The notes beneath the pieces are model-generated. The model had not been told where the DNA came from. It worked only from the letters and a program-made list of their open reading frames with translations, and ran no database searches. Shown here one piece after another: positions 1 to 39,987 of a stretch of 39,987 nucleotides of DNA. The stretch comes from Pseudomonadota bacterium (GTDB lineage: Bacteria; Pseudomonadota; Gammaproteobacteria; Burkholderiales; Casimicrobiaceae): the NCBI GenBank assembly GCA_018241765.1, contig JAFEDD010000003.1:1-39987 (forward strand). Direction: 5' to 3'. Each line of letters begins with the position of its first letter. Position 1 is the stretch's first letter. The position numbers and the translations under genes are program-made.

Positions 1-97
1 AATGCTCGCAATAGCTTGCTATTGCTGCGCTTTGCGCCTCGATTCGAACCAAAATCCATCGCATTTTTTTGTACCAATCTTCGCGAAACACTGCACT
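1..97. repeat. Left-end copy of an outward-facing dispersed repeat
   Basis: Bases 65-97 match the reverse complement of 39955-39987 at 32 of 33 positions (the only difference is at 81). Further out, bases 8-25 form a perfect inverted repeat (GCAATAGC, TT, GCTATTGC). No convincing coding sequence covers this segment. Because the right-hand copy runs off the window just past its oligo-A tract, bases 1-64 may show what follows that copy outside the window. The identity of the element is unknown; an insertion-sequence end or another multicopy intergenic repeat is possible. Confidence 0.6.
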
Positions 98-112
98 AGG
101 GGCCGTGAGCAA

Positions 113-137
113 GGCTGCGCGCGTGGCGCGCGCAGCC
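113..137 (-). terminator. Hairpin downstream of the liv operon
   Basis: A perfect 11-bp stem (GGCTGCGCGCG / CGCGCGCAGCC) with a 3-nt loop begins 9 nt after the stop codon of the minus-strand binding-protein gene. It lacks a clean U tract, so it may be a weak intrinsic terminator or an mRNA 3'-end stabiliser. Its position suggests that the operon ends here. Confidence 0.55.
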
Positions 138-146
138 GACTCCACT

Positions 147-1466
147 TTAGCCCGGTGCGCAGGCTGGTGTGATCTTCTTCTCGGCCGCGTACTTCGCCGA
201 CGATTCCGCGATCATCTTGCTGAGCATGGCGCGGTCGCCGCTGATCCAGTTCGGTGTCAGCGCCTTCCATTGCTTGCCGTCCCAGATCTGCGCCTTGACC
301 ATGCCCGAGCCGACGTGATCCTGGCACGAGGTCTTCACCGGCGGGAACATGCCGAACACGCCGAGCGCCTTCTGCTTCGCCTCGTCGATGTTCAGGTTCT
401 CGAAGCCCCAACGCACCTGTTCGCCGGTCATGCGCTTGCCCTTGCCGTATTTCTCCTGTGCCTTCTTGACCGCCTCGACGAAGAGGATCGCCGCCGTGAC
501 GCCGCGCATGTGATAGACCGAGCCGATGCGGTCCTTGTCGGAGAGGTTGCCCTTGCCGGCGCCATAGACCTTCTTGCGGATCTCGTCGAGCACCGGATAG
601 TTGCCCGGCGTGTTGTAGGTCATCGTCGCGTAGCCCTTGGCCGCGTCACCCGCCGGAATCGCGTCCTCTTCCGAGCCCGCCCACCAGACGCCGATCATCT
701 TGTCGCGCGGATAGCCGACGCGCGCGGCGGTCTTGATGGCCACCGCGTTCATGACACCCCATCCCCAGAGGATGACGAAGTCCGGGTTCGAACGACGGAT
801 TTCAAGCCACTGCGAGTTCTGCTCGTTGCCGGGGTGCGGCACGGCGATCTTGATCAGATCGTAGCCATACTGCTTGGCGCCGGCCTCGAGCACCGGGAAC
901 GGCTCCTTGCCGTAGGCAGAGTCGTGGTAGAGGTGCACGATCTTCTTGCCTTTGAGCTTGTCCATGCCGCCGGCCTTGTCGCCGAGGTACTTCAGCATGG
1001 CCGAGGCTTGATCCCAGTACGTCGCGATGAGCGGGAAGACGTACGGGAACACCTGCCCGTTCTGGGCGTCGGCGCGGCCGTAGCCCAACGTCGTCATCGG
1101 GATCTTGTCGACGGCGACGCGATCGAGAATGCCGTAGGCGATGCCGGTGGAGAGCGGCTCGATTGCCGAGGCGCCGCCGTTCTTGCTCTTCAGGCGCTCA
1201 TAGCACTCGACACCGCGCGAGGCGTTGTACTCGGTTTCGCACTCCTCCCAGGAAATCTTCACGCCGTTGATGCCGCCGCCCTGGTTGACGAGGTTGAAGT
1301 AATCGATCATGCCTCCGAAGAAGCCGGTGCCGCCGGCCGCATAGGGCCCGACGCGATAGGACAGGACGGGCACGAACTGGTCCTGCGCGGAGGCAGGGGT
1401 GCCGGTGAAGGCAACGGTGGCGGCCAGCGCGGAGGCGGCGAGCCAGCGGGGCAGTCTTGGTTTCAT
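147..1466 (-). CDS. livK: Branched-chain amino acid-type ABC transporter, periplasmic binding protein
   Basis: A 439-residue type I periplasmic binding protein of the LivK/Leu-Ile-Val family. It should capture a branched-chain amino acid or similar small acid in the periplasm and deliver it to the LivH/LivM permease. The N-terminus has basic residues, a hydrophobic core and an ASA-Q cleavage site near residue 27, a clear Sec signal peptide. The mature part has the family pattern, with a GGING turn near the start. It is the last gene of a minus-strand operon, 64 nt after livM, and is followed by a hairpin. Linkage to an acyl-CoA synthetase gene hints that the ligand could be a carboxylic or aromatic acid rather than leucine. 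The family call is firm; the substrate is not. Confidence 0.88.
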   Translation of the reverse strand: MKPRLPRWLAASALAATVAFTGTPASAQDQFVPVLSYRVGPYAAGGTGFFGGMIDYFNLVNQGGGINGVKISWEECETEYNASRGVECYERLKSKNGGASAIEPLSTGIAYGILDRVAVDKIPMTTLGYGRADAQNGQVFPYVFPLIATYWDQASAMLKYLGDKAGGMDKLKGKKIVHLYHDSAYGKEPFPVLEAGAKQYGYDLIKIAVPHPGNEQNSQWLEIRRSNPDFVILWGWGVMNAVAIKTAARVGYPRDKMIGVWWAGSEEDAIPAGDAAKGYATMTYNTPGNYPVLDEIRKKVYGAGKGNLSDKDRIGSVYHMRGVTAAILFVEAVKKAQEKYGKGKRMTGEQVRWGFENLNIDEAKQKALGVFGMFPPVKTSCQDHVGSGMVKAQIWDGKQWKALTPNWISGDRAMLSKMIAESSAKYAAEKKITPACAPG

Positions 1467-1530
1467 GAGGTCTCCCTGGTGATGAATGGTGAGTGTCGTG
1501 TGTCGATCTTCGCGCGAGGCGCGTTGCGGG

Positions 1531-2589
1531 TCAATGCGGGAACGGCCATAGCCGCAGCTTTTCCTTCCCGATCTGCCACAGCCGGGCGAGGCCGTGCGGC
1601 TCGACGATCAGGAAAAAAATGATCAGGGCGCCGAACACCATCAACTCCAGATTGGAGGTGACCGAATTCGACAGCCCGGTGAAGTGAACGAGGTAGGAGA
1701 GCGCGATCGGGATCAGCACGATGAAGCCGGCGCCGAGGAAGGAGCCAAGGATCGAGCCGACGCCACCGATCAGCACCATGAACAGGATGCGGAAGGAGAC
1801 GTCGAGGTTGTAGGCCTCGGGCTCGACCGTGCCGAGGTAGCAGTAGGCGTAGAGCGCGCCCGCCACGCCGCAGTAGAAGGAACTGATGGCGAACGCGGTG
1901 AGCTTGGTATGCACGATGCGAAAACCGATCACTTCGGCTGCCACATCCATGTCGCGGATCGCCATCCAGGCGCGGCCAGTCGTCGAACGCACGAGGTTCT
2001 TCGCCATCAGGGCCATGACCGTCACGATGACGAGCACGAGCAGGTATTTCGACTGCGGCGTGTCGAAGCGATAGCCGAGGATTTCGATTTGCTGCGCGGT
2101 GATGACGCCCGAGGCGCTGTTGTTGGTGAACCAGGGCACCTTGGTCAGACACCACACGACGAAGAACTGCGTGGCGAGCGTCGAGGCGGCGAGGTAGAAG
2201 CCACGGATGCGAAGGCTCGGCAGGCCGAACACGATGCCCACCAGCGCCGCGCAGATACCTCCAAGAATGAAGGCCAGAAGCACGGGCATGCCGTCGATGC
2301 GCGCCATGAAGTTGTAGCTGGCGAAGGCGCCGACGGCCATGAACGCGGCCGTGCCGAGCGAGAGTTGTCCCGCGTAGCCGGTCAGGATATTGAGCCCGAT
2401 CGTCGCCAGCGCGTAGATCAGGAACGGCGTCATGATGGCCGAAAAGAAATACGGCGTCGCGGTCCGCGGAATCACGACGAACGCGACCAGCAGCATCAGC
2501 GCGATGCCGATGCGGTCCTGCGCAATCGGGAAGATCTGCGCGTCGGTGACGTAGGACGTCTTGAACTGCCCGGCTTCGCGGTAAATCAT
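1531..2589 (-). CDS. livM: Branched-chain amino acid-type ABC transporter permease LivM
   Basis: A 352-residue integral inner-membrane protein of the LivM family, one of the two transmembrane halves of the importer. It has many hydrophobic segments and the LivM-typical stretch GYAGQLSLGTAAFMAVGA near residues 71-88. Towards the C-terminus, GGVGSILGSFLGAGFI precedes a short cytoplasmic tail, as in the family. It lies 66 nt after livH and 64 nt before the binding-protein gene on the same strand. The length is normal. The partner permease and one ATPase are adjacent, but the second ATPase usually seen (LivF) is absent from the window. Confidence 0.93.
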   Translation of the reverse strand: MIYREAGQFKTSYVTDAQIFPIAQDRIGIALMLLVAFVVIPRTATPYFFSAIMTPFLIYALATIGLNILTGYAGQLSLGTAAFMAVGAFASYNFMARIDGMPVLLAFILGGICAALVGIVFGLPSLRIRGFYLAASTLATQFFVVWCLTKVPWFTNNSASGVITAQQIEILGYRFDTPQSKYLLVLVIVTVMALMAKNLVRSTTGRAWMAIRDMDVAAEVIGFRIVHTKLTAFAISSFYCGVAGALYAYCYLGTVEPEAYNLDVSFRILFMVLIGGVGSILGSFLGAGFIVLIPIALSYLVHFTGLSNSVTSNLELMVFGALIIFFLIVEPHGLARLWQIGKEKLRLWPFPH

Positions 2590-2655
2590 GGCGCGCTCCG
2601 CGCGTCAGGGCGCCGGACGGAAACGGCATGTGGGTAATGCAGTGCGTGAACCACC

Positions 2656-3552
2656 TCAAATCCTCCGGATGATCTTTTCGCCGAACAACCCTTCCGGCCG
2701 CACGACCAGGAAGAGCAGCGCCAGCACATACGGGAACCAACCCTCGATGCCGCCGCCGACGTAGGGGCCGAGATAGACCTCGGCCAGTTTTTCCGTGGCG
2801 CCGATGATGAGGCCACCGACGATCGCCCCCGGCACGGAGGTGAAGCCGCCGAGGATCAGCACCGGCAGTGCCTTCAGCGCCACGAAGGTGAGCGCAAACT
2901 GCACGCCGCTGCGCGAACCCCAGAGCAGGCCGGCCACCAGCGCCACGAAACCGGCGACGGCCCAGACGATGCCCCACACGTGCTGCAGCGGAATACCCAC
3001 GGTGAGAGCGGCCTGATGGTCGTCGGCAACGGCGCGAAGGGCGCGGCCGATCTTCGTCTTGTTGAAGAGCACGGCAAGCGCGGCGACCAGTACGCCACAG
3101 ATTACGGCCGCCGTCACGTCGAACTTCGACACCACCATGCCGGCGCTGTCCAGAATTGCCGCGATGGGCTCGTCGGGGATGCCGAGATCGAGCGCTCGCA
3201 CGCCCGAACCCCAGACCAGTTGCGCGAAGCCTTCCAGAAAGAAGGTGAGTCCGATCGTTGCCATGAAGAGCACGATTTCGTTCTGGTTCACCAGCGGGCG
3301 CAGCACGATGCGCTCGGTCAGGAAGCCGAAGGCGATCATGACCACCATCGTGATCGGGATGGCGATCCACAGCGAGATGCCGAACTTTTCCTGCAACGCC
3401 ACCGTGGTCAGCGCGGCGAAGAACACCATGGCGCCTTGCGCGAAATTGAAGACGCCGGAGGCCTTGTAGATGAGCACGAAACCGAGGGCAACCAGCGCGT
3501 ACATGACGCCCGAGAGCAGACCGGTGATGAGCACCTCGAAAAAGAATTGCAT
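2656..3552 (-). CDS. livH: Branched-chain amino acid-type ABC transporter permease LivH
   Basis: A 298-residue polytopic inner-membrane protein of the LivH family. The chosen ATG overlaps the stop codon of livG by one base (TGATG), which signals translational coupling; the reading frame stays open upstream, but that part lies inside livG. The protein starts with a hydrophobic segment followed by GLLSGVMYALVALGFVLIYK, the classic LivH N-terminus. It ends in VVRPEGLFGEKIIRRI, matching the usual R-P-x-G-L-F-G family ending. With LivM it forms the transmembrane channel of the importer. Confidence 0.93.
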   Translation of the reverse strand: MQFFFEVLITGLLSGVMYALVALGFVLIYKASGVFNFAQGAMVFFAALTTVALQEKFGISLWIAIPITMVVMIAFGFLTERIVLRPLVNQNEIVLFMATIGLTFFLEGFAQLVWGSGVRALDLGIPDEPIAAILDSAGMVVSKFDVTAAVICGVLVAALAVLFNKTKIGRALRAVADDHQAALTVGIPLQHVWGIVWAVAGFVALVAGLLWGSRSGVQFALTFVALKALPVLILGGFTSVPGAIVGGLIIGATEKLAEVYLGPYVGGGIEGWFPYVLALLFLVVRPEGLFGEKIIRRI

Positions 3553-4337
3553 CAGTGGGCTCCCAGGTAGGCCTTGATGACTTCCGGGTCGCTGCGGACC
3601 TGCTCCGGAGTGCCGTCGCCGATCTTCTTGCCGTAGTCGAGCACGACCACGCGGTCGGAGATGTCCATGACCACGCCCATGTCGTGTTCGATGAGCACGA
3701 TGGTGGTGCCGAACTGATCGTTGGTGTCGAGCACGAAGCGGCACATGTCCTGTTTTTCCTCGACGTTCATGCCGGCCATCGGCTCATCGAGCAGCAGCAT
3801 GGAGGGTTCGGCGGCGAGCGCGCGCGCCAGCTCCACCCGCTTCTTGATGCCGTACGGCAGCCGCGCGACCGGAGTCTTGCGTACGTGTTGCAGTTGCAGG
3901 AAGTCGATGATTTCTTCGACGACGCGGCGGTTTTCGATTTCCTCGCGGCGCGCGCGGCCGAACCAGATTGCCTGCTCGAGAAAGTTCGATTTGATTTTCA
4001 GGTTGCGCCCGGTCATGATGTTGTCGAGCACGCTCATGCCGCTGAAGAGGGCGATGTTCTGAAAGGTGCGAGCGATGCCGTGCGCCGCGGCCTCGTAGGT
4101 GTCCATGTCGCGTCGCTCGCGGCCGCGGAAGGTGATGCTGCCCTGCTGCGGCGTGTAGACACCGTTGATGACGTTGAGCATGGAGCTCTTGCCGGCGCCG
4201 TTCGGCCCGATGATGGCGCGGATCTCGTGTTCGCGGACGTCGAAGGAAATATCGGTCAGCGCCTTCACGCCGCCGAAACTGAGCGAAATGTGATCGACCT
4301 TCAGGATGACGTCGCCGATGCGCCGTGCCGTGCTCAT
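3552..4337 (-). CDS. livG: Branched-chain amino acid-type ABC transporter ATP-binding protein LivG
   Basis: A 261-residue cytoplasmic ABC ATPase. Walker A is GPNGAGKS at residues 44-51 and Walker B is MLLLDEPMAG. The signature region reads LPYGIKKRVELARAL, a divergent form of the usual LSxGxQ motif. The C-terminal stretch with a proline-rich PEQVRSDPEVIKAYLG is the LivG-type tail. The start ATG overlaps the stop codon of the upstream acyl-CoA synthetase gene by four bases (ATGA), and its own stop overlaps livH. It energises the LivH/LivM importer, normally together with LivF. Confidence 0.93.
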   Translation of the reverse strand: MSTARRIGDVILKVDHISLSFGGVKALTDISFDVREHEIRAIIGPNGAGKSSMLNVINGVYTPQQGSITFRGRERRDMDTYEAAAHGIARTFQNIALFSGMSVLDNIMTGRNLKIKSNFLEQAIWFGRARREEIENRRVVEEIIDFLQLQHVRKTPVARLPYGIKKRVELARALAAEPSMLLLDEPMAGMNVEEKQDMCRFVLDTNDQFGTTIVLIEHDMGVVMDISDRVVVLDYGKKIGDGTPEQVRSDPEVIKAYLGAH

Positions 4338-6304
4338 GCGGCCTCCCGGGTGACGGCTGGAAAGGTCTTGGCGTCGCGGATCTTCACGTCGGCCGCAATG
4401 GCGCCGATGCGCCCGTCCTCGAATTTCACCTGGGTTTCGATGTGTTGCACGTGGCGCCCCTCGAAGAGTGCCGCGACGAGCGGTGCGTATTTTTCGGCGA
4501 TGAAGCTGCGGCGCACCTTGCGCGTGCGCGTCAGCTCGTCGTCATCGGGGTCGAGCTCCTTGTGCAGCACGAGGAAGCGTGCAATCTGCGAGTGCGAGAG
4601 TTCGCCCTCGGTGGCGAGCTCGGCGTTGACCGATTCGACGCAACTCTGGATCAGGTCGTAGACCTCTTCCTTGCCGGCGAGATCGATGTAACCGGAATAG
4701 ACGAGGTTGCGCCGCTCTGCCCAGTTGCCCACCGAGGTCAGATCGATGTTGATGAAGGCCGTGACATGGTCGCGCTCGTGCCCGAAGCACACGGCCTCCT
4801 TGATGTGCGAGAAGAACTTGAGCTTGTTCTCGATGTAGTTCGGCGCGTACATCGCGCCATTGGCGAGGCGCCCGACGTCCTTGGCGCGGTCGATGATCTT
4901 CAGGTGGCCGTCGCGGTCGAACACGCCAGCGTCCCCGGTGCGGAAGTACCCCTGCTCGTCGATTGCCTCCGCTGTCGCGTCGGGCCGTTTGTAATATTCC
5001 TTCAGGACCATCGCGCCGCGTACCAGCACCTCGCCGTTGTCGGCGATCTTCACCTCCGCGCCGGGGGCGACGGCACCGACGCTGTCGAGCTTGATCTGCC
5101 CATCGGGTTGCAGGCAGGCGTAGGCGCAGGTTTCCGTCGAACCGTAGAGTTGCTTCAGGTTGATGCCGAGCGAGCGGTAGAAGCGAAAAAGATCGGGCCC
5201 GATGGCGGCGCCGGCCGTATAGGCGACGCGGATGCGGCTCATGCCGAGCGTGTTCTTCAGCGGGCCGTAGACCAACAGGTTGCCGAGCGCGTAGGCGACA
5301 CGGTTGCCGAAGCTGACCGGCTTCCCTTCGAGCAGATCGCTGCCGCAACGTTTGGCGACCGTCATGAATTTTTCGTACAGCCAGCGTTTGGCGCGGCTCG
5401 CGTCCTCCATGCGGATCGTGACTTCGGTCAGCAGACCTTCGAAGATCCGCGGCGGCGCGAAGTAGTACGTCGGCCCGATCTCGCGCAGGTCGGTCATCAC
5501 GGTGTCGGCCGATTCGGGGCAATTCACCGTGAAACCGGCAACGAGAAACTGCGCGTAGCTGAAGAGATGGTCGCCGACCCACGCCATCGGCAGGTAGGAG
5601 AGCACGTTGTCGGTGGCGACCAGATGATCGAACTCGACGCCGCCACGCGCGGCCATGATGAACGCGCGGTGGGTCTGGCAGACCCCCTTCGGCTTGCCCG
5701 TGGTGCCCGAGGTGTAGAGCATGACGGAGACGTCGTCCGTGTTGCCCGCCGCGACTTCGGCTTCGAAGCGTCCAGGGTGCGCCCGATCGAACTCGCGCCC
5801 CCGCTCGCGCAATGCGTCGAGGCTGTCCAGACCGGGGGCGTCGTAGTTGCGCAGGCCGCGAGGGTCTTCGTAGATGATGTGTTCGAGCCCGGGGAGGGCG
5901 GTGCGGGCTTCGATCAGCTTGTCGACTTGCTCCTGATCCTCGACGATGGCGAAGTGGATGCCGGCGTTTTCCAGCACGTAGGTCATCTCGGCGGCAATGG
6001 CGTCCTGATACATCGGTACGGCGATGCCGCCCAGCGCCTGAGCGGCCGTGAACGCCATGTAGAGTTGCGGGCGGTTGTCGCCGATGATGGCCAGATGATC
6101 GCCCCGCTTGAATCCGAGGGCCGCGAGCCCCATCGCCATTTCGCGCACTTCGGTCGCGGTCTGGCGCCAAGTCCAGCTTTGCCAGATGCCAAGGTACTTC
6201 TCGCGCAGCGCCGGCGCATCCGGGCGCGTCGCGGCATGCCGCAGCAGCAGTCGTGGAAAGGTGTCGGGCGCGGCCGAGCCGTGAGCGCCGGGTTGGTCAG
6301 ACAT
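4334..6304 (-). CDS. Long-chain acyl-CoA synthetase / AMP-dependent ligase
   Basis: A 656-residue member of the ANL adenylating family. It should activate a carboxylic acid to its acyl-AMP and then to acyl-CoA in the cytoplasm. The P-loop-like motif YTSGTTGKPKG and the later motif FRTGDAG...DGHLKIIDRAKD are intact. The start was set at the ATG preceded by GAGGAGG about 10 nt upstream; an upstream in-frame ATG adds 15 residues but has no ribosome site. It is the first gene of the operon and overlaps livG by 4 bp. The pairing suggests that the acid brought in by the transporter is activated here, but the substrate (long-chain, branched-chain or aromatic) cannot be read from the sequence. Confidence 0.88.
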   Translation of the reverse strand: MSDQPGAHGSAAPDTFPRLLLRHAATRPDAPALREKYLGIWQSWTWRQTATEVREMAMGLAALGFKRGDHLAIIGDNRPQLYMAFTAAQALGGIAVPMYQDAIAAEMTYVLENAGIHFAIVEDQEQVDKLIEARTALPGLEHIIYEDPRGLRNYDAPGLDSLDALRERGREFDRAHPGRFEAEVAAGNTDDVSVMLYTSGTTGKPKGVCQTHRAFIMAARGGVEFDHLVATDNVLSYLPMAWVGDHLFSYAQFLVAGFTVNCPESADTVMTDLREIGPTYYFAPPRIFEGLLTEVTIRMEDASRAKRWLYEKFMTVAKRCGSDLLEGKPVSFGNRVAYALGNLLVYGPLKNTLGMSRIRVAYTAGAAIGPDLFRFYRSLGINLKQLYGSTETCAYACLQPDGQIKLDSVGAVAPGAEVKIADNGEVLVRGAMVLKEYYKRPDATAEAIDEQGYFRTGDAGVFDRDGHLKIIDRAKDVGRLANGAMYAPNYIENKLKFFSHIKEAVCFGHERDHVTAFINIDLTSVGNWAERRNLVYSGYIDLAGKEEVYDLIQSCVESVNAELATEGELSHSQIARFLVLHKELDPDDDELTRTRKVRRSFIAEKYAPLVAALFEGRHVQHIETQVKFEDGRIGAIAADVKIRDAKTFPAVTREAA

Positions 6305-6626
6305 GAGCGCGCGATCCTCCTCGTTGCGGTGTCGTGCACCGCTGGACAACGAGTCCGATGCAGGGCAGCATCACGGGCTCGCTCATCCGTATGTGTTCCG
6401 TGGCCAATAGTAGCGATCGTGCGTTGCACCATCGCCGGTGCGGAAAGCCGGCGGACGCGCTGGCGCCGTCTGCAAACCCCCGACATAACCGACCCTGGGG
6501 TCGGGATTGCGACGAGTTTAAGTCTTATATAAGAGTTGCCTCTCAGGGTTTCTACCAATGTCGTGTCACGCCGCCTGCGGCGGAGGGGCGCGCGCAACAC
6601 TCCCTGTGGCCCGAACCCAGTTTCGC
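6305..6626. other. Divergent intergenic region between the acyl-CoA synthetase gene and birA
   Basis: This 322-bp stretch separates the minus-strand acyl-CoA synthetase operon from the plus-strand birA operon and must hold promoters for both. The only strong element seen is the 12-bp palindrome at 6523-6534. Open frames crossing the region are shadows without ribosome sites or recognisable protein features. If birA uses the upstream ATG at 6558, the gap shrinks to 253 bp. Confidence 0.5.
6523..6534. promoter_or_regulatory. Perfect palindrome TCTTATATAAGA, candidate operator
   Basis: TCTTATATAAGA is its own reverse complement and sits in an otherwise GC-rich divergent promoter region. Its AT content makes it a candidate -10 region and a candidate dimeric-repressor site at once. 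Similar CTTATATAAG-type sites are, to my recollection, linked to GntR-family control of central carbon genes in betaproteobacteria; that link is not established here. Confidence 0.45.
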
Positions 6627-7412
6627 ATGTCGCCATTTCACATCGAACACTTTGCCTTGCTTGATTCCACCAACCAGCGCCTGCTGCGGCGCGCGGCCAC
6701 GGAGGATTGCCATCGGTGCTGCGTGGTTGCCGACAGCCAGAGTGCCGGACGCGGCCAGCGCGGCCGTGCGTGGCATGCGGCACCCGGAACGGCGCTGTTG
6801 TTCAGCGTCGCGTGGCGCTTCGCGCCGGGTGTGGCGCTCGATGGCCTGAGCCTTGCCGTGGGTGCGATGACCGTCGCCGTGCTGGCGGAACAGGGCGTTC
6901 TCGGACTCCGCCTCAAGTGGCCGAACGATCTGCTCGCGCCGCTCGGTCATGGCGGCACGGGTGATGACGTGGCGGCGCTGGGCAAGCTGGGTGGCGTATT
7001 GATCGAAACCGTATCGGCGGGGGCGGCGGGGCGTACCGCCGTGATCGGCGTCGGCATCAACGTGAGCGCGGTGCCAACGGCACGGCTGCGGCCCGATGCG
7101 TTGCCGCCCGTGTGTCTGGACGATCTCGTTCGTCAGCCGCTGTCTCGCGAGCGGCTGCTCGAGGCGCTGATCGAGCGCTATGCACGCGACTTGCCGAGCT
7201 TCGCCGATCAGGGATTTGCGCCGTTTCGCGACGCCTGGTGGCAGGCACGTGCCTGGGCCGGTCAACCGTTGGATGTGCGTCTGCCCGATGGCCGTGAATT
7301 GAGCGGCGGCATGGTGGGCCTCGCGCCCGGCGGCGCTCTGGTCATCGAGGCTGCGGGCGCTTTGCATACACTCGTCTCCGGGGAGGTGTCTGTCCGTGCT
7401 GCTCGTTCTTGA
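6627..7412 (+). CDS. birA: Biotin--[acetyl-CoA-carboxylase] ligase, monofunctional BirA
   Basis: A 261-residue biotin protein ligase that makes biotinyl-AMP and transfers biotin to the carrier domain of acetyl-CoA carboxylase. The biotin/ATP-binding motif GRGQRGRAW is at residues 41-49, KWPND follows at 97-101, and a small C-terminal SH3-like domain ends the protein. The N-terminal DNA-binding helix-turn-helix of E. coli BirA is missing, so it should not be a repressor. The start at MSPFHIEHF was chosen because the catalytic domain normally begins there; an ATG at 6558 would add 23 residues with no family resemblance. Neither start has a clear ribosome site. It overlaps coaX by 17 bp. Confidence 0.88.
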   Translation: MSPFHIEHFALLDSTNQRLLRRAATEDCHRCCVVADSQSAGRGQRGRAWHAAPGTALLFSVAWRFAPGVALDGLSLAVGAMTVAVLAEQGVLGLRLKWPNDLLAPLGHGGTGDDVAALGKLGGVLIETVSAGAAGRTAVIGVGINVSAVPTARLRPDALPPVCLDDLVRQPLSRERLLEALIERYARDLPSFADQGFAPFRDAWWQARAWAGQPLDVRLPDGRELSGGMVGLAPGGALVIEAAGALHTLVSGEVSVRAARS

Positions 7413-8133
7413 CATCGGCAATACGCGCTTGAAGTGGGCGGAGTTCGAAGGCGATCGCATCGTCGGTCGGGGTGCGATCTTTCTCGCCGAAGTCGCGCAA
7501 TTCGTCGAGCGCGCGGGCTTTGCGCAGCGCCGGCCCGAACGCGTGGTCGGCAGTCATGTGGCCAACGTGGTCACGCGCGAGCGCGTCGAGCGGCAGTTCG
7601 CGGCACTCGGTCTCACCGTCGATTGGATCGCATCGAGCGCGTCGGCGTGCGGGATTCGCAACGGCTACAGTGAGCCGGCGCGACTTGGCACCGACCGCTG
7701 GGCGGCGCTCGTCGCCGCCTGGCAGCGAGGCCTGGCACCGTGCATCGTCGCCGGGGCGGGCACCGCGCTTACGATCGACCAGCTCGATGAGCGCGGGCAT
7801 TTTCTCGGCGGCGCCATCGTGGCCGGCTACCACGCGATGCTCGGCGGCCTTGCCGGCAACACGGCGGCGCTTTCGGTGGACGCGGGCGAGTGGGCGCCGC
7901 AGCCGACGACGACGCGCGACGCGCTGGCGACTGGCGCCATCGATGCGATGGTGGGCGCCATTGAACGCAGTGAGCGGCGGCTTGCCGGGGTGCTCCGCGC
8001 GCGCGGCGTGAGCACAGCGCCACGCGTGGTGCTCACGGGCGGCAGTGCGTATCGCCTGCTCGAACACTTGCCACCCGATACGCTGGTGGTCGATTCTCTG
8101 GTGCTCGAAGGAGTGCGCCTGCTGGCACAATGA
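7396..8133 (+). CDS. coaX: Type III pantothenate kinase CoaX
   Basis: A 245-residue cytoplasmic kinase of the ASKHA fold that phosphorylates pantothenate, the first step of coenzyme A synthesis. Diagnostic motifs are DIGNT at residues 6-10, GTDRW at 98-102 and GTALTID ending at the conserved Asp128. The start is GTG, preceded by GGGAGG with 9-nt spacing, and it overlaps birA by 17 bp, so translation is probably coupled. The birA-coaX pair joins biotin attachment and CoA supply, both needed for fatty-acid synthesis. No type I or type II kinase is seen in the window. Confidence 0.93.
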   Translation: MLLVLDIGNTRLKWAEFEGDRIVGRGAIFLAEVAQFVERAGFAQRRPERVVGSHVANVVTRERVERQFAALGLTVDWIASSASACGIRNGYSEPARLGTDRWAALVAAWQRGLAPCIVAGAGTALTIDQLDERGHFLGGAIVAGYHAMLGGLAGNTAALSVDAGEWAPQPTTTRDALATGAIDAMVGAIERSERRLAGVLRARGVSTAPRVVLTGGSAYRLLEHLPPDTLVVDSLVLEGVRLLAQ

Positions 8134-8155
8134 CGGGCCACCCACACGCGCTGTC

Positions 8156-8818
8156 ATGAAGAAACTGTTCGCCTTACTGCTGCTGGCCAATGCAGCGCTC
8201 TTCGGCTATGTCTATCTCGATCGCATGAACGGCGCGGCGCAGGCGGCCGCCGACCGCTATCAGCCCGTCAATGCGAGCCTGATCAAGGTGCTCAGCGCGC
8301 AGCAGGTGGCTCGGCTCGGCCCCGCCAAGGTGGCGCAGTTGACGCTGGCCTGCGCCGAGTGGGGCGCGTTCAATGACGTCGAGCGGGCGCGCGCGATGAA
8401 GCTGCTCGAGCCGCTCGCGCTCGGCAAGACGTTGACCAGCCGACGCACTGAAGCGACGGCCTCGCACTGGGTGTACATCGCGCCCAAGAGCAGCAAGCCG
8501 AGCGCCGAGCGAGCGCTGGCGGAACTGCGCAAGCTCAATGTGAGTGATGTGGCATTGGTGAGCGAAGCGGGGCCGTGGAACAACGCCATTTCGCTGGGCG
8601 TGTACCGCAGCAAGGAGGCGGCCGATGCCCGTCTCGCCGAACTGAAGGCGCGCGGAGTGAAGACCGCGACGTATCGCGAACGCGAACAGACCGTCGCGTT
8701 GACGGCTCTCGTCGTGCGCGAGCCAACGCAGGCAACGCTTGCGCAGCTGGAAGAGTTGAAAGCGCAGATTCCTGGCAGCTCGGTCAGCACCGGAGCCTGC
8801 CCCGAGGCGAAACCGTGA
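8156..8818 (+). CDS. SPOR-domain membrane-anchored protein
   Basis: A 220-residue protein with a single N-terminal hydrophobic segment (about residues 4-17) and a periplasmic part carrying a SPOR-like repeat at about residues 99-165. That region has two beta-alpha-beta units containing WVYIAP and NAISLGVYRSKEAADARLAEL. SPOR domains bind denuded peptidoglycan at division sites, so a cell-envelope or division role is likely. It starts 22 nt after coaX. A conserved-looking cysteine near residue 58 (LACAEWGAF) and a cysteine close to the C-terminus are of unknown significance. Its stop overlaps the GTG of the next gene. Confidence 0.75.
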   Translation: MKKLFALLLLANAALFGYVYLDRMNGAAQAAADRYQPVNASLIKVLSAQQVARLGPAKVAQLTLACAEWGAFNDVERARAMKLLEPLALGKTLTSRRTEATASHWVYIAPKSSKPSAERALAELRKLNVSDVALVSEAGPWNNAISLGVYRSKEAADARLAELKARGVKTATYREREQTVALTALVVREPTQATLAQLEELKAQIPGSSVSTGACPEAKP

Positions 8819-9339
8819 CGGCCGCTGCGCATGGGGGCATCGCCCTCGTGGAGGATGCGTTGGACATCGACGCCGCTCGAGCGCTGATGCGTGCCTATGC
8901 GGCCTCGATCGGCATCGATCTGTGTTTTCAACACTTCGAAACGGAACTCGAGGCGCTGCCTGGCGCCTACGTTGCGCCGCGTGGCGGGCTGTGGCTCGCG
9001 CGCGATGATCGCGGCGCTGCGGTTGGGGTCATCGCACTGCGACCGCTGTCCGCCGTCGTCTGCGAGATGAAGCGGCTGTGGGTCGAGCCTCGCGCGCAGG
9101 GCACAGGACTTGGACGCGCGCTGGCACAGACGACCATCGATTTCGCGCGTGCGGCGGGATACGCCTCGATGAAGCTCGATACGCTGCAACATCGGATGCC
9201 GGCTGCGGTGTCGTTGTACCGCTCGCTCGGCTTCGTCGCCTGCGCCGCCTACACCGTGAACCCGGAGCCGGACGTGCTCTACATGGAACTCGATCTGGCG
9301 GGTGGCGACGCTGCGGCGGCGACAGGAGAGAGGCGATGA
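8815..9339 (+). CDS. GNAT-family N-acetyltransferase
   Basis: A 174-residue cytoplasmic acetyltransferase fold. The acetyl-CoA pyrophosphate-binding loop is recognisable as EPRAQGTGLGRALAQ, a variant of the R/Q-x-x-G-x-G/A motif, and the late element AAVSLYRSLGFVACAAY is the typical GNAT C-terminal strand-helix. The start was set at a GTG that overlaps the stop of the SPOR gene (GTGA), with GAGG 7 nt upstream; the frame is open further upstream but lies within the SPOR gene. The 3' end overlaps the GMC oxidoreductase by 4 bp (ATGA). The acceptor substrate is unknown. Confidence 0.8.
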   Translation: MTAAAHGGIALVEDALDIDAARALMRAYAASIGIDLCFQHFETELEALPGAYVAPRGGLWLARDDRGAAVGVIALRPLSAVVCEMKRLWVEPRAQGTGLGRALAQTTIDFARAAGYASMKLDTLQHRMPAAVSLYRSLGFVACAAYTVNPEPDVLYMELDLAGGDAAAATGERR

Positions 9340-10943
9340 ATCCCGATTACATCATCGTTGGCGGTGGTACGGCCGGGTGCGTGCTCGCCGGCAGGCTCTC
9401 GGAGGATCGTCGGCACTCCGTGTGCCTGCTGGAGGCGGGCCCGCGCGATGATTACCTGTGGATTCACATCCCGATCGGCTATGCCAAGACGATGTTCCAT
9501 CCGGTCTACAACTACGGTTATTACACGGAGCCCGATCCGTACATGAACGACCGCAAGATCTACTGGCCGCGGGGCCGATGTCTCGGAGGTTCGTCGTCGA
9601 TCAACGGGCTGATCCATATCCGTGGCCAGGCTGCCGACTACGATCGCTGGAGCGCGGCCGGCAATCCCGGTTGGTCATGGCGCGAAGTGCTGCCGTGGTT
9701 CGTTCGCAGCGAGCACAACGATGATCGGCGGTTGCAAGGCACCGCCTCGCACGGCACGGGAGGGCCGCTTTGGGCGACCAGCATTCCCGAGCCGCACCCG
9801 TTGATGGAAGCGATCATCGCCGCTGGCGAAGAGCTCGGCGTGCCGCGCACGATCGACTTCAACGGCGGCCAGCAGGAGGGTGTGGGCTACTACCAGCTCT
9901 TCACGCGAAACGGGTGGCGCTGCTCGACGGCCGTGGCCTATCTGCGCCCGGCACGGCGGCGCCGCAACCTGCGCGTCGAAGTCGATGCCCGAGTCACGCG
10001 TGTGCTGTTCGAGGGGACGCGTGCGGTCGGCGTCGAATACGTGCAGCGCGGCGTGCGTCAGCGGTTGCGGGCGAATCGCGAGGTGTTGCTCGCGGCTGGC
10101 GCGTTGCAGAGCCCGCAAATCCTGATGCTCTCGGGCATCGGACCGCAGGAGCACCTGCGCGAACACGGCATTGCGCCGCGTCAGCACCTGGCGGGCGTGG
10201 GCCGCAACCTGCAGGATCACTTGCAGTTGCGGCTCATGTTCAAGGTCAAGCAGCCGATCACGACGAACGATGATCTGCGTAGCCCGTGGCGAAAGTTCGG
10301 CATGGGTTGGCGCTGGATCACGCGGCGCTCCGGCCCGCTCGCCATCGGCATCAACCACGGCGGATTGTTCACCCGCGTGCTGCCCGAGTCGACGACGCCG
10401 GATATCCAGTTTCACTTCGCGGCGCTGTCGGCCGAATTGGCAGGGGCGGCGACGCACCCGTGGAGCGGCTGCACGTTCTCGGTCTGCCAATTGCGCCCCG
10501 AGTCGCGTGGTGAGGTGCGGCTCGGCTCCGCCGACCCGCTTGCGGCGCCGCTGATGCGCTCCAACTATTTGTCGCACGAGACGGACCGTCGTTGCGCCAT
10601 CGCCGCGGTGCGCTATGCGCGGCGACTCGCACGCGCGCCGGCGCTGGAAGGGTTGATTGGCGAGGAATACCGCCCCGGCGATGGCGCGCAGAGCGACGAT
10701 GAGATGCTCGGCTTTGCGCGGCAGTACGGGGCGACGATCTTTCATCCGGCCGGCACCTGCAAGATGGCACCGGCGAGTGATCCCGATGGCGTCGTCGATG
10801 CCACGCTTCGCGTTCGCGGCGTGCATGGATTGCGCGTGATCGATGCGTCGATCATGCCGACGCTGGTATCGGGCAACACCAATGCGCCGATCGTCATGAT
10901 CGCCGAAAAGGCGGCAGCGATGATCGCGGCCGACGCGCTATAG
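9336..10943 (+). CDS. GMC-family FAD-dependent oxidoreductase (choline dehydrogenase-like)
   Basis: A 535-residue flavoprotein of the glucose-methanol-choline family. The N-terminal FAD-binding motif VGGGTAGCVLAGRL starts at residue 8, followed by the acidic ribose-binding residue in LLEAG. The GMC signature WPRGRCLGGSSSINGL is near residue 85. The C-terminal active-site histidine lies in FHPAGTCKM, and the second conserved block is ASIMPTLVSGNTNAPIVMIAEKAA. It probably oxidises an alcohol to an aldehyde using a quinone or other acceptor; it is not necessarily choline-specific, since no betaine genes are nearby. It overlaps the GNAT gene and abuts the next gene (TAGTG). Confidence 0.9.
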   Translation: MNPDYIIVGGGTAGCVLAGRLSEDRRHSVCLLEAGPRDDYLWIHIPIGYAKTMFHPVYNYGYYTEPDPYMNDRKIYWPRGRCLGGSSSINGLIHIRGQAADYDRWSAAGNPGWSWREVLPWFVRSEHNDDRRLQGTASHGTGGPLWATSIPEPHPLMEAIIAAGEELGVPRTIDFNGGQQEGVGYYQLFTRNGWRCSTAVAYLRPARRRRNLRVEVDARVTRVLFEGTRAVGVEYVQRGVRQRLRANREVLLAAGALQSPQILMLSGIGPQEHLREHGIAPRQHLAGVGRNLQDHLQLRLMFKVKQPITTNDDLRSPWRKFGMGWRWITRRSGPLAIGINHGGLFTRVLPESTTPDIQFHFAALSAELAGAATHPWSGCTFSVCQLRPESRGEVRLGSADPLAAPLMRSNYLSHETDRRCAIAAVRYARRLARAPALEGLIGEEYRPGDGAQSDDEMLGFARQYGATIFHPAGTCKMAPASDPDGVVDATLRVRGVHGLRVIDASIMPTLVSGNTNAPIVMIAEKAAAMIAADAL

Positions 10944-10951
10944 TGACCATC

Positions 10952-11299
10952 ATGAGCCAACCCGACGCGAGCCGCGAGCACTTCGCCACCTTGCCGGAGC
11001 CTCCGTACTACGCGGTGATCTTCTCGTCGCAGCGGACGGCGGGCGACGAAGGTTATGAAGCGATGGCCGAACGCATGCTGTCTCTGGCTTCGCAACAGGC
11101 AGGTTTTCTTGGCGCCGAATCGGTGCGCGGCACAGACGGTTTCGGCATCACGGTTTCGTACTGGCACGATGAGGCTTCGATCGCGCACTGGCGCGCCGTG
11201 GCCGAACATCAGGAGGCGCAACGGCTCGGACATCAACGCTGGTATGAGCGTTTTGAAATTCGCGTGGCGCGGGTGGAGCGCACGCGCAGCAAACGCTGA
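10952..11299 (+). CDS. Antibiotic biosynthesis monooxygenase (ABM) fold protein
   Basis: A 115-residue single-domain protein with the dimeric alpha/beta-barrel pattern of the ABM/heme-degrading family: YYAVIFSSQR, AERMLSLASQQAGFLGAES and ISYWHDEASIAHW-like blocks (here VSYWHDEASIAHWRAV). Members range from monooxygenases acting on quinones to proteins of unknown role. A GTG nine bases upstream (10943), overlapping the GMC stop codon, is an alternative start; neither has a good ribosome site. A TATAGT box lies 8 nt before the ATG and could be an internal promoter. Placement between two dehydrogenases suggests an accessory redox or detoxification role, which is inference. Confidence 0.75.
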   Translation: MSQPDASREHFATLPEPPYYAVIFSSQRTAGDEGYEAMAERMLSLASQQAGFLGAESVRGTDGFGITVSYWHDEASIAHWRAVAEHQEAQRLGHQRWYERFEIRVARVERTRSKR

Positions 11300-11350
11300 G
11301 TGCGGTGGCGGAAGGCGCCGCGCATCGCAATCGCAGGGGAGGGCTTTCGC

Positions 11351-12685
11351 ATGTATCGCTGCTGTCGCTATTACGGTCTCGAGGGGGTTGCCGGGCATGA
11401 GGGTGACGCCGCGTTCAGTGTCGAAGTCAATCACTTCACGTTCGGGCCGGGTTGCCTGCGCGAGGCGGGCTCGCACGCACGCTCGCTCGGCATGCACCGG
11501 GTTGCGCTCTACACCGACAAGCAGGTGCGCGACCTGCCCTACGTCGCCACGGTCAAGCGCTCGCTCGAAGCGGCCGGCATCGATGTGGCGATTTACTGGG
11601 AATGCGAAGTCGAGCCGACGGACCGATCGTTCAAGGCGGCCGCAGCCTTTGCGCAGGAAGGGCGCTTCGACGGTTTTGTTTCGGTCGGCGGAGGCTCCGT
11701 CATCGACACGGCGAAGGCGGCCAACCTCTATGCCAGCCACCCCGATGATTTTCTCGCCTACGTCAACGCGCCGATCGGGCAGGGCAAACCGGTGCCAGGG
11801 CCGCTCAAGCCGCACATCGCCTGTCCGACCACCTGTGGCACCGGCAGTGAAGTGACCGGCATCGCGATCTTCGATCTCCTCGAACAGCAATGCAAGACGG
11901 GCATCCTGTCGCGGCACCTGCTCCCCTCGCGAGCGCTGGTCGACCCCGACGTGACGCACACACTGACCCCTGCGATCGTCGCCGCCAATGGCTTCGATGC
12001 GTTGTCCCACGCGCTGGAGAGTTACACGGCACGGCCGCATTCCGCCAAGGTGAAGAACTACGAAGGCTTCGACGGCGCCCGACGCCCGATGAACCAGGGC
12101 GCGAATCTCTGGAGCGACATGGGTGCGCGTGAAGCGCTGCGCCTGATCGGACAGAACCTGGTGCGCGCCGTCAACGACCCTGACGATGCGCAAGCCAGGG
12201 GCAGCATCATGTATGCGGCACTGGTGGCTGGCATGACGTTCAGCAACGCGGGCTGCCATCTGCCGCACGGCATGAGCTACGCGGTGAGCGGTCTGGTTCG
12301 CGATTTCAAAGCGCCCGGCGGTTACCCGCAGGACGCACCGATGGTGCCGCACGGCATGAGCGTGGTGCTCAACGCACCCAGCGTCTATCGCTTCACCGGC
12401 GAAGCCGCACCGGAGCGTCACCTCGAAGGCGCCGCTTTCCTTGGCGCGGATGTCCGCGACGCGCGGCCGGAAGATGGCGGCGAGGTGGTGGCGGCCAAGC
12501 TGATCGAAATGATGCAGGCCGTGCGCTTTCCGAACGGGCTGAACGCGGTTGGCTATAGCGAGGCCGATGCCGAAGCGCTGGCCGAACGGGCGTTCCCGCA
12601 GCAGCGGGTCATCCAGAACGCGCCACGCGAGGTGACGAAAACGACGCTCGCGGAACTCTTCAGAGGGGCGATGCGGTATTGGTGA
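11351..12685 (+). CDS. Hydroxyacid-oxoacid transhydrogenase-type iron-containing alcohol dehydrogenase
   Basis: A 444-residue group III (Fe-type) alcohol dehydrogenase that most resembles hydroxyacid-oxoacid transhydrogenase (ADHFE1), which couples 4-hydroxybutyrate oxidation to 2-oxoglutarate reduction. The nucleotide-binding GGGSVIDTAKA and the CPTTCGTGSEVT block are intact. Metal-ligand segments FDALSHALESY, GCHLPHGMSYAV and MVPHGMSVVL are present. The start at 11351 has AGGGGAGGG 7 nt upstream; an earlier in-frame GTG (11300) adds 17 residues with no ribosome site. It closes the plus-strand operon that begins at birA and faces aapP across a shared terminator. Substrate assignment rests on overall resemblance only. 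Confidence 0.85.
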   Translation: MYRCCRYYGLEGVAGHEGDAAFSVEVNHFTFGPGCLREAGSHARSLGMHRVALYTDKQVRDLPYVATVKRSLEAAGIDVAIYWECEVEPTDRSFKAAAAFAQEGRFDGFVSVGGGSVIDTAKAANLYASHPDDFLAYVNAPIGQGKPVPGPLKPHIACPTTCGTGSEVTGIAIFDLLEQQCKTGILSRHLLPSRALVDPDVTHTLTPAIVAANGFDALSHALESYTARPHSAKVKNYEGFDGARRPMNQGANLWSDMGAREALRLIGQNLVRAVNDPDDAQARGSIMYAALVAGMTFSNAGCHLPHGMSYAVSGLVRDFKAPGGYPQDAPMVPHGMSVVLNAPSVYRFTGEAAPERHLEGAAFLGADVRDARPEDGGEVVAAKLIEMMQAVRFPNGLNAVGYSEADAEALAERAFPQQRVIQNAPREVTKTTLAELFRGAMRYW

Positions 12686-12689
12686 CGGA

Positions 12690-12704
12690 GCCCGCCGGGC
12701 GGGC
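12690..12704. terminator. Bidirectional hairpin between convergent genes
   Basis: GCCCG / CGGGC with a 5-nt loop fills most of the 28-bp gap between the plus-strand transhydrogenase gene and minus-strand aapP. It is GC-rich with no strong T tract on either side. Position between two convergent stop codons supports a shared terminator role. Confidence 0.5.
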
Positions 12705-12713
12705 GTTCGGCGC

Positions 12714-13469
12714 TTAGTGCCCGAGAATTTTCGACAGGAAGTCCTTCGAGCGATCGGTCTTCGGGTTGTTGAAGAACTCGTGCGGCGTGTTCTCTTCGAC
12801 GATCTGTCCCTGGTCCATGAAGATCACGCGGTCGGCCACGGCCTTGGCAAAGCCCATCTCGTGCGTGACGCAGAGCATCGTGATGCCCTGCTTGGCCAGC
12901 TCGACCATGACGTCGAGCACTTCCTTGATCATCTCCGGATCGAGCGCCGAGGTCGGTTCGTCGAACAGCATGATCTTCGGCGTCAGGCACAGCGCCCGCG
13001 CGATGGCTACCCGCTGCTGCTGACCGCCGGAGAGTTGCAGCGGATATTTGCCGGCTTGCTCGGCGATGCGCACGCGCTTCAGTTGCGTCATGGCGCGTTC
13101 TTCGGCCTCCCGTTTCGGCAGTTTGCCGACGTACATCGGTGACAGCGTCAGGTTCTCCAGCACGGTCAGGTGCGGGAACAGGTTGAACTGCTGGAACACC
13201 ATGCCGACATCCTTGCGGATGCGGTCGATCGCCTTGACGTCGTCGGTGAGCTCGGTGCCATCGACGATGAGGTGGCCTTCCTGATGCTCTTCGAGACGGT
13301 TGATGCAGCGGATCAGTGTCGATTTGCCGGAGCCCGAGGGGCCGCAGATGACGATGCGTTCGCCGCGTTTGACCTTCAGATCGATGTCGCGCAACACGTG
13401 GAAGCTGTTGCCGTACCACTTGTTGACGCGGTCGAAGACGATGATGTTGTCGGTTGCTTGGGTAGTCAT
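12714..13469 (-). CDS. aapP: General L-amino acid ABC transporter ATP-binding protein AapP
   Basis: A 251-residue ABC ATPase of the polar amino acid uptake family. It has Walker [10 protein letters not shown], signature [15 protein letters not shown], Walker [15 protein letters not shown] and the H-loop in [21 protein letters not shown]. The protein ends in a short tail including [18 protein letters not shown], typical of AapP/GltL-type subunits. It is the last gene of the minus-strand aap operon, 16 nt after aapM. It supplies energy to the AapQ/AapM permease for import of amino acids delivered by AapJ. Confidence 0.93.
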
Positions 13470-13485
13470 GGCGATGCCCCGAGGT

Positions 13486-14592
13486 TCAGCGCAGGCGGGA
13501 TTTGTTGGTCTGTTTCTCGATCCAGAGACTGTAGCGACTCATCGCGAAGCAGAAGCAGAAGTAGATCGCGACGATGAAGATGTAGCCTTCGAGCTTGAAG
13601 GGACGCCAGTTGGCATCGGAGTTGAGGGCGAGCCCCAGGGCGCCGGTCAGCTCGTACATCGAAACGATGGAGACGAGCGAGGTGTCCTTGAACATCGAGA
13701 TGAAGCTGTTCATGATGCCGGGCACGACCATCGCGAGCGCCTGCGGCAGGATGATCTTGCGCTGCGTCTGCCAGTAGGACAACCCGAGCGACGCCGCCGC
13801 TTCGCTCTGCCCCTTGGGTAGCGCCTGCAGGCCGCCGCGGATGACTTCGGCGAGGTACGCCGCCGTGAACAGCGTGATGCCCGCCAGCGCACGGATCAGC
13901 ACGTCGATGCTGACGCCTTGCGGCATGAACAGCGGGAACATGAAGGAGGCCATGAACAGCACCGAGATCAGCGGCACGCCGCGCACGAGTTCGACGTAGA
14001 CGGTGCAGAAGCTGCGGATGGCGGGAAGGCTGGAGCGTCGACCCAGCGCCACCAGCAGCGCGAGCGGAAAGGCGAGCACCATCGACAGTGTGGTCAACAT
14101 GATGGTGAGCGGCAATCCGCCCCAGCGGTCGGTGGTGACCGCACTCAATCCGAGCACGCCGCCCGCCATCACCACGAAGTAGACCGCGAGCACGATGACC
14201 CACAGCACGGCGAGCCATTTGCTCCAGAACGCCCGCGTGCAGGAAGCCACGATCAATGCGATCAGCAGCAGCGTTGCGACCAGCGGTCGCCACTGCTCTT
14301 CGAACGGGTAGCGCCCGAAGAGGATCAGCCGATATTTCTCGGCGATGACGCCCCAGCAGGCGCCGGCACCGTCGGCGCGACAGGCGTCGACGTTGGGGAC
14401 GACGGTGGCCGTGAACACGGCCCAGTTCAGCAGCTTGGGCAGGAAGTAGAACAGCACGCCGCCGATGATGAGGGTGGCGATCGCACTGGGCACGCTGCCG
14501 AAGAGATTGCTGCGAATCCACGGCACCAAGCCCTCGGTGCGAACCGGGGCGGGGCGCGGCGGCAGAGACTGAAAGATGATGGTGTCGGCCAT
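13486..14592 (-). CDS. aapM: General L-amino acid ABC transporter permease AapM
   Basis: A 368-residue inner-membrane permease. It is longer than the usual ~220-residue amino acid permeases because of an N-terminal extension with extra membrane segments before the HisM-type core, the hallmark of AapM/BztC-type subunits. The core has the EAA loop [19 protein letters not shown] followed by [19 protein letters not shown]. One base separates its start from the stop of aapQ, so translation is probably coupled. With AapQ it forms the heterodimeric channel of the importer. Confidence 0.92.
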
Positions 14593-14593
14593 G

Positions 14594-15775
14594 CTAGCGC
14601 TCCTTGATGGCAGCCTTCTTGTTGTACCAACCCATCAGCACCGAGGTGGCGAGCGAGGTGATCAGGTAGACGACCATGATCAGCGCGATGCACTCGACGG
14701 CGCGACCGGTCTGGTTGATCGCGGTGTTGCCGATCGACACCACGTCGGGGTAGCCGATGGCGACGGCGAGCGAGGAGTTCTTCGTGAGGTTCAGGTATTG
14801 GTTGGTCATCGGCGGGATGATGACGCGCAGCGCCTGCGGCAAGAGCACTTTCTGCATCTCCTGCCCGCGACTGAGCCCCAGCGCGCGTGCCGCTTCGCTC
14901 TGGCCATGCGCGACCGACTGGATGCCCGAGCGCACGACCTCCGAGACGAACGCGGCGGTGTAGAGCACGAGCCCCATCAGCACGGCCAGGAACTCGGGCG
15001 TCAGTGACCCGCCGCCTTCGACGGCGAATTCCCCCTTCTTCGGAATTTCCCACGCCGTTGGCATGCCGCCCGCGCCCCAGCCGATCAGCGCGCCGACGAT
15101 GACGATCGCCAGCGGCGCGAAGAACAGACTGCCCAGGCGGCCGGTTTCCTCGAAGCGCCGCTGCGTGCGGCGACGGTACGCCCACGCAGCGACGAGGCCT
15201 GCTCCGAGTCCGGCGAGCGTGGCCAGATGTGCGCTCGACCATTCGGGAATCGGAAACGAAAGGCCACCCTTGCTCAGATAGAACGGCCCGATGTGGCGTG
15301 CGTCCGTGATGTCGGGCAGCAGTTCGGTGGCGAGCAGGTACCACATCAGCAGCTGGATCAGGATCGGTACGTTGCGAAAGAGTTCCACGTAGGTTTGGCA
15401 CAGGCCACGCACGAGTCCGTTGCGCGAAAAACGGCCGATGCCGATCAGCGTGCCGAGTATCGTCGTCAACAGGATGCCGACGGCCGCCACCCGCAGCGTG
15501 TTGACGATGCCGACCAGGAACGCCTTCCAGTAGGGGTCGTTCGAGTCGAAATGAAACAGCGACTCGCCGATGTCGAAACCGGCGGTCGTGGTGAGAAAGT
15601 CGAAGCCCCCTTGAATGCCGCGCACCCGCATGTTTTCGGCGGTGTTGTGGGCGAGGAACCAGCCGGTGGCGGCGACCAGTGCGAGCAGGACGATCTGGTA
15701 GATCAGGCCGCGAAAGGCCTGGCTGCGCCATGACCAATCACGTTTTTTGGGCGGCGTACGTGGTGCATCGGCCAT
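14594..15775 (-). CDS. aapQ: General L-amino acid ABC transporter permease AapQ
   Basis: A 393-residue inner-membrane permease, the AapQ/BztB partner of AapM. After a first membrane helix (about residues 24-41) comes a periplasmic stretch containing GIQGGFDFLTTTAGFDIGE, a recognisable AapQ feature. The EAA loop SVAHGQSEAARALGLSRGQ and VLLPQALRVIIPPMTNQYL are in the C-terminal half, with the large internal insertion that marks this subfamily. It follows aapJ after a 244-nt gap containing a strong hairpin. Confidence 0.92.
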   Translation of the reverse strand: MADAPRTPPKKRDWSWRSQAFRGLIYQIVLLALVAATGWFLAHNTAENMRVRGIQGGFDFLTTTAGFDIGESLFHFDSNDPYWKAFLVGIVNTLRVAAVGILLTTILGTLIGIGRFSRNGLVRGLCQTYVELFRNVPILIQLLMWYLLATELLPDITDARHIGPFYLSKGGLSFPIPEWSSAHLATLAGLGAGLVAAWAYRRRTQRRFEETGRLGSLFFAPLAIVIVGALIGWGAGGMPTAWEIPKKGEFAVEGGGSLTPEFLAVLMGLVLYTAAFVSEVVRSGIQSVAHGQSEAARALGLSRGQEMQKVLLPQALRVIIPPMTNQYLNLTKNSSLAVAIGYPDVVSIGNTAINQTGRAVECIALIMVVYLITSLATSVLMGWYNKKAAIKER

Positions 15776-15952
15776 GTCGTTCCCCGCGAATGACGTTGGT
15801 TGTGCGGCAAGATGAACGGCTTGCCATGCAGGTTGGCGGAGCGCGGTGCGCTGCTCGGGCGCCCTCAGCAGGTCGAGGCGCTCTCGCCGATCCCCGCCCC
15901 GAGGGGCGAGGCGTTCCGGTTGCTGTCACGGCGATCGACACGGTGCGCCGAT

Positions 15953-15982
15953 CGCCGAGTGCACACGGGGGTGCGCTCGGCG
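15953..15982 (-). other. Intercistronic stem-loop between aapJ and aapQ
   Basis: A 12-bp stem with one mismatch (CGCCGAGTGCAC against GTGCGCTCGGCG) and a 6-nt loop lies 37 nt past the aapJ stop, in the 244-nt gap before aapQ. It has no T tract. Such structures after a binding-protein gene commonly protect the upstream mRNA or partly terminate, giving more binding protein than permease; that role is inferred here. No coding sequence was recognised in the rest of the gap. Confidence 0.5.
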
Positions 15983-16019
15983 ACGGGCAAGGCGGCGATG
16001 CGTCCGTGCAAGGCGGCGT

Positions 16020-17051
16020 TCAGCGTACCGGGTAGGCGTACATCAGGCCGCCCTTGTTCCACTGGTTGTTGACGCCGCGCGGCAGCTTCAGGGCGCTCTT
16101 CGGGCCGACGTTGCGCTCGAAGATCTCGCCGTAGTTGCCGACGGTCTTCAAGGCGCGCGTCATCCAGTCCTTGTCGAGGCCGAGCAGTTTGCCGGTGTCT
16201 TCCGTGGTGCCGAGGATGCGCTGCACGACCGGGTCCTGGCTCGATTTCATCTGGTCGACATTGTGTTGGGTGATGCCGTATTCCTCGGATTCGATGAGTC
16301 CGTAGATGACCCACTTGGCGATGGCGAACCATTCGTCGTCACCACGGCGCACCATCGGGCCGAGGGGTTCCTTCGAGATCAACTGCGGCAGGATGACGTG
16401 ATCGTCCGGGTTCTTCGCTTCCTTGTTGCGCACCGAAGCGAGCCCCGAGGCGTCCGTCGTGTAGGCGACGCAACGCCCAGCGAAGTAGGCGCCGGTGGCG
16501 GCTTCGACCTTCTCGAACACGACCGGCTTGATGCCGAGGCCGTTGGTCTTCGAGAAGTCGGTCAGGTTTTTCTCGGTCGTGGTGCCCGACTGCACGCAGA
16601 CGGTCTGGCCCTTCAGCTGCTTGGCGTCCTTGATCTTCGACTTGGTGGGGACCATGAAGCCCTGGCCGTCGTAGTAGGTGACGACCGTGTCGTGCAGGCC
16701 GAGCGATGCATCGCGCGTGAGCGAGAAGGTGGTGTTGCGCGACAGAATGTCGACCTCGCCCGACTGCAGCGCGGTGAAGCGCTGTTGCGCACCGAGCGGT
16801 ACCCACTTGACCTTGTTGCCGTCGCCGAGCACGGCTGCCGCGATGGCGCGGCAGATGTCGACGTCGAGCCCCGACCAGGCGCCGTTGGAATCGGCCTGCG
16901 AGAAGCCGGCGAGGCCGGTGTTCACGCCGCAGACGACCTGCCCGTTCTTCTTGATCTTGTCGAGGGTTGCGCCGGCGTGTGCGGGAGCGGTGGCCAGCGC
17001 GCCAAGCGCGAGCAGGGCGCCGAGGGCGACCTTGGTTTGGGTGAGTTTCAT
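16020..17051 (-). CDS. aapJ: General L-amino acid ABC transporter periplasmic binding protein AapJ
   Basis: A 343-residue type II periplasmic binding protein (SBP_bac_3 family) with a signal peptide ending at about AHAGA (residue 26). The sequence LDKIKKNGQVVCGVNTGLAGF opens the mature domain and WSGLDVDICRAIAAAVLGD follows, as in AapJ/BztA proteins that bind many L-amino acids. The start was set at the ATG preceded by AAGGAGG; an in-frame ATG 30 bases upstream is less likely. It is the first gene of the aapJQMP operon. The length agrees with the family. Confidence 0.92.
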   Translation of the reverse strand: MKLTQTKVALGALLALGALATAPAHAGATLDKIKKNGQVVCGVNTGLAGFSQADSNGAWSGLDVDICRAIAAAVLGDGNKVKWVPLGAQQRFTALQSGEVDILSRNTTFSLTRDASLGLHDTVVTYYDGQGFMVPTKSKIKDAKQLKGQTVCVQSGTTTEKNLTDFSKTNGLGIKPVVFEKVEAATGAYFAGRCVAYTTDASGLASVRNKEAKNPDDHVILPQLISKEPLGPMVRRGDDEWFAIAKWVIYGLIESEEYGITQHNVDQMKSSQDPVVQRILGTTEDTGKLLGLDKDWMTRALKTVGNYGEIFERNVGPKSALKLPRGVNNQWNKGGLMYAYPVR

Positions 17052-17122
17052 CGGGATCCTCCTTGATTGGAAACGAAACATGCAGGAACCATCGATCCTG
17101 ACGACGGCCCCGTCCGGCAGGC

Positions 17123-17151
17123 ATTACACCAGAGATTGCGCCCGGTTGCAT
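17123..17151 (-). promoter_or_regulatory. Possible promoter of aapJ
   Basis: On the minus strand TGTAAT (17123-17128) is preceded by TG and one base, giving an extended -10 form, about 72 nt before the aapJ start. The -35 region is poor. This is a weak prediction from one short motif in the 196-bp gap between the antiporter gene and aapJ. Confidence 0.25.
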
Positions 17152-17212
17152 GCCGAAATGGCAAACGATGATACGTGAGATGGCGGCGCCAGCGGAGCGT
17201 TCGGAGGCGCGA

Positions 17213-17228
17213 TTCGGGTTATCCCGAA
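17213..17228 (-). terminator. Small hairpin after the antiporter gene
   Basis: TTCGGG and CCCGAA form a 6-bp stem with loop TTAT, starting 20 nt beyond the stop codon of the minus-strand antiporter gene and upstream of aapJ. There is no convincing U tract. It could separate the two transcripts. Confidence 0.3.
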
Positions 17229-17247
17229 GTGCTTGCCGGATGCGCGC

Positions 17248-19224
17248 TCAACCGAGCAGATGCAGCTCCATCGCCGTCACTGCGCGGCGAGCGCCGAGCA
17301 GCACCACGGCATCGCCGGCGGCGAACACGAAGTCGTCGTTCGGGCGAGGCAGACGTTCGCCGCCACGGCGAACCTGGGCCACTTCGACGGCCTCACCGGC
17401 GAACGATGCCGCCACGTCGCGCCACGAACGTCCCACCGCCTGTGCGCCTGCGCTGAGTTGCACGGTGTGCAGCACGCGGGCGTCCTCGTCGGTTTCGCTG
17501 CTGTCGCTCGCGCCACGGTAGAAGCCGAGCAGCAGACTGTAGTGCTCCTCGCGCACCGCACGGATGCGGCGCAGCACTCGGGCGAGCGGGGTGCCGAGCA
17601 GGAGCAGCGCGTGTGAGGCCAGCATCAGGCTGCCTTCGAGCACTTCGGGCACCACTTCGGTGGCGCCGGCCGCGAGCAGGCGCTCGATCGGTGCTTCATC
17701 GCTGGTGCGGGCGACGATCGGCAGATCGGCGCGAATGGTGCGCGCGGTGGCGATGATCTTCAGGGCCGCTTCTTCGTCGATGAAGGAGACGACCAGTGCG
17801 CGTGCGCGCTCGATGCCCGCGGCGATCAGCGCTTCGCGACGGCGACCATCGCCGAACACCACGTGGTGCGCACCCTCGCCACCGCCGATGGCTTCGCGCA
17901 CGCGCTCGGGGTCGTGGTCGAGCGCGACATAGGGCACGCCTTCGGTGTCCAGCAGCCGCGCCAGATACTGTCCGCTGCGACCGTAGCCGCAGATCACGAC
18001 GTGGTCTTGCCGCGTCATGCTCTCGGAGGCGATGCGAAAGATGTCGGCCGAACGGGCGAGGAAGTCGCGCGCCGTCAGGCGGCGGTTGATGGCCTCGGCG
18101 GCGCGCGGCAGGAACGGTGCGAGCAGCATCGAGATGACCATCGCGGCAATCGCGATCTGCGAGGCGTCGGAGGCGAGCGCGCCACTGGTGATGCCAAGCG
18201 TCAGCAGCACGAAGCCGAACTCGCCACCGGGCGCGAGCAGCGCGGCGGCGATGTTGGCCTCGGCGATCTTGAAGCGAAAGAGACGTACCAGGGGTTGCAC
18301 GAGCAGCGCCTTGCCGAAGAGCAGTACCGCGACGGCCGCGACGACCCAGCCGAGCTCGGCGACGACCAGTCCGCCGTCGAGCAGCATGCCGACGGAGATG
18401 AAGAACATGCCGAGCAGCACGTCGCGGAAGGGGCGGATGTCGTCTTCGACCTGCAACTTGTATTCCGTCTCCGCGATCAGCATGCCGGCGACGAACGCGC
18501 CGAGCGCGTGCGGCAGCCCGGCGATGTGACACAGCCATGCCAGCAGCAGCGTGACGAACAGCACGTTCAGCATGAAGAGCTCGCTCGTCTTGCTTTTGGC
18601 GACGAGGTGGAACCACGCCCGCAGCACGGGCTGACCGAACCCGAGCAGGAGCCCCAGCAGCACGACGACCTTGACGAACAGCCACGCGGTGTCGGTGAGG
18701 CTGACGGGCGCGCCGACTCCGAGCGCGGGCAGCAGGATCAGCAGCGGCACCACGGCGAGGTCCTGGAACAGGAGCACGCCGATCACGGCGCGGGCGACGG
18801 GCGCGGTCAGCTCGTTGCGTTCGGCCAGCAGCTTGATGCCGATGGCGGTCGAGGACATCGCGAGCGCGGCGCCGAGCACGGCGGCGGCGGCGACCGGTTG
18901 CCCGAGCGCGAACGCGAAGAGCGCGAAGAGCGCGAAGCAGAGCAGGAATTGCGCCGAGCCGAGCCCGAGCACCATGTGGCGCATCGCACGGAACTGCGGC
19001 AGCGAAAACTCGAGCCCGATCGAGAACATCAGGAACACGATGCCGTACTCGGCGATGGCGCGGGCCTGTTCCGAGTCCGGGATCAGCTTCAGGGCATGCG
19101 GGCCGAGCAGCATGCCCGCGGCGAGATAGCCGAGCAGCGAGGGCAGACCGAGCCGACGGCACACCCCCACTGCGAGCACGCTCGCCGCGAGGACGATGAC
19201 GACGATGGCCAGCGGCGATTCCAT
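17248..19224 (-). CDS. KefB/KefC-type monovalent cation:proton antiporter (CPA2 family)
   Basis: A 658-residue inner-membrane transporter. Residues about 1-380 form a CPA2 Na+/H+-exchanger domain with some twelve hydrophobic segments, including FSIGLEF and FQDLAVVPLL, both typical of KefB/YbaL proteins. A RCK/TrkA-N domain follows, with the Rossmann motif CGYGRSGQYLARLL, and a TrkA-C-like domain closes the protein (about residues 570-658). Such proteins exchange K+ for H+ and protect against electrophiles or acid stress; NAD(H) or glutathione adducts regulate some of them. No KefF/KefG ancillary gene is adjacent. A TAAATT box lies 6 nt before the ATG, hinting at a very short leader. Confidence 0.88.
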   Translation of the reverse strand: MESPLAIVVIVLAASVLAVGVCRRLGLPSLLGYLAAGMLLGPHALKLIPDSEQARAIAEYGIVFLMFSIGLEFSLPQFRAMRHMVLGLGSAQFLLCFALFALFAFALGQPVAAAAVLGAALAMSSTAIGIKLLAERNELTAPVARAVIGVLLFQDLAVVPLLILLPALGVGAPVSLTDTAWLFVKVVVLLGLLLGFGQPVLRAWFHLVAKSKTSELFMLNVLFVTLLLAWLCHIAGLPHALGAFVAGMLIAETEYKLQVEDDIRPFRDVLLGMFFISVGMLLDGGLVVAELGWVVAAVAVLLFGKALLVQPLVRLFRFKIAEANIAAALLAPGGEFGFVLLTLGITSGALASDASQIAIAAMVISMLLAPFLPRAAEAINRRLTARDFLARSADIFRIASESMTRQDHVVICGYGRSGQYLARLLDTEGVPYVALDHDPERVREAIGGGEGAHHVVFGDGRRREALIAAGIERARALVVSFIDEEAALKIIATARTIRADLPIVARTSDEAPIERLLAAGATEVVPEVLEGSLMLASHALLLLGTPLARVLRRIRAVREEHYSLLLGFYRGASDSSETDEDARVLHTVQLSAGAQAVGRSWRDVAASFAGEAVEVAQVRRGGERLPRPNDDFVFAAGDAVVLLGARRAVTAMELHLLG

Positions 19225-19292
19225 CGGTCGAATTTAGCAGAGCGTGGTGTGGCGTGAGCTTGCCGTCGGCGTCGGCTCATGGCGCCGATTTC

Positions 19293-19420
19293 CATAACAA
19301 CTTTTCGCTGGAATGCGCATCCATGACGGGCTTGGAGCGAAGTTTCGACAAAAGTCGACTTTAAGGGAAAATCGCGCTCCAAGCCCGTTGTGGACGTGCT
19401 TTGAGGGGAAAGTTGTTATG
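19293..19420. repeat. Palindromic repeat family, copy A
   Basis: A 128-bp palindrome with two nested stems. The outer stem pairs 19293-19304 with 19409-19420 (12 bp). The inner stem pairs 19315-19339 with 19375-19399 (25 positions: three G-T wobbles, one mismatch). The loop carries AAAGTCGACTTT. The inner arms and core recur in copies B (22031-22134) and C (22981-23068). It lies 48 nt beyond the vapC stop codon and 68 nt upstream of the antiporter gene start. No protein should be called from it: short frames crossing it only translate the repeat. Confidence 0.8.
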
Positions 19421-19467
19421 TGGTTTTCGCGTGCCCGCCGCGTTGCAACATCGCCTTCGGGCTCGGG

Positions 19468-19869
19468 TCAGTGCCGCCAGACTTTGAGCCCGCGCAACGA
19501 TTCCATCGCGTCGAAGTCGTGATCGTTGTGCAGCAGCGCATGGTTGTGTTCGATGCAATACGCGGCTTGCAGAATGTCGATCGGGCTGGCCATGGTGATG
19601 CCGTGCGCTCGCAGCTCACGGTAGTGTCGTGCGGCGGCGCGGCACATGCCGTCGCCGCCGATGGTGACGACATCGAGCGCGCACATGACGCCCTCTGCGG
19701 CCCGATAGTCACGCTCGTGGCGAAAGCCGCGCAGCACTTCGAACAGCGCAAGATCGGCGATGGCGATCGGCGCTGCCGCCTCGTCGAGCAGTGCGGCGAG
19801 CCGCTCGACGGCGGGTGTGTCACGCCCTTGAAAGAAATCGATCCACACGCTGGAATCGACGAGGATCAC
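19468..19869 (-). CDS. vapC: VapC-type PIN-domain toxin
   Basis: A 133-residue PIN-domain ribonuclease, the toxin of a type II system. The acidic metal-binding residues are visible: Asp5 in ILVDSSVWID, Glu44 in ALFEVLRG, Asp98 in SPIDIL and Asp116/Asp118 in HNDHDFD. Such enzymes cut tRNA or rRNA in the cytoplasm when the antitoxin is degraded. The start ATG overlaps the stop of vapB (ATGA), giving coupled translation in the usual antitoxin-first order. A palindromic repeat follows the stop codon. Confidence 0.9.
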   Translation of the reverse strand: MILVDSSVWIDFFQGRDTPAVERLAALLDEAAAPIAIADLALFEVLRGFRHERDYRAAEGVMCALDVVTIGGDGMCRAAARHYRELRAHGITMASPIDILQAAYCIEHNHALLHNDHDFDAMESLRGLKVWRH

Positions 19870-20159
19870 GTCGAGGACACCTTCCGGGTCGCCGTACGCG
19901 CGTCGCCTTTCGCGCGTTTGCCGTAGGGAGGTGGTGGCGGGCTGTGCACCTTGGACGCGGTGGTGGCCCGCGCGGCAGGGGTTGGCAACGGCTCGTCATC
20001 CCACTGCAATTGGCCGCGCAGCGCAAGGATGTCGCGGTACGCCGCCTTGCGGGCGAGCAACTGCAAGCCCGCCGCGACCGCCTCGCGCTTGCTGGCGAAC
20101 GGGCCGGCGCGCATGGCGGCGTCCATCAACGCGTCGTCGATATCAATGTTGGTGCGCAT
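19866..20159 (-). CDS. vapB: VapB-type antitoxin
   Basis: A 97-residue antitoxin of the VapB family (resembling PF09957/DUF2191). The N-terminal MRTNIDIDDALMDAAM forms the ribbon-helix-helix-like DNA-binding half, and KREAVAAGLQLLARKAAYRDI continues the family pattern. The C-terminal 40 residues are an unusually long basic, proline-rich tail with a run of five prolines and GKRAKGD, presumably the toxin-wrapping part. The start was chosen at the family-like N-terminus, 33 nt downstream of a promoter/operator palindrome; the frame is open upstream but without family resemblance. It overlaps vapC by 4 bp. Confidence 0.85.
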   Translation of the reverse strand: MRTNIDIDDALMDAAMRAGPFASKREAVAAGLQLLARKAAYRDILALRGQLQWDDEPLPTPAARATTASKVHSPPPPPYGKRAKGDARTATRKVSST

Positions 20160-20174
20160 GATGGTGTCGCGGAT

Positions 20175-20200
20175 GTGTAAAAAGTGCGCACAGTATACAC
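20175..20200 (-). promoter_or_regulatory. Concentric palindromic operator and -10 box of vapBC
   Basis: Two inverted repeats share one centre (20187.5): the outer GTGTA/TACAC and the inner GTGCGCAC, each separated by exactly 4 nt. The minus-strand -10 candidate TATACT (20192-20197) lies inside the outer arm, so a VapB dimer pair bound here would block the promoter. The -35 region is weak. Autoregulation by the antitoxin complex is established for VapBC systems; this specific site is inferred. Confidence 0.6.
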
Positions 20201-20281
20201 ACGATTGCGATCGGCGTCGTTCCGCGTCATGCGGTCGGGCGCCCGCGAACGCGGCTTCGCAGGTTCGCCGATCGTGATCGG

Positions 20282-21832
20282 TCAGCGCCAGAGCCGCAGC
20301 AGTTGCCCGCTGTCGGTGGCGAGATAGAGCCAGCCGTCGGGACCCTGCTTGACGACGCGCATGCGCTGCCCGAGCGCTTTCACGACGGCGACTTCGTCCT
20401 TCGAAACGAAGGCGTTGCCGTTGAGCACGATGCGCCAGAGCGTGGTGCCGGCGAGGCCGCCGACGAAGGCGTTGCCTTGCCATCCGAGATCGTCGAATTT
20501 GCCGCCGGTGTAGAAAACGAGGCCGGACGGCGCGGTCGAGACCGGCAGCCAGGTCGTCACCGGCTCTTCGTAGGTCGGCGCATGCACGCCGCCGGTGCCG
20601 CCCGGGCGGCAGGACGGCGTGTTGGTGCCGGCCCAGTAGGGACAGCCGTAGCTCACCAGCGGCCAGCCGTAGTTGCGCCCCGGCAGCACGAAGTTCAGCT
20701 CATCGCCGCCGAGCGGGCCGTGTTCGGTGACCCACAGATCGTCGCTGCCCGGACGCATCGCCGCGCCTTGCGGGTTGCGATGGCCGTAGCTCCAGATTTC
20801 GGGCCGCGCGCCGGGGGTGGCGAAGGTCGGGTTGCCGGCCGGGATGGTGCCGTCGCGGTTGATGCGAATGACCTTGCCGAGCGTCTTCGTCAGATTCTGT
20901 GCGTTGTCGCTGGTGGGGGCACCGGGGTCGTCGGTCTGCCGCTCGCCGAGCGTCACCATCAGCGTCTTGTCGCTGCGAAACGCCAGGCGTGACCCAAAGT
21001 GCCCGTCGCCGCCGACCTTCGGCGTTTGCCGGTAGATCACCTGCGCGTTGCTGATGGTGTTGGCGGTGACGTTCAGGTCGCCGCGCGCGACGGCTGTGCC
21101 GGAGCCGCCGCTGCCGGTCTCCGAGAATGTCCAGTAGATGCGCGTGTTGCTGCTGCCGTCGTAGTCCGGGTCGAGTGCGACGTCGAGCAGGCCGCCCTGA
21201 CCGGAGGCGCTGAGGTTGGGCAGACCGGGGTTGATGTTGGCGGACTTGCTTGCGCCGTTGGCGCTGACGATGACCATGCTGCCGCCCTTCTGCGTGAACA
21301 GCATGCGGCCATCCGGCAGAAAGGCCATGCCCCACGGCGCGTTCAGCGTGACCGGCAACGGCGTGACGGTCAGCGGACCGGTGGCGTCGCTGGCGAGCGC
21401 GCCGCCGCAACTGCCGTTCAGATGGCCGCGCAGCAGCGCCCACGTGTTGCGCGGCGGGCTGCCGGTGATTGCGCCCGAGAGCACGCTCGGCCCCGTGACG
21501 CCCTGCATGGCGCGCACCACCATCAGACCGTCGCCGGTCGCGGTCGGCGCATTGCCGCTGCCGTCGAGGCGCAGGCTGCGATCGGCGATCATGCTGTCGA
21601 TGTGGCTTGCGATCTGGGCGGCATCGGTGCGCATGCCGCGCGGGTTGACCGCGTCGGCGACCAGCGCCGCGCCACTCAGCCCGAGCAGGCGGCGCACGAT
21701 GAGCACGCCGTCGGTGGCGGGGTTCCATGCGCCGTCCTGATCGATGTCGAGGTTGCACGCGGCGTGCGTGCCGCTCGCGACGAGCACGGCGATCAACGCG
21801 ACGGCGGCGGGTAGCGGGCGAGAGCGAATCAT
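20282..21832 (-). CDS. Secreted PQQ-dependent sugar dehydrogenase-like protein with dockerin-like N-terminus
   Basis: A 516-residue exported protein. A signal peptide ends near Ala24/Ala25. Residues 28-51 and 89-111 are two dockerin/EF-hand-like repeats: D29-D31-D33...D41-G then VLIVRRLLG, and D90...N94...D101-G then LMVVRAMQG. From about residue 158 onward is a six-bladed propeller of the glucose/sorbosone dehydrogenase (Aldose sugar dehydrogenase, YliI/Asd) family, with APWGMAFLPDGRMLFTQKGG, YGHRNPQGAAM and EHGPLGGDELN. It probably oxidises sugars in the periplasm with PQQ and Ca2+. Start: ATG with GGAGG at 3-nt spacing; an upstream ATG adds 33 residues before the signal peptide. No PQQ synthesis genes are in the window. 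Confidence 0.88.
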   Translation of the reverse strand: MIRSRPLPAAVALIAVLVASGTHAACNLDIDQDGAWNPATDGVLIVRRLLGLSGAALVADAVNPRGMRTDAAQIASHIDSMIADRSLRLDGSGNAPTATGDGLMVVRAMQGVTGPSVLSGAITGSPPRNTWALLRGHLNGSCGGALASDATGPLTVTPLPVTLNAPWGMAFLPDGRMLFTQKGGSMVIVSANGASKSANINPGLPNLSASGQGGLLDVALDPDYDGSSNTRIYWTFSETGSGGSGTAVARGDLNVTANTISNAQVIYRQTPKVGGDGHFGSRLAFRSDKTLMVTLGERQTDDPGAPTSDNAQNLTKTLGKVIRINRDGTIPAGNPTFATPGARPEIWSYGHRNPQGAAMRPGSDDLWVTEHGPLGGDELNFVLPGRNYGWPLVSYGCPYWAGTNTPSCRPGGTGGVHAPTYEEPVTTWLPVSTAPSGLVFYTGGKFDDLGWQGNAFVGGLAGTTLWRIVLNGNAFVSKDEVAVVKALGQRMRVVKQGPDGWLYLATDSGQLLRLWR

Positions 21833-21880
21833 GTGGCCTCCCGAAAGAGCGGTGATGGGGTTCCCCGGTGTGCCGCCGGC

Positions 21881-21911
21881 CGCCCTCGCCGCGCAGGGCT
21901 CGGCGAGGGCG
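21881..21911 (-). other. Strong hairpin in the leader of the sugar dehydrogenase gene
   Basis: A perfect 11-bp stem (CGCCCTCGCCG / CGGCGAGGGCG) with a 9-nt loop lies 48 nt upstream of the start codon, between the predicted promoter and the gene. No T tract follows. It would be in the 5' untranslated region and could affect translation or stability. Confidence 0.5.
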
Positions 21912-21930
21912 TCGGCACGTTGACGCGGCA

Positions 21931-21959
21931 AGTCTACCGTGCTGCCATGCCGTTGTCAT
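21931..21959 (-). promoter_or_regulatory. Predicted sigma-70 promoter of the sugar dehydrogenase gene
   Basis: On the minus strand ATGACA (21954-21959), a 17-nt spacer and TAGACT (21931-21936) match a -35/-10 pair at five and four of six positions. Transcription would begin near 21924, giving a leader of about 90 nt that contains the 21881-21911 hairpin. Together with copy B of the palindromic repeat, this accounts for the recognisable content of the 351-bp gap at 21833-22183; no gene was seen there. Confidence 0.45.
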
Positions 21960-22030
21960 TACCCCGTGGGGCGCGGCCTTCACGCGGCCGAACGTTGCTT
22001 GCGGAACGCGTTCGCCGCACCATCAGCTTT

Positions 22031-22134
22031 CATCGGAAACACCCATCCACAACGGGCTTGCAGCGCCAATTGGCGGAAACTCGACTTTTGGCGAAATGCG
22101 CGTGCAAGCCCGTTGTGGATGCGCATTTCCGCAA
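22031..22134. repeat. Palindromic repeat family, copy B
   Basis: A perfect 19-bp stem pairs 22044-22062 with 22103-22121, with a short outer pairing (CGGAAA at 22034-22039 with TTTCCG at 22126-22131). The 40-nt loop carries GAAACTCGACTTTTGG, matching the AAGTCGACTT core of copies A and C. Relative to copy C, three stem pairs are changed in both arms so that pairing is kept. It lies 50 nt beyond the stop codon of the minus-strand nitroreductase gene. Confidence 0.8.
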
Positions 22135-22183
22135 TAAGGCGTTGGTGAAATGACGCCGCTTTGGCGACCGCAGGGCGCGCTGC

Positions 22184-22909
22184 CTATGCGATCCAGCGGG
22201 TGAAATCCTCGACCGCGAGTCTCGGCGTCCGGAAGGCGTTCACGCTCGCCGTCTCGTCGGCGTACCCGAGCGAGAGTCCGCACACGAGGAGTTCGTCGTC
22301 ACCCATGCCGAGGATCGGCGCGATGATCGACGCGAAGCCATTCCATGCGGCTTGCGGACAACTGTGCAGCCCGCGGGCGCGGGCGGCGACCATGACGCTC
22401 TGGACGAACATGCCGCAATCGAGCAGGCTGCCGCGCCCGAGTGAGCGATGGATGCTGAAGAAGAGCCCGACCGGCGCATCGAAGAAGCGGAAGTTGCGCT
22501 GGTGCTGCGCGTGCATCGCGTCCTTGTCGGCGCGGGTGATGCCGAGCAACCCGTAGAGCCCCCAGCCGTTGTCGCGTCGACGCTGGAGGTAGGGCTCGAA
22601 CCACGTCGATGGGTAGTAGTCGTAGCTCTCGCGGTAGACCTCGGCGAGCGCCGGATCGGCGCGCAGTGCGTCGTGCGCGGCGCAGACCTCGCGCTCGATG
22701 CGGCCGCGTGCTACGCCTTCGACCACGTACACCCGCCACGGCTGCGTGTTGCTGCCGCTGGGCGCGCGGGCGGCGACGGCGAGGACTTCGGCGATCGTCT
22801 CGCGCGCCACCGGCGTCGGCAGAAAGGCGCGCATCGAACGACGGCTCGTGATGGCAGCATCGACGCTCGCGGCGTCAGGGGGGACGGTGGTGTCGGGCGG
22901 TGGGTTCAT
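22184..22909 (-). CDS. Nitroreductase-family FMN-dependent oxidoreductase
   Basis: A 241-residue cytoplasmic flavoprotein. FMN-binding features are SRRSMRAF near residues 23-30 (the basic pair contacting phosphate), APSGSNTQPWRVYVV, and the late GLHSCPQAAW and LSLGYADE elements. Proteins of this family reduce nitroaromatics, quinones or other electrophiles with NAD(P)H; the physiological substrate is not evident. It stands alone, flanked on both sides by copies of the palindromic repeat (B downstream, C upstream). The length is somewhat above the ~200-residue norm owing to an N-terminal extension and a middle insertion around DYYPSTWFEPYLQRRR. Confidence 0.87.
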   Translation of the reverse strand: MNPPPDTTVPPDAASVDAAITSRRSMRAFLPTPVARETIAEVLAVAARAPSGSNTQPWRVYVVEGVARGRIEREVCAAHDALRADPALAEVYRESYDYYPSTWFEPYLQRRRDNGWGLYGLLGITRADKDAMHAQHQRNFRFFDAPVGLFFSIHRSLGRGSLLDCGMFVQSVMVAARARGLHSCPQAAWNGFASIIAPILGMGDDELLVCGLSLGYADETASVNAFRTPRLAVEDFTRWIA

Positions 22910-22980
22910 GCGTGCACGGTGGGCGAGAGCGCGAAAACCAGGCGACGCGTGGTACGACGATGAGGTGGCTTTTGGACGAA

Positions 22981-23068
22981 ACCCGCATCCATGACGGGCT
23001 TGGAGCGAAATTTCAACGGAAGTCGACTTCGTGCCATTTCAGGCGCCAAGCCTGTCATGGATGCGGGT
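22981..23068. repeat. Palindromic repeat family, copy C
   Basis: A 23-bp stem pairs 22981-23003 with 23046-23068, broken only by one G-T wobble (22996/23053). The 42-nt loop contains GGAAGTCGACTTCG, the core shared with copies A and B. The right arm ends 18 nt beyond the kup stop codon on the minus strand, so the transcript end of kup would fold into this structure. It also lies upstream of the nitroreductase start. Confidence 0.82.
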
Positions 23069-23086
23069 TCGACGCAAAAGCTGTGC

Positions 23087-25015
23087 TCACAGTTTGATCT
23101 GAGCGCCGAGTTCGAGCACGCGGTTGGTCGGAATCTGGAAGTACGCGGTGGCCGACTGCGCGTTGCGCGCCATCAGGCTGAACAGGCGCTGGCGCCACAC
23201 CGAAATGCGCTTCGAGGGGCCCGGCACCAGCACCTCGCGGGAGACGAAAAACGAGGTGTCCATCATGTCGAAGGTGATGCCGTGCTCGCGTGCGGCGAGC
23301 GTCAGTGCCTTCGGAATGTCCGGCGTGTTCATGAAGCCGTAGCGCACAACCATCTTGTAGAAGCCGCGCCCGAGATCCTCGATCTCGACTCGGCGCGCGC
23401 GCGTGACCAGCGGAATGTCCTCGAACTGCACGTGCAGCACGACGTTGCGCTCGTGCAGCACCTTGTTGTGCTTCAGGTTGTGCAGCATCGCCGGGGGCAT
23501 CTCGTCGGGCGTCGAGGTCATGAACACGGCGGTGCCCTGCACGCGGGTGGCGTCGCGCGAAAGCCCGTCGATCATCGGCGCCAGCGGCAGCGCGGTTTGC
23601 TTGCGCTGCTCGGCCATCAGGTTGCGGCCTCGCTTCCAGGTCGTCATGAAGACGAGCACCGCGCAGGCAACGAGCAGCGGCAGCCAGCCACCGTCGGGAA
23701 TCTTGATGGCGGTGGAGGACACCAGCGCGATGTCGATGATGAAGAACGCACCGACCGAGAACAGGGCCAGCGCGCGGTTCCATTTCCAAAGCCCGAGCGC
23801 GACGATCGAGAAGAGGACGGTGTCGATCAGCATCGCGCCGGTGACCGCGAGGCCGTAGGCGGCGGCCAGATTGTCACTGCTGCGGAACGCGAGCACCACG
23901 ATGAACACGAGCGAAAAGAGCATCCAGTTGATCGCCGGCAGGTAGATCTGCCCTTCCTGCTGGTGCGACGTGTGGATGACCTTCATGCGCGGCAGGAAGC
24001 CGAGCTGGATGCCCTGGCGCGCGATCGAGAAAGCGCCGGCGATGACCGACTGCGAGGCGATGACGGTGGCCGTTCCGGCCAGCACCACCAGCGGAATCAT
24101 CCAGGCATGAGGCACCTGGTCGTAGAACGGATGCATCTTGCACGCCGCAGCCGGATTCGCCGCGGTTTGCGCCGCGCAAGTCTTCAGGATCAGCGCGCCC
24201 TGCCCGAAATAGTTCAGCACCAGCGCCGGCATCACCCAGCCGAACCACGCCACCCGAATGGGACGGGCGCCGAAGTGGCCCATGTCGGCGTACAGCGCTT
24301 CGGCGCCGGTCAGCGCCAGCACGGCGGAGCCGAGCACGATCAGCGAGAGCTTCGGATGCTCGATGAAGAAGCCGATCGCGTGCCGCGGATTGAGCGCCGC
24401 GAGCACCGAGAAATTGCTGCTGATGTGATAGATGCCCAGCGCGCCAAGCACGAAGAACCAGAGCATCATGATCGGCCCGAACCAACTGCTGACACGCCCG
24501 GTGCCGCTGCGCTGCACGAAAAAGAGCCCGCTCAGAATCAGGAGCGCCGAAGGCATCACGAACACATGCAGGTCCGGATTGACCTCGGTCAGCCCCTCCA
24601 TCGCGCTCAGTACCGACACCGCCGGCGTGATGATCGAATCGCCAAAGAACAACGCGACGCCGAAGATGCCGACCAGCGTCAGGTAGCGGCGCTGGCGCGG
24701 CGTCTTCACTGCCCGCAATGCGAGCGCAAGCAGCGCCATGGTGCCGCCCTCGCCCTGGTTGTCGGCGCGCAGGATCACGAAGGCGTACTTCACCGACACC
24801 ACGATGGTCAGCGCCCAGAACACGATGGACAGCAGCCCCATCACGTTGGCGGGCGTGAACGGCACCGAATGGTTGGCGTTGAAGAACACCTCCTTCAACG
24901 TGTAGAGCGGCGAGGTGCCGAGGTCACCGTACACCACGCCGACCGCCCCGACCGCCAGTGCGGCGAGGCGGCGACCGGGCATCGCGGGCGCGCCAGGGGA
25001 CGCGGTTGCACTCAT
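23087..25015 (-). CDS. kup: Low-affinity potassium transport system protein Kup
   Basis: A 642-residue K+/H+ symporter of the KUP/HAK/KT family. Near the N-terminus [19 protein letters not shown] is the family signature. About twelve hydrophobic segments follow, with [14 protein letters not shown] and [21 protein letters not shown], and a cytoplasmic C-terminal domain of some 200 residues. The start was placed at MSATASPG because family homology begins just after; an in-frame ATG 30 bases upstream is an alternative, and neither has a strong ribosome site. It is divergent from ahcY, and the palindromic repeat copy C follows its stop. It imports K+, notably at low pH. Confidence 0.93.
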
Positions 25016-25104
25016 GGATTCATTGCGTTCGCCGGAAACGAGCATTGTATGTTGCGTTCGCAGCAGAAAAATCCGTGCGCGCAGACTCAGGGAGGCCGAC
25101 CCGA

Positions 25105-25110
25105 TAGAAT
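25105..25110 (+). promoter_or_regulatory. -10 box of the ahcY operon promoter
   Basis: TAGAAT at 25105-25110 matches five of six bases of the sigma-70 -10 consensus and lies 10 nt before the first base of the riboswitch stem P1, exactly where a transcript starting near 25117 would need it. The -35 region is poor. Confidence 0.55.
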
Positions 25111-25119
25111 GGCGAGCGT

Positions 25120-25211
25120 GTTCGAGGAGCGCTGCACCCGACGTCGTCGGCCAGGCTCGAACGCCAGCGGCATCCCTCGCCGCAAATGCATGTACAACGG
25201 CGCTCGCAGTT
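25120..25211 (+). ncRNA. S-adenosylhomocysteine (SAH) riboswitch
   Basis: The leader folds as the known SAH aptamer. P1 is GTTCGAG (25120-25126) with CTCGAAC (25156-25162). P2 is CCGAC (25138-25142) with GTCGG (25146-25150). The pseudoknot P4 pairs GAGCGC (25127-25132) with GCGCTC (25200-25205). The hallmark strings GAGGAGCGCTGCA, CCAGGCTCGAA and AACGGCGCTC are all present. An extra hairpin (25167-25171 with 25179-25183) fills the variable region. SAH riboswitches switch expression on when SAH accumulates, which fits ahcY, the enzyme that removes it. About 123 nt separate the aptamer from the ahcY start; a short stem (ACGCACC / GGTGCGT) lies in that interval, but no clear terminator or sequestered ribosome site is evident. 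Confidence 0.92.
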
Positions 25212-25334
25212 CTGGTGACGGCTGTCACGAGGCTCGCGAGCGAGCGGCACGCACCCGGTGCGTCGATGGGGCAATGCCCGCCGCGTCACGCTGCGCCCGG
25301 TGTCGTCGGCCATCACCATCCGTTGGAGCAGACC

Positions 25335-26765
<1,431 letters not shown>

Positions 26766-26813
26766 TAGCGCGCCAACGACGCATCGAAAGCCGCACCACC
26801 GCCAGGAGTTGTC

Positions 26814-27173
26814 ATGACCCGCCTGCTCATCGTCTGGGTACTGAACGCCGTTGCCCTGATGGCCGTCGCCCATCTCGTCCCTTCGATTCACGTCACCAGC
26901 TTCGTCGCGGCGTTGATCGCTGCCTTTGCGCTCGGCTTCGTCAACACCGTGATTCGCCCGGTGCTTGCCATCCTCACGTTGCCCATTTCGATCCTCACGC
27001 TCGGGTTCTTCTTCCTCGTGTTGAACGGCCTTCTGTTCTGGATGGTCGGCAAGCTGCTGAACGGCTTCACGGTGGACGGGTTCTGGGCTGCGGTGTTCGG
27101 CGGGCTGCTGTACGGCCTCATCTCGTGGTTGCTCGCGATCATCATCCCGTTCGGCAAGAAGTCGCCGCGCTGA
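26814..27173 (+). CDS. Small four-helix membrane protein, phage holin IV-like (PF04020/YvlD-type)
   Basis: A 119-residue protein almost wholly composed of four hydrophobic segments, with VNTVIRPVLAILTLPISILTLGFF in the middle (shown as the recognised pattern N-x-x-I-R-P...L-P). This is the hallmark of the so-called mycobacterial 4-TMS phage holin superfamily. Despite the name these are usually chromosomal proteins of unknown function. The ATG is preceded by CAGGAG. It sits 48 nt after ahcY and 14 nt before tlyA, so it is probably in the same transcript. No phage genes are nearby. Confidence 0.85.
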   Translation: MTRLLIVWVLNAVALMAVAHLVPSIHVTSFVAALIAAFALGFVNTVIRPVLAILTLPISILTLGFFFLVLNGLLFWMVGKLLNGFTVDGFWAAVFGGLLYGLISWLLAIIIPFGKKSPR

Positions 27174-27187
27174 CTCGTAACCGTGCC

Positions 27188-27949
27188 ATGCGTGCCGATG
27201 CGCTGCTCGTCGCTCGTGGTCTGGTGCCATCGCGCACCGTCGCGCAGCGCCTGATCACCGCCGGACACGTCTTCGCCCGCGCGAGCGGCGGCACGCGCAG
27301 CGCGCTGACGCGGCCGGGGTTCGATGTCGCCGACGACGTCGCCATCGAAATCGAGCCCAACCCGATCACGCGCTTCGTGTCGCGCGGTGGCATCAAGCTC
27401 GACGCCGCCCTGCAACGCACCGGCATCACCACGCTCGGTGCGTGCTGTCTCGACGTCGGGCAGTCGACCGGAGGCTTTACCGATTGCCTCATTCAGCGCG
27501 GTGCCGCTCACGTGGTGGGGGTCGATGTCGGGCATGACCAACTGCACCAGAGTTTGCGCGACGACTCCCGCGTGACCTGTCTCGAAGGGGTGAATGCGCG
27601 AGCGCTGTCGCGTGAGCTTCTGGCGAGCCTTGGCGTATCGGTGCCGATGCCGTTCGATCTGATCGTCGCCGACGTCTCCTTCATTTCGCTGACCAAGGTG
27701 CTGCCCGCGTGGCCGCCGTTGCTGCGCCCCGGCGGCGCCGTGCTGGCCCTGGTGAAGCCGCAGTTCGAGGCGGGGCCGGAGGCGATCGGTCGCGGCGGCA
27801 TCGTGCGCGACGCCGCCGCGTGGCAGCGTGTCGAGCAGATCGTCCGCGCGGCCTGCGCCACGGTCAGCCTTCACGTGCGCGACTATTTCGCCAGCTCGAT
27901 CGCCGGCGGCGACGGCAACCGTGAATTCTTCGTCCATGCGACGACCTGA
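27188..27949 (+). CDS. tlyA: TlyA-family rRNA (cytidine-2'-O)-methyltransferase
   Basis: A 253-residue protein with an N-terminal S4 RNA-binding domain (RADALLVARGLVPSRTVAQRLI) and a C-terminal FtsJ/RrmJ-like methyltransferase domain. The linker FVSRGGIKLDAAL is typical of TlyA. The SAM-binding loop reads CLDVGQSTGGFTDCLI, where most relatives have a serine in place of the glutamine. KPQFEAG follows near residue 195. Family members 2'-O-methylate cytidines in 16S and 23S rRNA. The product SAH links the enzyme to the ahcY leader. The start lacks a good ribosome site, so it may depend on read-through from the preceding gene. Confidence 0.88.
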   Translation: MRADALLVARGLVPSRTVAQRLITAGHVFARASGGTRSALTRPGFDVADDVAIEIEPNPITRFVSRGGIKLDAALQRTGITTLGACCLDVGQSTGGFTDCLIQRGAAHVVGVDVGHDQLHQSLRDDSRVTCLEGVNARALSRELLASLGVSVPMPFDLIVADVSFISLTKVLPAWPPLLRPGGAVLALVKPQFEAGPEAIGRGGIVRDAAAWQRVEQIVRAACATVSLHVRDYFASSIAGGDGNREFFVHATT

Positions 27950-27959
27950 CGCTCAAGCC

Positions 27960-28784
27960 ATGAACAATCTTTCGTTCGAATTCTTTCCTCCCGCCACCGC
28001 CGAAGGTGCCGTGAAACTGCGTGCCGTGACGCACGAGCTGGCGCGGCTGACGCCCGAATTCTTCAGTGTCACCTACGGCGCCGGGGGCTCGACGCGTGAG
28101 CGCACGCTCGCAACCGTGCTCGACATCATCGGCGCCGGTCATGTCGCCGCGCCGCATCTGTCGTGCATCGGCGCCACGCGTGAGAGCCTCGCCGAGACGC
28201 TCGCGCTCTACAAGCAAAACGGCATCCGTCGCCTCGTCGCGCTGCGCGGTGATCTGCCGAGCGGCATGGGCTCCATCGGCGAATTCAGCTACGCCACCGA
28301 ACTCGTGCGCTTCATCCGCGAACGCCATGGCGACGAGTTCACCATCGAAGTCGCCGCCTACCCCGAATATCACCCGCAGAGCCGCTACGCCGCACGCGAC
28401 ATCGAGCACTTCGTCGCCAAGGTCGAGGCGGGCGCGCAGTCCGCGATCACCCAGTTCTTCTTCAATGCGGACGCGTACTTCCACTTTGTCGACGAGGTGC
28501 GCCGGCGCGGGGTGACGATCCCGATCGTGCCGGGCATCATGCCGTTTCACAACTACGCGAAGATCGCCCGCTTCGCCGCGAAGGACGCAATCGACATCCC
28601 GCGCTGGATCGCGCTGAAGATGGAAGGCTTCATGGATGACGCCGCCGCGATTCGCGCATTCGGGCTCGATGTCATCACGGCACTGTGCCAGCGGCTGCTT
28701 GCCGGTGGCGCGCCGGGCATCCATTTCTATACGATGAATCAGGCAGCGCTCACGAGCGAAATCGTCGAGCGGCTGCGCCATTGA
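27960..28784 (+). CDS. metF: 5,10-Methylenetetrahydrofolate reductase
   Basis: A 274-residue FAD-dependent TIM-barrel enzyme that reduces methylene-THF to 5-methyl-THF, the methyl donor for remethylating homocysteine to methionine. The family opening SFEFFPP is at residues 5-11. It is followed by FSVTYGAGGSTRERT, the folate-contacting VALRGDLPSG, and ITQFFFNADAYFHFVDEVRRRG. An in-frame ATG 24 bases upstream would overlap tlyA and add eight residues. It is the last clear member of the SAH-riboswitch operon, consistent with converting the homocysteine released by AhcY. The C-terminus GIHFYTMNQA is normal. Confidence 0.94.
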   Translation: MNNLSFEFFPPATAEGAVKLRAVTHELARLTPEFFSVTYGAGGSTRERTLATVLDIIGAGHVAAPHLSCIGATRESLAETLALYKQNGIRRLVALRGDLPSGMGSIGEFSYATELVRFIRERHGDEFTIEVAAYPEYHPQSRYAARDIEHFVAKVEAGAQSAITQFFFNADAYFHFVDEVRRRGVTIPIVPGIMPFHNYAKIARFAAKDAIDIPRWIALKMEGFMDDAAAIRAFGLDVITALCQRLLAGGAPGIHFYTMNQAALTSEIVERLRH

Positions 28785-28803
28785 CCGACAACGGGAGCAA
28801 ACC

Positions 28804-29205
28804 ATGAGCAAAGACGCCATTCACCCCATCCATACCGATCAGGCACCCGCCGCGATCGGCCCCTATTCGCAGGCGGTTGCCGCCAATTTCGCATTCAAGG
28901 GCACGGTCGTGTTCTGCTCCGGGCAGATCGGGCTCGACCCGGCAACCGGCAATCTGCGCGAAGGCTTCGAAGCGCAGGTCGATCAGGCGCTGGCCAACAT
29001 GCAGGCCGTCATCAAGGCCGCGGGTGGTGAGCTTTCGGGCATCGTCAAGCTCACGCTCTTCCTGACCGACCTCGCGAACTTCGGCATTGCCAACGCCAAG
29101 ATGGAGGCGCTGCTGCCAAAGCCGTATCCGGCGCGCTCGACGGTCGGCGTCGCCGCTCTGCCCAAAGGCGCGCAGTTCGAAATCGAGGCGACGCTGGTCG
29201 TCTGA
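28804..29205 (+). CDS. ridA: RidA family 2-iminobutanoate/2-iminopropanoate deaminase
   Basis: A 133-residue homotrimeric cytoplasmic enzyme that hydrolyses reactive enamine/imine intermediates released by PLP enzymes. Recognisable are AAIGPYSQAV near the N-terminus, VFCSGQIGLDPATG, and the active-site arginine in PARSTVGVAALPKGAQFEIEATLV, the classic RidA ending. The ATG is preceded by GGGAGC. It is 19 nt after metF and may be cotranscribed. An amino-acid metabolism neighbourhood suits it. Confidence 0.93.
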   Translation: MSKDAIHPIHTDQAPAAIGPYSQAVAANFAFKGTVVFCSGQIGLDPATGNLREGFEAQVDQALANMQAVIKAAGGELSGIVKLTLFLTDLANFGIANAKMEALLPKPYPARSTVGVAALPKGAQFEIEATLVV

Positions 29206-29255
29206 TCGCCACCGCGCTGGCAAGCGACCACGTCGAAGGAACGGCTCTCCATCCG

Positions 29256-30227
29256 ATGCGCATCGTCACGGTAACGATGGCCCGCAACGAAGGCGACATC
29301 GTCGAAGCCTTCGTACGTCATCATCTGCCATGGGTCGATCACATGATCATCCTCGATCATGACTCGACCGATTCGACGCCCGCGATCCTGCGTGAACTGG
29401 TGCGCGAAGGGCTGCCGCTGACGGTGCAGGCGAATCATTCCCTGCTCTTCCAGCAGGGCCCGATGACCACCTCCCTCGCACGCCGCGCGTTTGCCGAGTT
29501 CGGGGCCGATTTCGTGTTGCCGATCGATGCCGACGAGTTTCTGCGCGTGCCATCGCGCAGCGCGCTGGAAGCCGCGCTTGCGGCGATACCCGCAGCGCGC
29601 ATGGGGCGCGTGAGCTGGCAGAACTACCTGTGCCATGAAGCGGATGATCCGCAGGTGCTCAACCCGGTTGCGCGCATGCAGCATCGTGCGCGCCAGGAAG
29701 TATCGCCGCAACACAAGGTCGTGTTGACGCCGGCGTTTGCCGCCGCGCGCGAATGTGCGCTCTCGCCGGGCAACCATCACGTGCTGCTCGACGCTCGTGG
29801 CGGGCGCAGCGTCGAGACCGTGGCACTGGAGGCGCTTGCGCTCGCGCACTTCGCGTTGCGCTCGCAGTCGCAGATGCAGCAGAAAATCCTGCTCGGTTGG
29901 CTGTCGACCCGATTGCAGAATCCCGTTGAATTGCCGGCCCATGCCGCGCCGAACCGCCAGTCGTTGTTCCGACATTGGCACGAAATGTTCGGCCAACTGC
30001 TCCGCAACCCGGAGATCGACACCGCGACGCGACAGCGCCTTGCCTGGCAGCACTACGTCGGCGGCGGCGCCGCCGGAGCCGCGACAGCGCAAATCGATCT
30101 CGTCGTCGACCCGCTTCCGGTTGCCTACGACTTGCGCTACACCGACCGCGCGTCGAGCGATGCGCTGACCTCGCTGGCACGCTGGACCGATGCGCTGCTG
30201 ACGGTCATCGGCCAGCAGATGCGCTGA
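29256..30227 (+). CDS. Glycosyltransferase, family 2-like (PF13704 type)
   Basis: A 323-residue protein whose N-terminal half is a GT-A glycosyltransferase: TMARNEGDIVEAFVRHHLPWVD, then ILDHDSTDSTPAIL for the nucleotide-sugar site and PIDADEFLRVP as the DxD metal-binding motif. This HH-x-x-W-x-D...DHDSTD arrangement matches the Glyco_tranf_2_4 group rather than classic GT2. The C-terminal 100 residues have no recognised motif. The donor and acceptor are unknown; cell-surface polysaccharide or lipid is likely. It is 50 nt after ridA and 14 nt before another glycosyltransferase. Confidence 0.82.
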   Translation: MRIVTVTMARNEGDIVEAFVRHHLPWVDHMIILDHDSTDSTPAILRELVREGLPLTVQANHSLLFQQGPMTTSLARRAFAEFGADFVLPIDADEFLRVPSRSALEAALAAIPAARMGRVSWQNYLCHEADDPQVLNPVARMQHRARQEVSPQHKVVLTPAFAAARECALSPGNHHVLLDARGGRSVETVALEALALAHFALRSQSQMQQKILLGWLSTRLQNPVELPAHAAPNRQSLFRHWHEMFGQLLRNPEIDTATRQRLAWQHYVGGGAAGAATAQIDLVVDPLPVAYDLRYTDRASSDALTSLARWTDALLTVIGQQMR

Positions 30228-30241
30228 CGCGCGCGAACATC

Positions 30242-31090
30242 ATGCGTCGTCATGTGACTCCGGAACCTGTTCCCGAAGACTTCGCGGCGCTCGATTCGCT
30301 CTCCGTCGGGGTCGTCGTGCATCGACTCGATCACGGCGAGTTGCAGCGCACGCTGACCACGTTGCGCGAGGCGATGGTGCCTCTCGATGGTGTCGCCGTT
30401 TCGCTCGATCTGATCGACAACAGCGATGACAGCAGCCTGGCGCCGGCGCTCGCGCGGGTCGCGGCCGAGAGCGGATGGCCCGTGGCTCACGTGCGCTCGG
30501 GACACGGCAACGTCGGTTACGGGCGAGGACACAATCTCGCGATTCGCGCCTCGCAGGCCGCCGCCCACCTGGTGCTGAATCCGGACGTCGAAGTCGACAC
30601 CGGTGCCTTGCAGGCCGCGTTGTCGACACTGGCGCAACCGGGCGTCGTGCTGGTCGGCGCGGTCGGCCGCGATGGCGCAGGGCACCCGGCACACCTGTCC
30701 AAGCGCATGCCCAGTGTCTGGGTGTTGTTTTTGCGCGGTTTTGCGCCGCACGCTCTGCGCCGCCGCTTTGCCAAGCGGCTTGCGCATTACGAGTACCACG
30801 ATCTGGCGACCGATCGTGTCAGCGATGTGATGCTCGTGTCCGGTGCGTTCATGCTCGCTCGCACCTCGGTCTTGCAGGCCGTCGGCGGCTTCGACGAGCG
30901 CTATTTCCTGCATTTCGAGGATCTCGATCTGTCGCTTCGCATGGCGACGCAGGGCCGCGTGGTGAGTGATCCTCGGGTCACACTGATCCATCACGGTGGC
31001 CACTCCGCGCGCAAGGGCGTCGGCCATGTGCTGCGCTTTGCGCGCAGTGGCGTGCGCTTCTTCCGCACCCACGGTTGGCGCTGGCGATAG
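30242..31090 (+). CDS. Family 2 glycosyltransferase, rhamnosyltransferase-like
   Basis: A 282-residue GT2-type enzyme without membrane anchors. [17 protein letters not shown] opens it and [10 protein letters not shown] forms the nucleotide-sugar loop. [14 protein letters not shown] and [14 protein letters not shown] carry the acidic motif. [34 protein letters not shown] is the catalytic region typical of WbbL-like rhamnosyltransferases (recognised as a pattern; only parts are quoted here). It probably adds a deoxysugar or hexose to a surface glycan. The reading frame is open far upstream inside the previous gene, but homology begins at this ATG. Confidence 0.84.
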
Positions 31091-31122
31091 CGACTCCGGC
31101 GCTGCTTCGACGGAGCGGTCTC

Positions 31123-31128
31123 TACAAT
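31123..31128 (+). promoter_or_regulatory. -10-like box upstream of rph
   Basis: TACAAT at 31123-31128 fits the sigma-70 -10 consensus at five of six positions and lies 30 nt before the rph start, with the ribosome site AAGGAG between. The -35 region is weak. Confidence 0.4.
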
Positions 31129-31158
31129 GCCGTCGTCACGACAAGGAGAGCAGACACG

Positions 31159-31878
31159 ATGCGGCCATCCCAGCGCCTTCCCAACCAACTGCGCGAGGTG
31201 AAGATCACGCCGCACTTCACGCGCTATGCCGAAGGCTCGGTGCTGATCGAGTGCGGCCATACGCGCGTGCTGTGCACGGCCAGCGTCGAGAACGGCGTGC
31301 CGGCGCACAAAAAGGGCACAGGCGAGGGTTGGGTGACGGCCGAGTACGGCATGTTGCCGCGCTCCACGCATACCCGTTCGCGGCGCGAAGCGGCGAGCGG
31401 GAAGCAGAGTGGCCGTACCCAGGAAATCCAGCGCCTGATTGGTCGCTCGCTGCGCGCCGTGATCGATCTGCGCAAACTCGGTGAACGACAGATAACGCTC
31501 GACTGCGATGTGCTGCAGGCGGACGGTGGCACACGCTGCGCGGCGATCACCGGCGGCTACGTCGCCCTGGCCATCGCCTGCAATCGTCTGGTGGCCAGTG
31601 GCGCGCTGAGTGAGTCGCCCCTGCTCGATTCGGTCGCTGCGGTGTCCGTCGGCATCATCGATGCGGAGCCCGTGCTCGATCTCGATTACGACGAAGACGT
31701 CAACTGCGACACCGACATGAACGTCGTGATGACGGGCAACGGCGGCTTCGTCGAAGTGCAGGGCACGGCGGAAGGGCAGCCGTTCAGTCGGCTCGAGCTG
31801 GGCACGCTGCTGGCACTCGCCACCGATGGCTTGCAACGGCTTGCGGCGATGCAGACGGTCGCCATCGCCAGCGCCTGA
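31159..31878 (+). CDS. rph: Ribonuclease PH
   Basis: A 239-residue phosphorolytic 3'-5' exoribonuclease that trims tRNA 3' ends using phosphate and releases nucleoside diphosphates. [15 protein letters not shown] opens the protein, followed by [28 protein letters not shown] and the active-site [17 protein letters not shown] with its aspartates. The start at 31159 has AAGGAG 10 nt upstream; an earlier in-frame ATG lies in the preceding gene. The family forms hexameric rings in the cytoplasm. It begins the rph-rdgB-yceH-hemW run. Confidence 0.96.
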
Positions 31879-31890
31879 GCGGTGCGGCCG

Positions 31891-32508
31891 ATGACGACGC
31901 GTTGGGTCATCGCCAGTGGCAACGCCAAGAAGTTGCGGGAGTTCGAGCGGCTGTTGGCGCCGCTCGCGATCGACGTCAAGCCACAAAGCGAGTGGGCCGT
32001 TCCCGAGGCCCCTGAGCCGCACGACACCTTTCTCGAAAACGCCCTCGCGAAGGCGCGCAACGCCGCCCGCCACACGGGGCTGCCGGCGCTCGCCGATGAT
32101 TCCGGGCTCTGCGTCGACGCGCTGGGCGGTGCGCCGGGCGTGCACTCCGCGTTCTATGCCGGCCCGCAGAAGAGCGACGCCGACAACAACGCGAAACTGG
32201 TCGCCGCGCTGCGGAGCATCGCCGATCGTCGCGCGCACTACACGGCGGTACTCGTCTTCGTGCGCGGCGTCGACGATCCGGAGCCGATCATCGCCGAGGG
32301 GCGCTGGTACGGGCGCATCATCGACGAGCCGCGCGGGACGGGCGGCTTTGGTTACGACCCGTGGTTCTTCGATGTCGAACTCGGCCTGACGGCGGCGGAA
32401 ATGCCGATCGACGTCAAGGGGTCGCGATCCCATCGCGGGCGGGCTTTCGCCCGTCTGATCGCGGAATGGCAAGCTCGCTATGGAGGTGCGTGTGTCGAAC
32501 GTGCTTGA
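31891..32508 (+). CDS. rdgB: XTP/dITP diphosphohydrolase (non-canonical purine NTP pyrophosphatase, RdgB/HAM1)
   Basis: A 205-residue cytoplasmic enzyme that removes ITP, dITP and XTP from the nucleotide pool to prevent mutagenic incorporation. The opening [12 protein letters not shown], the catalytic [18 protein letters not shown] and [10 protein letters not shown] are the family motifs. The usual SARYAG is replaced by SAFYAG, a small departure. A GTG nine bases upstream (31882) is an alternative start; the ATG was preferred. It follows rph by 12 nt and overlaps yceH by 17 bp, an arrangement common in proteobacteria. Confidence 0.95.
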
Positions 32509-33130
32509 TCCGATTGAAGCACGCGTGATCGGCACGCTGATCGAGAAGCGCATCACGGTCCCCGACAGCTATCCGTTGACGATTCTCGCGCTGGTCAACG
32601 GCTGCAATCAGAGCAACAATCGCGCGCCGGTGATGACGCTCGACGAAGCCGAAGTGTCGCGCGCCGTCGAACGTCTCCGTGAGCGCGGATTCACCAGCCT
32701 CTACCTCGGAGCAGCGACGCGCGTGCCGAAGTACACGGAAACGTTTTGCGACCGCCTCGGCCTCGCGGCGCCGGAAGCCGCGCTGCTGTGCGAGCTGATG
32801 CTGCGCGGCGCGCAGATGCCCGGCGAATTGCGCGCCCGTGCCGAGCGGTTGCACCGTTTCGCCGATCTCGCGGAGGTCGAGGCGACGTTGCAAGGGATGG
32901 CGGGCACCACACCCCCGCTCGTCATCGTCTTGCCGCGTGAACCCGGCGCCCGCGCCGCGCGGTGGCAGCACACGCTGTTCGGTGATGACGCGTTGGCGGG
33001 CGCCGCGACGGCATCCCTCGCGACCCCGAGCGAACGCCGGGCCGGCGCCGATCGGATCGCGGCACTCGAGGCGCGCGTGGACGAACTCGAGGCGGCGCTC
33101 GCCGCGTTGCGCGTCGCGCTCGGCAGTTGA
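32492..33130 (+). CDS. yceH: YceH family protein (DUF480)
   Basis: A 212-residue cytoplasmic protein of the YceH/DUF480 family, with two winged-helix-like domains and no established biochemical function. [25 protein letters not shown] and [13 protein letters not shown] are the family hallmarks. The C-terminal 35 residues ([20 protein letters not shown]) look like a coiled coil. GTG at 32492 was chosen because GGAGG lies 5 nt upstream; an ATG at 32480 would add four residues but contains that ribosome site within its own codons. It overlaps rdgB and is followed within 3 nt by hemW. Confidence 0.88.
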
Positions 33131-33132
33131 GC

Positions 33133-34359
33133 ATGCAGCGCGACGCGCCCGCGTTCACGACACTGCCACCGCTCTCGCTCTACGTCCATATTCCGTGGTG
33201 CGTGCGCAAGTGTCCCTACTGTGATTTCAACTCGCACGCGGCGCCGGGTGGCGACACGCTGCCCGAACGGGACTATGTCGCCGCGCTGATGGCCGACCTC
33301 GAGTGTCAGTTGCCGCGGTTCTGGGGGCGCACCGTGCACACCGTGTTCATCGGCGGCGGCACGCCCAGCCTGTTTTCGGCGCAAGCGATCGCCGAACTGA
33401 TCGCCGGGGTGCGGGCGCGAACGAGGCTCGCGCCCGGCGCCGAAATCACGCTCGAAGCGAACCCCGGGACGTTCGAGCAGCAGAAGTTCGCCGGCTTCGC
33501 CGACGCCGGTGTCACGCGGCTGTCGATCGGCGTGCAGAGCTTCAGCGACGCGCGACTTCGGGCACTCGGCCGCATTCATGATGGCAACCAGGCGCGGCGG
33601 GCGATCGAGATCGGGTTGAACACGATCGGCAACGTCAATCTCGACCTGATGTTCGCGCTGCCCGCGGTATCGGCGAATCAAGCCGCGCAATCGATGCAGG
33701 AATGCGCGGTCGACCTCGAGGCGGCGCTGTCCTTTGCGCCGCCGCATCTGTCGCTCTATCAACTCACGATCGAACCCAATACCGTGTTCGCCAAGACGCC
33801 ACCGCGGCTGCCCGAACATGACCTTGCTGCTGATATGCAGGCGTTCATCGAGGAGCGGCTTGTGGCGGCCGGCTACGAGCATTACGAGACATCGGCCTAC
33901 GCCAAACCGGGTCGACGCTGCCAGCACAATCTGAACTACTGGGGGTTTGGCGACTATGTCGGCATCGGTGCCGGCGCGCACGGCAAGCTCACGCTGCCGG
34001 GCGCAGCGGGCGTCGGGGGAGCGGGGCCGCGCATCGTGCGCAGCGAGCGGGTGAAGACGCCGCGCGAGTACCTGCGATTCGCGCTGAGCGAGACTCCCGA
34101 GCGTTGTGTCCATGAAGAGCATGATGTCGCCGCCAGCGAAGTCGGCTTCGAGTTCATGCTCAACGCGCTGCGTCTGACCGATGGGTTCCCGGTGGCGTGG
34201 TTCGCCGAGCGCACCGGCTACCCGATGACCATCGTCGATGCGGCGCTGGCCGACGCCGAGGCGGAACGCTTGATCGAGCGAGACGGTGCGGTCATTCGTC
34301 CGACACCACTCGGTCGGCGATTCCTGAACCGGATCCTGACGCGATTGCTGCCGACCTGA
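33133..34359 (+). CDS. hemW: Radical SAM family heme chaperone HemW
   Basis: A 408-residue cytoplasmic radical SAM protein. The [4Fe-4S] cluster cysteines are at 23, 27 and 30 in PWCVRKCPYCDFNSH. FIGGGTPSLFS, LSIGVQSFSD, and QHNLNYWGFGDYVGIGAGAH separate HemW from true coproporphyrinogen dehydrogenase HemN. HemW binds heme and inserts it into respiratory enzymes rather than making protoporphyrinogen. The C-terminal HemN-type domain is complete. The ATG 33133 follows the yceH stop by 2 nt; a TTG at 33127 is less likely. It commonly follows rdgB in proteobacteria. Confidence 0.92.
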   Translation: MQRDAPAFTTLPPLSLYVHIPWCVRKCPYCDFNSHAAPGGDTLPERDYVAALMADLECQLPRFWGRTVHTVFIGGGTPSLFSAQAIAELIAGVRARTRLAPGAEITLEANPGTFEQQKFAGFADAGVTRLSIGVQSFSDARLRALGRIHDGNQARRAIEIGLNTIGNVNLDLMFALPAVSANQAAQSMQECAVDLEAALSFAPPHLSLYQLTIEPNTVFAKTPPRLPEHDLAADMQAFIEERLVAAGYEHYETSAYAKPGRRCQHNLNYWGFGDYVGIGAGAHGKLTLPGAAGVGGAGPRIVRSERVKTPREYLRFALSETPERCVHEEHDVAASEVGFEFMLNALRLTDGFPVAWFAERTGYPMTIVDAALADAEAERLIERDGAVIRPTPLGRRFLNRILTRLLPT

Positions 34360-34382
34360 GCGTGCGCGGCCGCGTGCGCCGC

Positions 34383-34388
34383 TATACT
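34383..34388 (+). promoter_or_regulatory. -10 box directly before kdsD, possible leaderless transcript
   Basis: TATACT at 34383-34388 ends 7 nt before the kdsD ATG. Initiation at the usual 6-7 nt spacing would place the first transcribed base at or next to the A of the start codon. No Shine-Dalgarno sequence is present (GGCTAGC precedes the ATG), consistent with a leaderless mRNA. The -35 region is weak. Confidence 0.45.
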
Positions 34389-34395
34389 GGCTAGC

Positions 34396-35379
34396 ATGGA
34401 TATTGCAGTCGATTCTGTCGCCATTCTGCGACGGGCGCGCTCGGTGCTGGCCACCGAAGCGGCGGCCATCGCGGCGATGGAGGCGCGTCTGGGTGAGGCG
34501 CTCGTCGCCGCCGTGCGCACGATCCTCGCAGCCGAGGGGCGCGTGGTGGTCACGGGGATCGGCAAGTCGGGGCATGTCGGGCGCAAACTCGCCGCAACGC
34601 TTGCCTCGACCGGCACGCCAGCGTTTTTCGTGCATCCGGCCGAGGCGAGTCACGGCGACATGGGCATGATCACGGCCGACGACGTGGTCATCGCGCTGTC
34701 CAATTCGGGCGAGGTCAGCGAGGTGAATGCGCTGCTCACGCCGATCAAGCGGGTCGGTGCGCGCATCATCGCCATCACCGGCAACGAACACTCGACGCTC
34801 GGCAGCGAGGCCGATATCGTGCTCGACGCCGGGGTCAGCAGTGAGGCGTGCCCGCTCGGGCTGGCGCCGACCGCGAGCACCGCGGCCGCGATGGCGCTCG
34901 GCGATGCGCTCGCGATGGCACTGCTGGACGCGCGCGGGTTCACCGCCGAGGACTTCGCCCGCTCGCACCCCGGAGGTTCACTCGGTCGACGCCTCCTCAC
35001 CCACGTTCGCGACGTGATGCGAACCGGGGATGCTGTGCCGACCGTGGCGTCCACGGCGACGCTGATGCAGGCGCTGTTCGAGATCACCGGCAAGGGCATG
35101 GGCATGACCGCCGTGCTCGATGACGACGGAGCGCTGCTCGGCATCTTCACCGATGGCGACCTGCGCCGCTGCCTGCCCCAGGCGGGGGATTTGAACGCCG
35201 CACCCGTCGCGCGCTTCATGACTCGCCATCCGCTGACGATCGGCCCGGATGCGCTCGCCGTGGCGGCCGTTTCCTTGCTCGAGGAGGGGCGAAAGTCGCA
35301 ATTGCTGGTCGTGCGCCCCGACGGAGCGCTGGTCGGCGCGCTGAACATGCACGATCTGTTGCACGCCAAGGTTGTTTGA
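34396..35379 (+). CDS. kdsD: Arabinose-5-phosphate isomerase KdsD
   Basis: A 327-residue cytoplasmic isomerase that converts ribulose-5-phosphate to arabinose-5-phosphate, the first step towards KDO of lipopolysaccharide. The SIS domain has VVVTGIGKSGHVGRKLAATL, then FFVHPAEASHGDMGM and ALSNSGEVSEV. SHPGGSLGRRLLTHVRDVM links it to two C-terminal CBS domains (about residues 210-327). It precedes kdsC by 8 nt. The probable promoter is immediately before the ATG. Confidence 0.95.
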   Translation: MDIAVDSVAILRRARSVLATEAAAIAAMEARLGEALVAAVRTILAAEGRVVVTGIGKSGHVGRKLAATLASTGTPAFFVHPAEASHGDMGMITADDVVIALSNSGEVSEVNALLTPIKRVGARIIAITGNEHSTLGSEADIVLDAGVSSEACPLGLAPTASTAAAMALGDALAMALLDARGFTAEDFARSHPGGSLGRRLLTHVRDVMRTGDAVPTVASTATLMQALFEITGKGMGMTAVLDDDGALLGIFTDGDLRRCLPQAGDLNAAPVARFMTRHPLTIGPDALAVAAVSLLEEGRKSQLLVVRPDGALVGALNMHDLLHAKVV

Positions 35380-35387
35380 GGCACTCG

Positions 35388-35942
35388 ATGGCACGTCTGC
35401 TCACCCCGCGCCCTCCCACCGTCGCCGAGCGCATGCTCGCCGTGCGCGCGCTCGTCTGCGATGTCGACGGCGTGTTGACCGATGGTTGCCTGCACTACCT
35501 TGGGGACGAGGAACTGAAGTCGTTCTCCGTGCTCGACGGCTTCGGCCTGCGTCTGGCGCGCGAGGCGGGCTGGCGCGTTGCGCTGTTGACGGCACGCGGT
35601 GGCGCCGCGGTCGAGAGACGTGCGCGGGAACTGGAAGTCGAACTCGTCAGCGGCGAGCGCAACAAGGGAGCCGCGTTCGCCGCCCTTTGCGAGCAATGGC
35701 GATTGCCGGCGTCGAGTGTCGCCTACGTTGGCGATGACTGGCTCGATCTGCCGGCGATGACCCAGGCTGGCCTCGCCGTGACGGTGCCGAACGCCACGGC
35801 GGCCGTGCGCCAACGAGCGCATTGGCTGGCCACGCTCAACGGAGGCGACGGCGCCGTGCGCGAGCTGATCGAAGCGGTGTTGCGCGTGCAGGGCCGCCTC
35901 GATGAACTGCTGCAACGCTACCTCGCGGGGACTGGCGCGTGA
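35388..35942 (+). CDS. kdsC: 3-deoxy-D-manno-octulosonate-8-phosphate phosphatase KdsC
   Basis: A 184-residue HAD-superfamily phosphatase that releases KDO from KDO-8-phosphate. The nucleophile motif DVDGVLTDG is near residue 27, and the late metal-binding motif is YVGDDWLDLPAM, where many relatives have GDDLVDLP. The start ATG has TGAGG 6 nt upstream; a TTG four codons earlier overlaps kdsD and is unlikely. The last bases overlap the GTG start of lptC (GTGA). The tetrameric enzyme works in the cytoplasm. Confidence 0.94.
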   Translation: MARLLTPRPPTVAERMLAVRALVCDVDGVLTDGCLHYLGDEELKSFSVLDGFGLRLAREAGWRVALLTARGGAAVERRARELEVELVSGERNKGAAFAALCEQWRLPASSVAYVGDDWLDLPAMTQAGLAVTVPNATAAVRQRAHWLATLNGGDGAVRELIEAVLRVQGRLDELLQRYLAGTGA

Positions 35943-36568
35943 GCACGGTGCTCAGCTGGCGCAAGCGTCAGGACCGGCTCGCCGCCTTGTTTCCGCTGGT
36001 GGCGGTCGCGCTCTTCGCGGCGCTGACGTTTTGGCTGGACGCCCGCGTCAGCGAGAGCGCGCGTGCCCAGAAGGCCGCTTCGGCCCAGGCGCCCGACCAC
36101 TTCCTCGAAGGTTTCCGTGTCGAGCGCACCGATGCCCGAGGGCACGTCGAGAGCAGCATGACCGGTGCGCTCGCGGCGCATTTTCCGAACGCGCGCAGTA
36201 CGGTGGTGAACGACCCGCGTTACGAAGGCGAGCCCAGCGGCAAACCGAAGCTGAGCGTTCGTGCGCAGCGTGCGGTGCTGTTCAGCGCGGCGGGACAGGA
36301 CGGCATCGAGGAGATCGATTTTTCCGGCAAGGTGCTCGCCGAGCAGGCTGCGAGCCCGGGCCGCGATGCGGTCACTTATCAAAGTGAAGCGCTGACCGTG
36401 TTTCCGAAAACGCAGCAGGCACGCACCGAGGCGCTCACACGGACTGTCAGCGGCGACCGCGTCATGGTCACGCAGGGCTTGCACGTCGATGCCGAGAAGA
36501 AGCAGGGTCAAACCCATCGCGGCATCGAGATCGAATTGCGACCGAAGGAGGGTGCGACGCGCCCCTAG
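35939..36568 (+). CDS. lptC: LPS export ABC transporter periplasmic protein LptC
   Basis: A 209-residue protein with one N-terminal membrane helix (about residues 15-33) and a periplasmic beta-jellyroll. Part of the Lpt bridge, it takes LPS from the LptBFG extractor to LptA. PDHFLEGFRVERTDARG near residue 55 is the usual LptC opening, corresponding to the D-Y-x-x-x-x-F pattern. It starts with GTG overlapping the kdsC stop codon and lies 8 nt before lptA. Sequence conservation in the family is low, so the call leans on gene order and topology. Confidence 0.9.
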   Translation: MSTVLSWRKRQDRLAALFPLVAVALFAALTFWLDARVSESARAQKAASAQAPDHFLEGFRVERTDARGHVESSMTGALAAHFPNARSTVVNDPRYEGEPSGKPKLSVRAQRAVLFSAAGQDGIEEIDFSGKVLAEQAASPGRDAVTYQSEALTVFPKTQQARTEALTRTVSGDRVMVTQGLHVDAEKKQGQTHRGIEIELRPKEGATRP

Positions 36569-36576
36569 CCAACGCC

Positions 36577-37224
36577 ATGCACACCACACCGACCCCACCC
36601 CCGCGAGCAAGGCACGCGGCAATGCTCATGCTTGCGCTGCTGGTGTTTCCAGCGACCGCCACCCACGCGGAAAAGGCGGATCGCAAGGAGAAAGTTACCA
36701 TCAACGCCATCGATGGCGACGCCGACCACGGCAAGGGCTTCTATCGACTCGAGAAGGCCGTGGTCATCGCGCAAGGCACGCTGCGGATCACGGCCGACCG
36801 CGGCACGGCGCAGACCGGACGCAACGAGAGCTACCGCACGACGCTGACCGGAAAGCCGGTCTGCTTTCGAGAGCGCACGGACAACGGCGACTGGGCGCAG
36901 GGCGTCGCCGATCGCGTCGATTACGACAGCGCCAGCGGCGTCGTCGAACTGTTTGGCAACGCGATTCTCTTCGTTGGCGACGATGAAACGCGGGCCAACT
37001 ACATCATGTACAACACGCAGAGCAGCAAATACGAAGCACGCGATTCGAAGCAGCGTGGCAGCGACGGCAAGGGTGTGACGTTCGTGTTGCAGCCGCGCGA
37101 GAAGGCCGAGACGCCGGTGAAGGATGCTGGTGCCGACGCGACCAAGGCCGCGAACAAACCACCCGTCGTGAAAACGAACACACCACCGAAGCGCAATGAG
37201 CCAGCTTTCAGCCGTTGCACTTAA
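36577..37224 (+). CDS. lptA: LPS transport periplasmic protein LptA
   Basis: A 215-residue periplasmic protein of the OstA-like jellyroll family that chains together to carry LPS across the periplasm. A signal peptide runs to about ATHA (residue 31). The beta-sheet part contains [25 protein letters not shown] and later [20 protein letters not shown]. The tail (from about residue 175) is Lys/Pro/Ala-rich and low-complexity. An internal ATG at 36622 could give a shorter signal peptide. The 3' end overlaps lptB by 29 bp in another frame. Confidence 0.9.
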
Positions 37225-37918
37225 AAAGCGCTACAAGTCGCGCACCGTCGTCCACGACGTCTCACTCAACGTCGGCAGTGGCGAGGTCGTCGGGCTGCTC
37301 GGGCCGAATGGCGCCGGCAAGACGACCTGTTTCTACATGATCGTGGGCCTCGTTGCCGCCGACGGCGGCCGCATCCGGCTCGACGGGACCGATCTGACGC
37401 ATCTGCCCATCCACGAGCGGGCGCGGCGCGGCCTCTCCTACCTGCCGCAGGAGGCGTCGATTTTCCGCAAACTCACGGCGGGCGAGAACGTGCGCGCCAT
37501 CCTCGAACTGCGCGAGCGCGACGACTCCGTCATCGAAGACGAGTTGCAGGCGCTGCTCGAGGATCTCGCCATCGCCCACCTTCGCGACACGCCTTCCATT
37601 GCGCTGTCCGGTGGCGAGCGCCGCCGCCTCGAAATCGCACGCGCGCTGGCATCGCGGCCGCGCTTCATTCTGCTCGACGAGCCGTTCGCTGGCGTCGATC
37701 CCATCGCGGTCATCGAAATTCAACGCATCGTGCGTTTCCTGCGCGAACGTGGCATCGGGGTGCTGATCACCGACCACAACGTGCGCGAGACGCTCGGCAT
37801 TTGCGATCGCGCCTACATCATCAGCGAGGGGCGCGTGCTCGCTGATGGCCATCCCGACGAGATCATCGGCAACGAATCCGTGCGCAAGGTGTATCTCGGC
37901 GAACACTTCCGGCTGTAA
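37196..37918 (+). CDS. lptB: LPS export ABC transporter ATP-binding protein LptB
   Basis: A 240-residue cytoplasmic ATPase that powers extraction of LPS from the inner membrane by LptFG. Walker A is [19 protein letters not shown], the Q-loop is in [14 protein letters not shown], the signature is [15 protein letters not shown] and Walker B is [16 protein letters not shown]. The switch histidine is in [10 protein letters not shown]. All match LptB closely. The start lies inside lptA (29-bp overlap), and the stop directly abuts the rpoN ATG, so this block is tightly coupled. lptF and lptG are not in the window. Confidence 0.96.
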
Positions 37919-39463
37919 ATGGCACTGAAGGCGGGGCTGCAACTCAAGCTGGCGCAGCACCTGACGCTGACGCCGCAGTTGCAGCAGTCCATTCGCCTGC
38001 TGCAGCTGTCGACGCTGGAACTGCACGAGGAAATTGCCAGCGCTCTGGCCGAGAATCCGCTGCTCGAATTGACGGAGGGCGAGGACGCGTCGGACGGCGA
38101 CACCATCGTGTCGCTCGATGCACTCACGCTCGCGCCCGACCGCGAGCATGTGCTCGAAGGCAGCGATGGCATGGGTGAAGCGGCCCGTGATGTCGGCGCG
38201 ATCGACGACACCGGGCCGCAGCCGCCGCGCGACGAACGCGATGCGAGCGCCACCGCCGACGATGCGGATGACGCCCCCTCCGATGATGATTCACCGACGC
38301 TCGACGTCACCGAGTGGGGCAGTGGCGGTGATGACGACGACACCTCCTACGCCGAACAGCGCGCCGCGTCGACGTCGCTCGCGGCGCACCTGCGCGCCCA
38401 GGTCGTGCTGGCGGGCCTCGATGCGGGGTGCGAGGCGCTGCTTCAGGCCATGATCGACAGCCTCGACGACGACGGCTATCTGCGCACCACGCGGGAGGAA
38501 CTCGAAGCCCTGCTGCCGCGCGCGGCGGATCGCACGGCGCAGCGCATCGATGGGGCTGACTGGCACACGGCGTTGCGCGCATTGCAGAGCCTCGATCCTG
38601 CCGGGGTGGGTGCGCGTGACCTGCGCGAATGCCTGCTGCTGCAACTGGCGACGCTGCCGGCGAATGCCGAGGTGCGGCTGGCGCGGCGCGTCGTCGACGA
38701 GGAGCTCGATGCGCTCGGCCGACATGACTACGTGCAGATCCGAAAGCGGCTCGGGATCTCCGATGAGGATCTGCGCGCGGCGCATGCCGTCATCCGCACG
38801 CTCTCGCCACGACCGGGTAGCGCCTTCGCCGACGTCAACGCCGTGCACATGATTCCCGATGTCATTGTGCGTCGCAGCAAGCGACATTGGGTGGCGGAAC
38901 TCAATCCAGCTGCGGTTCCACGCCTTGCGGTCAACGCGGTATACGCCGAAATGTTGCGACGCCACAAGGATGGCCGTTCCACAGCACTGACCACCCAGTT
39001 GCAGGAAGCGCGCTGGTTGGTCAAGAATGTGGCACAACGCTTTGACACCATTTTGCGGGTAGCCAGCGAGATCGTGGTCCGACAGCAAGCTTTCTTCGAT
39101 CACGGCGCGGTCGCCATGCGTCCGCTCGTGCTGCGCGAGGTTGCCGACGCGCTCGGCCTGCACGAATCGACCGTGTCGCGTGTCACCACGCAGAAGTACC
39201 TCAGTTCGGTGCGCGGTTCCTTTGAATTCAAGTATTTCTTCGGCAGCCATGTGGCGACCGATGCAGGCGGCGCGGCGTCCTCGACGGCCATCCGCGCCAT
39301 GATCAAGTCACTCATTGCAGAGGAGGACCCCAACGAGCCACTGACCGACAGCCGCATCGCGGAAATGCTTGGTGCCGACGGCATCATCGTGGCGCGGCGC
39401 ACCGTGGCGAAATACCGGGAACTGCTGAACATCGCCCCGGTCAACCTGAGAAGGCGCGGTTGA
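37919..39463 (+). CDS. rpoN: RNA polymerase sigma-54 factor RpoN
   Basis: A 514-residue sigma-54. The Gln/Leu-rich activator-interacting region I (LAQHLTLTPQLQQSIRLLQLS) is at residues 12-32. An acidic region II follows (about 50-145, rich in Asp/Glu). The core-binding and helix-turn-helix domains come next, including LREVADALGLHESTVSRVTTQKYL. The RpoN box ARRTVAKYRELLNI is near the C-terminus and contacts the -24 promoter element. It directs transcription of nitrogen and other enhancer-dependent genes. It starts immediately after the lptB stop codon. hpf follows 59 nt later, the usual order. Confidence 0.96.
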   Translation: MALKAGLQLKLAQHLTLTPQLQQSIRLLQLSTLELHEEIASALAENPLLELTEGEDASDGDTIVSLDALTLAPDREHVLEGSDGMGEAARDVGAIDDTGPQPPRDERDASATADDADDAPSDDDSPTLDVTEWGSGGDDDDTSYAEQRAASTSLAAHLRAQVVLAGLDAGCEALLQAMIDSLDDDGYLRTTREELEALLPRAADRTAQRIDGADWHTALRALQSLDPAGVGARDLRECLLLQLATLPANAEVRLARRVVDEELDALGRHDYVQIRKRLGISDEDLRAAHAVIRTLSPRPGSAFADVNAVHMIPDVIVRRSKRHWVAELNPAAVPRLAVNAVYAEMLRRHKDGRSTALTTQLQEARWLVKNVAQRFDTILRVASEIVVRQQAFFDHGAVAMRPLVLREVADALGLHESTVSRVTTQKYLSSVRGSFEFKYFFGSHVATDAGGAASSTAIRAMIKSLIAEEDPNEPLTDSRIAEMLGADGIIVARRTVAKYRELLNIAPVNLRRRG

Positions 39464-39522
39464 GGTGTGGCGCCGCTGCATCACCCGCCTGAAATCCCAT
39501 CCAGTCATCGAGAGGTCATTTC

Positions 39523-39849
39523 ATGAATCTGCACATCACCGGCCATCACGTTGCGGTAACCGATGCGCTGCGCGCGTATATGGTGTCGAAGCTCGATCGC
39601 ATCATGCGTCACGTGGACAATGTGATCGATGTCAGCGTCGTCATGTCGGTCGAAAAACTGCGCCAGAAGGTGGAGGCCACGGTGCGCCTGAGCGGTCGCG
39701 AGATTCATGTTGCGTCGGAAGGAGACAACCTGTATGCCGCCATCGACGATCTGGCCGATCGGCTGGATCGCCAGGTGGTGCGACACAAGGAACGTGGCAT
39801 GGCTGACCGCGACGTCGGCTTCGAGCGCAAACGCACGGCCGTGAACTGA
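39523..39849 (+). CDS. hpf: Ribosome hibernation promoting factor (short HPF)
   Basis: A 108-residue ribosome-binding protein of the HPF/RaiA family. MNLHITGHHVAVTDALRAY opens it, and KLDRIMRHVDNVIDVSVVMSVEK, RQKVEATVRLSGREIHV and DNLYAAIDDLADRLDRQVVRHKER follow. It binds the 30S decoding site in stationary phase and promotes 100S dimers. It is the short form, without the C-terminal dimerisation domain of long HPF. The ATG is preceded by GAGAGG. It follows rpoN; a ptsN gene would be expected next, but the window ends first. Confidence 0.94.
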   Translation: MNLHITGHHVAVTDALRAYMVSKLDRIMRHVDNVIDVSVVMSVEKLRQKVEATVRLSGREIHVASEGDNLYAAIDDLADRLDRQVVRHKERGMADRDVGFERKRTAVN

Positions 39850-39894
39850 GCGACGCGGGCGCAGTGACGCGCCTCCGCCCGTTGCCGGCGAGCA

Positions 39895-39913
39895 CGCGCA
39901 GAGCGCGGTCTTT
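39895..39913 (+). terminator. Possible weak terminator after hpf
   Basis: CGCGC, loop AGA, GCGCG, then GTCTTT lies 45 nt past the hpf stop codon. The stem is only 5 bp and the T tract is short, so this is a weak call. Confidence 0.3.
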
Positions 39914-39954
39914 ACGTCGATAGGACATTACGTCTCAGGCGGACCATCCGGGTC

Positions 39955-39987
39955 AGTGCAGTGTTTCGCGTAGATTGGTACAAAAAA
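39955..39987. repeat. Right-end copy of the outward-facing repeat
   Basis: This 33-nt stretch, from AGTGCAGTG to the terminal oligo-A, is the reverse complement of 65-97 with one difference. The window ends inside the repeat. Between the hpf stop codon and this repeat (39850-39954) only a weak hairpin was seen, and the expected ptsN is absent up to here. Confidence 0.65.

What the first reader, a model, noticed from the sequence alone, without database searches (positions are those of the whole stretch)
19293..23068. Three-copy palindromic repeat family with compensatory arm changes
Copies at 19293-19420, 22031-22134 and 22981-23068 share arms around CGGGCTTG and a loop core close to AAGTCGACTT. 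Comparing copies B and C, three stem positions differ in both arms so that pairing is kept: C50-G115 becomes T-A (22092 scale: 22050/22115 versus 22992/23057), A51-T114 becomes G-C (22051/22114 versus 22993/23056), and C61-G104 becomes G-C (22061/22104 versus 23003/23046). Copy A has G-T and T-G wobble pairs at two of these same positions. This pattern points to selection for a folded RNA or DNA cruciform rather than a decaying repeat.
Basis: seen in the sequence. Interest (0 to 1): 0.78.

Follow-up and report, generated by a model that had tools for sequence, protein, structure and literature searches.

The report
Evenly spaced 122-bp palindromic chromosome sites
The three repeats belong to a family of hundreds of 122-letter mirror-symmetric DNA sites spread between the genes of one bacterial genus; related species keep them at the same places but spell part of them differently, which suggests an unknown protein that reads them.

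Summary
The three copies and every base quoted are real. They belong to a dispersed family of dyad-symmetric elements of about 122 bp: 25 full copies in a 432-kb sample of this genome, matches in 16 of 17 genomes of the genus and in none of the other 147 genomes drawn from the order. Over the whole arm the two sides vary independently, so a folded RNA or cruciform is not what is selected in general. The element reads better as double-stranded DNA: a fixed frame CAGCTTTT...AGTCGACT...AAAAGCTG, phased A/T blocks, and an arm word that is sharpened in this genome and quite different in two others. Elements sit between genes at the same places in different species (12 shared, 2 and 10 unshared, 142 neither; p 8.5e-11), and in two species are far more evenly spaced than chance (means 11-16 kb). 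Best reading: recognition sites of an unidentified DNA-binding complex, probably for chromosome organisation. REPIN and intrinsic-terminator tests were not met. Protein and function are not shown.

The parts
19296..19418 (.). Element copy A (dyad-symmetric, about 122 bp plus a one-base insertion), between a Na+/H+ exchanger gene (17248-19224, -) and a PIN-domain gene (19468-19869, -)
   Evidence: R1 97.8 bits on +, 81.7 on - (R1 was built with this copy); insertion; genes by Pfam
22021..22144 (.). Element copy B, 3' of the nitroreductase gene (22184-22909, -); both arms carry the CA variant at k32/k31
   Evidence: R1 90.8 / 88.4 bits on the two strands; context
22966..23084 (.). Element copy C, 2 nt 3' of kup (23087-25228, -); both arms carry the TG variant. 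An element lies 3' of kup in six other species as well
   Evidence: R1 90.1 / 80.7 bits; orthologs: five by R1, a sixth (G008) by dyad and eye
19352..19361 (.). Central palindrome AAGTCGACTT of copy A
22078..22087 (.). Centre of copy B (AACTCGACTT)
23020..23029 (.). Central palindrome AAGTCGACTT of copy C
22992..22993 (+). k32-k31 dinucleotide of the left arm of copy C (partners 23056-23057)

Best explanation
The repeat is a double-stranded DNA recognition site of about 122 bp for a sequence-specific nucleoprotein complex with twofold symmetry: two inverted arm words of about 20 bp plus a central AGTCGACT palindrome and outer CAGCTTTT ends, with A/T blocks repeated about every 9.5 bp. In the stretches measured one site stands about every 10-18 kb, between genes. 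Shown: architecture, near-constant length, intergenic and mostly 3'-of-gene location, conserved places across species, an arm word that differs between species, even spacing in two species, no general arm-arm pairing. Inferred: (1) a trans-acting DNA-binding protein reads the arm word and its drift drags the sites along; (2) the two arms meet in one complex, since two positions of the arm word (k32, k31) tend to match between arms; (3) the even spacing means a job in organising the chromosome (anchors, domain ends or supercoil relief) rather than in regulating single genes. The protein is unidentified.
For: Same places: among 166 reciprocal-best gene pairs of the G000 and G005 samples an element lies 3' of both/first only/second only/neither in 12/2/10/142, p 8.5e-11; G005-G013, whose arm words differ most, 3/0/0/24 of 27, p 3e-4. 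Word in place: at 11 distinct G000-G005 places each element scores best with its own genome's profile among the three printed, and so do the four pairs scored with G013, one G013 element only at 20 bits (these elements also trained the profiles). Arm-word identity within genomes is 0.82 (G000), 0.53 (G005), 0.46 (G012), 0.53 (G013), but 0.28-0.34 between G013 and the others; the frame is 0.64-0.72 throughout; spacers are 0.29-0.41, which speaks against copying of whole elements. Even spacing: G005 33 elements CV 0.48, 0/5000; a second G005 stretch 30, CV 0.55, 3/5000; G012 22, CV 0.57, 59/5000. A/T period about 9.5 bp in each of four species; 2/5000 for the mean profile. In 54 G005 and G012 elements the two strongest column couplings, and 4 of the first 9, are inside the A/T blocks (AAA or TTT rather than mixtures), a DNA-shape signature. 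k31/k32 arm matching in four species.
Against: No protein was found and there are no binding, expression or contact data. G000 and G005 words are not distinct words: identity between them (0.51) is as high as within G005 (0.53) and G012 (0.46), and G000 elements score 50-75 bits with the G005 profile, so G000 looks like a sharpened form of the G005 word; the clear word replacement rests on G013/G008, that is on five shared gene pairs plus kup. G000 spacers are slightly more alike than others (0.41), so some shared recent origin is possible there. In the window's own genome spacing is not significantly even (CV 0.73, 872/5000; window contig 7 elements, no signal), and copies B and C are about 945 bp apart. 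G000-G013 pairs 2/4/2/47 (p 0.055), G000-G012 0/3/1/10. Presence differs between species (10 of 22 G005 gene ends with an element have none in G000), so single sites are dispensable. The null shuffles single positions and is lenient; a 9.5-bp period is shorter than the helical repeat. The 3' bias could point to a transcription-linked role instead.
Confidence: 0.42

Rival explanations
1. REPIN- or MITE-like mobile palindromes: non-autonomous elements spread in trans by a transposase (for example a RAYT), whose preferred sequence differs between species.
For: Intergenic, estimated hundreds of copies, inverted arms, species-specific sequence; REPINs share these features and show common compensatory changes (abstract and passages of PMC3116915). 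Y1_Tnp genes occur in 15 of 17 genus genomes. Presence of single elements varies between species.
Against: Of 44 Y1_Tnp matches 21 loci were examined: none is flanked by two copies, two have one copy within the locus (one of them partial). G009 has elements but no Y1_Tnp match. No conserved GTAG/GTGG head (GTGG occurs only within the CA-variant arm). Places are conserved across species and, in G005 and G012, evenly spaced, whereas REPINs are described as randomly distributed in extragenic space. Within-genome identity is only 0.52-0.63.
Confidence: 0.18
2. DNA uptake tags: the elements mark self DNA for natural transformation, with a receptor-driven dialect as in Neisseriaceae.
For: Words that change genome-wide, genus restriction, even spacing in two species; DUS dialects, and inverted DUS pairs associated with terminators, are described in PMC3630211 (passages).
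Against: One 122-bp site per 10-18 kb with three palindromes is unlike a 10-12-bp tag about once per kb (size and density recalled); full elements are almost never in genes, while intragenic DUS are common. Uptake genes were not examined.
Confidence: 0.12
3. Dedicated strong gyrase sites that relieve supercoils downstream of genes.
For: E. coli gyrase has a symmetric 130-bp motif with two flanking periodic regions and is enriched downstream of transcribed operons and in BIME-2 (passages of PMC6379681); here 122 bp, symmetric, periodic A/T content, 3' bias.
Against: The E. coli motif is degenerate and periodic at 10.75 bp, here 9.5 bp; an arm word that changes between species is not what I would expect of gyrase (inference). 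No cleavage data.
Confidence: 0.1
4. A folded RNA hairpin or DNA cruciform kept by compensatory change.
For: k31 and k32 match between arms above chance in G000 and in the same direction in three species; the arm word as a region is raised in G005, G012 and G013 (z 2.2 each); the consensus can fold (15 pairs).
Against: No excess pairing over the whole arm in 93 elements; the third pair goes the other way; no covariation found inside the arms; folding energy equals that of arm chimeras.
Confidence: 0.08
5. Transcription terminators or 3' mRNA stabilisers.
For: 44 of 64, 23 of 33, 15 of 28 and 25 of 33 full elements (G000, G005, G012, G013) lie within 100 nt downstream of a stop codon.
Against: Terminator-like stem plus T run inside the element: 0 of 65, 2 of 38, 2 of 22, 1 of 31 gene ends; 9 of 156 ends have such a site already before the element. 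The test is weak, since gene ends without an element also rarely have one (7 of 140 in G005, 18 of 230 in G000). Elements also lie between divergent genes (9 of 64, 4 of 33, 7 of 28, 6 of 33).
Confidence: 0.06

Closest known systems
REPINs / REP-BIME elements with RAYT transposases
   Same: Intergenic palindromic repeats with inverted arms in high copy number; species-specific sequence
   Different: No flanking pair at the 21 Y1_Tnp loci examined, no conserved GTAG/GTGG head, near-constant 122-bp length, places shared between species, even spacing in two species, compensatory change confined to two positions
DNA uptake sequence dialects of Neisseriaceae
   Same: Genome-wide word that differs between related species; inverted pairs between genes
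   Different: About ten times longer and rarer (recalled sizes), three palindromes in a fixed frame, almost never in genes; uptake untested
Gyrase binding motif and BIME-2 of E. coli
   Same: Symmetric, about 120-130 bp, periodic base composition, downstream of genes
   Different: Sharp sequence conservation with a species-specific word; period 9.5 rather than 10.75 bp; no cleavage evidence
ERIC and similar long intergenic palindromes (recalled)
   Same: About 120-bp intergenic palindrome
   Different: Comparison from memory only; no Rfam family matched the window copies at gathering score

Membership tests
REPIN / RAYT-mobilised REP | RAYT gene flanked by two inverted copies | tested here: not met
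   0 of 21 Y1_Tnp loci examined (of 44 matches) flanked by two copies; some loci are cut by contig ends
REPIN / RAYT-mobilised REP | GTAG or GTGG head | tested here: not met
   no such conserved block in the 42-copy alignment; GTGG appears only in CA-variant arms (read by eye)
REPIN / RAYT-mobilised REP | evidence of movement (excision, insertion, empty sites) | tested here: inconclusive
   8 gene pairs (6 distinct G005 elements) filled in G005 and empty in G000 differ also in the flanks; no clean empty site seen by eye
DNA uptake sequence | short word also common inside genes | tested here: not met
   full elements inside called genes 1/64, 1/33, 0/28, 1/33; single arm words in genes were not counted
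DNA uptake sequence | promotes DNA uptake through a pilin receptor | not testable with these tools
   needs transformation assays
Intrinsic terminator | GC-rich stem followed by T run | tested here: not met
   inside the element at 0 of 65, 2 of 38, 2 of 22, 1 of 31 gene ends
Structured RNA / cruciform | base pairs covary along the stem | tested here: not met
   whole arm 0.648 versus 0.650 in 93 elements; exception k31/k32
Rfam families | match at gathering score | tested here: not met
   only an SAH riboswitch elsewhere in the window
Gyrase site | cleavage at the centre | not testable with these tools
   needs Topo-Seq

The most novel reading that the evidence does not exclude
A genus-specific chromosome-organising system: hundreds of 122-bp, nucleosome-like wrapped DNA sites placed about every 12 kb between genes, each holding two synapsed operator words (hence matched k31/k32) read by a fast-evolving dedicated protein, so that the whole set of sites changes its word in place from species to species.
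Probability: 0.28. Interest if true: 0.9.

Novelty: new variant of a known kind. Interest (0 to 1): 0.74.

Why it matters
Dispersed bacterial palindromes are usually explained as mobile repeats or RNA hairpins. Here the places are inherited while the word changes, and in two species the sites are evenly spaced, which points to a functional site set that tracks its reader. If a protein reads them, the genus becomes a natural experiment in how a chromosome-wide site set follows a changing DNA-binding protein, and may hold an unknown chromosome-organising factor.

Tried and rejected
Compensatory stem: tested by whole-arm shuffles and then by an orientation-free test. The earlier shuffles keep the orientation chosen by the profile and are biased, because T-G and C-A are the same mixed element read from the two strands; the Fisher p values for k31/k32 share this bias and are not used. 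Local hairpins within arms: no covariation found. RAYT link: no flanking pair at 21 loci. Terminator: a weak test. Viral carriers: six IMG/VR contigs match the frame pattern but show dyad pairing of only 0.19-0.36 and are taken as chance. Half elements as ends of a bigger transposon: the two places viewed (L178, L227) look by eye like elements that have lost part of one arm; what lies between the halves was not searched for transposases. Gene conversion of whole elements: spacers stay at 0.29-0.41 identity. Literature: search listings 74, 82, 92 and 93 showed no paper on this repeat (in one search, 80 papers hold the ten letters AAGTCGACTT and 8 were listed); this covers the held open-access library only, by listing. 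The genus could not be named: a guess (Casimicrobium) was looked up but nothing ties the genome to it. On recount, the claim that every shared place shows a new word was weakened (G000 is a sharpened form of the G005 word), and I lowered the best reading from 0.45 to 0.42 and the novel case from 0.30 to 0.28, and raised the mobile-repeat rival from 0.17 to 0.18 and the terminator rival from 0.05 to 0.06 for the weak terminator test.
Full report
Observation. The three copies and all quoted bases are correct. Full elements are 19296-19418, 22021-22144 and 22966-23084. They score on both strands, as expected of a dyad.

Extent of the family. In the own genome (G000) 40 distinct places match copy B, itself and copy A included (40 of 150 candidates scored). 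In 431.6 kb (window, contig C22 to base 320,000, C32, part of C33) there are 25 full and 4 partial elements, which extrapolates to about 190 in 3.24 Mb. A model from 66 elements of three species (R2) finds matches in 16 of 17 genus genomes; G016 has none, G002 and G010 have 5 rows each, where rows count both strands and stop at 150. Of 150 genomes drawn from the order, searched with stricter filters, 3 match and all 3 are of this genus. An exact frame pattern CTTTT-N45..49-AGTCGACT-N45..49-AAAAG occurs in 11 of 17 genus genomes (3 to 105 places each) and in 0 of 47 other-genus genomes of the family; the reversed control gave 0 in these 64. In 369 genomes of the class only G000 matches, while the reversed control matched once in each of 4 genomes.

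Anatomy. Elements are about 122 bp with little length change. From outside to centre: CAGCTTTT, an A/T block, an arm word, a free spacer, an A/T block (AAA or TTT), a second spacer and the central AGTCGACT, then the same in reverse. Arm words: CGCATCCAYRACGGGCTTG in G000; about GCCCATTnnAATnGGGCT in G005, G012 and G001; AACGACCnnnnnnGGTCGTT in G013 and G008. The first is close to the second: identity between G000 and G005 is 0.51, as high as within G005 (0.53) and G012 (0.46), so G000 looks like a sharpened form (0.82 within); the third is distinct (0.28-0.34 to the others). A/T content repeats at about 9.5 bp in each of the four species sampled; for the mean profile 2 of 5000 position shuffles were as strong, a lenient null. 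In 54 G005 and G012 elements the two strongest column couplings, and 4 of the first 9, lie inside the A/T blocks; most of the rest are neighbours too.

Are the arm changes compensatory? With orientation-free re-pairing of arms in 93 unique full G000 elements: all positions 0.648 against 0.650 (1386 of 2000 null values as high); k31+k32 0.624 against 0.507 (2 of 2000); k21 0.301 against 0.428 (14 of 2000 as low). In G005 (33), G012 (28) and G013 (33) k31+k32 gave 0.500/0.413, 0.527/0.399 and 0.424/0.321 (130, 34 and 85 of 2000), so only G012 passes 5% alone. Without the three window copies the G000 result stays (90 elements, 1 of 2000), and k31 has the highest combined z of 59 positions over the four species (4.1; next k39 3.0, k27 2.9; lowest k41 -2.2); single-species outliers at nearly invariant positions also occur (k53 in G000 z 4.8, k27 in G012 z 5.7). 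Elements with the same k32-k31 dinucleotide on both arms are 41 of 93 against 27.4 expected (P 0.001). The arm word as a region is raised in G005, G012 and G013 (z 2.2 each) but not in G000 (0.4). So two pairs show modest matching and the rest of the arm shows little. Folding energies of 93 real elements (-56.8) and 367 arm chimeras (-56.1) do not differ significantly (p 0.14). No covariation was found inside arms.

Location. Full elements within 100 nt downstream of a stop codon: 44 of 64 (G000, partly stretches chosen at hits), 23 of 33 (G005), 15 of 28 (G012), 25 of 33 (G013, chosen at hits); inside a called gene 1, 1, 0 and 1 (genes by a home-made codon-usage caller, first run). Terminator-like sites lie inside the element at 0 of 65, 2 of 38, 2 of 22 and 1 of 31 gene ends, and before it at 9 of 156; ends without elements have one at 7 of 140 (G005) and 18 of 230 (G000), so such sites are rare in general.

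Places are inherited. Reciprocal best gene pairs with a 3' element in both, first only, second only, neither: G000-G005 12/2/10/142 (p 8.5e-11), G005-G013 3/0/0/24 (p 3e-4), G000-G013 2/4/2/47 (p 0.055), G000-G012 0/3/1/10, G005-G012 0/1/0/1, G012-G013 0/0/0/2. One element between convergent genes is counted twice in the 12, so there are 11 distinct places. Downstream of kup, R1 finds the element in G005, G012, G015, G013 and G001, and by dyad and eye it is also in G008; G007, G011 and G002 show none, G003 and G010 are limited by contig ends, G004 and G014 look degenerate (by eye).

Words at shared places. At the 11 distinct G000-G005 places each element scores best with its own genome's profile among the three printed (G000, G005, G013), as in four pairs with G013, one G013 element only at 20 bits; the fifth G013 pair re-pairs elements already scored. 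The profiles were trained on samples that include these elements. Because G000 is a sharpened form of the G005 word, the clear replacement of the word in place rests on the five gene pairs with G013 and on kup in G013 and G008. Orthologous G000-G005 elements are not more alike than random cross-species pairs (8 pairs, 0.529 against 0.515, P 0.17). Likeness within genomes lies in the frame and arm word; spacers stay at 0.29-0.41, highest within G000, so copying of whole elements is unlikely but some recent shared origin in G000 is possible.

Spacing. In contiguous stretches elements are more even than random choices among intergenic gaps: G005 380 kb, 33 elements, CV 0.48 against 0.90 (0 of 5000); G005 another 400 kb, 30, CV 0.55 (3 of 5000); G012 340 kb, 22, CV 0.57 (59 of 5000). 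In G000 the trend is not significant: 320 kb, 17, CV 0.73 (872 of 5000), and the window contig (80 kb, 7 elements) shows none.

Reading. Inherited places, a genome-wide arm word that changes between species, fixed geometry with phased A/T blocks and even spacing in two species fit a set of DNA sites that follows its reader protein. The step from sites to chromosome organisation rests on the spacing alone and is inference. Matching of two arm-word positions suggests that the arms meet; this too is inference. Known systems were compared afterwards: REPINs (abstract and passages of PMC3116915; passages of PMC2817692), DUS dialects (passages of PMC3630211), gyrase motif (passages of PMC6379681). 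None fits all tested features.

Noticed in passing
window 25118-25212 (+): SAH riboswitch (Rfam RF01057, 57.2 bits) upstream of an ORF at 25335-26765 (+).
   Followed up: no
window 19468-20168 (-): PIN-domain and VapB-antitoxin genes side by side, a likely type II toxin-antitoxin pair next to copy A.
   Followed up: no
L178 1712-3000; own-genome stretches: A second, REP-like repeat GTAGCCTCGAT...ATCGAGGCTAC, 15 word matches in 829.6 kb, next to two one-armed elements.
   Followed up: partly
L170 14018, L178 2005 and 2752, L184 16371: One-armed elements that keep one outer end and the centre.
   Followed up: partly
own-genome alignment, right arm: A sub-group of arms reads about TGGACGTCATTT, one base shorter than TGGATGCGGCTTT.
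   Followed up: no
window 22021-23084: Copies B and C are about 945 bp apart on either side of one nitroreductase gene, closer than any pair in the G005 and G012 stretches measured.
   Followed up: no
G000 elements, k32-k31: The arm dinucleotide is CA, TG or TA (173 of 186 arms) and rarely CG (6).
   Followed up: no
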